DNA from: an uncultured Clostridia bacterium
GTDB taxonomy: Bacteria > Bacillota > Clostridia > Christensenellales > UBA1242
Assembly: GCA_944383405.1 (NCBI GenBank)
Contig: CALWPL010000001.1
Location: forward strand, 1-64,000
Length of the DNA stretch: 64,000 nucleotides
Reading direction: 5' to 3'
The notes under the pieces were generated by a model. It ran no database searches. It was not told the DNA's origin and was given only the letters and a program-made list of their open reading frames with translations. Shown here in pieces: positions 1-64,000 of this stretch (the stretch's first letter is position 1; every line of letters begins with the position of its first letter). The position numbers and the translations under genes are program-made.

Positions 1-63
1 TCCATTGTGCTCGCTTATAATAAAACTATCACTTAAAAGTTTTTTTATTATTTCTTTGTTCAT
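1..63 (-). CDS. Partial CDS leaving the left edge, coupled to the upstream orphan gene
   Basis: Only the first 21 codons are inside the window, reading MNKEIIKKLLSDSFIISEHNG. The ATG at 63-61 overlaps the TGA stop of the upstream gene in an ATGA arrangement. That is typical of translational coupling, so the two genes probably form one operon. Too little sequence is present to name a family. Confidence 0.6.
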   Translation of the reverse strand, partial: MNKEIIKKLLSDSFIISEHNG

Positions 64-1337
64 TGAGCCAACTCCTTATCTTCTTTATTGTTTTTACTTT
101 CTTTTAACTTATCATTTTCTTTATTAATTTTATCTTGTTCTAAATTGTCTTCACTTTCATCTTGCATAATAAAAGCAATATCTTTGAAATTTTCTGTAAC
201 TCTCACAACCTTTTTCTCTTTGCTATCATATAAAGGACAATATTTTTCTCCAACAAATTTAAGTCCATAATGTTCCAGTTCAAATTGATTAATCTTTGCA
301 TCAATAAAGTGAATTCTTTGTTCAAAATCTTGACAGAAGTCATCAAAGTTTTCATACTTCTTTTCTTCTTCCAAGGTATTCTCATTTATCGGTAGCGGTC
401 TAACATCTGCTGAATTGTTTTTTCCAAAAATAAGTCTCTGCCTAAAATCAAAAACATGTCTATGACTATAAGTCGTATTTTTAGGCACATTTCCAAACAC
501 ACAAAATCTTCCCTTTTCATCTAATTTGTTTTTATGAAGAGATAAAGGTATATAGTCCCATCTTTCAACATTAAACTTCCCATCTGCAAGCCCCCTATAA
601 TAAACATTTAAAGCCATAGAACTACCACTTCTTTCATCAACACAAACATGTGAAGCTTGTCTTGTTTGATACTTTATCATTTCTCCTAACATAATCTGAC
701 CATCAATATTCATAAGAACTTTTCTTGCAAACTTAGTACTAGTTCCTTTTCTATCAATTATATGCCAAGTTTCAATTGGTAATTTTGGGCAATTTACCAT
801 AGCATCCAAAAATTCATCATCATGCATAAAAATGTATTTCTCAAAAGCCCTTGATGGAACAGATGCCGGCATATCTTTTAATTTCATCTTTGGAGAAACA
901 GCATAATTATATATAGCATCTTTACCAAATTTCTTTTCCAAAAAATCAACATTTTCACTTATTAAATAATACTCATTATCAGGATTACACAACCAATTCA
1001 TTGCAGCGATATCAAATGAATAGTCATTAAAAACCCTTTGTTTATCTGATTCCATGCCAAAAAAATTTAATCTTATTATTCTATGTCTATTTGTGGAAAT
1101 TCCACTTTTGTATAAATTTAAAACTTTCGAAATAAAACTTTCATCTTCAGGTATATATTTTATTTTGTATTCATATTCGTATTTTGTAATTTTTTTATTA
1201 CTCTTATTTATTTTTACCTTTATTTCACTGACGGGATCTTTCTTTTGAACCTTAACTGGGGTTTTAGGCCTTGCGTTTAAGTATTTTTTCTTTTTAAAAA
1301 CTTTTCTCTTTCTTGAATTATTTGAAGATCCGCTCAT
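60..1337 (-). CDS. Hypothetical basic protein, 425 aa, orphan
   Basis: I do not recognise a family. The N-terminal ~60 residues are dominated by Lys/Arg (KRKVFKKKKYLNARPK and more) and look disordered. The C-terminal ~35 residues are a charged Lys/Glu/Asn tail. The roughly 300-residue middle looks folded, with aromatic-rich segments such as ERWDYIPLSLHKNK and TTYSHRHVFDFRQRLIFG. There is no signal peptide or membrane segment. I chose the ATG at 1337 because AAAGGA lies 6 nt upstream; the longer TTG start at 1352 would put that site inside the coding region. The stop overlaps the next gene by ATGA. A nucleic-acid-associated role is possible from the charge but is unsupported. Confidence 0.7.
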   Translation of the reverse strand: MSGSSNNSRKRKVFKKKKYLNARPKTPVKVQKKDPVSEIKVKINKSNKKITKYEYEYKIKYIPEDESFISKVLNLYKSGISTNRHRIIRLNFFGMESDKQRVFNDYSFDIAAMNWLCNPDNEYYLISENVDFLEKKFGKDAIYNYAVSPKMKLKDMPASVPSRAFEKYIFMHDDEFLDAMVNCPKLPIETWHIIDRKGTSTKFARKVLMNIDGQIMLGEMIKYQTRQASHVCVDERSGSSMALNVYYRGLADGKFNVERWDYIPLSLHKNKLDEKGRFCVFGNVPKNTTYSHRHVFDFRQRLIFGKNNSADVRPLPINENTLEEEKKYENFDDFCQDFEQRIHFIDAKINQFELEHYGLKFVGEKYCPLYDSKEKKVVRVTENFKDIAFIMQDESEDNLEQDKINKENDKLKESKNNKEDKELAQ

Positions 1338-1525
1338 TGTTTTTCCTTTCAAAAAAATTAATTTTATGGCTTTTTAATAAAAATTTTTAAATTACAAAAG
1401 TAACTCTTAAAATTTTACTTAAAACCTAATATTTCTTTATTTTTTTCTTTAAATTTATAATAGCCCTTATTGTTCTAAAAGTCAATAGTTGATGTTAACC
1501 AATTTTTGTTAAACATAGACAATTT

Positions 1526-1561
1526 TTGCAAAAATTTAAAAATTGTGTTAATATAACAGTA
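1526..1561 (+). promoter_or_regulatory. Promoter of sua5, predicted leaderless
   Basis: TTGCAA (1526-1531), a 17-nt spacer, then TAATAT (1549-1554) with an extended TG at 1546-1547. Exactly six bases separate the -10 from the ATG, so the predicted +1 is the A of the start codon at 1561. No Shine-Dalgarno sequence precedes the ATG. Confidence 0.6.
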
Positions 1562-2595
1562 TGAAAACGGAATTATTAAAACCAACAAAAGAAAATTTAA
1601 TCTTAGCAAGCAACTTATTAAAAAAAGGAGAAGTTATAGGAGTCCCAACAGAAACCGTATACGGACTTGCAGGAGACTGCTCAAATAGTAATGCAATAAA
1701 AAAGATATTTATTGCAAAAGGTAGACCAAATGACAATCCTTTAATAGTACATATTTCAAGCATGAAAATGTTAAATGATATTGTATCTTTTGTTCCAGAC
1801 GATGCAAAGAAATTAGCAAAAGTTTTCTGGCCAGGGCCTTTAACAATTATTATGCCAAAAGGGAAAAAAGTGTGTGATGAGAGTTGTGCAGGACTGGATA
1901 CGATAGGCGTCAGAATGCCAGCAAACGAGATAGCGAGAAAAATTATAGAACTTTCAAATACCCCATTTTCTGCTCCAAGCGCCAATATTAGCGGCAAACC
2001 AAGTCCTACAACTGCAAAAGATGTTTACAATGATATGAATGGGAAAATACCACTTATTATTGATGGTGGCGAATGTCAAGCAGGGGTTGAATCTACTGTC
2101 ATTTCCTTAATTGGAGATACTCCAACTATACTGCGCCCAGGAGTAGTAACTAAAAATGACATAGAAAAAGTTTTGCAAAAACAAGTTTTAATTGCAAAAG
2201 GAGTGCTAGAAGAACTCCCCCAAAATTCAAAAGTAATTTCTCCTGGCATGAAATATAAACACTATTCTCCAAATGCAGAGGTATATTTAATTAAAGGAAA
2301 TTTTAAAAATTTTTGTAAATATGTAAAACTTCATATACAAGAAGGTACTTACGCCATGGTTTTTAATGGCGAAGAAAAAAAATGTCCTCTACCTTCTCTG
2401 CCATATGGCATAAAAAATGACCCATCTTCACAAGCCCATAATCTTTTTTCAACACTTAGAAAACTAGATGAATGTAGAGCAAAAATAATTTTTGTTAGAT
2501 GTCCAAAAACGGATGGTGTTGCTCTTGCCGTTTTTAATAGACTTATTAGATCTGCTGGTTTTAAAATAATAAATGCCGATAAAAAAGATGCTTGA
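1561..2595 (+). CDS. sua5: L-threonylcarbamoyladenylate synthase, Sua5 type
   Basis: Makes threonylcarbamoyl-AMP from threonine, bicarbonate and ATP, the first step of t6A37 synthesis in ANN-decoding tRNAs. The N-terminal YrdC domain (about residues 8-195) has PTETVYGL at 29-36, KGRP at 53-56 and the SAPSANISG strand. SPGMKYKHYSP marks the linker to a C-terminal Sua5 domain, giving 344 aa, the normal long-form length. An in-frame stop at 1549-1551 excludes any upstream start, and no ribosome site precedes the ATG, so translation is probably leaderless. It is convergent with the collagen-like gene and shares a terminator with it. tcdA at 25396 acts later in the same modification pathway (ct6A). 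Confidence 0.93.
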   Translation: MKTELLKPTKENLILASNLLKKGEVIGVPTETVYGLAGDCSNSNAIKKIFIAKGRPNDNPLIVHISSMKMLNDIVSFVPDDAKKLAKVFWPGPLTIIMPKGKKVCDESCAGLDTIGVRMPANEIARKIIELSNTPFSAPSANISGKPSPTTAKDVYNDMNGKIPLIIDGGECQAGVESTVISLIGDTPTILRPGVVTKNDIEKVLQKQVLIAKGVLEELPQNSKVISPGMKYKHYSPNAEVYLIKGNFKNFCKYVKLHIQEGTYAMVFNGEEKKCPLPSLPYGIKNDPSSQAHNLFSTLRKLDECRAKIIFVRCPKTDGVALAVFNRLIRSAGFKIINADKKDA

Positions 2596-2610
2596 TTTAA
2601 GCATCTTTTT
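2581..2610. terminator. Bidirectional terminator between sua5 and the collagen-like gene
   Basis: Inverted repeat AAAAAGATGCTT / AAGCATCTTTTT with a short loop. The left arm overlaps the last codons of sua5. It has A-runs and T-runs on both sides, so it can serve both convergent genes. Confidence 0.8.
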
Positions 2611-2630
2611 CATTCAAGACCAAATTTTTA

Positions 2631-4700
<2,070 letters not shown>

Positions 4701-4779
4701 TAAAACTTTTCTCCAATTTTTGTTTTGATTTTTTTAAATTTGTGTTATTCTAAATATATACAGATCATGAGGTTACACA

Positions 4780-5136
4780 ATGGATAAAAATGTTTTTATT
4801 TCAAAAGCAACCTATATTCCAACAAAAGTAAAAGGGTTTTGCAAATTAAAATTTGATTTATTTGATAGAGACAATGAAAAATCTTCATTTTACACATCAA
4901 CTATGACCGATTACCTAGCAAAAAAATATGAAAAAGATGCTTTAAAATTACTTGGCCAGAAAAGTTGGTTTGATATGGTCTACGGAATCGACCCAGAAGA
5001 ATTCACTCCAATACTTGGAGATGACAAAACTATTGTTGGACTAAAGGGAGATAAAGCATTGTTACTCAAAAATGAGGTTTCTCCTATTAATAAAATTAAA
5101 CCTATGCAAAAAGAAGAAGTAGAATATAATATGTAA
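4780..5136 (+). CDS. Hypothetical protein, 118 aa
   Basis: Not recognised. It is a compact soluble protein with no signal peptide or membrane segment. Its aromatic/charged core (FCKLKFDLFDRDNEKSSFY, then LGQKSWFDMVYGIDPEEF) suggests an alpha/beta fold. A GAGGT site lies 7 nt before the ATG. It is one of few plus-strand genes in this stretch, flanked by a divergent alkD and a convergent dnaI with only 20 bp between stops. Confidence 0.65.
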   Translation: MDKNVFISKATYIPTKVKGFCKLKFDLFDRDNEKSSFYTSTMTDYLAKKYEKDALKLLGQKSWFDMVYGIDPEEFTPILGDDKTIVGLKGDKALLLKNEVSPINKIKPMQKEEVEYNM

Positions 5137-5156
5137 ATAAAACTTAATATAAAAAA

Positions 5157-6086
5157 CTATTGCCTTTTTAATCTCAAATCACTATTTTCTATGTTTACAA
5201 TTATAGTATTTGCCTTATTACAAATTCTGCTAAAAGTTCTGTCTCCGTATCTATCTAATATCTGTCTAAGAGTAAGATTAGTTGTTATAATCGTACTCTT
5301 ATTTTTTTGCAATCTCTCATTTAAAACCAAATATAAATAATCTTCATTTACCTTTTTTATTTGTGGTTCACTACCTAGGTCATCAATTATTAATAATTCA
5401 CAATCAAGAACTCCATCAAGTAAAGATTGTTTACTTTCATCAAAAGTTGTGTGAAATTTTAAAAATAAGTTATTTAATGCAAATGCTGAATAAAAAATTA
5501 TAGATTTGTCCTTTTTTAATAATTTATTACATACACATTCAACTAAATAAGTTTTACCGACACCCGTTTGCCCACATAATACCAAATTTTTAAATTTTGA
5601 ATCGTCAATCTTTTCACACCAACCCTCAATTTTTTGATAAACTTTTTGCATTTTTTCTTTATCGTCAAACAAATCAAATTTTGAATTTTCAAATGTATGC
5701 AAAAAATTTATATCTATTCCGACATTGCTTGTTAACTGTTTATTCATTCTTGTATAAAAGCATTTACAATACTTACCATCAATAAATCCAGTGTCTTTGC
5801 AAAGTTTACACTTATAATCTGGCTTAAAGTCGTCAAAAGTCATACCTAGGTCTTTTAATCTCTTTATAGCCTTAGCATATACTTCTTTGTACTCCTTTTT
5901 CATAGAGTTTACATTCTGTTTCTCAAATTCTTTTTTTGCTATATCAAAATTAAGCGTTTTTAACTTTAAATAAAGAGACTTAAACTCCTTATCCTGTAAA
6001 GCCTTATTTAAATTTACTTCTGAACTATGTTCTGCTTTCTGTTTATCTAAATTTATTTGATTAAGTATTTTTGTTTTTATATTCAT
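5157..6086 (-). CDS. dnaI: Primosomal helicase loader, DnaI/DnaC-type AAA+ ATPase
   Basis: Loads the replicative helicase (here the DnaB-type protein at 20044) at origins and restart sites. The N-terminal ~110 residues end in a Cys cluster (CKLC at 93-96, CKC at 107-109), the zinc-binding region of DnaI. The AAA+ domain has Walker A GQTGVGKT at about 172-179, Walker B LLIIDDLG near 231-238, and a sensor-1 region (IITTNLTL). The length of 309 aa is normal. It lies 12 nt downstream of the DnaB/DnaD-like gene, matching the Firmicute loader pairing. Symbol follows Bacillus usage. Confidence 0.9.
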   Translation of the reverse strand: MNIKTKILNQINLDKQKAEHSSEVNLNKALQDKEFKSLYLKLKTLNFDIAKKEFEKQNVNSMKKEYKEVYAKAIKRLKDLGMTFDDFKPDYKCKLCKDTGFIDGKYCKCFYTRMNKQLTSNVGIDINFLHTFENSKFDLFDDKEKMQKVYQKIEGWCEKIDDSKFKNLVLCGQTGVGKTYLVECVCNKLLKKDKSIIFYSAFALNNLFLKFHTTFDESKQSLLDGVLDCELLIIDDLGSEPQIKKVNEDYLYLVLNERLQKNKSTIITTNLTLRQILDRYGDRTFSRICNKANTIIVNIENSDLRLKRQ

Positions 6087-6098
6087 ATTCTTTTCTCT

Positions 6099-7556
6099 TT
6101 ATAAACTAATTTCATCTAAATTGTCAAATAAAGCATTTACTTCTTCATCAGAAAAAGTTCTCTGCCTAAATGATTTTGTTGTTACCTTTGAACTTTCTTG
6201 TGGTTTAATATCTATTTTTTGTTTTTTTATTTCTTCAAGACTTGTCAATTTTTTATCATGCCAATCTGTTAAAATTGAATTTGCATACTGCATTGAATTT
6301 GTCCTATCTTTTGCAAGACTTATTGCGTAGTCAATAATTTCATCACTAAACTTATAAGTATAAGTCCAAGTTCTATAAAAAGACCTGTCAAAACTATTAA
6401 CTCTTCTATCTATTTTAAGTACATTTAAAATTTCTTTTATTCTCTTATCAACTTCCAACACTTCCGACAAATATTCATTTATACTATTTATTGAAGTTAG
6501 CCCAAGTTTATAAAATTTCTGTACACTTTCGTCCATTCCAATAAGATTTCTAATACTGCTTTTAAAGCAAAAGTTTGCAATTTGTACTAATGCCTTTGCA
6601 TTAAATCCCCTACTTAGCCAAGGCAAAATATAAGTATCAATTTCATTTTCAACAGATTCATAATAAACTCCAAGTGCTTTATTTATTTCTCTTGCAAGAT
6701 TTACAAGGTCATTTTTATTTGCTTCATACTCTTCAATTTCGCCAAAACTCAAAAGTTTTAATTCAAAATACTTTGTTAACTTTCTATCGAGCATTTCAAA
6801 ACTATAATTCTTAGTTTTTGATGAAACCTTTTTAGCAACTAGTAATATATTATTTAGATTAAATCCATAAGACTTAATCCATTTTTCATACATTTGCTGA
6901 TGCTCAATTGATAAATTACCTTTAAATTTTAAAGCCTTTGCCACTTGGTTAACATCTGATGTAACAAGAGTTAAATTTTCAATTTTTTCTTCTATTTTTT
7001 CGGCGGTTTTAACTCCTTCTTCTGCCCAAATTTTTGCAACAGTTAAAATATAATTACTATTTATATTATTTCCCTTTTTATCAACACAGTATTTTACTAT
7101 CATGTTAAAATCACATGGTCTTATACTATAAGATTCAATAAAATCAATATACTTGTAATATTCATTTGGCGTAATCTGCCTCCCGGTAATAATTTCCTGA
7201 ACTTCATGTACAAAACTTGCATATTTTTTGCTTTCAACTTTTTTTAGCGTTCTAATACTATCTTTTACTGGCAAATACCTTATTTCCACAGGATTAATGT
7301 CTAACACTTGAACTAAGTTTTGGTCCTGCCAATACAAAAAACAGTCCAAAATATCTTCTCTTGAAAGCCCAAGGACATTTTCAAAATTTTCTATTGTATT
7401 ATCATACCCAGCACTATTTTGACATTTTAGCAACCCAAATAAATATACTTTTAAACAATCATTTGGAGCAACGCCTAAATAGTCATTTAAAAATTTAATG
7501 TCAATGCTTATCGTTTCTGAATTAATAAGCGAACTAGAATATTTACAAAAAGCCAT
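6099..7556 (-). CDS. DnaD/DnaB-family replication initiation protein
   Basis: A 485-aa protein equivalent in position and architecture to Bacillus DnaB (helicase-loading, membrane attachment). The N-terminal winged-helix-like region (1-110) is followed by a DnaD-type domain at about 120-205, with the diagnostic YCVDKKGNNINSNYILTVAKIW segment region. A second related helical region lies near 360-440 (RSFYRTWTYTYKFSDEII). AAGGAG precedes the ATG by 7 nt. It is the first gene of a two-gene unit with dnaI and probably acts with it at oriC. In Clostridia such genes are often annotated simply as DnaD-domain proteins. Confidence 0.8.
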   Translation of the reverse strand: MAFCKYSSSLINSETISIDIKFLNDYLGVAPNDCLKVYLFGLLKCQNSAGYDNTIENFENVLGLSREDILDCFLYWQDQNLVQVLDINPVEIRYLPVKDSIRTLKKVESKKYASFVHEVQEIITGRQITPNEYYKYIDFIESYSIRPCDFNMIVKYCVDKKGNNINSNYILTVAKIWAEEGVKTAEKIEEKIENLTLVTSDVNQVAKALKFKGNLSIEHQQMYEKWIKSYGFNLNNILLVAKKVSSKTKNYSFEMLDRKLTKYFELKLLSFGEIEEYEANKNDLVNLAREINKALGVYYESVENEIDTYILPWLSRGFNAKALVQIANFCFKSSIRNLIGMDESVQKFYKLGLTSINSINEYLSEVLEVDKRIKEILNVLKIDRRVNSFDRSFYRTWTYTYKFSDEIIDYAISLAKDRTNSMQYANSILTDWHDKKLTSLEEIKKQKIDIKPQESSKVTTKSFRQRTFSDEEVNALFDNLDEISL

Positions 7557-7659
7557 TTTTCTTCTCCTTGGTCAAGTTTTACAATATTTTATCAAAAAAA
7601 TTTGCCTAATTCAACAAGTCAATAAGCATTTTTAAATCTTTGTATTTGTGCACAATCTT

Positions 7660-7818
7660 TTACCAATCTTCTTTAATATGTTTACTTTTTTGTTTTACAT
7701 CATTATAAAATTCTTGATATTCCTTTTTAAAATCTCTATTTTCTTCTTCTAAATCTTGTTCATTAATCGCTTCACAATCTTGTTCTTCTGCCAATCTAAG
7801 CAACTTTAATTTATTCAT
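7660..7818 (-). CDS. Small charged protein, 52 aa
   Basis: The ATG at 7818 lies one base after the stop of the RluA-type gene, with GAGGAG 4 nt upstream embedded in that gene's last codons. The peptide is strongly charged and helical, with a Glu-rich middle (EEQDCEAINEQDLEEE) and a Lys/Tyr-rich second half, ending KHIKEDW. No membrane segment or signal. Placement and ribosome site argue for a real, translationally coupled gene. Function unknown. Confidence 0.6.
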   Translation of the reverse strand: MNKLKLLRLAEEQDCEAINEQDLEEENRDFKKEYQEFYNDVKQKSKHIKEDW

Positions 7819-7819
7819 T

Positions 7820-8662
7820 TTACTCCTCGTTTTGTTTTGTATTATACCAATTTGGATATGTCTTAAAATCTTTAAAACTCAAATAACTAAGGTCCTTTTG
7901 TTCTATCAATTTAAACTTAATTTCAAAGCAAAATAACTTTTGATTTTTTTCTTTAAACTTTTTATTATATTCTTTCTTTCCGTATTTCCTATCGCCTAAA
8001 ATTGCATATCCCAAATGCGCTAAATGAGCCCTTATTTGATGTGTTTTACCAGTAACTAATTCGCACTCAACTATTGAAGTATCATGTCCCATATAAATGG
8101 TATTAAACTTTGTTATTATTTCTTGGCAACCTTTCTTAAAGCTATCATAAATATAAACCTGAGATTTTTTTGCATCTTTAAATAAAAAGGCCTTCTTTAT
8201 TTGATTTTTAAAATCAATTCTTCCTACAACTTCACAAAGGTATCTTTTTATTACTAAGTTTTCTTTAAAAATTTGTTTTAATGGGTCAAGCAGTTCTTTT
8301 TTCTTTGACATTAAAATTAAACCTTCTGTATTTCTATCAAGCCTATGCACAGCAAAAAGGTTTAATTTTCCTTCTAGCCCCATTTTTCCACAACTCTCTA
8401 TCTCCTTTGGCTTTACAAGCACAACAATATTCTCATCTTCATAAATATATTCAAACTTTGTATTGTCATTTATTTTTTTGTTTAAATAGCACTCTAACTT
8501 ATCCCCAAAATTTAAAGTCTTGTCTTCACGCACCCTTGTCCCATTTATTTTTATGTCTTTATTTTTAAGCATAGTTTTTATATCAATAAATGAAAACCCA
8601 TTTTGACTCAAAAATTCACTAAGTTTAACACTTGATAAAACATCAAATAAATATTTGTTCAT
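7820..8662 (-). CDS. RluA-family 23S/tRNA pseudouridine synthase
   Basis: Isomerises specific uridines in RNA. An N-terminal S4 RNA-binding domain (about 12-60, LSEFLSQNGFSFIDIK) precedes the catalytic domain. The catalytic Asp is D109 in HRLDRNTEGL (106-115). The downstream GKTHQIRAHLAHLGYAILGD segment is a family hallmark. At 280 aa it is of the RluC/RluD/YlyB type; the target base cannot be read from sequence. No ribosome site precedes the ATG; a strong promoter places +1 at the start codon. It follows ispH by 30 nt. Confidence 0.9.
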   Translation of the reverse strand: MNKYLFDVLSSVKLSEFLSQNGFSFIDIKTMLKNKDIKINGTRVREDKTLNFGDKLECYLNKKINDNTKFEYIYEDENIVVLVKPKEIESCGKMGLEGKLNLFAVHRLDRNTEGLILMSKKKELLDPLKQIFKENLVIKRYLCEVVGRIDFKNQIKKAFLFKDAKKSQVYIYDSFKKGCQEIITKFNTIYMGHDTSIVECELVTGKTHQIRAHLAHLGYAILGDRKYGKKEYNKKFKEKNQKLFCFEIKFKLIEQKDLSYLSFKDFKTYPNWYNTKQNEE

Positions 8663-8697
8663 GGAATTATTATAACATAAAAACTTTTTCTATCAAA
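8662..8697 (-). promoter_or_regulatory. Promoter of the RluA-type gene, predicted leaderless
   Basis: On the minus strand, TTGATA (8696-8691), a 16-nt spacer and TATAAT (8674-8669), extended by TG at 8677-8676. Six bases (AATTCC) separate the -10 from the ATG at 8662, so +1 coincides with the start codon. The -35 overlaps the end of ispH. Confidence 0.65.
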
Positions 8698-9592
8698 TAG
8701 TTTTATTTTTAAACCAATTTAGCATAAAATCTCTAATTTCAAAAAGTTCTTCTTTTGTCGTCGATGCTCCACCCGTAAGTCCTATTTTGCTCCCATTTAT
8801 AATTTTATTGTTTGATAATATATCTCTAACTTCGTCAATGTTTTCTGCAAAAAATGCCCTTGTAAAATTTGAAACATTATTATATAACTCTTTTGTATTG
8901 CTGGAATTTTTACCACCAATAACAATCATATAATCAACTCTTTTTGCAAGATTTTTTGACTCTTCATTTATTAGTCTTTGCGCATTACAGGTTGTATCTC
9001 TATATTCAAACTCCTTATTTAATTCCTTCATTTTAACTTTTATTTTTTCTATAATTTTAAGCGCTTTATCTCTTGCAAATGTTGTCTGAACTACAAGAAA
9101 ATATTTGTCAAAATTCATGTTTAAACTGTCTACTTCTTCAATTTCTTCAATAAAAATAGGGGCGTCATTACACCAACCTGCAGTGCCACAAACTTCTGGG
9201 TGCATAATGTGAGTCTTATACCCATATTTACCTACAAGAATAATTTTATATCCTTGTTTACTCTTTATTTGAACTAGTTTATTTATCGCAAGAACATTTG
9301 GGCAAGTACAATCTAAATATTTTATTTCATTCTTATCTAAATACTTATAAGTACTTATCGGCTCTCCATGAGCACGCAAAATAACAAAATCGTTTTTGTT
9401 TAGATCTTCTAAATTATCTTTTTGAACAACGCCTAGTTTTGTTAAATTTTCAACTGTTCTTTTATTATGTAATAATTGCTTAAATAGTGTAACATTTTTA
9501 TTTGTCCTGCAAGCATTAATTGTATTATCAAGTGCTCTACTTGCCCCATAACATAAACAACATACTTTACTTATTTCAACATTTGTTTTCAT
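8693..9592 (-). CDS. ispH: 4-hydroxy-3-methylbut-2-enyl diphosphate reductase
   Basis: Last enzyme of the MEP isoprenoid pathway, a [4Fe-4S] protein making IPP and DMAPP. Cluster Cys residues are visible in LCYGASRA (about residue 14), DCTCPNV and DTTCNAQR. Substrate-binding motifs RAHG, HPEVCGTAGW, QTT and SSNTKEL are in the expected order. At 299 aa it is a stand-alone IspH, without the ribosomal S1 fusion found in some Clostridia. GGGGAAAG precedes the ATG. It sits 69 nt downstream of glmS, so it may share the cell-envelope precursor transcript. Confidence 0.93.
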   Translation of the reverse strand: MKTNVEISKVCCLCYGASRALDNTINACRTNKNVTLFKQLLHNKRTVENLTKLGVVQKDNLEDLNKNDFVILRAHGEPISTYKYLDKNEIKYLDCTCPNVLAINKLVQIKSKQGYKIILVGKYGYKTHIMHPEVCGTAGWCNDAPIFIEEIEEVDSLNMNFDKYFLVVQTTFARDKALKIIEKIKVKMKELNKEFEYRDTTCNAQRLINEESKNLAKRVDYMIVIGGKNSSNTKELYNNVSNFTRAFFAENIDEVRDILSNNKIINGSKIGLTGGASTTKEELFEIRDFMLNWFKNKTI

Positions 9593-9661
9593 TTCTTTCC
9601 CCTAATATGGTATAAATTCTATATTATTTTACCAAATCTGTAAAAATTTTTCAAAGTAAAA

Positions 9662-11440
9662 TTATTCAACAGTTACGCTTTTAGCAAGGTTTCTTGGTTT
9701 ATCTGGATTAATTCCTTTTATTATACTAACTTTATATGCTAAATATTGCAAATCTCTTGCAACAAGACAGGCTATCAAATCACTATTAATATCTGGCAAT
9801 TTAATTAATGAATAATTTTTATAGTGATCAAAGTAAGGAGTTACTAAAACTATTTTTCCACCCCTTGCACTTGCTTCACTTGCTCCATTTAGGGTTTTAT
9901 CAACTAAATCTTTATTTGTTGCAATAACTATTACATATGTATTACTATCAACAAGTGCCAAAAAACCATGTTTTAACTCTCCTGACGGATAGGAAGAAGA
10001 ATAAATATAAGAAACTTCTTTTAACTTTAAACTTGCTTCAAGAGATGAAATATAATCTATATCTCGCCCAATATAAAACACATTATTTGCTTTTGCAATG
10101 TCTTTTGCTATGCTATCTATAATTGAAAAATTATTATTTAAAAAATATTCTTCAACTTCAAATATTTCTTTCATATAATCAATTTTTTTGTCATCTTTCA
10201 TGCCTTCAAAATGTCTTGCTAGAATATACAAAATCATAATTTGTGCAACATATGCTTTTGTCGACGCAACAGCAGTTTCAACTCCTGCACAGACAGGTAA
10301 ACAATAATCAACATTTTTTGCTAAGGTACTATGTAAAACATTTGTCAGTGCTAAAGTCTTGCCACCTTTTTTTCTAATAAGTTCATTTGCCGCCAAAGTA
10401 TCTGCTGTTTCTCCGCTTTGACTAACTAAAAAATATAGTGTGTTTTTTCTAATTATAGGGTTTGAATATCTAAACTCGCTTGCGATTTCACATCTGGCGT
10501 CAATTTTTAAATATTTTTCAATAAATCGTGCACCCATGAGACCTGCGTGATACGCTGTTCCGCAACCAATAAAAACAACTTTCTCTATGTCCTTTAAAAA
10601 ATTTTTATCAAATTTATTTAATATTCCACTTGAATAAGTTTTTCTAACCCGTTTTATCACATCTCCTTCTTCCATAATTTCTTTTATCATAAAATGTTCA
10701 TATTTGCCTTTATCGCTTGAAAAATTTTCAATATCAACAACTTCCTTTTCTTTTTCTACTTTATTCCCGTATTTGTCAAAAAACTCAATATTTCCAATTT
10801 GTACTCTACAAAACTCATCATCATTTAGTGAGTAATAATATTTACTTTTATCTAAAAAACACACTGGATCACTCGCTACAATTATTTCATTTTTTTCTTG
10901 CATAACATAAAGAGGATTTTGCCTTTTTGCTAGATACAAACTTTTCTTATCTTCTACATTTAAACAAAGGACAGCAAAACTCCCTTTTAATTTATTGCAC
11001 ACATTTATCAAATCAAGAATTTTATCATTGTTATTTTCTAAATCAAGCAATTTTGCAATTATTTCGCTATCTGTATTTGAACTAAAAGTTTTATTCTTAC
11101 AAATCTTTTTTAATTCTTCAAAATTTTCTATTATTCCATTATGAACTATCGCCCATTTCCCACTATCACTTATAAAAGGATGAGCATTTTCTTTACTAGG
11201 ATTTCCATGGGTTGCCCACCTAGTATGTGCAATACCAATAGACGCCTTAGTGTTTTTAGTTATTAATTTTTCTAAATTTTCAATACTTCCCTTTTCTTTT
11301 GTTATAACAATTTGATTTTTTCTTAAAATGCCAATGCCTGCCGAATCATATCCCCTATATTCTAACCTTTTAAGAATTTTTAATAATTGGCTTTCAATTA
11401 AAACTTTGTTCTTTGAAATATAGCCTACAATTCCACACAT
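9662..11440 (-). CDS. glmS: Glutamine-fructose-6-phosphate aminotransferase
   Basis: Makes glucosamine-6-phosphate, the committed step to UDP-GlcNAc. The N-terminal glutaminase begins MCGIVGYI with Cys2 as nucleophile after Met removal. Two SIS isomerase domains follow, the first with GCGTAYHAGLMGA and SQSGETADTL. The C-terminus NPDKPRNLAKSVTVE is canonical. Length is 592 aa. AAGG precedes the ATG, which lies just after the glmM stop. No glmS ribozyme can fit in the 1-nt gap to glmM, so regulation must be at the operon promoter or protein level. Confidence 0.96.
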   Translation of the reverse strand: MCGIVGYISKNKVLIESQLLKILKRLEYRGYDSAGIGILRKNQIVITKEKGSIENLEKLITKNTKASIGIAHTRWATHGNPSKENAHPFISDSGKWAIVHNGIIENFEELKKICKNKTFSSNTDSEIIAKLLDLENNNDKILDLINVCNKLKGSFAVLCLNVEDKKSLYLAKRQNPLYVMQEKNEIIVASDPVCFLDKSKYYYSLNDDEFCRVQIGNIEFFDKYGNKVEKEKEVVDIENFSSDKGKYEHFMIKEIMEEGDVIKRVRKTYSSGILNKFDKNFLKDIEKVVFIGCGTAYHAGLMGARFIEKYLKIDARCEIASEFRYSNPIIRKNTLYFLVSQSGETADTLAANELIRKKGGKTLALTNVLHSTLAKNVDYCLPVCAGVETAVASTKAYVAQIMILYILARHFEGMKDDKKIDYMKEIFEVEEYFLNNNFSIIDSIAKDIAKANNVFYIGRDIDYISSLEASLKLKEVSYIYSSSYPSGELKHGFLALVDSNTYVIVIATNKDLVDKTLNGASEASARGGKIVLVTPYFDHYKNYSLIKLPDINSDLIACLVARDLQYLAYKVSIIKGINPDKPRNLAKSVTVE

Positions 11441-11441
11441 T

Positions 11442-12755
11442 TTAATTACCTTCTTCTATTTCTTTTACTTTTTCTTCAAGAATTTTTGCCAATTCTTTTG
11501 CCAAATTATCATCCTTACTTTCCACCATTATCCTAACTAGCATTTCTGTGCCCGACTTTCTAACAAGTATTCTTGCCTTGTTACCTGCCTTATTTTCCAA
11601 ATCTTTTACAAGGTTTTTTAAGTCCATATTACTCACAATTTTGTCTTTATCTTTTACTCTACAATTAATGCTACATTGTGGATAAATTTCTACATTTGTT
11701 AAAGAAGATAAAGTCTTTTGTTCTTTTTTCATAATTTCCGCAATTTTTATACCTGTTAAAATTCCGTCTCCTGCTAACAAGTATTCACTTAATATTATAT
11801 GCCCTGCCTTTTCTCCACCAAGCAATGCATTATGCTTTTTCATTTCTTCAACAACATATTTATCTCCAATGTCAGCAAGTACAATATCTATTCCATTTTC
11901 TTTAAGTTTATTTTGAATACCTAAATTTGTGAGTTTAGTCCCAACGACTAAATTATTTGTAAGTTTATTCTGTTTCTTTAAATGATTTGCAAGCAAATAC
12001 AAAATTTTATCGCCATCTACTTCATTTCCTTTTTCGTCAACTGCAATTACCCTATCACTATCACCATCAAATGCTAAACCTAAATTTGCCTTTTTTCTTA
12101 GTACTTCTTTTTTCAAACTTTCTACATTTGTCGCCCCACAATTTACATTTATTTTATCCCCATTAAATTTATTATTTATCACAAATACTTTTGCCCCAAG
12201 TTTTTTAAATACTTTTGGTGCTATTTTACAACTTGCCCCATAGCAACAGTCAAGCACAATTTTTAATGATGACAAATCATTTGTTACTCCGTTTTGTAAA
12301 AAATTTTCATACTTTTTTAGTAAACTTATATCTTGATTATAATTTCCAAGAGAAATAGCGTCTGTTATGCATTTTGTGTCAAATAAACTTTCAAGTTTTC
12401 TTTCTAATTTTTCTCCTAACTTTTGACCTTGTGAATTAAATATCTTTATTCCATTATTATCTGGGGGATTGTGTGAAGCACTAATCACTACCCCAAAATC
12501 ATATTTTAAATGTTTTGTTAAATACGCAATTCCTGCTGTTGGACAAATTCCAACATCATCTACACTCCCACCACCTGTTACTACTCCTAAACAAAAGGCA
12601 AGATTGATATAACTTCCACTTTTTCTACTATCTCGACCTATAATTACTTTTGGATTTTTAACAAGGTTATTTAGTGCATTCCCACACTTAAAAGAAAGTA
12701 AATGCCCTATATCTTCTAAAACTTTCCCCCTTATTCCATCTGTTCCAAAATACAT
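11442..12755 (-). CDS. glmM: Phosphoglucosamine mutase
   Basis: Interconverts glucosamine-6-phosphate and glucosamine-1-phosphate. The phosphoserine is in VISASHNPPDNNGIKIF near residue 95. The metal loop is DGDSDRV, the sugar loop GGEKAGHII, and the phosphate loop RKSGTE near the C-terminus. I start at the ATG at 12755 (MYFGTDGIRG), the usual family N-terminus; a TTG three bases upstream at 12758 sits closer to the AAAGGAG site and cannot be excluded. It lies between glmS and the GlmU-like gene with 1-6 nt gaps. Confidence 0.95.
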   Translation of the reverse strand: MYFGTDGIRGKVLEDIGHLLSFKCGNALNNLVKNPKVIIGRDSRKSGSYINLAFCLGVVTGGGSVDDVGICPTAGIAYLTKHLKYDFGVVISASHNPPDNNGIKIFNSQGQKLGEKLERKLESLFDTKCITDAISLGNYNQDISLLKKYENFLQNGVTNDLSSLKIVLDCCYGASCKIAPKVFKKLGAKVFVINNKFNGDKINVNCGATNVESLKKEVLRKKANLGLAFDGDSDRVIAVDEKGNEVDGDKILYLLANHLKKQNKLTNNLVVGTKLTNLGIQNKLKENGIDIVLADIGDKYVVEEMKKHNALLGGEKAGHIILSEYLLAGDGILTGIKIAEIMKKEQKTLSSLTNVEIYPQCSINCRVKDKDKIVSNMDLKNLVKDLENKAGNKARILVRKSGTEMLVRIMVESKDDNLAKELAKILEEKVKEIEEGN

Positions 12756-12761
12756 CAACTG

Positions 12762-13367
12762 CTAATCTCCTTTTAAATATCTGTCTGCTCTATTTGGCTT
12801 TATTGTTTCTCGCTCCCTTCCAATAACAAAGTCGTTTTTCTTTGTATCTTTTGTCAGCGTCGTTCCCGCACAAATATATGTATTATCTGAAATGTTTAAT
12901 GGCGCAATAAGATTAGAATTACTGCCAATAAAACAGTTTTTACCAACTCGAATATGATTTTTTATTTTACCATTATAATTTGCAAAAATTACTCCACACC
13001 CTACATTTGTGTTTTCTCCAACTGATGCATCTCCTATATAGGATAAATGGCTTGCCTTTACACCGCTTTTGATTTCTGAATTTTTAATCTCAACAAAGTT
13101 GCCTATTTTGCAATTATCTTTTATTATGCTTCCAGGTCTTATCCTTGAAAATGGCCCCACTTTTACATAATTTTGTATTGCAACATCTTGCAAATGACTA
13201 TAAGAAATTTCACAGTTCTTACCTATATTGCAATTCTCTATGTAATTAAAAGGAAAAATAATAGTATTGTCTCCAATTACACAATTCCCTTTTATCACAT
13301 TAAAAGGATGTATCTTTACATTTTTTCCAATCTTAACATCATTATCAATAAATATATTTTCTTCCAT
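12762..13367 (-). CDS. GlmU C-terminal domain only: glucosamine-1-phosphate N-acetyltransferase
   Basis: A 201-aa left-handed beta-helix protein matching the acetyltransferase half of GlmU, which acetylates GlcN-1-P with acetyl-CoA. Diagnostic segments are FSRIRPGSIIKDNCKIGNFVEIKNS (its Arg/Lys bind substrate), ASHLSYIGDASVGENTNVG (catalytic His) and NYNGKIKNHIRVG. The N-terminal uridylyltransferase (GXGTRM) half is absent. I start at 13367, where AAAGGAC lies 7 nt upstream; the 40-codon upstream extension is hydrophobic and lacks a ribosome site. It heads the glmM-glmS operon, so a separate uridylyltransferase should exist elsewhere. Confidence 0.85.
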   Translation of the reverse strand: MEENIFIDNDVKIGKNVKIHPFNVIKGNCVIGDNTIIFPFNYIENCNIGKNCEISYSHLQDVAIQNYVKVGPFSRIRPGSIIKDNCKIGNFVEIKNSEIKSGVKASHLSYIGDASVGENTNVGCGVIFANYNGKIKNHIRVGKNCFIGSNSNLIAPLNISDNTYICAGTTLTKDTKKNDFVIGRERETIKPNRADRYLKGD

Positions 13368-13612
13368 TCTTTGTCCTTTTAAAATAAAAATATAACCCTT
13401 ATCATTAAGCCAAAAATTTATATATATCTTATATGAAAGAAAGTATTTTTTGTTTAATATTAAAAATAAATAATTTTCCCTTTGCAAAAATTTACAATTG
13501 TGCTATAATTTTTTAAATTGAGATATAAAATATAAGAATCATTTTTGTTTATTAATTTATTTCAATTTATTCTTAAAAAATGGTCAAAAATTATTTATAT
13601 CTTAATATCTAA

Positions 13613-13689
13613 GTTTCCGTAGCTCAGCAGGATAGAGCGTCCCCCTCCTAAGGGGAAGGTCGCGCGTTCGAATCGCACCGGGAACACCA
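13613..13689 (+). tRNA. tRNA-Arg (anticodon CCT)
   Basis: A 77-nt cloverleaf. The acceptor GTTTCCG / CGGGAAC has one G-U pair. The D arm is GCTC/GAGC, the anticodon stem TCCCC/GGGGA with loop CTCCTAA, and the T loop TTCGAAT. Discriminator A and an encoded CCA end the gene. The T stem GCGCG/CGCAC contains a C-A mismatch at 50-64. It reads AGG codons. Confidence 0.93.
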
Positions 13690-13702
13690 AGTTTCTTAAT
13701 AT

Positions 13703-13745
13703 GATAAAAGCCATAAATTTAGTTTATGGCTTTTATCTTTCCTTT
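13703..13745 (+). terminator. Terminator of tRNA-Arg
   Basis: Perfect 15-bp inverted repeat GATAAAAGCCATAAA / TTTATGGCTTTTATC with a 5-nt loop, followed by a T-rich run, 13 nt after the tRNA CCA. Confidence 0.85.
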
Positions 13746-13862
13746 TATATATATTATAAAAATTTTTGTTAATTTAACAAATTAAAATAAATATATTTAA
13801 ATACAAAAAAATTAAATTTACTTATTATAATAAATAATATAATAATAAAACTAAACTATAAA

Positions 13863-14360
13863 TCATCTAAACATTTCAATTATGCTTATTATAATTACCA
13901 TTATCACAATAATATATGCTATCACTTTTGATAAAACAAACTTTACCATATTTTTCTGCCTTTCTTTTCTCTTATATTTTGCAGTTGAAAAATAACTAAA
14001 TAAAACATAAATAATAACAAATATAAAACTTCCAATTAATAAATATTTAATATCTGTAAAATAAGCAGAAAGAACTAAAGTTACTGCGATAAAAAAAGAA
14101 ACAATTGCAATATAATAATATTTTTTTGCCAACTTTTCATCTTTTAGTTTTTGGCTCTCAATATCTTCATCACTTATTAACTCATCAAGAGTTATATGGA
14201 AAGTCTCACTAATTAATTTTAAACTATCAATGCTAGGATATCCCTTATCATTTTCCCATTTGGAAATGGCAGTTCTTGTAACATATAATTTACTAGCAAG
14301 TTCATCTTGTGTTAAGTTATTATCAACCCTAATCTTCTTTAACTTTTCACTAAATTTCAT
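13863..14360 (-). CDS. XRE-family regulator with C-terminal membrane segments
   Basis: Residues about 6-60 form a Cro/C1-type helix-turn-helix (LTQDELASKLYVTRTAISKWENDKGYPSIDSL). The C-terminal half has three hydrophobic helices (about 82-98, 105-125 and 143-163), so the protein is probably a membrane-tethered DNA-binding regulator. Length 165 aa. AGGAGG precedes the ATG closely. It is divergent from the epimerase gene, with about 170 bp between them, making that gene a possible target. Signal and regulon unknown. Confidence 0.85.
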   Translation of the reverse strand: MKFSEKLKKIRVDNNLTQDELASKLYVTRTAISKWENDKGYPSIDSLKLISETFHITLDELISDEDIESQKLKDEKLAKKYYYIAIVSFFIAVTLVLSAYFTDIKYLLIGSFIFVIIYVLFSYFSTAKYKRKERQKNMVKFVLSKVIAYIIVIMVIIISIIEMFR

Positions 14361-14476
14361 TTTGTCCTCCTTGCTATAAATAGTATAACATTCAAATTAA
14401 AAAAACACGACACTATTTGGCACATCGCAAAAAAAGTAAATAATTTAGGCATTAATTAACATAAGTTTAATTTTTG

Positions 14477-14512
14477 TTGATAACTTTTAAAAATAGGTCT
14501 ATAATTATTTTT
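14477..14512 (+). promoter_or_regulatory. Promoter of the NAD-dependent epimerase gene
   Basis: TTGATA (14477-14482), 17-nt spacer, TATAAT (14500-14505). The predicted +1 near 14512 lies after a TTG that would give a longer frame, which supports the ATG at 14532 as start. Confidence 0.65.
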
Positions 14513-14531
14513 GTCAAAGGAGAACGCTATA

Positions 14532-15563
14532 ATGGCAAATTTCGTTATAACAGGCGCCACAGGACACCTTGGAAATGTTGTAGTAAAAATGCTATTAGCA
14601 AACAACTATAAAGTAAAAGTTCTTGTATTAAATGGTGAAGATATTTCGCCACTTGAAGGATTAGATATTGAAATTAAATACGGAGATGTAAGAGACAAAG
14701 AATTCTTAAAAGAAAATATAACGAGTACAGATATTGTTATTCACATGGCAGGAGTTATTGATGTTTCAAGTAAAAAGAACGACCTTTTGCTAGATGTAAA
14801 TGTAAACGGAACAAAAAATGTTGCCGATGTATGTCTTGAAAAAGGAGCTCTTATGATTTACACAAGTTCTGTGCATACAATCCCAGCAAATGAAAATGAA
14901 AATACTTTACTGTCCGAGCCAACTGTTTTTGATGAAAACAATATAGAAGGAGCATATGCAAAAAGTAAAACCATTGCAACAAGATATGTTTTTGAAAAGT
15001 GCAAAGAAGGGCTAAAAGCAATCGTGCTTTACCCATCAGGAATTATAGGACCTTATGATTATAAAATTAGCGATATGGGACAAGTAATATTAGACCATAT
15101 TAACGGAAAATTGCTTGCATATGTAAAAGGCGGTTATAACTTTGTTGATGTTAGAGATGTCGCTCAGGGCATACTTCTTGCTATACAAAAAGGAGAATTT
15201 GGTCAGGGGTATATTTTAAGTGGCGAAATGTGCTCTGTTAAGAAACTACTTGAAATTGTCAACAAAAGAATAGGAAGAAAAAAACTTCCACCAAAACTAG
15301 CCCTTTGGTTTGCAAAAGGCGTTTCATTACTTAGTGAAGCATACTATAAAATAAGGCACAAAAAACCAACTTTTAGTGCTTACTCTTTAAAAACGCTAAA
15401 TGTAAATTGTAATTTTGATAATTCAAAAGCAAAAAATAAGTTAGGCTATACAATCCGACCACTTGAAAAAACAATTTTTGATACTGTTGATTGGCTAATA
15501 GAAAACAAATCAAATCTTATTAAACAAAAAAAGTTAATTAATTACAATAAATCTACAAATTAA
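14532..15563 (+). CDS. NAD(P)-dependent epimerase/dehydratase, extended SDR family
   Basis: A 343-aa extended short-chain dehydrogenase. The Rossmann motif TGATGHLG sits at the N-terminus, the acidic GDVRD follows the third strand, and catalytic Ser/Tyr/Lys lie in IYTSSVHT and YAKSK. Sequence style resembles dihydroflavonol-reductase/sterol-dehydrogenase-like SDRs rather than UDP-sugar epimerases; substrate unknown. The ATG at 14532 has AAAGGAG 9 nt upstream, and the promoter position rules out the upstream TTG. It is monocistronic, ending in a strong terminator. Confidence 0.85.
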   Translation: MANFVITGATGHLGNVVVKMLLANNYKVKVLVLNGEDISPLEGLDIEIKYGDVRDKEFLKENITSTDIVIHMAGVIDVSSKKNDLLLDVNVNGTKNVADVCLEKGALMIYTSSVHTIPANENENTLLSEPTVFDENNIEGAYAKSKTIATRYVFEKCKEGLKAIVLYPSGIIGPYDYKISDMGQVILDHINGKLLAYVKGGYNFVDVRDVAQGILLAIQKGEFGQGYILSGEMCSVKKLLEIVNKRIGRKKLPPKLALWFAKGVSLLSEAYYKIRHKKPTFSAYSLKTLNVNCNFDNSKAKNKLGYTIRPLEKTIFDTVDWLIENKSNLIKQKKLINYNKSTN

Positions 15564-15602
15564 ATATAAAATACAACTTAGTCTATTATTTTTCAACAAG
15601 TT

Positions 15603-15639
15603 AAAAAGGAACTTAACTTTTCTCAAAAGTTCCTTTTTT
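15603..15639 (+). terminator. Terminator of the epimerase gene
   Basis: AAAAAGGAACTT / AAGTTCCTTTTTT inverted repeat with a 12-nt loop and T-run. Confidence 0.85.
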
Positions 15640-15703
15640 AATTTTTTTTGCTAATTTTAAAAAGTTTTAATAATTAATAGAAAACATATTTTATATAACA
15701 CAA

Positions 15704-15734
15704 AAAGCACTAGTCTTTTAAAGTCTAGTACTTT
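15704..15734 (-). terminator. Terminator of the lipoprotein gene ending at 15749
   Basis: Ten-base arms AAAGTACTAG / CTAGTGCTTT on the minus strand with one non-canonical pair and a 10-nt loop, followed by TTTTGTG. It lies 15 nt past the stop. Confidence 0.7.
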
Positions 15735-15748
15735 GTTTTTCCCTTATT

Positions 15749-16420
15749 TCAAAATTGTAAGTTAAGTTCTTTTTCATAAGGAAATGTTATACTAACAATA
15801 TTATTATTTTCTATGTCTGTAATATTGACCTCAAATTCTTCTCCATGAAAATATAAAACTTGAATACTAGTACCAATTCTATTAACTTGCGATTTGCTCC
15901 CTTCAATAAAAGTAGTTTCAAATATAAAATTCGAATAATTGTCTCCCATTTTATATATTTGAAAAATATAATTTGTCATACTATCAGATTCATAAACATA
16001 ACTTAACCAATAATAAAATTTGCTATTAACATCTTCACTTGGACTTTGTATTTCCCCATTCTCATAGTCGTCATTAATTTTTTCGTAAATTTTCAGTGTT
16101 ATGCCTGCATTAATTTCTTGACCTTCTGTAATTATTGTTAAAATAATTCTACACTCGCCAGTGCTCTTAGCAAAAATCTCACTGCCCTGTAAACTAGCCA
16201 CATCTTCATTCATTAATGAAATTTTGATATTACTAAAATCAGTAATATTGGTATGATTTTTTAACTTTAAAACATCAATGCATTCTCCCACAGACATTTC
16301 ATAAGTCTCACTTGTAAAATAAAAATATTTTATATTCTTACAACCAAATAAAGAAAGGCTTATTAAAGAAATCAATATAAATAATCCAAAATGTGATAAC
16401 AAGTATTTTATGCTTGACAT
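15749..16420 (-). CDS. Putative lipoprotein with an Ig-like N-terminal region
   Basis: Not assignable to a named family. From the ATG at 16420 it has a lipoprotein signal (hydrophobic stretch ending LSLFGC, Cys at about residue 26). A region reminiscent of bacterial Ig-like repeats follows (MSVGECIDVL ... DVASLQGSEIFAKSTGECRIILTI), then a beta-rich C-terminal half. A longer start at 16525 exists but adds a second hydrophobic stretch and lacks a ribosome site. The 16420 start has only a distant GGGGG. It is the last gene of the dnaB-alaS operon; the upstream gene is a solenoid membrane protein. Confidence 0.6.
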   Translation of the reverse strand: MSSIKYLLSHFGLFILISLISLSLFGCKNIKYFYFTSETYEMSVGECIDVLKLKNHTNITDFSNIKISLMNEDVASLQGSEIFAKSTGECRIILTIITEGQEINAGITLKIYEKINDDYENGEIQSPSEDVNSKFYYWLSYVYESDSMTNYIFQIYKMGDNYSNFIFETTFIEGSKSQVNRIGTSIQVLYFHGEEFEVNITDIENNNIVSITFPYEKELNLQF

Positions 16421-16545
16421 TTTTACTGCATATCCCCCAGCAATATTTTTACAACAATTAATTATATAAATCAACAAATTTCGACATTGTATAATAAAAA
16501 TTATAATAGCCTTTATTAAAGCCATTATAATTTTAAAATTTTTAC

Positions 16546-18219
16546 CTAAGAATTTTGTGCATACAAGAATATATTATTTGTTGTATTTATAAGCAATCTT
16601 CCAAATCGTTCAATTTCAGCACTTGCTAAGCCTTTTTCATAGCCGATACGATATTCATTTAAATATTTACTATATTTGTCTTCTCCTAAAAGAGAATCAT
16701 TATCATTACTTTCAATTCTAGAAGATATTCCCCTTATATTATCTGAAAACTGGATATTACTTGTTGATAATACTCTAAATCTAAAATCATTGGTAACACC
16801 ACGCAAGGTTATACTTACATTTCTATCTTTTGCTTCGATTATGTTTTCAAAATCTTCAACATTCTGTTTGCTAATCGCAGAAAACACAATATTCAAACTG
16901 GCACTAGCACTATTTTTTAAAACATCAATTTTTAATCTGCCACTTATATTAGATAAATTAATGTTTCCCGTATTTGAAAATATATTTATGTCTGTGTTAT
17001 CAACTGAAAAAGGATGTGCGTTATAATTTACATTTATCTCTCCAGAATCAGAATATGCATAAATGCTTGTATATATATCAATATTATTAATCTCAATACG
17101 CCCACTTGTTGAAGAAATTGAAGTATCTCCTATTAAATTATTAATTACTAAACTCCCCTTTCCAATATTAAATACATTTGTATTTTCATAAGAATTAGAA
17201 AGAGATGAGATTTTTATATTATTTTCTAAGTCTCCCCCATTTCCAAGCAAGGAAATAAACCCATAAACATTAGTTGCAGTAAAATTTGCTTTTGTAAGAT
17301 TTAATAAGTAAGTGTTTTGCTTATCAACACTTCCTAAATTATTGAAACTAAAAGACCCCTCATTTGAAACTATGTTAAGATTTCCATCAATTTTATTAAT
17401 ATTAATAATTGGATTGCCACTTGCTTCAATATTAAGCCCATCAGTTAAATATAATGTTGCATCACTATTTGAGTTTGAATAATTAAACCTTCCAGAATTA
17501 GTTTTAAAGTTAAAATTATCTGCACTAATATATGTAGAATTTAATGTTACTTCCCCATTCTCAGTCTTTAAATTATAATTATCAATTTGAGATATTAGTT
17601 CCCCACTTAAAGAAGATGTGTTGATTGCAATATTTCCATAAGACCCTGTATAAAGATAAAGATTTGAAGTAGTAATACTTAAAACTTCATCTTCATTTGA
17701 TATGCTTTCCAGATAATTGATATTTCCTGTGCCAGATTGTGCAAATATAACAGAATAACTGCTATCCGAAGGAATTAATACTGTAATATTAGAACTTGAA
17801 TTAACTGTCCAACCTGTTGGCTCTGCAATATTTATTATAACACTGCTATATGTTAAATCATTTTCTTCATAAGATTCTTGTTGAAAGTCATAATCAAACG
17901 CATATTCAGCGTTTATACTCTTGGTTATTCCTGAAACACTCTGGTTATATATTATTTCTATATTTTCACTCTGACCATTTGGTCTAATAGTTATATTTCC
18001 GCTAGTTGATGTAAGTTTAATACTATTTACGCTTTCGGACGACAGTTCGGTCGGAGTAATTGATTTTGTTAATTGCTGATTATATAAAACATATTGATAT
18101 CCAAGAATTTCAGTTCCTGGGGAAAAATACATTATAGCAAAACAAACCAAAATACACGCAACAAATATTGCTATTAAAACAAATAAGTATATAAAAAATC
18201 TCTTTATCCCTTGTTTCAT
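16546..18219 (-). CDS. Membrane-anchored beta-solenoid protein, DUF4097-like
   Basis: A 557-aa protein with an N-terminal transmembrane anchor (about 8-32). Many short beta repeats follow, of the form SGNITIRPNG, SGEINVNYN, TGNINLSNISG and SGRIEINNID. This pattern is typical of DUF4097-type beta-helical putative adhesins, in which SG-x-I/V repeats stack. A C-terminal helical tail follows (YLNEYRIGYEKGLASAEIERFGRLL). AAAGGGG precedes the ATG, 19 nt after alaS. Extracytoplasmic location is inferred from the anchor. Linkage to dnaB-alaS probably reflects co-transcription rather than shared function. Confidence 0.7.
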   Translation of the reverse strand: MKQGIKRFFIYLFVLIAIFVACILVCFAIMYFSPGTEILGYQYVLYNQQLTKSITPTELSSESVNSIKLTSTSGNITIRPNGQSENIEIIYNQSVSGITKSINAEYAFDYDFQQESYEENDLTYSSVIINIAEPTGWTVNSSSNITVLIPSDSSYSVIFAQSGTGNINYLESISNEDEVLSITTSNLYLYTGSYGNIAINTSSLSGELISQIDNYNLKTENGEVTLNSTYISADNFNFKTNSGRFNYSNSNSDATLYLTDGLNIEASGNPIININKIDGNLNIVSNEGSFSFNNLGSVDKQNTYLLNLTKANFTATNVYGFISLLGNGGDLENNIKISSLSNSYENTNVFNIGKGSLVINNLIGDTSISSTSGRIEINNIDIYTSIYAYSDSGEINVNYNAHPFSVDNTDINIFSNTGNINLSNISGRLKIDVLKNSASASLNIVFSAISKQNVEDFENIIEAKDRNVSITLRGVTNDFRFRVLSTSNIQFSDNIRGISSRIESNDNDSLLGEDKYSKYLNEYRIGYEKGLASAEIERFGRLLINTTNNIFLYAQNS

Positions 18220-18238
18220 ATTCTTCCCCTTTTAATCC

Positions 18239-20026
18239 TTAATTTTCAATAACAGCCTTTATTCTTCTAACTCCTGCGCTACTAGATTCTTCTTTAACTA
18301 TTTTAAAATGTTTAAGTTCACCGGTATTTTTTGCATGTGGTCCGCCACAAATTTCTTTACTTATATCTCCAATAAAATAAACTTTTACTTTATCTCCATA
18401 CTTATTATCAAAAATGCCAAGTGCGCCTTCCTTTCTTGCTTCATCAAGACTCATTTCTCTACATTCAACAGGTATATTTTTGCTTATAGCATCATTTACA
18501 AAATCTTCAATTTTCTTTTTCTCTTCATCTGTCAATTTATGGTCGCAATTAAAGTCGAATCTAAGTCTTTCAGATGTTATATTGCTACCCCTTTGATAAA
18601 TATCAGGACTTATAATTTTTCTAAGAGCCGCTTGAAGTAAATGTACTGCCGTATGAAGTCTGGTTGTCTGCTCACTAGTATCAGCAAGACCGCCTTTAAA
18701 CACTTTATCATTATTTGCTTTACTCTTTTCTTGATGGTTTTTAAAAGCAAGGTTATAGCCTTCTTCGTCCACTTTTAAACCTTTTTCATGAGCAAGTTCT
18801 TTTGTAAGTTCTAATGGAAATCCAAAAGTATCATACAATCTAAATGCCGTTTTCCCATTTAAAATACCATCTTTACAATAATTTACTACTTTCTCAAATT
18901 CTTTTATCCCCTGAGAAAGAGTTTTTGAAAATTTATCATTTTCAAGTAAAATTTGATGTTTAATTTCGTCCCTGTTTTTTTCAAGTTCAGTATAAAAATC
19001 TTTATAAATATCAACGACTATTGGCACAAGTTCTGCAAGTTTATCTCCGCTAAATCCAAGTTTATTTGCACAGTTAATTGCTCGTCTAAGAAGCCTTCTT
19101 AAAACATACCCCTGTTCTACATTAAGTGGAACAACTCCATCACTTATCATAAAAACAGACGCTCTTATATGGTCGGCTATTATTCTCATATTTTTTTTAA
19201 TCTCTTTGCTGTCGTTGTATTTTTTATTACTTAATTCTTCAATTCTCTTTATAATAGGAACAAATAACTCTGTATCATAAACACTTTCTAGCCCATTTGA
19301 GATATATAAAAGTCTATCAAGTCCAAATCCCGTGTCAACATTTTTTTGTGGATTTTGTTTAATAGCCCCCTCTTTTGAAGTCTTTATATACTCCATAAAA
19401 ACATCATTACCTATTTCAATATATTTACCACAACTACACGCAGGACTACAATTTTTAGAACATTTTGGCTTGCCCGTATCAATAAACATTTCACTATCTG
19501 GACCACAAGGGCCTACGCCACTTGCAAGTATCCACCAATTATGTTCTTTTGGTAAAAAAAATATTTGACTTTCCTTTAACCCACAATTAATCCATGCATT
19601 ATACGACTCCATATCTCGTGGTGCTGTCTCATCCCCTGCAAAAACGGTAACTGCAAGTTCTTCCTTTGGAATATCTAAATACTTTGGACTAGTTAAAAAT
19701 TCAAAACTCCACGCAATTTTTTCTTTTTTAAAATAATCCCCTAAACTCCAATTCCCAAGCATTTCAAAAAATGTGCAATGATAATCATCCCCGACATCAT
19801 CTATATCCCCAGTTCTTACGCATTTTTGAACATCAACAAGTCTTTTGCCCGCTGGATGCTTTTCGCCAAGTAAATATGGCACAAGTGGATGCATTCCTGC
19901 GGTTGTAAATAATACTGACGGATCATTTTCAGGGACAAGGGAAGCAGAAGGAATAAAAGCATGACCCCTTTCCTTATAAAACTCTATCCACATATTTCTT
20001 AATTCTTTTGCTGTTAATTTCTTCAT
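18239..20026 (-). CDS. alaS: Alanyl-tRNA synthetase, short form lacking C-Ala
   Basis: Charges tRNA-Ala. The class II catalytic domain (about 1-240) has FTTAGMHPLVPYLLG and FFEMLGNWSLGDYF, followed by the tRNA-recognition region. The editing domain is complete, with HTAVH (zinc HxxxH) and CGGPH near the C-terminus. The protein ends right after the editing domain at 595 aa, whereas typical bacterial AlaRS has about 870 with a coiled coil and C-Ala domain. There is no frameshift remnant: the stop is followed 19 nt later by the unrelated solenoid gene. It is in an operon with dnaB, 17 nt upstream. Confidence 0.95.
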   Translation of the reverse strand: MKKLTAKELRNMWIEFYKERGHAFIPSASLVPENDPSVLFTTAGMHPLVPYLLGEKHPAGKRLVDVQKCVRTGDIDDVGDDYHCTFFEMLGNWSLGDYFKKEKIAWSFEFLTSPKYLDIPKEELAVTVFAGDETAPRDMESYNAWINCGLKESQIFFLPKEHNWWILASGVGPCGPDSEMFIDTGKPKCSKNCSPACSCGKYIEIGNDVFMEYIKTSKEGAIKQNPQKNVDTGFGLDRLLYISNGLESVYDTELFVPIIKRIEELSNKKYNDSKEIKKNMRIIADHIRASVFMISDGVVPLNVEQGYVLRRLLRRAINCANKLGFSGDKLAELVPIVVDIYKDFYTELEKNRDEIKHQILLENDKFSKTLSQGIKEFEKVVNYCKDGILNGKTAFRLYDTFGFPLELTKELAHEKGLKVDEEGYNLAFKNHQEKSKANNDKVFKGGLADTSEQTTRLHTAVHLLQAALRKIISPDIYQRGSNITSERLRFDFNCDHKLTDEEKKKIEDFVNDAISKNIPVECREMSLDEARKEGALGIFDNKYGDKVKVYFIGDISKEICGGPHAKNTGELKHFKIVKEESSSAGVRRIKAVIEN

Positions 20027-20043
20027 TTCTTCATTCCTTTAAT

Positions 20044-21471
20044 CTAGTATTCGATGTCGTCCCCGCCACCATCTCCATAATATTCTGGTGGTGGAGCCGT
20101 TTCTTCAAGACTCTTAGTTTCGTTACTTTTACCCAAATCAACAAAGGTTGTGATTTCTGGAATCCACTTAACCTTGATATTTGCAAGTGGTCCATTTCTA
20201 TGTTTTGCAATTATAATTTCACAAACATTTGGTCCATCTTCAAGTTCTGCATCGCTATATTTTGAAGCGTTATAAATAAACATAACAATATCAGCATCTT
20301 GTTCAATAGCACCGCTTTCACGAAGATCACTTAAAACTGGCCTATGATCTTCTTTTCTCTTTTCTACATCACGAGAAAGTTGTGAGAGTAAAATAATTGG
20401 AACTTGCAACTCTCTCGCTGCTATTTTCAGATTTCTTGTTAATTCACTAATTTCCTGCTGTCTATTTCCATCTCTATTTGCCTTATTTGAACTCATAAGT
20501 TGTAAGTAGTCTATCATTATAAGGTCTAAGCCCTGTTCTCGTTTAAGCCTTCTACATTTGCTCAAAATCTCAGTAGGCGTATTAAGGGAAGAATCATCTA
20601 TGTAAATTTTTGCCTCGGCTAGTTTTTTATTACCTTCCCAAAGAGCCTTCCAATCACTTTGTTCAAGTTTGCCTGTGAGTGCCTTTTGCATACTAACACC
20701 ACTAATAGAACAAAGAGTCCTTTGTGCAATTTGTTCCTTTGGCATTTCAAGTGAAAAAACCGCACAACTACATTTGCCATTAAGTGCTGCATGATTTACT
20801 ATATTCATGGCTAAACTTGTTTTACCAAATCCAGGTCTTGCCGCAATTAAGATTAAATCACTTTTTTGGAGCCCATTAGTAACTCTATCTAGTTCACTAA
20901 GTCCAGTTGAGACCCCCCTTATAGCACCTGCGTTTTTATCTATCTCTTCAAATTTTGATAAAACGCTATCAAGAGCCTCATTTATAGGAGAGAGATTTGA
21001 AGAATCTTCCTTTTCTGCAATATCAAAGATTTTCTTTTCGGCATAACCAAGTACATTTTCTTCTTCCCCCTCGTATGCCTTATCAATAATATCTTGACTA
21101 CTAGTTATAAGTTTTCTTAAAATAGAGTCTCTTTTTACTATATCAATATAATGTTTTGCATTTGCAGCACTAGGAACAATATTTGTAAGAGTTGAAATAT
21201 AATCAATTCCGCCTACTTCTTCAAGAAGACCTTTTCTTTCAAGTTCATCTGTTAAAGTAACATAATCAATAGGCTTATTTGAAGCATAAATTGTTTGCAT
21301 GCTTTCAAAAATAGTTTTATGTGATTTAATATAAAAATCTTCGACATTTAAAGCCATCATAATATTTAAAACAGCATTTTCATCAAGTAAACAACAGCCA
21401 AGCACTGATTGCTCTGCTTCAATACTATGTGGTGTAATTCTCGCTATCTTTGTTACTTTTTTCTTTTCCAT
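20044..21471 (-). CDS. dnaB: Replicative DNA helicase DnaB
   Basis: Hexameric 5'-3' helicase of the replication fork. The N-terminal domain (PHSIEAEQSVLGCCLLDENA) and a RecA-like domain with Walker A ARPGFGKTS near 216-224, LDLIMIDYLQLM and the DLRESGAIEQDADIVMF arginine-finger region are all present. Length is 475 aa, somewhat long at both ends, with an Asp/Gly-rich tail. It would be loaded by the DnaI and DnaD-like proteins at 5157-7556. Called dnaC in Bacillus. Confidence 0.96.
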   Translation of the reverse strand: MEKKKVTKIARITPHSIEAEQSVLGCCLLDENAVLNIMMALNVEDFYIKSHKTIFESMQTIYASNKPIDYVTLTDELERKGLLEEVGGIDYISTLTNIVPSAANAKHYIDIVKRDSILRKLITSSQDIIDKAYEGEEENVLGYAEKKIFDIAEKEDSSNLSPINEALDSVLSKFEEIDKNAGAIRGVSTGLSELDRVTNGLQKSDLILIAARPGFGKTSLAMNIVNHAALNGKCSCAVFSLEMPKEQIAQRTLCSISGVSMQKALTGKLEQSDWKALWEGNKKLAEAKIYIDDSSLNTPTEILSKCRRLKREQGLDLIMIDYLQLMSSNKANRDGNRQQEISELTRNLKIAARELQVPIILLSQLSRDVEKRKEDHRPVLSDLRESGAIEQDADIVMFIYNASKYSDAELEDGPNVCEIIIAKHRNGPLANIKVKWIPEITTFVDLGKSNETKSLEETAPPPEYYGDGGGDDIEY

Positions 21472-21535
21472 AAGTATTCCTTTTTAATATTTTAATTATC
21501 TCTCAAATTATATAATTAGTCAAGGCTTCTTTTAT

Positions 21536-21859
21536 TTAATCGGCAAATGGGTCCCGTTCTTTTTCTTTGGTCATTTCTCTCTCTTCTTTTTCATCTTTTT
21601 TTGTATAAACTATAACTCCAATTAAACATGCAAGTAATAGCATTCCTAATGTCATAAAAATACTAACTGCCCCATGATACCACTCTACTTCATTTTCCAT
21701 AACAAAATTAAATATCAATATAAAAGGTAAAGATATAAGAAGTATTATTCCATATCTTTTTAAATATCTAATAAGTAAAGTTTTTGTATCATAAATTTTT
21801 TTTCTCTTTTCAAGTTCTTGTTTTTTTTCTTGATTTTTCTCTTTACTTTTCTTTGACAT
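21536..21859 (-). CDS. Small membrane protein, 107 aa
   Basis: Highly charged N-terminus (KKSKEKNQEKKQELEKRKK), two hydrophobic helices (about 34-50 and 61-85), then a charged tail ending DPFAD. GGAAGG precedes the ATG. It lies 3 nt after the lipoprotein gene and 64 nt before dnaB in the same operon. No family recognised. Confidence 0.7.
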   Translation of the reverse strand: MSKKSKEKNQEKKQELEKRKKIYDTKTLLIRYLKRYGIILLISLPFILIFNFVMENEVEWYHGAVSIFMTLGMLLLACLIGVIVYTKKDEKEEREMTKEKERDPFAD

Positions 21860-21862
21860 ATT

Positions 21863-22888
21863 TTACCTTCCATTATTCATTAATTCATCAACTTTTTTTA
21901 ATAAATCCATATTATCTTTTTTCTTTTTTTTGTAATTTATAAAAATTAAAAGGCTACCAACCCCTAAAACAATAATTCCAATAACTGCTCCTAAGACATA
22001 GTAAGATACATAATTTGCTGTCGTTCTCCAAAGAGATATTACTCCGTTTATATTATTTCCTAAATTCCATGTATGAACCTTACCTTCATTATTACTTGAT
22101 ATTGTTCCATCTGAATGAACTCTTGAATATGGCGTAATAAATGTATATAAATACTCTGCTTCTTCACTATTAAGATTAAATTCTTGACATATAACTTCAA
22201 CAACATTAGTTCCCTTTTCATATCTAGTGCCTTCAATAACAACAGATTCTAGTAAATATGGCTCCTTACCATTATAAGAAAAAGGCGAACATTTCTGAAT
22301 ATTGTCAATAGTGAATAAATGCTCAACTTCTTCAACACTTATAGATGATATAGGGATATCAATTAAAGAAGCATATTCTTCTGAATTTATAGCAATGCTG
22401 TTTGTGCTTTCGTTATATATGAAAGCGTCAGGATAAAAATACATAAGATAAGCATAAATTGACATAAAAGAAAAATCTATCTTGATAGTTGTAAAATCAA
22501 TAGAAAAAGATTCTGCTGACGGACTAATTTCAGCCCCTGCTAAAAACTGTGAGTGGTTTTGGATTATATACGCATACTTTCCTTCTTCTGTCTGTATGTT
22601 AAGTGTTTTAAAGTCATAAATATTTGAAAATATTTCAATTAAGTTTGAAATATAAGCGTTATTTAGTTGAGTAAAATAATGACTTGCAATATCATAGGCT
22701 TTTCTTCTACTTCTATCAAGTACATTAAGACTACTTATATCAACCTCTATTGTCATAGTAACCTGTCCGCTACTATGTTGAGTCGTTGTAAGTTTTATTG
22801 GAGAACACGCAAGCATAAAAAAAGAAATAAGTATAATAAAAATACTCAAAAATAATTTTTTATTAACACCTATCTTTTCTTGCCTCAA
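21863..22888 (-). CDS. Lipoprotein with C-terminal transmembrane helix
   Basis: A 341-aa putative lipoprotein: signal peptide ending FFMLAC (Cys near 28), a large extracytoplasmic alpha/beta domain, then a C-terminal membrane helix (about 295-316) and a Lys-rich cytoplasmic tail. The layout resembles LppM/DUF3153-type proteins, but motif support is weak. The start is a TTG at 22888 with GGGGG 7 nt upstream; no better codon exists before the signal peptide core. It is in an operon with nucleoside hydrolase (11-nt gap). Confidence 0.65.
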   Translation of the reverse strand: MRQEKIGVNKKLFLSIFIILISFFMLACSPIKLTTTQHSSGQVTMTIEVDISSLNVLDRSRRKAYDIASHYFTQLNNAYISNLIEIFSNIYDFKTLNIQTEEGKYAYIIQNHSQFLAGAEISPSAESFSIDFTTIKIDFSFMSIYAYLMYFYPDAFIYNESTNSIAINSEEYASLIDIPISSISVEEVEHLFTIDNIQKCSPFSYNGKEPYLLESVVIEGTRYEKGTNVVEVICQEFNLNSEEAEYLYTFITPYSRVHSDGTISSNNEGKVHTWNLGNNINGVISLWRTTANYVSYYVLGAVIGIIVLGVGSLLIFINYKKKKKDNMDLLKKVDELMNNGR

Positions 22889-22899
22889 AGTTTATCCCC

Positions 22900-23823
22900 C
22901 TAATTATAATTAAATAAATTGCCATAAATTATTTTTTTGAATTTTTCTATTTCAACATCAACACAAACTTGAGCATTAGGCTCTTTTGCACTAAAATCAC
23001 ACTTAATGTATCCATACTCTTGTCCATTTTTTGTGTGATATTCTATTTTTAAAAATGCTGGTTCTAATGTAAAGATTTCTGGATTTGATAAATAAAGAGC
23101 CGAACAACTATCGTGTACCGCTGCTCCTAGTTTACCTACATGATAGTCATTATATTTTGTAAACATTTTATAAAAAATTTCGCCCACTGCATTTGCTCTT
23201 TTAATTTTTTGTTGTTCTTCTGGCGTAAAATATGCAATATGCCCAAGTTCCATTGGCACCATAACAAGTGGAATATGGGAATCAAAAACAATTTGCATTG
23301 CTTCTGGGTCATAGGCTACATTAAACTCCCTATAAGGCTCTGTCGAACCGTTTTCATCCTTGCTACCACCCATAAAAACAATACGAGAAATAAGTTCTTT
23401 TGCTTCTGGATATTTTTTAAGTAAATTTGCAATATTAGTCATTGGTCCCATGCATAAAATTGTTGTATTTTTAGCAGGATTTTCATTTAAAAAAAAGTGA
23501 ATAGCATCAGGACTTTTAAGTACAAAAGGTTTTGTCTTTGGCTTTGGAAAAGTATACCCGCCCATACCTTTTGTCCCTTGTGCCATACCTGCATAAACAG
23601 GTTGTCTCTTTATTGGTTCTCTTGCCCCTTCAGCGACTGGTATATTTACCTTAAAAATTTCTGTCAATTTTAATGCATTTTTCATGGTTTCTTCAATAGT
23701 TAAATTGCCAGAAACTGTTGATATTAATTTTACTTCTATATTTTCACTATTTACTGCGTTCATTATTGCCATAGCATCGTCAATGCCTGGATCGCAGTCA
23801 ATTATTACATAATAATCTTTCAT
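22900..23823 (-). CDS. Inosine-uridine preferring nucleoside hydrolase family
   Basis: Hydrolyses ribonucleosides to base and ribose, or a related N-ribosyl substrate. The signature Asp-rich Ca2+-binding motif IIDCDPGIDDAMAI is at the N-terminus. GPMTNIA, EFNVAYDPEA and VHDSCSALY supply the remaining metal and ribose contacts. Length 307 aa is normal. AAGGAG precedes the ATG. It lies second in a long operon after a CYTH-type protein; substrate preference cannot be read from the sequence. Confidence 0.9.
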   Translation of the reverse strand: MKDYYVIIDCDPGIDDAMAIMNAVNSENIEVKLISTVSGNLTIEETMKNALKLTEIFKVNIPVAEGAREPIKRQPVYAGMAQGTKGMGGYTFPKPKTKPFVLKSPDAIHFFLNENPAKNTTILCMGPMTNIANLLKKYPEAKELISRIVFMGGSKDENGSTEPYREFNVAYDPEAMQIVFDSHIPLVMVPMELGHIAYFTPEEQQKIKRANAVGEIFYKMFTKYNDYHVGKLGAAVHDSCSALYLSNPEIFTLEPAFLKIEYHTKNGQEYGYIKCDFSAKEPNAQVCVDVEIEKFKKIIYGNLFNYN

Positions 23824-23832
23824 ACAAACTCC

Positions 23833-24600
23833 TTACTTCCCTGTAATATTTTCATTTGCTTGTTGTTGCTGCCTTTGTTTTTGCAATTCCTCAATTCTCT
23901 TTTTTATTTCTTCCTTTGATGGAAGTGGTTGAGTCATTCTAAACGCAATTTCATACTTACTATCTTTTGTATAAAAAATTTCTTTGCAATGCTTTTCTAC
24001 TCTTGCTATAAAATCTTCAAAAATTGGTAAAGTATCATCTGGCGATAATAACTTAAATTGTATTAATTCCGTTTTATTTTTTCTTCTAGTTTGCTTATTC
24101 TCTATTTTAAGTTTTTCATATTTTATTTCAACTTTCAAACCACCATATCCAAAAAGTTTTCTGGTTTCCTGGTCTATTTTTATAACCATAACAACTCTCA
24201 TTTGATCAAAAAGTTTATCAGGGTCAAATTGAAGGTTGTTTGAAAACATTGAGTTTAAAGCATTGTTTAGAAAAAAATAATGTCTTGACAAAGAATCATT
24301 CATGCCAATTTCTCTTTCTCTTTCATGGCTTCTCAAATTATCTGAGTAATAGTATTCTGGCGCAAAATACCTTCTCTTTATTTTTAATTCGGCTTTATTT
24401 TTCCAAACACGGCGTCTAAGCAATAACTCATTCTTTTCAAGGAGTCTTGCTTCATTGTCATAATAAAAATCAGTCAGTTTGTTTCTAACTGGCGTATCAA
24501 GCGTATAAGTTGTCATTGTGTCTAGTATCTTAATTAATCTAAAATAGGTTTTTTCATCAAAAACAGAATATCTTCTCTCTAATTTAAAAATATTTAACAT
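23833..24600 (-). CDS. CYTH-like (triphosphate tunnel) domain protein
   Basis: A 255-aa protein with CYTH-superfamily features. It has an N-terminal LERRYSV (variant of ExExK), then DFYYDNEARLLEKNELLLRRRVW with strand-placed Arg/Lys, ELKIKRRY, EREREI, and later GGLKVEIKYEK and KYEIAFR. Charged residues alternating along strands fit the tunnel of triphosphatases and adenylate cyclases of this fold. The Gln-rich C-terminus looks disordered. I start at the ATG at 24600, with GGAGA 5 nt upstream, rather than the ATG at 24618. Catalytic competence uncertain because the first motif is altered. Confidence 0.6.
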   Translation of the reverse strand: MLNIFKLERRYSVFDEKTYFRLIKILDTMTTYTLDTPVRNKLTDFYYDNEARLLEKNELLLRRRVWKNKAELKIKRRYFAPEYYYSDNLRSHEREREIGMNDSLSRHYFFLNNALNSMFSNNLQFDPDKLFDQMRVVMVIKIDQETRKLFGYGGLKVEIKYEKLKIENKQTRRKNKTELIQFKLLSPDDTLPIFEDFIARVEKHCKEIFYTKDSKYEIAFRMTQPLPSKEEIKKRIEELQKQRQQQQANENITGK

Positions 24601-24649
24601 AAACTTCTCCAAATACATTTTAGATTAAAATGCTTAAAATTCCAAACAT

Positions 24650-24679
24650 TTTACACTATTAGTTTGCAACAAATATAAT
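24650..24679 (+). promoter_or_regulatory. Promoter of the rubrerythrin gene
   Basis: TTTACA (24650-24655), 18-nt spacer, TATAAT (24674-24679), about 60 nt before the start codon. No clear operator repeat was seen. Confidence 0.55.
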
Positions 24680-24738
24680 TTTTTAGTGAATAAATTTAAC
24701 TCCCTTGGTAAAACTAAGTTTGAAAAGGAGATACTTAA

Positions 24739-25338
24739 ATGGATTTTAATGAATCACAAACAAAAACAAATCTAGCCCGTGCCTTTGCTGGCGAATGTCA
24801 AGGGGGAGCAAGATACCAATTTATAGCACAAAAAGCAATGTCAGAAGATAAAAAAAATATTCAAATGCTGTTTAAAACTCTTGCAAAAAATGAAATGGCT
24901 CATGCTCGGGTTTTCTGGGACTTAATTGCAAAACATTCTAAAGATGTGCAAAAAAATATTGAAATAAGAGCAGGATACCCTTTTGAAGACACTGACCTTG
25001 TTGAAATGATAAAGTTTGCCGCTAATAACGAAAAATCTGAAAACACAACTATTTATCCAAGTTTTGCAAAGATAGCCGAAGATGAAGGCTTTAAAGAAAT
25101 TGCTGAAAAATTTAAACAAATTGCACTTGTAGAAAATGACCATTTTATGATACTTGACGAATTATACAATAAAATAAAGGCAGACGCTTTATATTCAAGT
25201 TCTACCCCTTATGACTGGAAATGTAGTAGTTGCGGACATACAGAGTTTACAAAACACGCTTTTGAAACTTGTCCTCTTTGTTCAAAATCAAAAAATTATA
25301 TTGAACTTGACATGATTTCAACTCCAAAAAAACAATAA
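24739..25338 (+). CDS. rbr: Rubrerythrin
   Basis: Non-haem di-iron peroxidase protecting anaerobes from hydrogen peroxide. The ferritin-like four-helix domain has GECQGGARYQF, NEMAHARVF (ExxH) and ENDHFMIL (second ExxH). The C-terminal rubredoxin domain has CSSC near 161 and CPLC near 177, coordinating one iron. Length 199 aa. AAAGGAG precedes the ATG. It has its own promoter and terminator, so it is monocistronic, and supports an anaerobic lifestyle. Confidence 0.95.
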   Translation: MDFNESQTKTNLARAFAGECQGGARYQFIAQKAMSEDKKNIQMLFKTLAKNEMAHARVFWDLIAKHSKDVQKNIEIRAGYPFEDTDLVEMIKFAANNEKSENTTIYPSFAKIAEDEGFKEIAEKFKQIALVENDHFMILDELYNKIKADALYSSSTPYDWKCSSCGHTEFTKHAFETCPLCSKSKNYIELDMISTPKKQ

Positions 25339-25350
25339 AGTTCTAAAACT

Positions 25351-25408
25351 AAAAGACTTATAAAATGTATAGCACAAAAAGAAAATGTTATATGTTTATA
25401 AGTCTTTT
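25351..25408. terminator. Bidirectional terminator between rubrerythrin and tcdA
   Basis: Arms AAAAGACTTATAAA and TTTATAAGTCTTTT enclose a 30-nt loop. The right arm overlaps the last codons and stop of tcdA at 25396. Confidence 0.75.
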
Positions 25409-26085
25409 TTATTATCTTTTATAATCTCATTTACTACAAAACTAACTATTACGCCAGCACACATTAGTGGATAGTAAACAACGCTACCAAGTCCGTCTGT
25501 CTTTTCTACTTGCTCTTTTGTATATGCAATATTTACTTTACCCTTAAAATTTAATTTCTTTAACTCTTGTCTAATTTTTCTTGCAAGTGGGTCATAAGAT
25601 GATTTTGATAAATCTTCAATAATAAAATTTGGCATCTTATATCTATTTCCAGTACCCATTGAAGAAATTAAAGGAATATTATGTGTACTACAATAAATTA
25701 TAACTGCTACTTTTGCTCTAACATCATCAATAGCGTCAATTACATAATCAAAATTATTATTTATTATATTATCTAAATTTTCTTGGCTTATCTTTATGTT
25801 TTGAGAGATAACTTTACAATTTTTGTTAATCTCTGCCGCTCTATTTTTTGCTACTTCAACCTTAATTTTCCCTAGCGTATTATTTGTCGCAAGAATTTGC
25901 CTATTTAAATTACTCTCATCAAATCTATCAAAATCAACAACTGTAATTTGCTGCAATCCTAATCTCACAAGCATCTCAAAAATAAAACCGCCAACCCCAC
26001 CAACACCAAGTAATAATATATTTGCTTTTTGAATTTTACCAAGTTTGTCTTTTAGGACAATTTGTGTTCTACTTAAATTTTCCAC
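25396..26085 (-). CDS. tcdA: tRNA threonylcarbamoyladenosine dehydratase (TcdA/CsdL)
   Basis: E1-like ThiF-family enzyme that cyclises t6A to ct6A in tRNA using ATP. It has the nucleotide motif GVGGVGGF near 26-33, DFDRFDESNLNRQ, VIDAIDD, and the TcdA-specific MGTGNRYKMP and SYDPLARKIRQELKK. A GTG start at 26085 is used; upstream only a weak GAG is visible. It lies 14 nt after the aldehyde dehydrogenase gene. Sua5 at 1561 supplies the earlier t6A step. Confidence 0.88.
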   Translation of the reverse strand: MENLSRTQIVLKDKLGKIQKANILLLGVGGVGGFIFEMLVRLGLQQITVVDFDRFDESNLNRQILATNNTLGKIKVEVAKNRAAEINKNCKVISQNIKISQENLDNIINNNFDYVIDAIDDVRAKVAVIIYCSTHNIPLISSMGTGNRYKMPNFIIEDLSKSSYDPLARKIRQELKKLNFKGKVNIAYTKEQVEKTDGLGSVVYYPLMCAGVIVSFVVNEIIKDNKKDL

Positions 26086-26099
26086 AATAGATTCTACTC

Positions 26100-27458
26100 T
26101 TATACCTTAAAAATTGACTTTGTTATTTTAATCTTGCCTTTTGTTGCTGGTGGATATTTAATATTAATATCCATTTTTGTTGATTTCTGCATAATGCTTT
26201 TTTGATGAGTAAAAGTATAAAAAGATTGCTTACCATGATATAACCCCGAACCACTTCTACCAACGCCACCAAAAGGAAGGTCTTTCTCTGTTAAGTGCAT
26301 TATTACATCATTAATACAACCGCCACCAAACTGACTAAAAAGTTTTACCTTCTCTATATTTTCCTTATCTTCCCCAAAATAATAAAACGCTAGTGGATGG
26401 TCAAGTTCATTAATAGTTTGCAACTCCTTATCTAAATCTTCAAATTCTAATACTGGCATTATTGGCCCAAAAATTTCATCTTGCATAACAGCATCGTCTC
26501 TTGTAACATTATTTAGAATTGTAGGTTCCATAATTTGCCCACGACACTTGCCACCAAAATAAAGTTTGTTTGGGTCAATCAACCCTTGCAACCTTTCAAG
26601 AGAAGTTTTGTTTATTACTTTTACAAAGTCATCGCTAACTTCATCCCCATTATAGAAAAACTTATTAATATATTTTTTTGCACTTTCAAGCCATTCATCT
26701 TTAATTGACGAATGAACAAGCACATAGTCAGGAGCAACACAAGTTTGTCCAGCATTTAAAAATTTTCCCCATACAATCCGCTTTGCGCTTAAATCAACCT
26801 TAGCATCCTTATCAACTATGCATGGGCTTTTGCCACCAAGTTCAAGTACCATTGGCGTCAAATGATTTGCTTGCGCTGCTAAAAGTTCTTGTGCCTTTGT
26901 GTATGAGCCTGTGTAAAAAATAAAGTCAAACTTCGTATTAAATATTTCGTTTATATCTTCTTCCTTAGTAATTACACAAATATATTCTTCATCAAATACA
27001 CTAATAATCTTTTTAATTACCTGAGTAACATTTGGCGTGCTCCGAGAAGGCTTTATAACAACAGTATTCCCCCCTGCAATAGCCCCAACAAGCGGACTCA
27101 TTGTAAGTTGGAAAGGATAATTCCATGGAGAAGCAATTAGTACTACTCCGTATGGGTCATATACCTTATAGCCTTTTGATGGAAAATTAATAATAGATGT
27201 TCTAACCTTTTTTGGCTTCGCAAGTTTTTTTAGGTGTTTAATCATGTAGTTTATCTCACTCATAACAAGTCCCACTTCTGTTGTAACTACATCAAATTCT
27301 TTTTTATTTAGGTCTTGCTCAAAAGCAGAGAGAATTTGCCCATAATAAGCATTAATTTGAAGTTTCAATCTTTTTAATTGTAAAATTCTAAAATTTATAT
27401 CATAAGTTTCATGAGAACTAAAATACTTTCTTTGTTTTTCAATAATTTCTGATAACAT
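26100..27458 (-). CDS. Aldehyde dehydrogenase, class 3-like
   Basis: A 452-aa NAD(P)-dependent aldehyde dehydrogenase of the short class 3/fatty-aldehyde type. ASPWNYPFQL and PSRSTPN bind cofactor, LELGGKSP holds the general-base Glu, and AGQTCVAPD carries the nucleophilic Cys (around residue 240). The C-terminal FGGVGRSGSG loop is present. AAGGAAAAG precedes the ATG. It is upstream of tcdA in a two-gene unit. Substrate not determinable. Confidence 0.93.
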   Translation of the reverse strand: MLSEIIEKQRKYFSSHETYDINFRILQLKRLKLQINAYYGQILSAFEQDLNKKEFDVVTTEVGLVMSEINYMIKHLKKLAKPKKVRTSIINFPSKGYKVYDPYGVVLIASPWNYPFQLTMSPLVGAIAGGNTVVIKPSRSTPNVTQVIKKIISVFDEEYICVITKEEDINEIFNTKFDFIFYTGSYTKAQELLAAQANHLTPMVLELGGKSPCIVDKDAKVDLSAKRIVWGKFLNAGQTCVAPDYVLVHSSIKDEWLESAKKYINKFFYNGDEVSDDFVKVINKTSLERLQGLIDPNKLYFGGKCRGQIMEPTILNNVTRDDAVMQDEIFGPIMPVLEFEDLDKELQTINELDHPLAFYYFGEDKENIEKVKLFSQFGGGCINDVIMHLTEKDLPFGGVGRSGSGLYHGKQSFYTFTHQKSIMQKSTKMDINIKYPPATKGKIKITKSIFKV

Positions 27459-27539
27459 AATTTCTTTTCCTTTTATACAATAAACATATTACCATAATTT
27501 TTAAATTAGACAAACAATAAATTTATATTTAATAAAATT

Positions 27540-27567
27540 AGTGCCATTTTATATTAAAAACAGCACT
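27540..27567 (-). terminator. Terminator of cysS
   Basis: Minus-strand RNA would form an 11-bp stem, AGUGCUGUUUU with AAAAUGGCACU. Two pairs are G-U wobbles only in this strand's RNA, which supports the orientation. It lies 8 nt past the cysS stop. Confidence 0.7.
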
Positions 27568-27575
27568 ATTTTATT

Positions 27576-28955
27576 TTATTTTTTTGTAAGAGTATACCCT
27601 TCTTTACTATCCTTTATTTCATAACCAAAATTTGAAATTTCATCTCTTAACTTATCACTTGTCATAAAATCTTTATTTTTTCTAGCAATTAATCTTTTTT
27701 CTGCTAGTTCTACAATTTTTTGTGGTATAACTTGACTTACAATTTCTTCTTTATCAAGTTCTAGCCCAAGAGCCTTATCAAATTTTAAAACTAAGTTATA
27801 AATATCAACTGATTTTTCTTGATTTTTTAACATAGTCCAAATAACGCCTAATGCAAGTGGAATATTTAAATCGTCATTTATTGCATCTAAAAAGTCCTTT
27901 GAGTACTTTTGCAATATTTCATCATTTGTTTTATTGCTTGCATTTTTATGCTCTTTTATAAGTGTTTTTAAATTTTTATATCCATTACTGCTAGCCTTTA
28001 AACCTTCAAAAGTAAAATTTAATTTTTTACTGTAATGAGTATTTAAGCAAAAATACTTAAAATCCATTGCACTAAAACCTTTTTTCTCTAAGTCAGAAAG
28101 TGTGTAAACATTGCCAAGACTCTTGCTCATTTTTCCACCATCGACAAGCAAGAACTCATTATGCATCCACATATTTACAACTCTATGCCCCGCAAGAGCA
28201 TCATTTTGTGCTATTTCATCTTCATGATGAACTGTTTTATGGTCTATCCCACCAGTATGAATATCAAATTTGTCTCCTAGTATCGTTTTTCCCATAGCGG
28301 AGCACTCAATATGCCAACCAGGGCAGCCAACTCCCCAAGGGCTATCCCATTTCATAATGTGATTTTCCGGCACAAATTTCCATAAAGCAAAATCAAATGG
28401 ATGATGTTTGTTTAAATTTTCTTCAATTCTTGCGTTACCTGTCTTTGTTAAGTCTTTTTGACTAAGTTGACCGTAAGAAGGGAATTTTTGCACATCAAAA
28501 TATATGCCGTCATCAATTCTATAAGTAAAACCTTTTTTTTCTAATCCTTTAACAAACTCTATCATCTGTGGAACAAACTTTGTTGCATAAGTAATGTTTT
28601 CAGGAATATCAATATTAAGTTTTTTTAAGTCGTCAAAAAATATGCCGGCATAGAATTTTGCTATTTCGTAAGGACTCTTATTTTCTCTTTTTGAAGCAAG
28701 TTCCATTTTGTCATCGCCGCTATCTTCATCACTTGTTAGATGCCCTACATCTGTTACATTCATTACGCCTTTTATATCATATCCATTATACTTTAAAACT
28801 CGCCTTAGTGAGTCCATAAATATATATGCTCTCATATTACCTATATGCTGATAGTAGTATACAGTAGGTCCACAAGTATACATCTTTACCTTGTTATCTT
28901 CAATAGATTTAAATTCTTCTTTCTTATTTGTGAGTGAGTTGTATAATTTAAGCAT
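27576..28955 (-). CDS. cysS: Cysteinyl-tRNA synthetase
   Basis: Class I synthetase charging tRNA-Cys. The zinc-site Cys lies in MYTCGPTVYYY, the HIGH equivalent is HIGN near residue 37, further zinc ligands are in GCPGWHIECSAMG and HKTVHHEDE, and the KMSKS loop is GGKMSKSLGN. Length 459 aa is normal. Its ATG overlaps the 3' end of the MarR gene by 8 nt, so expression is probably coupled to it. No T-box leader was seen upstream of the pair. Confidence 0.96.
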   Translation of the reverse strand: MLKLYNSLTNKKEEFKSIEDNKVKMYTCGPTVYYYQHIGNMRAYIFMDSLRRVLKYNGYDIKGVMNVTDVGHLTSDEDSGDDKMELASKRENKSPYEIAKFYAGIFFDDLKKLNIDIPENITYATKFVPQMIEFVKGLEKKGFTYRIDDGIYFDVQKFPSYGQLSQKDLTKTGNARIEENLNKHHPFDFALWKFVPENHIMKWDSPWGVGCPGWHIECSAMGKTILGDKFDIHTGGIDHKTVHHEDEIAQNDALAGHRVVNMWMHNEFLLVDGGKMSKSLGNVYTLSDLEKKGFSAMDFKYFCLNTHYSKKLNFTFEGLKASSNGYKNLKTLIKEHKNASNKTNDEILQKYSKDFLDAINDDLNIPLALGVIWTMLKNQEKSVDIYNLVLKFDKALGLELDKEEIVSQVIPQKIVELAEKRLIARKNKDFMTSDKLRDEISNFGYEIKDSKEGYTLTKK

Positions 28956-29391
28956 CTTCTATTACTCCTTTCCTTGCTTTATTTAAAATATTAATAATGT
29001 TTGTGTAATGTTCTACTAAAAAATTAATTTCTTTTTCTTCCAATTTTGAGCAATATATTTTATTTAATTTGTTTAAACTATCTTGCAAATACTTTTCGCC
29101 TATGTTTGTTAACTCATAATATATTATTCTATGGTCGCTTTCATCAACTGTATGAATTATTTTTCCTTCTTTTTCTAAACTTTTACAAGCGTTTGCAATG
29201 TTTGACTTTGCTATATTTAACTCCTCTACTAAAATTGAAGGCGAAATACTTTTACTTGTATAAATTATGCATAAAATTTCAAAATTTATGGAATAAATCT
29301 GCTTCCATAATTTTATGTCATTCTCTTTACATATGTTTTCTATACATCTCTTACTATTTAACATATTGATGTAAAGTTCGTAATTATTCAT
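28948..29391 (-). CDS. MarR-family transcriptional regulator
   Basis: A 147-aa winged-helix protein: ISPSILVEELNIAKSNIANACKSLEKEGKI is the recognition helix region, followed by the wing VDESDHRIIYYELT. Helices at both ends would form the dimer interface, as in MarR proteins. I start at the ATG at 29391, with AAAGGA 6 nt upstream; a longer frame to 29430 lacks a site. It overlaps cysS by 8 nt, an unusual partner for a MarR regulator. Ligand unknown. Confidence 0.8.
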   Translation of the reverse strand: MNNYELYINMLNSKRCIENICKENDIKLWKQIYSINFEILCIIYTSKSISPSILVEELNIAKSNIANACKSLEKEGKIIHTVDESDHRIIYYELTNIGEKYLQDSLNKLNKIYCSKLEEKEINFLVEHYTNIINILNKARKGVIEDA

Positions 29392-29667
29392 TGTTATCCT
29401 TTTATTTAAAAAGTAATAAAAGTATAACAATAGGCGCCCTTAATGTCAATTAATATGCTTGATTTTTAATAAATTTTAAGATAAAATTAAATTGTTGTAA
29501 AAATAAAATTATAGTAAATTTTTATAACAAAAACATTTTGAATTTTAACAAGTTTAAAGATATCTTAATTTTAACTATATAATTTATGTTTAGAATTTTA
29601 AAAAACTTATGATTGTTAATTTATAGTTTTTAAATTTACTAAGTTCAAATGTTTTAATACTAAAAAT

Positions 29668-29756
29668 GGAGAGGTATCGAAGTGGTCATAACGAGGCTGA
29701 CTCGAAATCAGTTTGAGAGCAATCTCACGCAGGTTCGAATCCTGTCCTCTCTGCCA
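29668..29756 (+). tRNA. tRNA-Ser (anticodon CGA)
   Basis: An 89-nt class II tRNA with acceptor GGAGAGG / CCTCTCT, anticodon stem GCTGA/TCAGT with loop CTCGAAA, a long variable arm (TTGAGAGCAATCTCAC region), T loop TTCGAAT, discriminator G73 and encoded CCA. It reads UCG codons. Confidence 0.95.
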
Positions 29757-29758
29757 GT

Positions 29759-29805
29759 AAAAACCTAAGTTAAACAAATAAAAGTTTAATTTAGGTTTTT
29801 TATTT
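29759..29805 (+). terminator. Terminator of tRNA-Ser
   Basis: AAAAACCTAAGTTAAAC / GTTTAATTTAGGTTTTTT stem with an 8-nt loop and T-run, immediately after the CCA. Confidence 0.85.
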
Positions 29806-29939
29806 TCAAACATCAAGACCTTTTTATTTACAAAAAAATTTATCTAAATTTATCTTACTTAAATTACTAAAAATAATTTACACTTAATATTTTTAAATAT
29901 ATTTCTTCTAGATGTTTAACATATACTAATATTAATTAA

Positions 29940-29975
29940 TTGACAATATTCTGCTCAAAAAGATAAAATAAGTTG
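29940..29975 (+). promoter_or_regulatory. Promoter of the lipoprotein gene at 29993
   Basis: TTGACA (29940-29945), 18-nt spacer, TAAAAT (29964-29969). Predicted +1 near 29976, leaving a leader that contains the AAGGAAGGGG ribosome site. Confidence 0.6.
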
Positions 29976-29992
29976 AAAAAGGAAGGGGTAAA

Positions 29993-31069
29993 ATGAAATC
30001 AAAAATTTTTAATTTAAAAATTACTTTTAGAATAATAGCAGTTTTAGTGTTTTTTATTTCTGGAATATTTTTACTCACTGCATGTGGAGAAGGTAATCCT
30101 GCTGATAAATTTTATAAGATTAATGCACAAGTACCCACACATAATGAATACATAATTGAGGGCTTGCCAACAGAAGCAAAGCCATTTCAAACTATTAATT
30201 TTACAATTACTATAACAAATAGCGAATATGAACTTGTTAGTGTAAAAGTTAATAATAGAGAACTTTATGGAGTTAGTAACAAGTATTCATTTTATATGAC
30301 TGAAACTGACGCAAATATAACTATTGAAACAAAACATATAGAAGAAATAAAAACAAGTGATTATGTAATTTTTAATTATAAAAATAATACACAAATCGCC
30401 ACACTAGGCGACAACGATTTAAGTCATGTTTATAGAAAATTGTATGTTGATTTTACAAGCACTGTAAGAGTAAATAATGTTCTTGTCGATTTTACTTCAA
30501 CAAACGAAAATGTTATCCCTTTAAACGCCTTAGGGTTTGAAGAAAAAGCGATAGGACTCACAGGTCTTGCTAACACAGGCTATATTACTATTGACCAATC
30601 AAAAATTAATGTTGGCACAACATATCTAAAAATGAAATTTAAGGATAATAATACTTCAAAAAGTGGAACTTTAATTGTCAAGATTGATGTCGTTTCTTAT
30701 GGAGAAGTTGTTTGCCCAACAATGCCCGAAACACTTACCTTTGATTTTTCTGATTTTGACAATGATACAACTTTTACTCTTCGTTTAAGTGATAATGATT
30801 ATCAAGGAGAAATAGGAGATAATTTCAAAGACTATTCTTTGACAAAAGAAAACAATTCGATTACTTTTGATTATAGAATGTATCATTCATATTGGATTGC
30901 TATTTGTGTTGGTAATAGTTATGACTATACTAAAACATATAAAATTGGCGAAAAAATTCTTGGAAGTGGCAGTTCAACAATAGGCTTTGATAGCTATCAA
31001 GATAACAAATTGACCTTTATAAATCCAAATAAAAATCTTGAACTAATTGTCTATAATGAACTAAATTAA
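29993..31069 (+). CDS. Putative lipoprotein, 358 aa
   Basis: The signal peptide has a Lys-rich start, a hydrophobic core and a lipobox FLLTACGEG (Cys near 31). The mature protein is beta-rich and looks like two or three small Ig- or jelly-roll-like domains. The first (about 40-115) is of the type ITITNSEYELVSVKVNNREL, often seen in surface-repeat proteins of gut Firmicutes. No catalytic motif recognised. AAGGAAGGGG precedes the ATG. It stands alone on the plus strand between tRNA-Ser and pgi. Confidence 0.75.
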   Translation: MKSKIFNLKITFRIIAVLVFFISGIFLLTACGEGNPADKFYKINAQVPTHNEYIIEGLPTEAKPFQTINFTITITNSEYELVSVKVNNRELYGVSNKYSFYMTETDANITIETKHIEEIKTSDYVIFNYKNNTQIATLGDNDLSHVYRKLYVDFTSTVRVNNVLVDFTSTNENVIPLNALGFEEKAIGLTGLANTGYITIDQSKINVGTTYLKMKFKDNNTSKSGTLIVKIDVVSYGEVVCPTMPETLTFDFSDFDNDTTFTLRLSDNDYQGEIGDNFKDYSLTKENNSITFDYRMYHSYWIAICVGNSYDYTKTYKIGEKILGSGSSTIGFDSYQDNKLTFINPNKNLELIVYNELN

Positions 31070-31352
31070 TTTTTTCAATTTATTAATTCATAGCAAAAAT
31101 TAATTAGCATTTATTAAAGTCATAACTTATTTTGTTTTTTAAATTTAAAGTATAATAGTTATAATATTTTACTATGCTTTAAGGGTTAATATAATCATAA
31201 AAAGTAGATTTTATTATCAAAAAATTTTGGAAACTATGCTTTCTTATATTTTACCCTGTTTACTTGTTTGTTTTTGTATGAATTTATGCAAAAATAAATT
31301 TTTCCAGAATCTTCTTAAATATTAATGAAATATATTTCTTTAATTTTCTTTG
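31070..31352. other. AT-rich gap between convergent lipoprotein and pgi
   Basis: No clear terminator hairpin was found. One short frame at 31236-31325 (+) would encode a 29-residue Cys-containing hydrophobic peptide (MLSYILPCLLVCFCMNLCKN...), with only a weak GGAAA upstream. I regard it as doubtful. Confidence 0.4.
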
Positions 31353-32690
31353 TTAATTAAGATTGATAAACTCCTGATTATTTACAAAATTATTTATTTG
31401 TTCTTTTTGTTTTTCTAAATTTGCAAAGCCCAAACTTGCTTTTGTATAAATTTTACTTGCTTCAACTCCGTCTTGATTATATGTATTTATCCCCATCATT
31501 TCTCCCATAAAGGCAGTCATCATTTGTAAATAAAAAATTAAAGCTCCCATATTTTTCTCATCAATTTTTTCTAAATAAATCGAGTAATTTGGTTTATCAA
31601 GTTGTGTGAGAGAAAATCTTGTAGCGTTAAATTCAAAATTAAATAATTTACTAAGATTTATTTTATTTAATTTATCCATAAATGGTATTTCATAATCAAG
31701 TTTAAAGTCAAAGTCTTGTTTTTCTAGTTTTAAAAAAATAAAAAGTTTATCTTCTGGCCCTTCTGTATATAATTGCAACTGACTATGCTGGTCAGTTACG
31801 CCAAGTGCTTTAATGGGATTTTGCCCCGTAAACACTTCTTCCCCTTTCAAATTATATTTTTTCCCAAGACTTTCTGCCCATAATTGTGCGAAATAATCAC
31901 TCGCAAGAGAAAGTCTATCGCTATAAGGCATAAAAACTAAGTTAGTCAATTTATTTTGTAAACATGTAAAATTTATACAAGCACTTAAATATGATAAGTT
32001 CTTTTTCCCTATTTTTTTACTGTTATCCCTAACTTCTCTTGCCCCTTGTAAAAGACTTTCAATATCAAGCCCCATAATGCTAGCAGGAATTAACCCCACA
32101 TTACTTAACACGCTAAATCTTCCACCTACATCTTTTGGTATATCAAAAACAGAAAATTTTTGACTTTTAGCAAAATTATATAGGTCATTTTTTTGTGTTG
32201 TGGTTACAAAAATATGTTTTTCAGGTTTTAATCTTTTTTCTTGTAATATTTTAATAACCATTGACATTTGTGCTAGTGTCTCGCAAGTCGTTCCCGATTT
32301 AGTTATAACATTAAACACTGTTTTTTTAATGTCTAGCGAATTTAATAAACTGACAAAGTAATCGCTATCTATGTTATCACAAACAAAAGTTTTTATTTTT
32401 CCACTATTATTAATTGAATCAAAAAAGGCGTGCTTTAACATTTTAACGCCAAGAGCACTACCACCTATGCCAAGCACAACAAAATTTTTGAATTTTGACC
32501 TTATTTTTTTTGCAAAAAGTTGAATTTCATTTATTTTTTCTTTTGTTATATCAATTATATCAACCCAGCCAAGCATATCGCTTTTCTTTTTTAAAAATAT
32601 ATTTTCAACAATTTCTTTTTGTTTGCTTTCATTAATAGCAAAATCCTTAAAAATTGAACTATTTTTTATTCCTGATAATTCTATTTTCAT
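31353..32690 (-). CDS. pgi: Glucose-6-phosphate isomerase
   Basis: Interconverts glucose-6-phosphate and fructose-6-phosphate. SIS-type phosphate loops FVVLGIGGSALG and VITKSGTTCET, the GGRFSVLSNVGL signature region, and DQHSQLQLYTEGP (catalytic His) are all visible. Length 445 aa matches Firmicute Pgi. GGAG precedes the ATG by 4 nt. It ends the six-gene glycogen operon, linking glucose-1-P released by GlgP (after a mutase) to glycolysis. Confidence 0.95.
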   Translation of the reverse strand: MKIELSGIKNSSIFKDFAINESKQKEIVENIFLKKKSDMLGWVDIIDITKEKINEIQLFAKKIRSKFKNFVVLGIGGSALGVKMLKHAFFDSINNSGKIKTFVCDNIDSDYFVSLLNSLDIKKTVFNVITKSGTTCETLAQMSMVIKILQEKRLKPEKHIFVTTTQKNDLYNFAKSQKFSVFDIPKDVGGRFSVLSNVGLIPASIMGLDIESLLQGAREVRDNSKKIGKKNLSYLSACINFTCLQNKLTNLVFMPYSDRLSLASDYFAQLWAESLGKKYNLKGEEVFTGQNPIKALGVTDQHSQLQLYTEGPEDKLFIFLKLEKQDFDFKLDYEIPFMDKLNKINLSKLFNFEFNATRFSLTQLDKPNYSIYLEKIDEKNMGALIFYLQMMTAFMGEMMGINTYNQDGVEASKIYTKASLGFANLEKQKEQINNFVNNQEFINLN

Positions 32691-32713
32691 TTTTCTCCAC
32701 TCTTAAAATAATT

Positions 32714-34537
32714 TTATTTTGAAACTAAAACTAGATAATCATCTTTTTTCAAGATTAATTTTTGACTCAGTTTCTCATTTGTAAAATAATTAATCATATT
32801 GTCTTTTGTTTCAAATTCAAAATCGTTATCTGACCTATTTATAACAATAATATATTTTTTATTATTCTTTTCTCTTTTATATGAAACAACCCCATTTTCT
32901 GCGTACAAAAGAGAAAAATCTCCATCAATAAAAACTTCATCTTTTCTAAGATTGCCTAACAATTTATACCATTCTAAAAGGTCTATATCTTCTTTTCCCC
33001 ATGGAAAAGGAACTCGACAATATGGGTCTCTCATTCCTTCAACCCCTACTTCATCTCCATAAAATACCGTTGGTATCCCCATGACTGTATATTGCATAAG
33101 ACTGGCAATTTTTAGTAGCTTTTTCCCGTTTTCTCTTTCGTCTTTAGACAAATTATATTTGCTACTTAAATCAATATTTTCTAATTTTTTTATACCCAAA
33201 TAGGTTAAGGCTCTCATCGTATCATGCGTATCAAGTATCGTCATTAATTTGTTTTGTATTTGTTTTGGATACTCATCAAGAATCATATTAACTACATCTA
33301 CAAACTCCTGAACATTTGCATTTTTAACAAAATTAAGTATGGCGTTTTTCATAGGATAATTTGTTACTCCATCAAGATAATCGCCAAGAAAATAATTTTT
33401 TCTTTCATTATATGAAATCTTACAACTAGCGTCTTCCCACACTTCTCCTACAATATATGCATTTTTATTTTTTTGTCTTGCTCTCTTACAAATTGCAAGT
33501 AAAAACTTATTTGATAATTCGTCAACCACATCTAATCTAAATCCCAGTAACCCAAGCGACATATACTTATCAATTATGCCTTCTTTACCTGAGATAAAGT
33601 CAAAAAAAGAAGAATCTTCTCTTGTTTGTGGTAATGTATTAACTCCCCACCAGGAACTATACCTATCTGGAAATTCATAAAACTCATACCATGGATAATA
33701 TTTTGAATTCTTGCTTTGATAAGCCCCAAGACTTTTATATCTGTTTAATTTATTAAAATAAACACTATCACTCCCCGTATGATTAAAAACACCGTCAATT
33801 ATTATATTTATATTTTTTTCTTTGGCTTTTGAAATTAGTTCTTTAAACTTTTCTTCCCCACCAAACATACTATCAATTTTTAGGTAATTTGCAACATCAT
33901 ACTTATGACTACTATTTGCTTCAAAAATAGGAGATAAGTAAATTGTCTTAACATTCAAACTTGCTAAATAATCTAATTTTTTAATAATACCTTGAAAATT
34001 TCCCCCATAGCAATTAAAGTTACATTGTTCGTTGTTTTGATTAAATTCTTTTTCTACTGGTGTTGTCCAATCAGTAATAAGATTTAGTCCTTTTCTTGCA
34101 ATAACTCTACCAGACTTGTTAAATCTATCAACAAAAATATGGTAAATTATTCCTTGCTTGATATCATTATTGTTTATTGTTTCTTTCTGAATGACAAGTT
34201 GGAGATAATTACTCTCAATACAATCATAGCAACAATCAAAATTGCTGCCTTTGCCTAATTTAAAATATCCATTTTTAGTATCAACTTCAAAATGATACCA
34301 AAAAAATCCTACTTCACTAAATAAAAATTTAATTTGAGCGTGAACAAATCTTTCATCAACATATTCAATAGACATTTCAAATTTTTTATCTTCTTCACCA
34401 TCTTTATGAATAACAAAATAGGCCGTCTTAAAGCCTAAAATTTTGCTTATTTGTAATTTATAAGTAACAAAATCTCCTTTCTTACAAACTCCTTTATGAG
34501 TTTTAGAAGTTAGTGGATTAAAAATAAAATTTTTCAT
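32714..34537 (-). CDS. GH13 alpha-glucosidase, neopullulanase/cyclomaltodextrinase type
   Basis: Cleaves alpha-1,4 (and perhaps alpha-1,6) links in maltodextrins. An N-terminal beta domain (about 1-115) resembles the CBM34-type module of cytosolic neopullulanases. The barrel carries conserved regions DGVFNHTG (I), GFRLDVVDE (II, nucleophile Asp), VGEVWE (III, acid Glu) and LDTHDT (IV). No signal peptide, so cytoplasmic. Length 607 aa. GGGGAG precedes the ATG. It likely trims dextrins generated during glycogen breakdown in the same operon. Confidence 0.92.
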   Translation of the reverse strand: MKNFIFNPLTSKTHKGVCKKGDFVTYKLQISKILGFKTAYFVIHKDGEEDKKFEMSIEYVDERFVHAQIKFLFSEVGFFWYHFEVDTKNGYFKLGKGSNFDCCYDCIESNYLQLVIQKETINNNDIKQGIIYHIFVDRFNKSGRVIARKGLNLITDWTTPVEKEFNQNNEQCNFNCYGGNFQGIIKKLDYLASLNVKTIYLSPIFEANSSHKYDVANYLKIDSMFGGEEKFKELISKAKEKNINIIIDGVFNHTGSDSVYFNKLNRYKSLGAYQSKNSKYYPWYEFYEFPDRYSSWWGVNTLPQTREDSSFFDFISGKEGIIDKYMSLGLLGFRLDVVDELSNKFLLAICKRARQKNKNAYIVGEVWEDASCKISYNERKNYFLGDYLDGVTNYPMKNAILNFVKNANVQEFVDVVNMILDEYPKQIQNKLMTILDTHDTMRALTYLGIKKLENIDLSSKYNLSKDERENGKKLLKIASLMQYTVMGIPTVFYGDEVGVEGMRDPYCRVPFPWGKEDIDLLEWYKLLGNLRKDEVFIDGDFSLLYAENGVVSYKREKNNKKYIIVINRSDNDFEFETKDNMINYFTNEKLSQKLILKKDDYLVLVSK

Positions 34538-34564
34538 AATCTCCCCAAAATGTTTTACAAAAAA

Positions 34565-36994
34565 TTAATCTTTAACGCTTTTTAAATCCCAAATATTGTT
34601 AGAGTATTCTTCAATACATCTATCTGATGAGAAAAAGCCTGCTTTTGCAATATTAATTAAACTCATTTTATTCCACAAATACTTGTCTTTATATATTTTA
34701 TCCATTTTATAATATTCGTTTAAATAACTATCAAAATCAATTAAGCACATATAAGGGTCAGGTCTATTTCCTTCTATTAAATATTTTGCTATGTCTTCAA
34801 AACTTTCACCTGCAAAACCCTTTTTTAATAAATCAATTACCTTTTTGACTTTTGGATTATTATTGTAAATATCTATTGGCTTATACCCTTTCTTCCACTC
34901 ATTATCAACTTGCTCACTATTAAGACCAAAGATAAACATATTGTTTTCCCCAACACATTCGCACATTTCAACATTTGCCCCATCATAAGTGCCAAGAGTT
35001 AGTGCCCCATTAATCATAAACTTCATATTTCCCGTTCCACTTGCTTCTTTACCTGCCAAACTTATTTGCTCACTAACTTCACTCGCCGGAATTATATGTT
35101 CTGCAAGTGTTACATTGTAATTTTCTAAAAAAACAACTCTTAGTTTTTTTGAAACAATTTCATTTTCATCAATTTCCTCTGCTAATTTACAAATAAGTGA
35201 AATAATTCGTTTTGCCATGTAATACTTAGATGCAGATTTTCCGCCAAAGAAAAAAATTTGCGGAGTAACAGGCAACTCTGGATTGTCAAGAAGTTGTGAA
35301 TATAAATATATAATTTTTAGCACATTTAATAATTGTCTTTTGTACTCATGAATTCTCTTTACATGAACATCAAAACGCATATTATAATCTATATCTAAGT
35401 TTTGAGTTTGTTTAAGATAATTTGCAAAATCCTTTTTATTCTCTAACTTTATCTTATAAAGTTTATTTAAAAAAGACTTATCATCTTCAAACTTTAATAA
35501 CTTTTCAAGATTTTTTGACTTTAAATAAAAGTCGCTTCCAATACTCGTTTTTATAAGTTCAGTGAGCCTTGGATTTGACTCACAAAGCCATCTTCTATGG
35601 GTAATTCCATTTGTTACATTAGTAAACTTATCCTTGTATAATCTTGAAAAATCATAAAATAATTCGTTTTTTATTATTTCACTATGAAGTTTACTTACGC
35701 CGTTAACTCTTTTACTTCCAATTACAGATAAATTTGCCATTCTAACTTCATTTTGGCTCACAATTGACATCTTTTCAATTTGAGACAAGGTAAATTCATT
35801 TTGATGATTATCAAGTAAATCCTTAGTAAATCTTCTATTTATCTCACAAACTATTTGATAAATTCTAGGCAACATATTCTTAAATAAATTTTGGTCCCAC
35901 TTTTCAAGCGCTTCCATAAGAACTGTATGATTTGTGTAATTAATAGTCTTTCTAACTACTTGCCACGCCTCGTCCCACTCCCAACCATAGTCATCAAGCA
36001 ATATTCTCATAAGTTCTGGTATGCAAAGTGCTGGATGAGTATCATTTATATGAATTGAAATGTAGTCTGATAATTCTTCCAATTTTTTTACTCTTTTCAT
36101 ATGTGAAGAAACAATATTCTGAAGCGCACTTGATACTAGAAAATATTGCTGTTTAAGTCTTAGCATTTTACCTTCATAGTGGTCATCTGCAGGATATAAA
36201 ACCTTACTTATCATTTCTATTTCATTTGCTTCAGCAGTTGCCTTAACATAAGCCCCCTGGCTAAAACTATTTAAATCAAATTTGTTTATACTCTTTGCTT
36301 CCCAAAGTCTGAGTATTGATACTCCTTCACTTTTATATCCACTTATTATCATGTCATAAGGTATTGCCTGAACTTCTGTATAATCTTTATAAATAGGAAC
36401 AAGTTTACCATTTACATAGTTTTCTATTACACTTCCACCAAATCTAACTATTACTGATTTATCCTGCCTTTTTTGTAACCAAAGGTCTCCCGTGCTTCTC
36501 CAACTGTCAGTTAGTTCTATTTGCTCTCCATCAACAATTTTTTGTTTAAATAGTCCATATTCGTATAAAATGCTATGCCCCATACTAGGATAACTAAGTG
36601 TTGCAAGACTATCCATAAAACAGGCGGCCAGTCTCCCAAGCCCACCATTACCAAGTGCTGGATCAATTTCAACTTCATAAACCTGATTAATATCAAAATT
36701 ATAATTACTTAAAACCTTTGTAAAAGCATCGTCAATTTGTAAATTAAATAATGCGTTTTTTAAATTTCTCCCAAGCAAAAACTCCATACAAAGATAATGA
36801 ACTCGCTTTGCCTTTTTCTTTTTAATAAGATTGTAGAAATCTTCCCTTTTTTCAAGAAGAATATCATGACAAATTAATGTTAATGCTTTATAAATATCCT
36901 TTAAATTAGATTCTTTAATTGAGATTTGGAAATACTTATTTAGGTAATCTTCAAGTAATTTTTCTGCCTTCTGTTCTGTTAATTTTATATTCAA
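34565..36994 (-). CDS. glgP: Glycogen/maltodextrin phosphorylase
   Basis: Releases glucose-1-phosphate from alpha-1,4-glucan with inorganic phosphate. The GT35 fold is complete at 809 aa. The PLP Lys lies in AGKEASGTGNMKFMINGALT, GNGGLGRLAACF is in the N-terminal half and RIHEYKRQLLN precedes the PLP region. The start is TTG at 36994, with AAGGAG 8 nt upstream. It is 11 nt downstream of glgA and 27 nt upstream of the GH13 gene. Confidence 0.95.
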   Translation of the reverse strand: MNIKLTEQKAEKLLEDYLNKYFQISIKESNLKDIYKALTLICHDILLEKREDFYNLIKKKKAKRVHYLCMEFLLGRNLKNALFNLQIDDAFTKVLSNYNFDINQVYEVEIDPALGNGGLGRLAACFMDSLATLSYPSMGHSILYEYGLFKQKIVDGEQIELTDSWRSTGDLWLQKRQDKSVIVRFGGSVIENYVNGKLVPIYKDYTEVQAIPYDMIISGYKSEGVSILRLWEAKSINKFDLNSFSQGAYVKATAEANEIEMISKVLYPADDHYEGKMLRLKQQYFLVSSALQNIVSSHMKRVKKLEELSDYISIHINDTHPALCIPELMRILLDDYGWEWDEAWQVVRKTINYTNHTVLMEALEKWDQNLFKNMLPRIYQIVCEINRRFTKDLLDNHQNEFTLSQIEKMSIVSQNEVRMANLSVIGSKRVNGVSKLHSEIIKNELFYDFSRLYKDKFTNVTNGITHRRWLCESNPRLTELIKTSIGSDFYLKSKNLEKLLKFEDDKSFLNKLYKIKLENKKDFANYLKQTQNLDIDYNMRFDVHVKRIHEYKRQLLNVLKIIYLYSQLLDNPELPVTPQIFFFGGKSASKYYMAKRIISLICKLAEEIDENEIVSKKLRVVFLENYNVTLAEHIIPASEVSEQISLAGKEASGTGNMKFMINGALTLGTYDGANVEMCECVGENNMFIFGLNSEQVDNEWKKGYKPIDIYNNNPKVKKVIDLLKKGFAGESFEDIAKYLIEGNRPDPYMCLIDFDSYLNEYYKMDKIYKDKYLWNKMSLINIAKAGFFSSDRCIEEYSNNIWDLKSVKD

Positions 36995-37005
36995 AGTTTG
37001 TCTCC

Positions 37006-38850
37006 TTATCTAACAAGCGACTTATATAAATCAATATATTTTTTTGCTGAATTTTTCCAACTAAAATCTTGTTGCATAACTTTTTTAACTCTTTGCTTAA
37101 ATAAATCTTTGTTTTTGTAATCTTCAAGGGCTTTACAAATTTGATAATATAAATCATTTGGATTGTAATTTGTGAAAGTATAACCATTGCCACCACCTTC
37201 ACAACCAAAATCTTTTATACTATCTTTTAGTCCACCAACTTCTCTAACTATTGGTATTGAGCCATACCTACTTGCTATCATTTGACTAATTCCACAAGGC
37301 TCAATCTTACTTGGCATCAAAAACAAATCACTACTTGCATACGCTTTTCTTGCCATATCTCCATAATACCTATCAACAAAAACTCTAACCTTGTCTTGAT
37401 GTCTTGCCTGCAAGCCATTGAAATAGTCTATATATCTCATGTCTCCTGTACCAACAACAATTAGTTGCACATCTTTTTCAAGCACAGTATCTAAAACTTT
37501 TGTAAGAAGTCCTATGCCCTTATGTGAAACAAGCCTACTTACAACTGCAATAAGAGGTATATCTTTATCAACTTTTAAATTAAGTTCTTTTTGAAGCGAA
37601 GTTTTATTTTTCAATTTTCCTTCAATATCATTTGCGTCGTAGTTATAATAAATATACTTATCTGTCTTTGGATTGTAAAAGTCATAATCAATTCCGTTCA
37701 TAATGCCACACAACTTACTGTCATTACGAATAATAATATAATTTAATCCCCCACTACAATATGACTCCTTTAAATTATCGCAATAACTTTCACTCACAGT
37801 TGTAAATTTATCACTAAACTGAATTGCTGCTTTTGTTAAATTTATATCTCCATTATATTCAACAAAATTTTTAAATTTATAATCAATTCCAAAAAGGTCT
37901 CCTAGGTTTTCCATGCCATATATACCCTGATACTCTACATTGTGAATTGTATAAATATTTTTAATGTTATAATACCTTAAATCTTGCCAATTACCAGTTT
38001 TTATATAAGAAGAAACAAGTGCAGACTGCCAATCATTACAATGAATAATATCTGGGAAAAAATCCATTGTTGGCAAACCTTCTACTATTGACTTACAAAA
38101 ATAAGCAAATCTTTCTCCATCGTCATAAAACCCATAAGGCTTTTCTCTGTTAAAATATCTTTCATTGTCAATAAAATAATAGATAACACCATCTTGATTA
38201 AGTTTAAAAATACCACAATACTCTTGTCTCCATGCAAGATGAGTTGTAAAATTACCTATAAATTCTAATTTGTTTATATATGTTTCTTTTATATTTTTAT
38301 ATAAAGGCAATGCAACTCTAATATCTATTTCGCTATTTTTTGCAATTTCCTTTGGCAAACTTCCTATTACATCTCCAAGCCCACCTGTCGCAATAAATGG
38401 CTGACATTCACTTGCAACAAATAAAACCTTTAACTTTTTACTAACAACTTCTTGTTTTGTTGTTAAACTACTATTTTTTGCTGTTTTTTCTTCGATTAGT
38501 TTTGCTACTTGTTTTTTTTCAACTTTTAAACTTGTCTTAGTTTTTGGCTTTAAGTCTTTCTTTGCAGCCGCTTTCTTTACAACTTTTTTTGTTTTAGTTT
38601 GTTTTGTACCCTTTTTCTCACTTGGAGTTTGCTTTTTTTCTGCTTTATCCTTTTTTGAGTTTAAGTCGACTTTTTGAATTATAGTTTCTTTTTTGTTTTC
38701 ATTTTTCTTTTTTGGAGTAGTGGACTTCAATGCAGTTGTTTCCTTTTTAATTGCTTCTTTCTTTGCTACTATTTTTGTTTTTCTTGTTCCTGCACTTCTT
38801 TTAACTTCTTTTAACTCTTTTTCAACTAATTCTTTTGTATTCTTTTTCAT
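37006..38850 (-). CDS. glgA: Glycogen synthase with lysine-rich N-terminal extension
   Basis: GT5 ADP-glucose-dependent synthase. The enzyme proper starts near residue 140 (KVLFVASECQPF) with the KTGGL-equivalent FIATGGLGDVIG. The C-terminal catalytic region has SKIEPCGISQMIASRYGSIPIVREVGGL. Before it lie about 139 residues with roughly one-third Lys, plus Thr, Ala and Glu, resembling histone H1-like or KAK-rich tails. No other Met lies in the extension before the enzyme, so it appears genuine. AAGGTTAGG precedes the ATG. The gene starts one base after the glgB stop. The extension could bind polyanions or membranes; that is a guess. Confidence 0.93.
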   Translation of the reverse strand: MKKNTKELVEKELKEVKRSAGTRKTKIVAKKEAIKKETTALKSTTPKKKNENKKETIIQKVDLNSKKDKAEKKQTPSEKKGTKQTKTKKVVKKAAAKKDLKPKTKTSLKVEKKQVAKLIEEKTAKNSSLTTKQEVVSKKLKVLFVASECQPFIATGGLGDVIGSLPKEIAKNSEIDIRVALPLYKNIKETYINKLEFIGNFTTHLAWRQEYCGIFKLNQDGVIYYFIDNERYFNREKPYGFYDDGERFAYFCKSIVEGLPTMDFFPDIIHCNDWQSALVSSYIKTGNWQDLRYYNIKNIYTIHNVEYQGIYGMENLGDLFGIDYKFKNFVEYNGDINLTKAAIQFSDKFTTVSESYCDNLKESYCSGGLNYIIIRNDSKLCGIMNGIDYDFYNPKTDKYIYYNYDANDIEGKLKNKTSLQKELNLKVDKDIPLIAVVSRLVSHKGIGLLTKVLDTVLEKDVQLIVVGTGDMRYIDYFNGLQARHQDKVRVFVDRYYGDMARKAYASSDLFLMPSKIEPCGISQMIASRYGSIPIVREVGGLKDSIKDFGCEGGGNGYTFTNYNPNDLYYQICKALEDYKNKDLFKQRVKKVMQQDFSWKNSAKKYIDLYKSLVR

Positions 38851-38851
38851 A

Positions 38852-40747
38852 TTAACCTAACCTTACCCTTTTATTTTTATTTCTTAAAAAAACACCACTT
38901 AATGCCGGAATTTTTATTGTCAACTTATATGGCTTACCTTTACACTCTTCTTTAACTGCCTTTACTTTTCCGTTTAAAATTCCCTTGCCACCAAAATCTT
39001 TACTATCAGTATTTAGCACTTCTTCATAGTCTTTCCCATTAACTCCAAAACTATAATTAAGTTGGTCATTAGGAGAAAAATTAGCCGCAAAAATTAGTTC
39101 ACCCCCACCTTTATCTCGCCGTTCAAAAACAATAACATTTTGATTATTATCATCACTTACTAACCACTCAAAACCACTCCACCCAAAATCATCTTCATAC
39201 AATTCGCTACTATCTAGGTAAAACAAGTTTAAGGCTTTAACGAATTTATGCATATTTCTATGAGTTTCAAAATCTAGTAAACAAAAATCAATGCCTGCTT
39301 GGTAATCCCATTCTTTAAACTGTGCAAACTCTGTCCCCATAAACATAAGTTTTTTACCAGGATGAGCAAACATATATGCAAGGTATACTCTCATTGCCTT
39401 AAATTTATCATAGTATTCGCCAAACATTTTATTGAGAATTGAACACTTGCCATGCACCACTTCATCATGCGAAAGCGGAAGTATGAAATTTTCACTAAAC
39501 GCATAAAACATTGAAAAAGTTAGTTTATTATGTATTGACTTTCTAAAATAAGAATCAGTTTTCATATATTCTAGTGAATCATTCATCCAACCAATATTCC
39601 ATTTAAAGTTAAACCCTAGCCCACCAATATTTGTAGGTTTTGTAACAAGTGGCCAGGCAGTACTTTCTTCTGCAATCATTAAAATATTAGGGTATTCTTT
39701 AAACAAAACTTCATTTAATCTCTTTATAAAAGCAATGGCTTCTAAGTTTTTATTATCTCCATTTTGATTTGGCACCCATTCGTTAGGTTTTTTATCGTAG
39801 TCAAGATATAACATGGATGCAACTGCATCAACCCTAAGTCCATCTATGTGATATTCTTTTATAAAAAACATAGCACTAGAAATTAAAAAACATTGTACTT
39901 CATTTCTTCCGTAATCAAATCTTCTTGTTCCCCAAGTCTTGTGTTCCTTTCTATCCCATCCCTGATTTTCATATAAACAAGTCCCGTCAAATTCAATAAG
40001 CCCATAATCGTCTTTTGGGAAATGTGCAGGAACCCAATCTAAAATAACCTGAAGCCCATTTTGATGACATCTGTCTACAAAATACATAAAGTCTTTTGGT
40101 TCTCCAAATCTTGAAGTTGGAGCGAAATATCCAGTAACCTGATACCCCCACGAGCCGTCAAAAGGATATTCGGTTATTGGCATAATTTCAATATGCGTAT
40201 AACCCATTTCAACAACATAAGGAATTAACTCATCTGCAAGCATTTTGTAAGTATAATATGAGCAATCATTTTGCTTTTTAAACGAGCCAAAATTTACTTC
40301 ATAGATATTCATAGGACTAGTATAGTTGTTTTTCTTTGCCCTATACTCTAAAAAAGCCCCGTCTTTCCATTCATAGCCTGCCACATCGTATATAATTGAA
40401 GCAGTTTTTCCATTAGTTTCCTGCATAAAACCATAAGGGTCGGCTTTAAGTCTTGCAAAACCCTTTTTATCAATAATTTCAAACTTATATTTTTGAAATT
40501 GCTGTACATTTTCTACAAATGCTTCCCATACTCCTTGTTTACTAATTCGTTCCATAGGATTTTTTGTATTGTCCCAATTATTAAAATCGCCAAGAACATT
40601 TATTCTTGTGGCATTTGGAGCCCAAGTCCTAAAAACATACCCTTTTTTTCTATTTCTCACACAAGGATGTGCACCTAAAAATTCGTAGGCACAATAATAA
40701 GTCCCTTGATGAAATAAATATAACTCCTTTTGATTTGTTTTCTTCAT
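38852..40747 (-). CDS. glgB: 1,4-alpha-glucan branching enzyme
   Basis: Forms alpha-1,6 branches in glycogen. The N-terminal CBM48 (VFRTWAPNATRINVLGDFNNWD) is followed by a GH13 barrel with DWVPAHFPKDDYGL, GLRVDAVASMLYLDY (nucleophile Asp), MIAEESTAWP (acid Glu) and LPLSHDEVVHGK. Length 631 aa. AAGGAG lies 6 nt before the ATG. It is second in the operon after malQ and abuts glgA. Confidence 0.96.
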   Translation of the reverse strand: MKKTNQKELYLFHQGTYYCAYEFLGAHPCVRNRKKGYVFRTWAPNATRINVLGDFNNWDNTKNPMERISKQGVWEAFVENVQQFQKYKFEIIDKKGFARLKADPYGFMQETNGKTASIIYDVAGYEWKDGAFLEYRAKKNNYTSPMNIYEVNFGSFKKQNDCSYYTYKMLADELIPYVVEMGYTHIEIMPITEYPFDGSWGYQVTGYFAPTSRFGEPKDFMYFVDRCHQNGLQVILDWVPAHFPKDDYGLIEFDGTCLYENQGWDRKEHKTWGTRRFDYGRNEVQCFLISSAMFFIKEYHIDGLRVDAVASMLYLDYDKKPNEWVPNQNGDNKNLEAIAFIKRLNEVLFKEYPNILMIAEESTAWPLVTKPTNIGGLGFNFKWNIGWMNDSLEYMKTDSYFRKSIHNKLTFSMFYAFSENFILPLSHDEVVHGKCSILNKMFGEYYDKFKAMRVYLAYMFAHPGKKLMFMGTEFAQFKEWDYQAGIDFCLLDFETHRNMHKFVKALNLFYLDSSELYEDDFGWSGFEWLVSDDNNQNVIVFERRDKGGGELIFAANFSPNDQLNYSFGVNGKDYEEVLNTDSKDFGGKGILNGKVKAVKEECKGKPYKLTIKIPALSGVFLRNKNKRVRLG

Positions 40748-40778
40748 TTTTGCTCCTTATCGTTTGATTTTTGATGTA

Positions 40779-42230
40779 TTATCTTGCGTATAAATAAGAT
40801 AGTTCCTTAAATCTAGCACATAAAGAATAGTTAAAACTCCCTTTTAGTTGCCAAGTCCAGTTCCCCTTTGCAACTCCAGGAGTGTTCATCCGTGCGTCTT
40901 TCCCTAGTTTAAGTATGTCCTGCATAGTGAAAATTACAATATTTGCACTACTTCTATATAAAGATAATATTGCGTTATCCACCACACTTTCGTTTCCATA
41001 TTCAAGAGGCATTTGAAAATATCTTTTAAATCTATTAATTTTATCCCAATCGCCTTCACTGAGCAAACCCATAAAAGTATCGTTATCATGAGTACCAATA
41101 TATGCTACGCAATTTTTTTCATAGTTATGGGGTTGATGCTCACTGTCCCCTTGTCCATCAAAAGCAAATTGTAATACCTTGACTCCCGGAATAGAAAACT
41201 TTGCTTTTAAACTATTTGTTTCTTGCGTAATAGTGCCTAAATCTTCCGCAACAATTTGACTTTTACAAGTTTTTATTATTTTTTCAAGTAGTTTTTCTCC
41301 TGCACCTTTTACCCATTTCCCATTTTTTGCAGTCTTACTTTTATACGGAATAGAGTAGTACCTAGAAAATGCAACAAAATGATCTATTCTAATAATATCA
41401 AAAAGTTGAGACAATCTCTTAAACTTCTTCACAAAATAACTAAAATTGTTCTTTTCTAAATATTCATAATCATAAATAGGATAACCCCATAATTGACCTT
41501 CACTATTAAAATAATCTGGTGGAACGCCTGCAACGACTTTTGGCTTGTTATCTTCTAATTGCCAACATTTAGGACTCGCCCAGACATCGACACTATCAAG
41601 TTCTACATAAAAAGGAACATCTCCAAAAATTTCAATATTAGTTTTATTTGCATATTGCTTAATTTTCGTCCATTGATTTTGTAACAAAAATTGCACTAAA
41701 ATAACATCTTTAATTTTTTCTTTATGTTGTTTTTTAAACTCATCGAGTGCTTTTTTATCTCTATTTTTTAATTTAGTTGGAAATTCATACCATGGGCATT
41801 GATATATGTCTTTACAAACCGTAAAAATAGCATAATCTTCTACCCAATATTTATTTTCTTTTATAAACTTACTCAAATCATATTTATCTCTTATCTTGGT
41901 ACATATAAAGTCAATTACTTTATTCATAGAAGTTGAATAGTCGGTTAAATTGATGCACGAAGATAAATTAAATTTACTTATTTCACTTTCATCTAAAAAC
42001 TCAGTTACATCAAGAAAGTTTGGGTTTATCGCAAAAGAGCAAAATGTACTATATGGAGAATTTTCAAATAGTGGAGGAGTAAAAGGTAAAACTTCCCAAA
42101 TCGAAAAGTTTGATTCCTTTAAAAAATCAATAAAATTATAACATTCGCTTGAAAACTTCCCCCACCCATAATTATCTGGTAAGGAAGTGATATGTAATAA
42201 TACTCCACTTTTTCTCAATCTTTTTTCCAT
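40779..42230 (-). CDS. malQ: 4-alpha-glucanotransferase (amylomaltase)
   Basis: GH77 disproportionating enzyme that reshuffles maltodextrins. SGVLLHITSLPDNYGWG marks the N-terminus, IRIDHFVAFSRYYSIP contains the nucleophile Asp, IVAEDLGTIT the acid Glu and YIGTHDNDTFMG the stabilising Asp. Length 483 aa. It is the first gene of the glycogen operon, with a weak GGGATAG before the ATG and about 245 bp of AT-rich divergent promoter region upstream. Confidence 0.95.
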   Translation of the reverse strand: MEKRLRKSGVLLHITSLPDNYGWGKFSSECYNFIDFLKESNFSIWEVLPFTPPLFENSPYSTFCSFAINPNFLDVTEFLDESEISKFNLSSCINLTDYSTSMNKVIDFICTKIRDKYDLSKFIKENKYWVEDYAIFTVCKDIYQCPWYEFPTKLKNRDKKALDEFKKQHKEKIKDVILVQFLLQNQWTKIKQYANKTNIEIFGDVPFYVELDSVDVWASPKCWQLEDNKPKVVAGVPPDYFNSEGQLWGYPIYDYEYLEKNNFSYFVKKFKRLSQLFDIIRIDHFVAFSRYYSIPYKSKTAKNGKWVKGAGEKLLEKIIKTCKSQIVAEDLGTITQETNSLKAKFSIPGVKVLQFAFDGQGDSEHQPHNYEKNCVAYIGTHDNDTFMGLLSEGDWDKINRFKRYFQMPLEYGNESVVDNAILSLYRSSANIVIFTMQDILKLGKDARMNTPGVAKGNWTWQLKGSFNYSLCARFKELSYLYAR

Positions 42231-42417
42231 ATTCTATCCCATTAAATATTTTTGTTTTAAATCAAAACACAATTTTATTTAACAAGCAATTATTCTCTAC
42301 TAATAGTTATGTTATCACATTTTTTAACAACTAAACAACAAAATAAACAAATTTTTTATAAAATGTTTTATTAAATTATAAATTAAGCATTGCTTTTTTG
42401 CTTTTAATACTATAAAC

Positions 42418-42446
42418 TTGTTTTTTTTAAGATTCTGTATTAATAT
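42418..42446 (+). promoter_or_regulatory. Promoter of the small peptide/HNH unit
   Basis: TTGTTT (42418-42423), 17-nt spacer, TAATAT (42441-42446). Predicted +1 near 42453, just ahead of the ribosome site of the 30-residue ORF. Confidence 0.5.
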
Positions 42447-42476
42447 ACAAATAAAAACAAATATGATGGAGATAAT

Positions 42477-42569
42477 ATGCTGTTAATAGTTTTTGTATTA
42501 ATACTTATTGTTTTTTTAGTTTTTATTAGTTTAAAATATGCAGAAAAAAACAATACACTTTTGTATTAA
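42477..42569 (+). CDS. Small membrane peptide, 30 aa
   Basis: ATG at 42477 with TGGAG 6 nt upstream. The peptide MLLIVFVLILIVFLVFISLK... is one transmembrane helix with a short charged tail (KYAEKNNTLLY). It ends 14 nt before the TTG of the HNH gene, which has no ribosome site of its own, so the two are probably coupled. Function unknown. Confidence 0.5.
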   Translation: MLLIVFVLILIVFLVFISLKYAEKNNTLLY

Positions 42570-42583
42570 ATAATAGTATTGCT

Positions 42584-43285
42584 TTGAAAAATTTGAAAAA
42601 ATTAAATGATATATATTCTTTTTATACAATAAATAACTTCGATTCAAATTATGTCTATGATAATGAAAACTATTTTGATATTATTTCCTGTGAAGATTAT
42701 CTAATTTACATCTTAAATGAAAAACAGGATAGTATAAAAAAAGAGATAAAATGTATAGAATTTAATAAAAAAAAATATAAAAATTATTATGATGAGATTT
42801 TAAAAATAAAAAAATTTGGCGCATACCAAAATAAAACAAAATTTAATAAAGAATCTTTAATAAATATAGAAAAAAAACTTTTTTATCAAAACATTAAAAA
42901 ACCTGTAATAGAACTAAACATACAAGTTAATTTATGTTGCTCAAGACTTAATGGATACATATACAAAAAGAAAAATGAAATATTTTCAAAAGAACAAATT
43001 TTAAAATTAATAGCTAGGCTAAATAATAAAAATAGAACTTTTTTTAATGATAAAGCAATATGGGATTCATTATGTCGAGTAGAACGGGGTAAAGTGTCAA
43101 ATAAATTACGATTTCAAATTTATGCAAGAGACGGATATAAATGTAAAATATGCGGACAAGATGATGAATATAAAAATTTAGAAATTGACCATATAAAGCC
43201 AATTTCAAAAGGTGGAAAAAGCACTCCTGATAATCTGCAAACTTTATGTAAAAATTGCAATAAAAGTAAAGATAATATTTATTAA
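42584..43285 (+). CDS. HNH endonuclease
   Basis: A 233-aa protein with a C-terminal HNH domain: RDGYKCKICG (zinc Cys pair), LEIDHIKPISKGG (His and the DH motif), DNLQTLCKNCNKSK (second Cys pair and Asn/His position). The N-terminal ~180 residues are Lys/Asn/Tyr-rich, helical and unrecognised; they could supply target specificity. The TTG start at 42584 is tentative because no ribosome site is visible and there is no nearby in-frame ATG. It points opposite to the flanking operons. Restriction-like, mobile-element and repair roles are all open. Confidence 0.8.
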   Translation: MKNLKKLNDIYSFYTINNFDSNYVYDNENYFDIISCEDYLIYILNEKQDSIKKEIKCIEFNKKKYKNYYDEILKIKKFGAYQNKTKFNKESLINIEKKLFYQNIKKPVIELNIQVNLCCSRLNGYIYKKKNEIFSKEQILKLIARLNNKNRTFFNDKAIWDSLCRVERGKVSNKLRFQIYARDGYKCKICGQDDEYKNLEIDHIKPISKGGKSTPDNLQTLCKNCNKSKDNIY

Positions 43286-43330
43286 AATTAAACAAATTTA
43301 ATACTCTAAATAGATTTTCTAATAAAAATA

Positions 43331-43831
43331 TTAACTAATAGGAAGGTCAATACTCTCTTCTGAGCATTTCTCAATATTCTTTATAACCACATGATAACTA
43401 TATTCAGGACTTACTTTTACAAGAATCCTATCCCCTTTTCTTTTCCCCAGTACAGCCATACCAAAAGGAGATTCTTTACTTATAATTCCCTTTGAAGTGT
43501 CATTTCTCATTGTTGTTGAAATTTGTATTGTTTCAATAGAATTTTCTTCTTCAAATAAAACCGTAACCTTATCAAATATTCCAACTTCATCAACATTATT
43601 ATTTGGCTTAATAATTTTTGCCGTACGAATCATGGCTCGTAAATATTCAATTCTTCCTTCATTTCTCCCTTTTTCTCTACGAGCAGAACGATATTCTGCA
43701 TTCTCACTTAAATCTCCATGTGCCTTAGCCTCAATTATATCTTGTGAAATTTTAGGTCTTAAAACAGTAATTCTATAATCAATTTCTTCTTGCATTTTTT
43801 TAATATCTGTTTGAGTTAATTCATTAAACAT
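43331..43831 (-). CDS. greA: Transcription elongation factor GreA
   Basis: Rescues backtracked RNA polymerase by stimulating transcript cleavage. The N-terminal coiled coil carries the acidic tip segment AHGDLSENAEYRSARREKGRNEGRI. The C-terminal FKBP-like domain has SKESPFGMAVLGKRKGDRI. Length 166 aa. GGAAGG precedes the ATG. It lies downstream of tRNA-Val, separated by that gene's terminator. Confidence 0.94.
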   Translation of the reverse strand: MFNELTQTDIKKMQEEIDYRITVLRPKISQDIIEAKAHGDLSENAEYRSARREKGRNEGRIEYLRAMIRTAKIIKPNNNVDEVGIFDKVTVLFEEENSIETIQISTTMRNDTSKGIISKESPFGMAVLGKRKGDRILVKVSPEYSYHVVIKNIEKCSEESIDLPIS

Positions 43832-43878
43832 ACTTTACCTTCCTATTTTTAATTTATACAAAGTAAAATTATAAAAAA

Positions 43879-43905
43879 AGATTGCCTAAAAGGGCAATCT
43901 TAAAT
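43879..43905 (-). terminator. Terminator of tRNA-Val
   Basis: On the minus strand, AAGATTGCC / GGCAATCTT with a 5-nt loop followed by TTTTTTAT, starting 17 nt past the tRNA CCA. Confidence 0.8.
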
Positions 43906-43917
43906 TTATTTTTCAGG

Positions 43918-43993
43918 TGGTGGGCACTAAGGGACTCGAACCCCTGACTTTCACCACGTCAAGGTGACACTCTACCAACTGAGTTAAGTGCCC
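43918..43993 (-). tRNA. tRNA-Val (anticodon GAC)
   Basis: A 76-nt cloverleaf: acceptor GGGCACT / AGTGCCC, D arm ACTC/GAGT, anticodon stem TCACC/GGTGA with loop TTGACGT, T arm AGGGG/CCCTT with loop TTCGAGT, discriminator A, encoded CCA. It reads GUC and GUU. Confidence 0.95.
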
Positions 43994-44060
43994 TACTTCA
44001 AGGATAGCAAAGTTATTATACCTATTTTTACAATAAAATCAAGGATTTTTTGCAGTTTTT

Positions 44061-44855
44061 TTACTTTTCTTCCTCTCTTTCAACACTTTCTTCTTCATCA
44101 ACTACAAGTTCATTTTTTTGGTCTTCTTCATTTAAGTTATTATCTTCTTTTTTGTTTAAATTATTATTTTGCTCTACTTCATTAATATCTGTTTCGGTAA
44201 TTGGCTGTCTATTTAAAAATTTCCTAAGATATGCAACCGCAAAACTTGTTCCTGTAAAAAACACAAGGCTAATGGCATAAGCCACTAACATCTCAACAAA
44301 ACTACTTATTCCAACTCTACCAAGCATTATTACAATTAACAAATCAATAACACATGCAAGAGCAACAAGAACTGACCTTCTTAAATATTTATGGTCTTTT
44401 TTAATTGGAAACTTTTCAACAAGAAAATTTGATAAAAATATTACTAAAATAAATGCAATAAGTTGACAAATACTAGTCCCCATTGTCGCCCAAGATAATA
44501 AGCCAGTGCTATAAACAGATTCATTATAAGCAAGCACAAAGAAGTTGCAAATAACAAATGTACACATCAAACTAAGTAAGTATATAAATAATCTTTTTGA
44601 TTCTTCTCTCCCATACTTTTCATAAACTACAAGGATTGAAAAATAAATAAGTGGCATTAAAATTGCTGACATTGGTATAAAATATGTATTTGAAATCTCC
44701 GCCATAGGTAGGATAAAAGTTAAAGCCATTGCAATAATTGAAAATAAAAATAAGCCATTTTTATTTAAAAAACTATACGCAACCCAAAGCCCTAGTAAAG
44801 CCAATACTAAAAATAAAAAGAGCGCTGTCCAATGAATCTGAAAGAGACTAAACAT
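44061..44855 (-). CDS. Six-to-seven-helix membrane protein, VUT/YhhQ-like
   Basis: A 264-aa integral membrane protein with a long acidic Asn/Glu C-terminal tail. The helix order and the segments VVYEKYGREESKRLF, ICQLIAFILVIFLSNFLVEKF and VLVALACVIDLLIVI resemble YhhQ-type queuosine-precursor/VUT family transporters, where a (D/E)-x-YG-x-x-x-A/SRR motif follows the third helix. The match is by eye and partial. TGGAGG precedes the ATG. queH lies at 50753, which would fit a queuosine-salvage reading, but there is no direct linkage. Confidence 0.5.
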   Translation of the reverse strand: MFSLFQIHWTALFLFLVLALLGLWVAYSFLNKNGLFLFSIIAMALTFILPMAEISNTYFIPMSAILMPLIYFSILVVYEKYGREESKRLFIYLLSLMCTFVICNFFVLAYNESVYSTGLLSWATMGTSICQLIAFILVIFLSNFLVEKFPIKKDHKYLRRSVLVALACVIDLLIVIMLGRVGISSFVEMLVAYAISLVFFTGTSFAVAYLRKFLNRQPITETDINEVEQNNNLNKKEDNNLNEEDQKNELVVDEEESVEREEEK

Positions 44856-44960
44856 AAAAAAACCTCCAATAATTTATCATAAATATTATATGTCAAAATC
44901 AGAAAACTGTCAATTACCTTTAAGCATGAAAGGAATTTTAACAAAAACTTTTCAAAGAAA

Positions 44961-46076
44961 TTACATTTGAAATTCAATATTATTTTTTTCTATAGATTTA
45001 TCCTTTATGTGATTTAGTGCTACTTCTAGTGCCATTTCAGAATTACATTTAATATTAGGTTCAGTATAAAACTCACTAAAATCTTCTTGTCCTTTTTCAT
45101 TAACTGGGCACTCTATTGGAAATACAAGACTCACACTCTCTAACTTTTTATCGCCTTTAATAAAATTATTAGAAGAAGTTAGTTCGCATTTAAACGGAGT
45201 AAGCCCAAACCCCTCGCCCTTTGTAGTTTCTCCCACTAATGTTGCAAAATTGGTCTTCTTAAAAATTCTTGCAAAGGAATCTGCTGTAGAATAACACACT
45301 CTGTCAACAAGTAAAAATTTATTATACTCCTTGCCTGTTCCTTTTTTTATAATTATATCTGAAAAACTATCTACTTGGTTACTAGTGGTATTTTGATAAC
45401 TAGTATTTTCAATAATATCTTTATTTGCAAAAGAAGAAAAAAGTGTTGAGTATTCATCAGTTCCTCCACCATTTCCCCTAATATCAAAAATAACATTTGA
45501 AAAATTTTCTGTCTTTTCCAAACTCTTTATTTCTTCAATAATTTTTTTATCATCTATTAGACAGTTCTTTTTAAAACTCCTTATTTTAATGATAAGCGTT
45601 TTGTCATCTATCATTTTATAGGTAAGATTTTTATCTATATTTTTCTCGTTTTCACTCTGTAATTTTTCTTTTTTATCAATATTTTTGTCTGAGTTTTGAA
45701 CGATTGAATTTAATTCTTCATTTTGTGAGTTTGTTGTTTTCACATCTAATTTTACATGCCCAATATTAATATTTATAGGTTTTACAATTTTTTCACTAAT
45801 GAATTTTATAAAACTAACTTCATCTAGATTTGAAATTTCTTTTAGTTTTGCACTTAAATCATTTAAAGTCGTCTTTGTAAAAAATTCGTTATTTTTAAAA
45901 GCAAGTGTTCTTTCTTGAGTTTGTTTTAAGAGTTGATAAATAAACTCAAGTTTTTGTTCATATGTTTTTAGGCTATTATAGCATTCTTGAATTTCCTTAT
46001 TTTGCATATATCTTTGCATTTGTAAATGTTTTATTTTCATATCTTTTCTTTCCATTGTTATTTTGTTATAACCCAT
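44961..46076 (-). CDS. S41-family peptidase without signal peptide
   Basis: A 371-aa protein. Residues about 1-110 are helical and likely coiled, about 110-145 are a Lys/Asn/Gln-rich linker, and about 150-350 form an S41 (C-terminal processing protease/IRBP-like) core. Supporting motifs are NVIFDIRGNGGGTDEY, the probable Ser nucleophile in CYSTADSFA, and VGETTKGEGFG. No PDZ domain and no signal or anchor are visible, so it seems cytoplasmic, unusual for the family. The longest start at 46076 directly abuts the pyk stop; ATGs at 46055 and 46040 are alternatives because no site is strong. Confidence 0.75.
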   Translation of the reverse strand: MGYNKITMERKDMKIKHLQMQRYMQNKEIQECYNSLKTYEQKLEFIYQLLKQTQERTLAFKNNEFFTKTTLNDLSAKLKEISNLDEVSFIKFISEKIVKPININIGHVKLDVKTTNSQNEELNSIVQNSDKNIDKKEKLQSENEKNIDKNLTYKMIDDKTLIIKIRSFKKNCLIDDKKIIEEIKSLEKTENFSNVIFDIRGNGGGTDEYSTLFSSFANKDIIENTSYQNTTSNQVDSFSDIIIKKGTGKEYNKFLLVDRVCYSTADSFARIFKKTNFATLVGETTKGEGFGLTPFKCELTSSNNFIKGDKKLESVSLVFPIECPVNEKGQEDFSEFYTEPNIKCNSEMALEVALNHIKDKSIEKNNIEFQM

Positions 46077-47489
46077 TTATTTAATTTCAAAAATATGAAC
46101 AGCGTTAGTTGTTCCTTTCTCGCTCGTAGGTATGCCAAGAGTTACAATAATCTTATCATTTTCATTTGCAATTTTTAATTCTTTTGCTACTTTATTTGCA
46201 ATACTTAGCATATCTTCAAGAGTCTTTTGCTCTTTTACTATAATTGGTACAACACCCCAACTAAGTGAAAGTTTATTAAAAGTAAATTCATCATGAGTAA
46301 TTGCAATAATTGGCGCTTTTGGACGAAAGCGTGAAATCATATTTGCGGTTTTCCCTTTATCAGTATAACAAACAATCGCCTTTGCTCCAACCGCTCTTGA
46401 TGTCGCACAGGCAGAATAAGAAATTGCATTCAAATTTTCATGAGAACTTTTATATGAAGCCAAAAATTCAGCATCATAGTTAATAATCTTTTCAGTCGCA
46501 ACTGCAATTCTCGCCATTGTTGCTGCCGCTTCAAATGGGAAAGCCCCGGACGCTGTTTCACCAGAAAGCATAGTAGCGCCTGACTTATCATAAATAGCCT
46601 GAGCAACATCTGTCGTCTCTGCCCTTGTAGGTCTCCTTTTATATATCATACTTTCAAGCATTTCTGTAGCAACTATTACTTTTTTACCCATTGAGATACA
46701 CTTTTGTATCATATTTTTCTGAACTGCTGGGATTTGCTCAATGGGTATTTCTGTCCCCATATCCCCTCTTGCAACCATTATGCCATCACTTACATCTATT
46801 ATACTGTCAAGATTTTTTATACCATCAACACTTTCTATTTTAGAAATTATTTCTTGCCTTCCACCATATTTTTTTATGCACTCTTTCATTTCCAAAACAT
46901 CTTCGGCTCTACTCACAAATGATGCCGAAATATATTCCACATCATTTTTTGCTGCAAACTCAATATTTTTCTCATCTTTTTCATTAATAAAAGGTAAAGG
47001 TAATCTTATTCTTGGAATAGAAATGCTCTTATGATCGCTTAACTCTCCACCTACAACGACTTTACAAACAATGTCAGTACTAGTAATTTCAACAATATTA
47101 AATTCAATCAATCCGTTATTAGCATACATTTTCTGGTGGGGTTTTAAAAATGACAGCAAAGCAGGATATTTACACGAAACAACTTCTTTTGTTCCAAGCA
47201 CATCTCTTGTTGTAAAAATAAATTTATCTCCTTTGTTTAATAAAATTTTGTGATTTTCAAAATTACCTATTCTAAGTTCAGGTCCACAAGTATCAACCAT
47301 TATTGAACAAGGTATGCCAAGTTCTTTTCTTGCTTTTTTTACAAGGTCAAGAGTCATTTGATGACTAGCAAGGTCGCCATGACTCATATTTAGTCTTGCA
47401 ACATTCATTCCAGACCTTAATAATTTTACAATTTCGTCAAACTCATTGGTCGATGGTCCAAGAGTACAAACAATTTTTGTTTTTCTCAT
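46077..47489 (-). CDS. pyk: Pyruvate kinase
   Basis: Final ATP-yielding step of glycolysis. KIVCTLGPST and GMNVARLNMSHG at the N-terminus, KIESVDGIKN holding the catalytic Lys, DGIMVARGDMGTEIP and the MLSGETASGAFP segment are all present. Length 470 aa: the basic form, without the extra C-terminal PEP-utiliser-like domain of many Bacillales. GAGGAG precedes the ATG by 5 nt. The S41 peptidase gene abuts its stop. Confidence 0.96.
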   Translation of the reverse strand: MRKTKIVCTLGPSTNEFDEIVKLLRSGMNVARLNMSHGDLASHQMTLDLVKKARKELGIPCSIMVDTCGPELRIGNFENHKILLNKGDKFIFTTRDVLGTKEVVSCKYPALLSFLKPHQKMYANNGLIEFNIVEITSTDIVCKVVVGGELSDHKSISIPRIRLPLPFINEKDEKNIEFAAKNDVEYISASFVSRAEDVLEMKECIKKYGGRQEIISKIESVDGIKNLDSIIDVSDGIMVARGDMGTEIPIEQIPAVQKNMIQKCISMGKKVIVATEMLESMIYKRRPTRAETTDVAQAIYDKSGATMLSGETASGAFPFEAAATMARIAVATEKIINYDAEFLASYKSSHENLNAISYSACATSRAVGAKAIVCYTDKGKTANMISRFRPKAPIIAITHDEFTFNKLSLSWGVVPIIVKEQKTLEDMLSIANKVAKELKIANENDKIIVTLGIPTSEKGTTNAVHIFEIK

Positions 47490-47599
47490 TTTATCTCCTC
47501 AATTTCCTAATTATAGATATAGTATATAATTTTAATTTTTTTTTATCTAGTGTTTTTAAATAATTTTTTAAATTTCTTAAATTTATTCAATTATTTTAA

Positions 47600-47628
47600 T
47601 TTACAATTTATTTTTTATTTTGTATAAT
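47600..47628 (+). promoter_or_regulatory. Promoter of the tetR/P-type ATPase operon
   Basis: TTTACA (47600-47605), 17-nt spacer, TATAAT (47623-47628). Predicted +1 near 47635, giving a 26-nt leader with AAAGGAC. No clear palindromic operator was found. Confidence 0.65.
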
Positions 47629-47660
47629 CATTATATAAAAACCCAAAGGACGAAGATAAA

Positions 47661-48248
47661 ATGAAGAAAGAGATGATATATGAAGAAGTCTTATCTATGC
47701 TTAACGACCGAGTGGACTATAAGTCAATAACCTTATCCGAAGTAGCAAAAAAATGCAATATGGGTAAGAGTACAATTTATGAATATTTTACTAGTAAAGA
47801 TGAAATGGTTTTTAATAGCATAATATACTATTTGAATAGGATGATAAAATTCTTTTCAAATAGTTTTAAAATATCGACCTTTCGGACTAGTTTAAAAGTT
47901 TTTATAAAAGCGGTTATAATAACTATGAAGGCAAACTATTGGATGGTTATGCCTTGGACTTTCCTTGATAACTATGCTCCTTTCTTAACAGAAGAAAACG
48001 CTGACACTATTACTGAAATGTTATACAAATGTAAAGAAGTCATCCTAACATTATTCAGTAGTATTTGTGAAAAGGGCGAAGAAGAAGGCACTTTATTTAA
48101 AATAGACGATACAAATATTAATTTTGCTTTTAATGGTATAATAGGTAGTTTAAGTGAAGAAATCGACAGCGAATATGACCTTGAAAGTGAAGAAGCAAAA
48201 ACATTTATAGAAGACTTATGTTCTTGTGTTGTAAAACAACTTAATTAA
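47661..48248 (+). CDS. TetR-family regulator
   Basis: A 195-aa protein. The N-terminal HTH (about 20-50: ITLSEVAKKCNMGKSTIYEYFTSKDEM) is typical of TetR proteins; the rest is the helical ligand/dimer domain with no recognisable ligand signature. AAAGGAC precedes the ATG. It lies 14 nt upstream of a P-type ATPase in the same operon, so it probably controls that transporter. Confidence 0.88.
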   Translation: MKKEMIYEEVLSMLNDRVDYKSITLSEVAKKCNMGKSTIYEYFTSKDEMVFNSIIYYLNRMIKFFSNSFKISTFRTSLKVFIKAVIITMKANYWMVMPWTFLDNYAPFLTEENADTITEMLYKCKEVILTLFSSICEKGEEEGTLFKIDDTNINFAFNGIIGSLSEEIDSEYDLESEEAKTFIEDLCSCVVKQLN

Positions 48249-48262
48249 TTTAGAAGGTATTT

Positions 48263-50647
48263 ATGGAAGAATTTGAAATTGACAAAAACATTGATTTAGA
48301 TAAAGGCTTATCATCTTCACAGGTTGAAGATAGAATAAAACAAAAACTAGTAAATACTACTCTAACAAAAACTTCTAAATCTTATGCTAAAATAATTCTT
48401 AGCAATGTTTTTACATGGCTTAATATTGTTTGTTTTATTGTTGCAGGCGTATTAATAGGTATTGGTAGTTTTAACAATATTTTTTTTCTTTTAATATTTT
48501 TTTGTAATCTTTTTATAGGTCTTTTCCAGGAAATTAAAGCAAAACGAATGGTTGACAAAATATCAGTCATATATAATGCAAAGGTAGAAGTTTTAAGGGA
48601 TGGAGAAAAAAAACAAATTGAAATAAATGAAGTTGTCAAGGACGACATAATTTTTATTAAAAACGGAGACCAAATTTGTGCTGACTGCTTATTACTTGAA
48701 GGCGAAATTGAAACAAATGAAAGTTTACTTACCGGCGAAAGTAAACCTATAAAAAAACAAAAAGGAGATTCTCTTCTTGGTGGGAGTTTTGTTGTCAGCG
48801 GTACCTGTAAGGCTATAACAACAAAGGTCGGACTTGAGACATATAGTTCTACACTTATCAAAAAAGCAAGACAATTAAAAACAAATCAAAGTGATATTCT
48901 TAAAACCTTGAATTTTATTATAAAAACCATTGGAATAATCATTATTCCGCTTGGTATACTCACTTTCCTTGATATTCGTTCAAAAATGGGAGTAATACAG
49001 GCAATAGAAAGAACATCTGGCTCTGTAATAGGAATGTTGCCTGTCGGGATGTTTTTATTAACAAGCGTTTCTCTTGTAGTTGGCGTAATAAATCTTGCAA
49101 AAAAGAAAACACTTGTTCAACACTTATATAGTATTGAGATGCTAGCAAGAGCAAATGTTTTATGTCTTGATAAAACAGGAACTTTAACCGATGGAACAAT
49201 GTCAGTAAAAAATGTCATTCCAATTAATAAATCTGTTGATGAAATTACAAAAATAATGCAAAATTATGTAGTTGCTACTAAATCTAAAAATTCAACTTCT
49301 CTTGCCCTTGATGAGTATTTTAAAACTGAAAAAACTATTGAAAATGCAAAAAATATTGTTGAGTTTAGCAGTGATAGAAAATTTTCCGCAGTTGAATTTG
49401 AAAATCTTGGAACTTTTATGTTGGGTGCACCAGAATTTGTAACAGATAAAAAAAATTTAAACAAAGAATTAAAACAAACAATAAAAGATATAACCCAAGA
49501 TGGACTTAGAGTAATACTCCTATGTCAAAGTAAAGAAACTAATATTGATGAAAATATATCAAAACAAAACACCCCTATTTCACTTATTGTCATTGAAGAT
49601 AATATAAGGCCAGATGCAAAAGAAACAATTGAATGGTTTAACAATAACGAAGTACAAATTAAGATTATTTCAGGAGATAATGTAGACACTGTCAGCAATA
49701 TAAGTAAAAAAGTTGGAGTTCTTGGATACGATAAAGCAATAAGTCTTGAAAATTTAAGTGATGATGAAGTAATTGATGCGGCTAATAAATATAATGTATT
49801 TGGCAGGGTTACCCCAGAGCAAAAATGTTTACTTGTAAAAGCACTCCGTTCTGCCGGAAATAGAGTCGCTATGACGGGAGATGGCGTCAATGATATTCTT
49901 GCACTTAAAGAATCCGATTGCTCAATTGCAATGGCAAGTGGTAGTGAAGCAACTAGAAGTGCAAGCAATCTTATTATGCTTGAAAATAATTTTTCTGCCA
50001 TGCCAAGCATAGTTGCTGAAGGAAGAAGGGTAATAAATAACATTTCAAAGGCTTCATCGCTATTTTTGACTAAAACTTTTTTTACTATGTTCTTGACTAT
50101 TTTTACTCTTGTTTCAGCAAGTTATGTCTATCCACTACAACCTATACAAATATTCCTTTGGGAAACATTATTTATAGGAATCCCTGCTTTCTTCTTGGCT
50201 TTGCAACCAAGTAGAGATAGGGTAAAAGGCTCTTTCCTTGCAAGCCTTGCTTCAAAGGCTCTTCCTGGAGCATTTGTATTATTCTTAGGTGCTATGGCAT
50301 GTTATATATACTGTGAACTTTCTTCATCAATTGATATGGTATCAACCTTAATTTCAATTGTTGCAACTTTTGGAGCTTTCTTTATATTATTAAATCTTTG
50401 CTTACCACTAAATAAATATAGATCAATTCTTGTTTTTGGACTACTTGCACTATGCTTTCTAGCACTTTTAGTTTTACCAAAAACCTTATTCGAATATATG
50501 CAAGTATCAAATTACAACATATTATTCATTTCAATAACAGTTATTTGCGTCTATCCATTATACGCACTATTTAAATTTATTTTTGAAAAAATTTTTAATT
50601 TCACGGTAAGAAAAAATAAAGAAAAAAGAGAGAAAAAAACTGCATAA
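48263..50647 (+). CDS. P-type ATPase (Exp7/cation-ATPase-like)
   Basis: A 794-aa P-type ATPase with about ten membrane helices. TGES is at about 157-160 in the actuator. The helix-4 motif is GMLPVGMFLL (PVGM where many P2-type pumps have PEGL). The phosphorylation Asp is D303 in DKTGTLTDGT, and the hinge is TGDGVNDILALKESDCSIAM. The overall type matches the uncharacterised Firmicute group near Streptococcus Exp7 rather than a classical Ca2+ or heavy-metal pump; it lacks an N-terminal CxxC domain. Substrate unknown. AGAAGG precedes the ATG, and a strong terminator follows. Confidence 0.9.
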   Translation: MEEFEIDKNIDLDKGLSSSQVEDRIKQKLVNTTLTKTSKSYAKIILSNVFTWLNIVCFIVAGVLIGIGSFNNIFFLLIFFCNLFIGLFQEIKAKRMVDKISVIYNAKVEVLRDGEKKQIEINEVVKDDIIFIKNGDQICADCLLLEGEIETNESLLTGESKPIKKQKGDSLLGGSFVVSGTCKAITTKVGLETYSSTLIKKARQLKTNQSDILKTLNFIIKTIGIIIIPLGILTFLDIRSKMGVIQAIERTSGSVIGMLPVGMFLLTSVSLVVGVINLAKKKTLVQHLYSIEMLARANVLCLDKTGTLTDGTMSVKNVIPINKSVDEITKIMQNYVVATKSKNSTSLALDEYFKTEKTIENAKNIVEFSSDRKFSAVEFENLGTFMLGAPEFVTDKKNLNKELKQTIKDITQDGLRVILLCQSKETNIDENISKQNTPISLIVIEDNIRPDAKETIEWFNNNEVQIKIISGDNVDTVSNISKKVGVLGYDKAISLENLSDDEVIDAANKYNVFGRVTPEQKCLLVKALRSAGNRVAMTGDGVNDILALKESDCSIAMASGSEATRSASNLIMLENNFSAMPSIVAEGRRVINNISKASSLFLTKTFFTMFLTIFTLVSASYVYPLQPIQIFLWETLFIGIPAFFLALQPSRDRVKGSFLASLASKALPGAFVLFLGAMACYIYCELSSSIDMVSTLISIVATFGAFFILLNLCLPLNKYRSILVFGLLALCFLALLVLPKTLFEYMQVSNYNILFISITVICVYPLYALFKFIFEKIFNFTVRKNKEKREKKTA

Positions 50648-50678
50648 AAAAGTGAACAAAATTTGTTCACTTTTTTTT
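50646..50678. terminator. Terminator of the tetR/ATPase operon
   Basis: Near-perfect palindrome AAAAAAGTGAACAAA / TTTGTTCACTTTTTT followed by more T. The A/T flanks allow function on both strands. Confidence 0.85.
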
Positions 50679-50752
50679 ATTTATTATAAATAATTTCATA
50701 TAAAATTTAATTATTTTTTTTTAAAAAATTTGAAAAAATTTTTTCAGTTTTT

Positions 50753-51304
50753 TTATTCGTGTATTGAATATTTACATCCACAATAATTTTGTCTGTATAA
50801 GTTGTATTCCTTTGAAATTTTTATGCTATTTAAATATCCATCTTTTTTCTTAAAATCAGCAACTAAAAATTCTATATTATATTTTTTTGATAAATCTACT
50901 CCAATTTGATTAATTATTTGAGCATTTTTATGCGGACTAACAGTGAGAGTCGTTGCAAAAATATCATATCCATTTTCTTTTGCATACTTAGCAGTTTTGT
51001 CAAGCCTCAAAGAAAAACATATATTGCATCTTTCTTCGCCTTCTTTATTATTTTCAAAACCCTTATATGCCCTATAAAATAAATCATTATCTTCATACTT
51101 TCCATCTATTATTACAACATGTAAATTTGCATCTTTAACATATCTTTTTTGCTCATTAAATCTATGAAGATACTCTTCCAAAGGATATATGTTTGGATTA
51201 TAATAAAATATGGTTAAATCATATTCATTTTTTAACCTATCAATAACTGCCGTTGAACAAGGCCCACAACAACTATGAAGAAGCATTTTCTTTTTATTTT
51301 CCAT
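50753..51304 (-). CDS. queH: Epoxyqueuosine reductase QueH
   Basis: Reduces epoxyqueuosine to queuosine in tRNA (non-B12 enzyme that replaces QueG). Iron-sulfur/zinc Cys residues are visible in HSCCGPCS (C12, C13, C16), ERCNICFSLRL and YCGCKYS. FATTLTVSPHKN is also conserved in the family. Length 183 aa is normal. There is no Shine-Dalgarno sequence; a near-consensus promoter places transcription start at the ATG, so translation is probably leaderless. Confidence 0.93.
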   Translation of the reverse strand: MENKKKMLLHSCCGPCSTAVIDRLKNEYDLTIFYYNPNIYPLEEYLHRFNEQKRYVKDANLHVVIIDGKYEDNDLFYRAYKGFENNKEGEERCNICFSLRLDKTAKYAKENGYDIFATTLTVSPHKNAQIINQIGVDLSKKYNIEFLVADFKKKDGYLNSIKISKEYNLYRQNYCGCKYSIHE

Positions 51305-51339
51305 AACAAAATTATATGCTTCTTTTTTGTTTATTTCAA
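51304..51339 (-). promoter_or_regulatory. Promoter of queH, predicted leaderless
   Basis: On the minus strand, TTGAAA (51339-51334), 17-nt spacer, TATAAT (51316-51311), then six bases (TTTGTT) to the ATG at 51304. The predicted +1 is the A of the start codon. Confidence 0.7.
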
Positions 51340-51602
51340 GTAAATTTCTTAAATAAATTTATATTTTTTTATTTATTTACAATAGTTTTTTACTTAAAAA
51401 AATCGAAAAAAATTTTTAAACTTTTTCAATTTTTTATTTGTATAATAAAACCCATAAATAATGAGATGAAATTACTTAAATTGTCTAACTTTTAGGGTTC
51501 ACTTTATACGCTAGTGGATTTTTATTTATTATTTAATCATTTAACTTAATTACAATTAATAAAATTTTAAACAATTTTATTTGTTTTACTTTATTATATT
51601 CT
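51340..51602. other. AT-rich gap between queH and gtrB
   Basis: No gene or strong hairpin. A plus-strand TATAAT-like element near 51441 and a less AT-rich patch at 51482-51522 (containing TAGGGTTCACTTTATACGC) stand out slightly, but only a nine-residue frame follows. A small RNA cannot be excluded. Confidence 0.3.
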
Positions 51603-52550
51603 CTAATTTAATTCCTTATCAATAAAGAATTTAGGGCGATGTTTACTTTCAATATATGTTTTACCAACATATAATCCAACAATTCCAAGACCTAACAATA
51701 TAATCCCTACTCCAAATAGTACAGTAAAAATTAATGGCATAAACATTGAAATGTATTTTAGTAAATAAAAAACAAGAGTCGTTACAAAACCAGCAAAACT
51801 TATTAAACTAAAAATCAACCCAAATACAAATAACAAATTTAATGGTTTACATGAAAATGAAGTTATTCCATTTACAGCAAGACTAATCATCTTTTTTAAT
51901 GGATATTTGCTCTCGCCTGCAAGTCGTTTCCCCCTTTCATATTCAACAGTAGCATTCTTATAACCCAGTTGTGGAATAATGCCACGAAGATAAATATTAT
52001 CTTCTTCGTACTGTATAAGGGCTTCAACTGCTCTTTTGCTCATAAGCCTAAAATCAGCATGATTAAACACAGTTTCTACTCCGTTTTTCTTCATAAGTTT
52101 ATAAAAGGTTTCTGCTGTAAATCGCTTAAAAAAGGAATCTTTTTTTCTACTACTTCTCACTCCATATACAATATCACAATCATTATCAATATATTCTTTA
52201 ACCATTTTATCTATTGCATTTATATCATCTTGTAAATCTGCATCAATAGAAATAGTTAAATCTGCATATTTAATTGCCGTTTTAAGTCCAGCAAAAACAG
52301 CAATTTGATGCCCTTTATTTCTAGACAACTTTAAACCAGAAAAGATAGAATCTTCACTATGTAACTTTTCAATTATAGCCCAGGTTTTATCTTTTGAGCC
52401 ATCATCAACAAATAAAACTTTGCTTTTAGCGTCAATATAACCTTCATCTATAAGATTATTTAATTTTTGCTTTAACTCCTTTGCTGTTATCTCTAAAACT
52501 TCTTCTTCATTATAACAAGGAACAACAATATACAATATATTATTTTTCAT
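51603..52550 (-). CDS. GtrB-like polyprenyl-phosphate glycosyltransferase
   Basis: A GT2 enzyme (DPM1/GtrB group) that moves a sugar from a nucleotide donor to undecaprenyl phosphate. VVPCYNEEEVL, VDDGSKDKTW, LSRNKGHQIAVFAG and the metal motif DADLQDD are in order. Two C-terminal transmembrane helices (about 228-255 and 262-295) anchor it. I start at the ATG at 52550 (315 aa), with GGGGAAAAG upstream inside gtrA; a TTG at 52553 is adjacent. It overlaps gtrA and acts with it in glycosylating cell-surface polymers. Confidence 0.9.
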   Translation of the reverse strand: MKNNILYIVVPCYNEEEVLEITAKELKQKLNNLIDEGYIDAKSKVLFVDDGSKDKTWAIIEKLHSEDSIFSGLKLSRNKGHQIAVFAGLKTAIKYADLTISIDADLQDDINAIDKMVKEYIDNDCDIVYGVRSSRKKDSFFKRFTAETFYKLMKKNGVETVFNHADFRLMSKRAVEALIQYEEDNIYLRGIIPQLGYKNATVEYERGKRLAGESKYPLKKMISLAVNGITSFSCKPLNLLFVFGLIFSLISFAGFVTTLVFYLLKYISMFMPLIFTVLFGVGIILLGLGIVGLYVGKTYIESKHRPKFFIDKELN

Positions 52551-53064
52551 CAATCTTTTCCCCTTTTGTTTTTTTAAATATTAAAAATTTTCTTGTTAAA
52601 TAATTATAAACTAAAACAATAAAAGTAAGAATAATTTTAACTATCCATTCATTGATTTTAAGTAAATCATACCCTATATACATCCCAAGCAAATGAATAC
52701 AAAGTCCTATAAATGATAAAAGCGAAAAAGAGAGAAAACCCGCTACACTCTTTGACTTTCCTTTTTCTTCAAAAACAAATAATATTGAAAAAACATAGTT
52801 AAATATCAAACCAAATATAAATCCTAAGCCTGTACCTATTATAGTAGATATTGTAGATGGATTACTTGTTGCGCCATAAAAAACATTAAAAAAGTTTGAA
52901 TAATTTTGCGGTTGAAAAATATACAAAGTAATTCCCATTACAAGCATATCAATAATAGTTGCTATTCCACCAATTATTAAAAACCTTATTATTTCAACTA
53001 AAAGCGAATGTTTTGTTGAAAATTCTTTAAATTTTTCTTTAAAAGTTTTCTTTTGTTCTTCCAT
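52540..53064 (-). CDS. GtrA-like flippase-type membrane protein
   Basis: A 174-aa GtrA-family protein with four membrane helices (about 25-48, 74-97, 112-132 and 138-158). The family is thought to flip polyprenyl-phosphate sugars across the membrane. Conserved GGIATIIDM and LNxVxSxxFVF-like (IFNYVFSILFVFEEK) segments are visible. It overlaps gtrB by 11 nt. No ribosome site is seen before the ATG; a TTGACA-17-TAAACT promoter would leave a leader of only about 6 nt. Confidence 0.88.
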   Translation of the reverse strand: MEEQKKTFKEKFKEFSTKHSLLVEIIRFLIIGGIATIIDMLVMGITLYIFQPQNYSNFFNVFYGATSNPSTISTIIGTGLGFIFGLIFNYVFSILFVFEEKGKSKSVAGFLSFSLLSFIGLCIHLLGMYIGYDLLKINEWIVKIILTFIVLVYNYLTRKFLIFKKTKGEKIDEK

Positions 53065-53425
53065 ATTATTGATTAAAGTTTAAATGTTTAATAAATAATT
53101 GTCAAATATAATTGTTTGTATTTTTATTAAAGCTTAAAAGTTAAATGCTATATTTAACAATAAATACTTTTCTATTTTTATATAAAAATGCTTAATATAA
53201 AATAAGTTTACTAAAATACTTAACTTATAATTAAATTATTTAATTAGAACTTTTAGTTTTTAGTAATCACTGCTTTTGCGTAAAGTTTATTTGTTAAATT
53301 GAGATAATTTCAAAATGGTTTAATTTTAGTTGAATATTTTTTAAAAAATATAAAATAAAAAATAGTGATATAATTTTTACCACTATTTTTTCTGATTTTA
53401 AATGTTATAAATCTTAAAATAATTT
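53065..53425. other. Gene-free AT-rich stretch upstream of gtrA
   Basis: Holds the candidate gtrA promoter (TTGACA at 53105-53100, TAAACT at 53082-53077, minus strand) and a hairpin terminator at 53357-53391. The remaining ~250 bp are AT-rich with no open frame above 20 codons and no clear RNA structure. Confidence 0.5.
53357..53391 (-). terminator. Terminator of the 73-aa membrane protein gene
   Basis: AAAAAATAGTG / CACTATTTTTT arms around a 13-nt loop, 35 nt past the stop at 53426, with T-runs on both sides. Confidence 0.7.
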
Positions 53426-53647
53426 TTATACATTTATTAATCTTAAAATGTGCTTTGAAACAATCATAAGGATAAGGTCAATAAGCCAAATTATATTCCA
53501 TCCAAAAATAATTCTTATAAGCCCAGCAACCCAGCACCCATCCATAAATCTTGTAACAGCACCACAAATCCAAGATGTAATAGGTATAATAGCAAGTATT
53601 AAACTAACTATGTACCCAAGACCAAAATAATCTCCTCTTTTTGCCAT
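53426..53647 (-). CDS. Small membrane protein, 73 aa
   Basis: Two or three hydrophobic helices with a GDYFGLGYIVSLILAIIP start and an interfacial Gly/Trp-rich middle. The layout recalls the small YqaE/Pmp3-like or DUF4870-like membrane proteins but is not identifiable. AAAAGGGG precedes the ATG. It has its own terminator. Confidence 0.65.
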   Translation of the reverse strand: MAKRGDYFGLGYIVSLILAIIPITSWICGAVTRFMDGCWVAGLIRIIFGWNIIWLIDLILMIVSKHILRLINV

Positions 53648-53905
53648 TTTAAAATCCCCTTTTTATAAATATATGCTTATATTATATATATATTCCAAGT
53701 TTTTGTCAAAAATTTTAATTAATTTCTATTTTAAATAATAAATTTTGTCTAAGAAAGTTTTGAAAAAGTATTTTTACATTTTTATTATATTTCCTGCCAA
53801 CCCAAACAATGAAGAAGAATAAAATAAAAGAAAGCAGAGTTTTCAAAAAAAATTATTATAAAAACATTACTTTTATTAAAATATAATTTATAATACAATA
53901 AAAAA

Positions 53906-53922
53906 AGCGACTTAGTCGCTCT
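53906..53922 (-). terminator. Terminator of the 102-aa membrane protein gene
   Basis: AGCGAC-TAA-GTCGCT hairpin followed by TTTTTT on the minus strand, a few bases past the stop at 53927. Confidence 0.8.
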
Positions 53923-53926
53923 TTTA

Positions 53927-54235
53927 TTAACCAATAACAAGTGGTACAATAATTCCTGCTATAACAATTAGCAAGCAAACAAAATACAACACTTTCCAAA
54001 CTGTTGGTTTTGATTTTACATATCTCCATGCAAGAATTGCAACAATACAAATCATAATAGCGGTTGCAAGTCCTTGAAGAGCATTAACTACAATAGAACT
54101 TACACCACAGGCTGATAGTATTAAGGCAATTGCATAAAGAATTGTAACTGCAACAATTGTCCAAAATGAAATCTTGTTAAGTCCCCAACTTGATTTTTTT
54201 GAAGAAGAACTTGATGTCTTTTTTGAGTTTGCCAT
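53927..54235 (-). CDS. Small membrane protein, 102 aa
   Basis: Ser/Lys-rich N-terminal tail (about 1-20), then three hydrophobic helices (about 25-45, 53-70 and 80-101). No family recognised. AAAGGGGG precedes the ATG. Monocistronic with a terminator; the about 280-bp interval to the next small membrane protein gene holds nothing else I can support. Confidence 0.7.
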   Translation of the reverse strand: MANSKKTSSSSSKKSSWGLNKISFWTIVAVTILYAIALILSACGVSSIVVNALQGLATAIMICIVAILAWRYVKSKPTVWKVLYFVCLLIVIAGIIVPLVIG

Positions 54236-54394
54236 AATCTGCCCCCTTTTTTAATATCAATATTATTTTATAACTAAGTATATAAAAAGTCAAATTATTA
54301 GTAGTAATTTAATATATATTTTGAAAATTTTTAATTTATTCTATAAAATCTAAATAATCAATATTAGATAAAAAAATATAAAAAATTTAAACAG

Positions 54395-54580
54395 TTAAAT
54401 TTTAAATGATTTATCTTCTAAAACAAATTCGTAATGTGAAGATGTTTCTAAATTATCTATTTGTCTTTCAAGCCGTTTAATACAAATAAATTGATAAATA
54501 ATACCTGCGAGCAAAAGCACTATAATAGCAATTATCATACCAAGTATTAATTTTGACTTTTTATTATCTTTTTCATTCAT
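54395..54580 (-). CDS. Minimal DivIC/FtsB-like protein, 61 aa
   Basis: Charged N-terminus (MNEKDNKKSK), one transmembrane helix (about 12-32), then a short heptad-like segment (IKRLERQIDNLETS). This is the DivIC/FtsB topology, and the gene directly follows yabQ as divIC does in Bacillus. At 61 aa it is about half the usual length and lacks most of the coiled coil. AAAGGGC precedes the ATG, inside the end of yabQ. The identification rests on position and topology only. Confidence 0.45.
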   Translation of the reverse strand: MNEKDNKKSKLILGMIIAIIVLLLAGIIYQFICIKRLERQIDNLETSSHYEFVLEDKSFKI

Positions 54581-55049
54581 TATTTTTTGCCCTTTTTATA
54601 TATTTATTATAAAAATTTAAAGCAGATTTTGCAAGTAAATTAAGAAAATATCTTGCTACAAAAAACATGATTATAAAAAAGCAAATACATACTAAATTTA
54701 TTTCTCCATAATTTAGCTTTAAATTAACAAAATAACTAATACAAATAACTAAAATAAAGATAAATATTTTTATATAAATTGTAAAATATTTAGAAAAAAA
54801 AGAAAAAAATTTTTTCAAATTTTCTTTATTAAATTTTTTTACTTTTTTTCTTTTATTATTTTGATTCTTTTCATTTTTTTTATGATTTAATACTTGTTTC
54901 TTATTTGTTAAATTTTGATTTAATAATTTTTTCTTATACAAAAAACTACATAAATCAGAAATAAGGTAAAAAATTAACCCAGAAGTAAAACCTAAATAAC
55001 AAAATAATATTAACACTAATGGTTGAGTTAAAGTTGAAAATAAGATCAT
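54573..55049 (-). CDS. yabQ: YabQ-like spore cortex protein
   Basis: A 158-aa membrane protein: N-terminal helices (about 5-37), a long Lys/Asn-rich loop, then two further helices (about 90-108 and 115-135). Topology and position after yabP match YabQ, needed for spore cortex formation and localised to the forespore membrane in Bacillus. The sequence itself is poorly conserved. Its ATG overlaps the yabP stop as ATGA, and its end overlaps the next gene by 8 nt. Confidence 0.65.
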   Translation of the reverse strand: MILFSTLTQPLVLILFCYLGFTSGLIFYLISDLCSFLYKKKLLNQNLTNKKQVLNHKKNEKNQNNKRKKVKKFNKENLKKFFSFFSKYFTIYIKIFIFILVICISYFVNLKLNYGEINLVCICFFIIMFFVARYFLNLLAKSALNFYNKYIKRAKNNE

Positions 55050-55345
55050 TTAAAAATTCTCTTTAAAAAATTTCCTTTATTTGTATTTGAAAAGAATTTC
55101 ATTTCATTAATAAGTCCCTGTACCTCTACGATTCCACTAGAAACATCTAAACGAGTAACGCTTAAATTTTCGCCAATAACAAGTAGATTTGTCTCAGCGA
55201 TTTTTACTTGTAATTTATTTGTATTGGTTTCATAAACCTTTTCAATACCTGTTAGAGTTAAATTTTGTCTATTAATTAATTTCAATTCACTACTATCAAA
55301 AACCTTTTCTTGTTCTTTTTTAGCACCATTTTGTAAAATTTCCAT
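55046..55345 (-). CDS. yabP: YabP/YqfC-family sporulation protein
   Basis: A 99-aa beta-rich protein with the family pattern NRQNLTLTGIEKVYETNTNKL, LLVIGENLSVTRLDVSSGIVEVQGLI. YabP is needed for spore cortex assembly; YqfC is its paralogue in mother-cell development. Placement directly before yabQ favours YabP. AAAGGAAATAAAAT leads to the ATG. It heads a three-gene unit with yabQ and the DivIC-like gene. Confidence 0.85.
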   Translation of the reverse strand: MEILQNGAKKEQEKVFDSSELKLINRQNLTLTGIEKVYETNTNKLQVKIAETNLLVIGENLSVTRLDVSSGIVEVQGLINEMKFFSNTNKGNFLKRIFK

Positions 55346-55450
55346 ATTTTATTTCCTTTTACTAAAATTAATAAAATATATGAAAATAAATTTTTTTTTA
55401 TTCTTTTAATTATTATAAAATAATTTAATCAATTTTTATTAATCAAATAT

Positions 55451-55480
55451 AAAAAGAACTCTATAAAAGAGTTCTTTTTT
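55451..55480 (-). terminator. Terminator of gyrA
   Basis: AAAAAAGAACTCT / AGAGTTCTTTTT hairpin with a 5-nt loop, 18 nt past the gyrA stop. Confidence 0.85.
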
Positions 55481-55498
55481 AACCTATATTTAAACATT

Positions 55499-58003
55499 TT
55501 ATTCTTCGATTTCTTGTGATTCTTCTGCAACTTCATCTAGGCTTTCTTCTTCCTGATGTTCGGTAACTGATGCACAAACAACCTTGTAATTATTATTCTT
55601 TAATCTCATAATTTTAACGCCTTGTGTATTTCTACTAATACTATTAATTTCGTTTACTTGCATTCTAATAATTGTTCCATTATCCGAAATTAAAATAATA
55701 TCTTGGTCTTCTTTAACCTGCTTTAAATTAACTAGTTTTCCAGTTTTATTATTAAAAATACCTGCTTTAATACCCTTTCCGCCCCTGCTTTGTAATCTAA
55801 ATTCATCAGGACTTGTTCTTTTACCATATCCATGCTCTGAAATGGTTAGAATTTCATGCCCTTCTCTTATTATAGACATATCAACAACATAGTCATCTTT
55901 GTTAAGTTTTATACTCTTTACACCTTGTGAATTTCTTCCAAGTCTCCTTATATCTTTTTCACTAAACCTTATACATTTACCGTCATGAGTAGCAACAATA
56001 ATATCATTTGTACCATTAGTTATTTCAACACTAATAAGTTTATCATTTTCTAGTAATTTAATTGCTATTTTGCCATTTTTATTTATATGCCTAAACTCGT
56101 CAATAGTTGTTTTTTTAATAAGGCCATTCCTTGTTGCCATAACAAGATTTCCTGCCTCATTTTGATCGAGTTTTATTATTTCTGTAACAAGTTCGCTAGG
56201 AGAAATTTGAAGCAAGTTTACCATTGCTCTTCCCTTAGTATTTTTTTGTGCTTCTGGAATAGTATATGCCTTTTTACAATAAACCCTACCTAAATTTGTA
56301 AAGAAAAGTAAATTATCATGAGTATTGCAAACAAACATCTTTTCAACAAAATCGTCTTCTTTTGTTTTGTGTCCTGAAACACCAACACCGCCTCTACGCT
56401 GAGTTTTATACTCATTTACAGGCTGTCTTTTAATATATCCAAGATGAGTTAGAGAAATAACAACATCTTCCTTTTCGATTAAATCTTCAATATCAATATC
56501 ATTATAATCAATACTTATTTCTGTTCTTCTAGGCGTAGCATATTTTTCTTTTATCTCTAAAATTTCTTGTTTAATAATATCAAGAACTCTTTGTTCGCTA
56601 TCAAGAATAGCCCTATATTCCTGTATTTGACTGCGAACATTTTGTAAATCTTCTTCTATTTTATAAACTTCAAGACTAGTTAGTCGTTGTAAACGCATTT
56701 CAAGAATTGCATTCGCTTGTCTTTCAGTAAGTTCAAATCTTTCACATAATTTTGCATTCGCTTCAACTTTATCTTCACTTGCTTTAATAATTCTAATTAC
56801 TTCATCAACATTATTTAACGCTATTACAAGTCCTTCTAAAATATGTTCTTTTTCAAGTGCTTTTTCAAGGTCAAACTTTGTTCTTCTTACTATTACATCT
56901 TTTTGATGTTCAAGATAGTAATAAAGCATTTCTTTAAGATTTAAAATTTTTGGTTCTCCGTTTACAAGCGCAAGAAAAATAATACCAAAACTACTTTGAA
57001 GTGGAGTGTGCTTATAAAGAAGATTTAAAACAACCTGAGCATTTGCATCTTTTTTTACATCAATAACAATTCTCATTCCTTGTCTGTCTGATTCTTCTTT
57101 AATATCACTTATACCTTCTATTTTTTTATCTTTTACTAAATTTGCTATTTGTTCAATAAGTTTTGCCTTATTAACTTGATAAGGTAGTTCTGTAATAACA
57201 ATTTTACTATGTTTATCATTTTCTTCTATTTCTGCTCTTGCACGAAGAATAATTGTACCACGACCTGTTTTATAAGCATTTCTTGCACCGCTTATTCCAA
57301 GTAATATTCCCTTTGTTGGAAAATCTGGGGCTGGAATTAATTTCATAAGTTCATCAATTTCAATTGCAGGGTTATCAATTAGAGCAACAACACCATCAAT
57401 AACTTCGCCAAGATTGTGTGGTGGAATATTAGTAGCCATACCAACAGCAATACCATCAGAACCATTTACAAGAAGATTTGGAAAACGAGCAGGTAAAACA
57501 ACTGGTTGTTGTAAAGTACCATCAAAATTTGGATAAAAGTCAACTGTTTCTTTATCAATCTCCCTTAGCATTTCACTTGCAATCTTCGAAAGTTTTGCCT
57601 CAGTATACCTTTGCGCAGCTGGTGGGTCTCCATCAATACTACCAAAGTTACCTTGTCCAGAAACAAGAGGTTCATTTATAGAAAAGTCTTGTGCAAGACG
57701 AACAAGAGCCTCGTATACAGCACTATCTCCGTGTGGATGATATTTTCCAAGAACATCCCCTACTATACGGGCACATTTTCTATAAGGTTTATCGTTTGAA
57801 AGACCAAGTTCTCCCATAGCATATAAAATTCTACGATGAACAGGCTTTAATCCATCTCTAACATCAGGAATTGCACGACTAACATTAACAGCCATTGCGT
57901 ACGAAATAAAAGAATTTTTCATCTCGTCATTAAGATTAACTTTAATATATTTTGTATTATCCACTAATTCATCAAGTTCTTTTGAGTAATCTTGTTTTTT
58001 CAT
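55499..58003 (-). CDS. gyrA: DNA gyrase subunit A
   Basis: Introduces negative supercoils with GyrB. The active-site Tyr is Y133 in QRYTEAKL. The quinolone-determining region [17 protein letters not shown] has Ser94 and Glu98, the sensitive-type residues. The C-terminal beta-pinwheel has a GyrA-box-like QRRGGVG (56382-56402), with Val where Lys or Arg is usual, and a second degenerate QSRGGKG. It ends in an acidic tail. Length 834 aa. CGGAG precedes the ATG. It lies 35 nt after gyrB, transcribed away from dnaA. Confidence 0.96.
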
Positions 58004-58038
58004 TTTAAACTCCGTTTATCTAAATTCTTCTATTAAAA

Positions 58039-60045
<2,007 letters not shown>

Positions 60046-60118
60046 CTATATATATTATATAATTAATATAATTATATATATAATATAACATATAAGAAAA
60101 TAAAATACAACGGCTTTT

Positions 60119-61219
60119 TTATACTTTTTTTTGTTTAGTTATCACTGCTTGCCTTACATTAAATATAGCACTATTTTGACCTAGTTTTCTTGAAAATTTA
60201 GTAGTAGTTAATATTGTTTGATAATTTTCAATTTGTTTTAAAAAATTTTTACATCTTTTTTGATCAAGTTCACTCAAAACATCATCCAATAATAAAATAG
60301 GCTTTTCTCCTGTTTGCTTTTCAAATAAACAAAGTTCAGCAATTTTAAGAGATAAGGTTGCAAGTCTTTGTTGCCCTTGTGAGCCAAAATTCCTTATATC
60401 AATATTATTTATTTTAATTTCTAAATCATCTCTGTGAGGTCCAACCGATGTAAAACCTAATTCATAATCACTTTTTAATTTATCTTTATAAGATTTATAT
60501 AATTTTTCTCTTATTTGTTCAATTGATTTTAAATTTATACCCTGATAATTAATTGTTAATTCTTCTTCATTACTAGTTATGTTTGAATGAGTTTCCTTTG
60601 CAGGAATTTTAATACTATCTATAAAACTAAGTCTACAATAAATAATTTTACTTGCAATATCCGCAAGTTGAATATCCCAAAGGTCAATTGTCTCAAATAA
60701 ATTCTCAAAAGTTTTAGTTTGTTTTAATAATTTATTTCTTTCATTTAAAACTTTTTCATACCGACAAAGAAGATAAAAATAATTTTTATTTAGTTGACTA
60801 ATATCAATATCCATGAATCTACGCCTATAAGCAGGTCCATCTTTTACTAATCCTATTTCATCAGGTGCAAAATAGACAACAGGCATTTCACCTATTAAAT
60901 CTCCTATTTTTCTAATATTTATACCATTTATTTTTATTGATTTATTAGAATCTTTTCTTAAATATAATTCTATTTCTTCTTCAAAATATTCTTTTTTAAC
61001 AATAATTGTAACTTTTGAATTATTTTCATTCCATTTAATCAATTCTTTTTCTTTATTAGTTTTTGGAGATTTTCCAATACTTGATAAATAAATACTTTCT
61101 AAAAAATTTGTTTTTCCCTGTGCATTACTACCAACAAATACATTTAATTTTGGTTCAAGAAAAACATTACATTCTTTATAATTTCTAAAATTTTCTAGTT
61201 TAACATTTTTAATATACAT
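60119..61219 (-). CDS. recF: DNA recombination/repair protein RecF
   Basis: SMC-like ATPase acting in gap repair with RecO and RecR. LENFRNY at the start, Walker A GSNAQGKTN, signature FGSQGQQRLATLSLKIAE and Walker B LLLDDVLSELD are present. Length 366 aa. No ribosome site precedes the ATG; an extended -10 (TGTTAATAT) lies 7 nt upstream. It diverges from dnaA instead of following dnaN, which is the usual arrangement. Confidence 0.96.
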   Translation of the reverse strand: MYIKNVKLENFRNYKECNVFLEPKLNVFVGSNAQGKTNFLESIYLSSIGKSPKTNKEKELIKWNENNSKVTIIVKKEYFEEEIELYLRKDSNKSIKINGINIRKIGDLIGEMPVVYFAPDEIGLVKDGPAYRRRFMDIDISQLNKNYFYLLCRYEKVLNERNKLLKQTKTFENLFETIDLWDIQLADIASKIIYCRLSFIDSIKIPAKETHSNITSNEEELTINYQGINLKSIEQIREKLYKSYKDKLKSDYELGFTSVGPHRDDLEIKINNIDIRNFGSQGQQRLATLSLKIAELCLFEKQTGEKPILLLDDVLSELDQKRCKNFLKQIENYQTILTTTKFSRKLGQNSAIFNVRQAVITKQKKV

Positions 61220-61235
61220 ATAAAATATATTAACA
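61219..61235 (-). promoter_or_regulatory. Extended -10 element of recF, very short or no leader
   Basis: TGTTAATAT at 61235-61227 on the minus strand, identical to the sua5 element, with 7 nt to the ATG. The -35 position (TTTTAA) is poor. Confidence 0.45.
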
Positions 61236-61417
61236 TATTAATAATTTTTTTAAAAGGAATTTTAATAAAATTAACCCTTTATAAATTATTAATTTTTATA
61301 TATATTGCATAAATTTATTTTATTTTTTTGTGCAAATATTATAAATTTAATTTTTATATTTTTGTGTATTTTGCATAAATATAAATTTAATAAAAATACC
61401 CAAAAATATATTATTTA

Positions 61418-61446
61418 TTGACAAACACATAGTAATGTAATATTAT
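61418..61446 (+). promoter_or_regulatory. dnaA promoter
   Basis: Perfect TTGACA (61418-61423), 17-nt spacer and TATTAT (61441-61446). Predicted +1 near 61453, about 20 nt before the ATG. No full-match DnaA box was seen in the recF-dnaA gap, so autoregulation by DnaA from this side is not evident. Confidence 0.75.
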
Positions 61447-61472
61447 TATATTATTATTTATGTGAGGTTCTT

Positions 61473-62831
61473 ATGGATGCAATTTTAAGTAGATGGAATG
61501 AAGTATTAAAAGATATGGCAAATCAAGTAACAGCAGTAAGTTATGATCTTTATATTGAAACGCTTGAACCAATAAAAGTTGATAATAGAAAACTCATTCT
61601 CTTTGCTTCAACTTCAACAAATAAAAATCAACTTCTTAGACTTCACAAGGACAAGTTATTAAATACTGTTAAGGAGCATTTTAATAATATTGACGATATA
61701 ATTGTTCTTGAACCTAGTGAAAAAGAAAAATTTCTTGAAGAGATAAAAAAAGCAGAAGAAAATATAGAGACAAAACAAATATTTAATGATAAAAACAAAT
61801 TAAATGCAAAATATACATTTGAAAGTTTTGTTGTTGGCAAAAGTAATCAATTTGTTTATGCCGCTGCTAGAAGTGTTGCTGAAAATCCAGGTAAGAAATA
61901 TAATCCTTTGTTTATATATGGTGGTGTTGGGCTTGGAAAAACACATCTTTTACATGCTATTGGTAATTACATAAGAAGTCATAATACTGAAATGAGAATT
62001 CTTTATGTAACAAGCGAACAATTTACTAATGACTATATACAGGCTTTAAAGGCTGATAAAAAAGAAAATGCAAATAAGGCTTTTAGAGATAAATATAGAG
62101 ATGTAGATGTTCTTATGATAGACGATATTCAATTTATTGCAAATAAGACTAGTACACAGGAAGAATTTTTCCATACATTTAACGATTTATATCAACTAGA
62201 TAAACAAATTGTTATAACATCTGACAAACATCCTAGAAACATGGAAACGCTTGAAGAAAGATTAAAATCAAGATTTACAGGTGGATTAATACAAGATATT
62301 CAAAAACCAGATTTTGAAACTAGGCTTGCTATACTTCAAAAAAAGGTTGAAACTGAGAGATATAATGTTGAAAACGATGTTTTAAATTTTCTTGCTGAAA
62401 AGATAGATTCAAATATAAGAGAACTCGAAGGTAGTCTTAATAAGGTAGTTTCATTATCAAGTCTTATTGGAAAACCAAAGGCTACTATGGAAGAAGCACA
62501 AGAAGCATTAAAAGATTTAGAACTTTCTCAAACTCAAAACCTAACTGTTGATAAAATAATAGAAATTGTATGTAAATATTTTAATGTAAAAAGAGAAGAT
62601 TTAGTTGGCAAGAAGAAAAATAAAGACATAGTCATACCAAGGCATATTTGTATGTATGTAATAACAGAACTTCTTGATGTTCCTTTAATAGCAATTGGAG
62701 AGGCTTTTGGTGGAAAAGATCATTCATCCGTTATACACGCAAGAGATAAAATTTCACAAGATATGAAGACTAATAAGTCTTTAAAAACAGATGTAGATGA
62801 TTTAATTGCTATGATAAAATCAGGAAACTAA
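61473..62831 (+). CDS. dnaA: Chromosomal replication initiator DnaA
   Basis: Binds DnaA boxes and opens oriC. Domain I is N-terminal (about 1-75), followed by a short domain II linker. The AAA+ domain has Walker A GGVGLGKTHLLHA, Walker B VLMIDDIQF and sensor-2 RELEGSLNKV. Domain IV ends with the signature FGGKDHSSVIHARDKI. Length 452 aa. TGAGG lies 5 nt before the ATG. It is followed by the oriC-like region and dnaN. Confidence 0.97.
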   Translation: MDAILSRWNEVLKDMANQVTAVSYDLYIETLEPIKVDNRKLILFASTSTNKNQLLRLHKDKLLNTVKEHFNNIDDIIVLEPSEKEKFLEEIKKAEENIETKQIFNDKNKLNAKYTFESFVVGKSNQFVYAAARSVAENPGKKYNPLFIYGGVGLGKTHLLHAIGNYIRSHNTEMRILYVTSEQFTNDYIQALKADKKENANKAFRDKYRDVDVLMIDDIQFIANKTSTQEEFFHTFNDLYQLDKQIVITSDKHPRNMETLEERLKSRFTGGLIQDIQKPDFETRLAILQKKVETERYNVENDVLNFLAEKIDSNIRELEGSLNKVVSLSSLIGKPKATMEEAQEALKDLELSQTQNLTVDKIIEIVCKYFNVKREDLVGKKKNKDIVIPRHICMYVITELLDVPLIAIGEAFGGKDHSSVIHARDKISQDMKTNKSLKTDVDDLIAMIKSGN

Positions 62832-63221
62832 AACTAAATTAACATATTTATTCACTTAATTTGTTAAAAAACTTATTCTATATATTGTTGATTAAAAAAA
62901 AATTAATAAATTTAAACACAATATCTTGTTTTATTTAAAAGTTATGCACAAATTAACAACGCCTATAAATATTAACTTAAAATTATTATAAATATATTTA
63001 TTATATATATCTATACGGCAAATTTAAAACTGAATGATTGGTCGATTTTATTAAAGTTATAAACAAATTGTGAATAACTTTTATGCAAAATTCACAGATA
63101 AATGTTATTAAAAAGTATTGATTTTTAGCGAAAATTATGTAAAAATTTATGTGAAAAAATATTTATTCACATTTGCACAGGCTATTATTAATAATAAAAA
63201 ATAAACAAAAGGAGATAAAAA
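62832..63221. other. oriC: Probable oriC: dnaA-dnaN intergenic region
   Basis: 390 bp without genes. Matches to TTATNCACA: 62942-62950 (TTATGCACA, +), 63069-63077 (TTATTCACA, -) and 63163-63171 (TTATTCACA, +). One-mismatch sites lie at 62848-62856, 63057-63065, 63081-63089 and 63150-63158. A nearly pure A/T stretch at 62981-63012 is a candidate unwinding element next to the cluster. Confidence 0.8.
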
Positions 63222-64000
63222 ATGAAAGTTATATGCGACGGACTTGATTTAAGTATTGCAACTGCACAGGTAATTAAAGCAATATCTAATAAGACAACTA
63301 ATCCTGTACTTGAAGGTATAAAGTTATCTACTCAAAATGATTCTTTAAAATTATCTGCAACAGATCTTGAACTTGCAATAGAAAAAACAATTAAAGCAGA
63401 AGTTAAGGAAGAAGGAGAAACAGTAATCCCTGGTAGATTTTTTTCAGAGTTTATTAGAAAACTTACAAATGAGAAGATTGAACTTGAATTAAATGATAAA
63501 AATCAACTTAAGATTGTTTATACTGATAGTGAGAGTTTTATACAATGTTACAATGTTCTTGAATTTCCTAATTTAAAGATAATTGAAGACGGAGAATATT
63601 TTGTAATAAATCAAAATGATTTTAAAAATTTAATAAATAGGTCTATTTTTTCAACAGCGGTAGATGATACAAGACCTATACTTAAAGGGTGTTGTTTTGA
63701 AATTAAAAGTGATCATATAAATTCAATTGGATTAGATGGTTATAGATTAGCATTTGTTACAAAACCTTTAAAAGAAAGTACAATTAATACAAGTATTATT
63801 GTTCCAGCAAAAAGTTTAACAGAAATATGTAAATTTTTAGAAGATAGTGATGAAGAAATAAAAGTTTTTATTCAAAAAAATTTTTTAATGGTTGAAATTG
63901 ATAGTACAAAAATTATAACAAGACTTATTGATGGTGATTTTATAAATTATAATCAAATTATTCCAAAAGATTTTACAACTACATTAATTATTAATAAAAA
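63222..64000 (+). CDS. dnaN: DNA polymerase III beta clamp (partial, 5' end)
   Basis: The first about 259 codons are present and the gene runs off the right edge. The start reads MKVICDGLDLSIATAQVIKAIS with the typical NPVLEGIKL and SATDLELAIE of DnaN domain I. Domain II (DDTRPILKGCCFEI, LDGYRLAFV) follows. AAAGGAG lies 8 nt before the ATG. The clamp tethers polymerase to DNA; its position after dnaA is standard. Confidence 0.96.
   Translation, partial: MKVICDGLDLSIATAQVIKAISNKTTNPVLEGIKLSTQNDSLKLSATDLELAIEKTIKAEVKEEGETVIPGRFFSEFIRKLTNEKIELELNDKNQLKIVYTDSESFIQCYNVLEFPNLKIIEDGEYFVINQNDFKNLINRSIFSTAVDDTRPILKGCCFEIKSDHINSIGLDGYRLAFVTKPLKESTINTSIIVPAKSLTEICKFLEDSDEEIKVFIQKNFLMVEIDSTKIITRLIDGDFINYNQIIPKDFTTTLIINK

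Follow-up and report, generated by a model that had tools for sequence, protein, structure and literature searches.

The queH gene of an uncultured Clostridia bacterium is preceded by a consensus-like promoter whose −10 box ends only six bases before the ATG, which raises the question of whether the queH mRNA carries any 5′ leader. We analysed the locus in a window of 64,000 nucleotides (the whole stretch of DNA under study), compared queH with its orthologs, and asked how common the same layout is in the genome and which genes share it.

Promoter and start codon of queH

queH occupies positions 50753..51304 on the minus strand, begins with ATG, and encodes an epoxyqueuosine reductase of 183 aa. 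The Pfam profile PF02677 matches residues 7-182 of the product (E=1e-66), a whole-length member of the QueH family, and the protein itself is ordinary. Read on the minus strand from 51339 to 51302, the upstream region consists of TTGAAA, 17 nt, TATAAT, TTTGTT, and ATG. The −35 box (51334..51339) has TTGAAA-like counterparts in many orthologs of the genus, and together with the −10 box (51311..51316), which is conserved among orthologs, it gives 11/12 matches in a promoter scan. No TGn extension stands ahead of the −10 box of queH, which is therefore not of the extended type; the gene has a good −35 box instead. No Shine-Dalgarno (SD) sequence was found within 20 nt upstream of the start (SD score 0), so the geometry proposed in the earlier note, TTGAAA-17-TATAAT-6-ATG without an SD, is borne out by the sequence. 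The final T of a −10 box is conventionally placed at −7, and with a six-base spacer (TTTGTT, 51305..51310) the predicted +1 therefore falls on the A of the ATG (51302..51304). The length of this spacer equals the genome-wide peak described below, and its end is predicted to abut the transcription start. In the predicted fold of the queH mRNA, the 5′-terminal 12 nt are unpaired.

The gene preceding queH is a co-directional glycosyltransferase gene. At its 3′ end, ~290 nt from queH, lies a second sigma-70-like site, TTGATA-18-TATAAT (51593..51622, minus strand; 11/12 match), and no terminator-like stem was found in the gap between this site and queH. A leadered queH transcript may therefore coexist, and the site at 51622-51593 may give rise to such a transcript or to a short RNA of its own. 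The co-directional gene, the near-consensus upstream site, and the terminator-free gap also favor a different account, in which queH is read mainly from this site or from the glycosyltransferase gene, with a long SD-less leader, and the near box is minor or fortuitous; the orthologs discussed below bear on this directly.

The gap between the two genes measures 298 nt and has room for a short RNA. An Rfam scan of the stretch ahead of queH gave no match near the gathering score, and a structured regulatory RNA at this position, such as a preQ1 riboswitch, was rejected on that ground. The gap also contains GTGAACCCTAAAAGTTAGACA (window 51482-51502, minus strand), which resembles an IS3-type terminal repeat. 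Neither the window nor the sampled stretches contain it a second time, and as a single copy it is perhaps an IS relic.

Conservation among queH orthologs

queH is present in 11 of the 12 genomes of the genus, and ten of these 11 orthologs have TA[TC]AAT 6-8 nt before the ATG and no clear SD. Only L034 departs from this: there, 35 nt separate queH from a co-directional gene in front of it, and the SD-like sequence AAGGCGAG is present. The near −10 box is conserved while the flanking sequence diverges, which argues against transcription mainly from further upstream. In four orthologs (L039, L041, L042, and L043) the gene nearest upstream is divergent, so the promoter must sit within the short gap, and the spacing peak holds genome-wide. 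We therefore consider it improbable that the upstream site or the preceding gene is the main source of queH transcripts, and favor the near box as the promoter. Outside the genus, a box at spacing 7-9 precedes queH in L082, L102, L103, L112, L113, and L117; other queH genes of the family outside the genus use an SD, and for some of these another gene apparently lies a short way upstream.

Orthologs also bear on the position of the start codon. Codon 7 of queH (51286) is ATG in this genome and in several relatives, and if translation began there the mRNA would have an ordinary leader of ~18 nt. However, L038, L040, L042, and L043 have another codon at this position, no SD stands ahead of the internal ATG, and the fixed spacing refers to the first ATG. 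An internal start was rejected because the ATG is not conserved, and we regard it as very improbable; the first ATG is taken as the start in what follows.

Genome-wide spacing of −10 boxes

The genome comprises 1.33 Mb with 28.6% GC, and in sequence this rich in A+T the TATAAT near the queH start might be a chance match. We sampled 864 kb (65%) of the genome, with 603 simple ORF calls, and counted as a box any TA...T with at least 5/6 matches to TATAAT ahead of the first ATG. Such matches do arise from base composition, at a mean of ~4.5 for each of the other spacings among the 257 SD-less genes. At spacing 6, however, 20/257 of these genes had a box (Poisson p ~2e-6 after correction), and exact TATAAT was found at this spacing in 9 genes versus a mean of 0.8 at other spacings, while only 2/331 genes with an SD had a box there. 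In stretches from four further genomes of this genus, 11/142 SD-less genes had a spacing-6 box, against ~2.5 expected, as did 1/149 SD genes. The genome-wide excess for which the earlier note had proposed to look is thus present, and in its strict form it corresponds to ~3% of genes. A peak at a single spacing, its near-absence in SD genes, and conservation through genus and family leave a chance match at queH hardly credible, and that explanation was rejected on the spacing peak. A further statement of the note, that most other genes have AGGAGG-type sites, holds roughly: an SD match of 5 nt or longer was scored for 339/603 ORFs, and one of 4 nt for 119.

Orthologs in the related genomes also served to train a motif score, and a gene that scored at least 4 and had no SD was called leaderless. 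This called 36/601 genes (6%). The trained −10 motif is an extended −10, with T at 71% and G at 61% at the TGn positions. Leaderless calls by this score were made for 33/412 genes with their own transcription unit versus 3/189 inside operons, and the predicted class consists mostly of single genes or operon-first genes, often with an extended TGn −10. By eye, a few of the plain-consensus leaderless calls (for example, ribosomal protein L6 and RimP) are internal starts and represent noise.

The sampled stretches of this 1.33 Mb genome also contain very long ORFs, on G000 C1 from ~196660 and on C3 from ~52386; their products, of ~9170, 7700, and 5640 aa, start with signal-like sequences and are probably giant surface proteins. 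In the window, a protein with collagen-like GPTGPTGP repeats is encoded at 2631-3989 (minus strand).

Other genes with the same layout

The earlier note had ascribed the queH geometry also to sua5 and an RluA-type gene. An RluA-family pseudouridine synthase gene (7820..8662, minus strand) has it as TTGATA-16-TATAAT-6-ATG. For sua5/tsaC (1561..2595, plus strand; TIGR00057, E=2e-60), with TGTTAATAT-6-ATG, the spacing of 6 stands and the TATAAT box does not, the −10 being TAATAT with TG in front. A placement of sua5 at 44961 was rejected, the gene there being a peptidase S41 gene. A RecF-like gene (60119..61219, minus strand) has TGTTAATAT 7 nt before its ATG and falls in the same predicted leaderless class.

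Within the genus, the layout was found at truA in 12/12 genomes (in three of them the box is weaker or the ATG lies slightly upstream), at dusB in 11/11 readable cases (three by weaker boxes), at rsmD in at least 9/11 readable cases when some weaker −10 variants are counted, and at sua5 in 5/8 orthologs. The RluA-family gene and recN have it in roughly half of their genus orthologs, with SD-like sites in most of the others. Across 13 other genera of the family, dusB keeps the layout in 22/26 loci, and the spacing there is almost invariably 6 nt; truA outside the genus has it in only 12/26 loci, with several SD cases.

Further genes with similar layouts were noted. rlmD (L179:5969-7231(+); G000:C3:165969) reads TGCTAATAT-6-ATG. 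In mnmE and miaB (L044:4126-5463(+) and L183:2888-4210(-)) TATAAT lies 9 nt ahead of the ATG, which suggests leaders of ~3 nt. In a two-gene unit (L181:1620-2753 and L181:432-1607, minus strand), the first gene encodes a NifS-type cysteine desulfurase and has a leaderless-type promoter; the second is thiI, which is involved in tRNA thiolation.

Functional classes of the predicted leaderless genes

The suggestion that RNA-modification genes share leaderless expression was examined with 26 such genes of the sample, picked by eye and for the most part confirmed by curated models. Genes for tRNA and rRNA modification are usually filed in COG J. By the motif score, whose training set included relatives' orthologs of some of the RNA-modification families it tested, 8/26 RNA-modification genes were leaderless versus 28/575 others (p=5e-5), and among own-unit genes 8/11 versus 25/401 (p=1e-7). 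The window had generated the hypothesis, and figures from outside it are hence reported separately: 5/8 own-unit RNA-modification genes versus 23/370 others (p=7.5e-5, motif score). An untrained consensus gave 5/26 versus 27/577 over all genes (p=0.009; outside the window p=0.11) and, for own transcription units, p=0.0025 (outside the window p=0.04). The enrichment is thus clear by the motif score and weaker by the plain consensus.

Specificity for RNA modification did not hold. DNA-replication-and-repair genes were also strongly enriched (7/13 versus 26/399 leaderless, p=1.4e-5; motif score, own units), in a test that is post hoc because the class (PolIV, RnhA, and others) was grouped after the list had been seen. 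Repair-class genes with the layout include those for AddB, TatD, DinB, RecN, RecJ, an OGG-type glycosylase, and RecF. The excess among RNA-modification genes is real, yet it is shared by DNA-repair genes, and the label ‘RNA modification’ is therefore too narrow. A fairer one is own-promoter housekeeping enzymes of information processing, which are probably of low abundance, as we assume. Tentatively, RNA-modification and DNA-repair enzymes of low abundance might, in this Clostridia family, share a conserved regime of leaderless expression that selection maintains because initiation at a 5′-terminal AUG would make their translation respond in common, for instance to stress or to an altered state of the ribosomes; the layout of dusB is kept in at least 14 genera.

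Discussion

The queH mRNA is very probably leaderless and transcribed from its own SigA-type promoter with the −10 box six bases before the ATG, a reading strongly supported by ortholog conservation and by the genome-wide spacing excess. Transcription driven by this housekeeping promoter would begin on the A of the start codon, since the −10 box ends six bases before it, and the ribosome would then recognise the 5′-terminal AUG without an SD. Initiation would probably be by 70S ribosomes, a route discussed for leaderless mRNAs in PMC10568206. The layout may be beneficial, for instance, by keeping expression low and steady or by making the gene immune to transcription reading through from upstream. 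The class to which queH is predicted to belong makes up roughly 3-6% of the genes of this Clostridia lineage.

For an uncultured Clostridia family, these results make a case for leaderless translation that is built on sequence alone and spans species, and dusB, truA, rsmD, queH, rlmD, recN, and recJ form a conserved set for asking why genes stay leaderless. Should selection underlie the functional skew, the very enzymes that modify tRNA and rRNA would owe their own synthesis to a mode of initiation that does without the anti-SD.

Leaderless genes of the TA-led type lack an SD, and their Pribnow box stands a short, constant distance ahead of the start codon (Zheng et al. 2011, PMC3160421). In Firmicutes they are a minority, with a mean of 4.2% in genomes that have them and TAtAAT as the low-GC form, and the cases concentrate in Lactobacillales and Mycoplasma (PMC3160421). 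queH shares the box distance, the lack of an SD, and the minority status with these genes, whereas its host belongs to an uncultured Clostridia family with small genomes. Zheng et al. found an over-representation of information categories, COG A among them, in leaderless genes, and an under-representation of COG J (PMC3160421); here, in contrast, tRNA/rRNA modification, a subset of COG J, is enriched. It is well supported that queH is a further predicted example of the known TA-led leaderless genes, with an unusual and interesting functional skew.

Leaderless transcripts have been measured in other Clostridia, whereas those described here are predicted. The passages concerned give ~2-3% of transcripts in solventogenic clostridia (PMC9045289), 15 leaderless genes in C. 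difficile (PMC7438776), and, for C. acetobutylicum, 212 that are monocistronic or operon-first (set PMC9045289, PMC7438776, PMC4533764); these same passages report no link to RNA modification. The statement of the earlier note that leaderless mRNAs are uncommon in Firmicutes agrees with the literature, as far as these passages and the survey of Zheng et al. go (PMC3160421, PMC9045289, PMC7438776), and the scale found here fits the known leaderless usage of Firmicutes.
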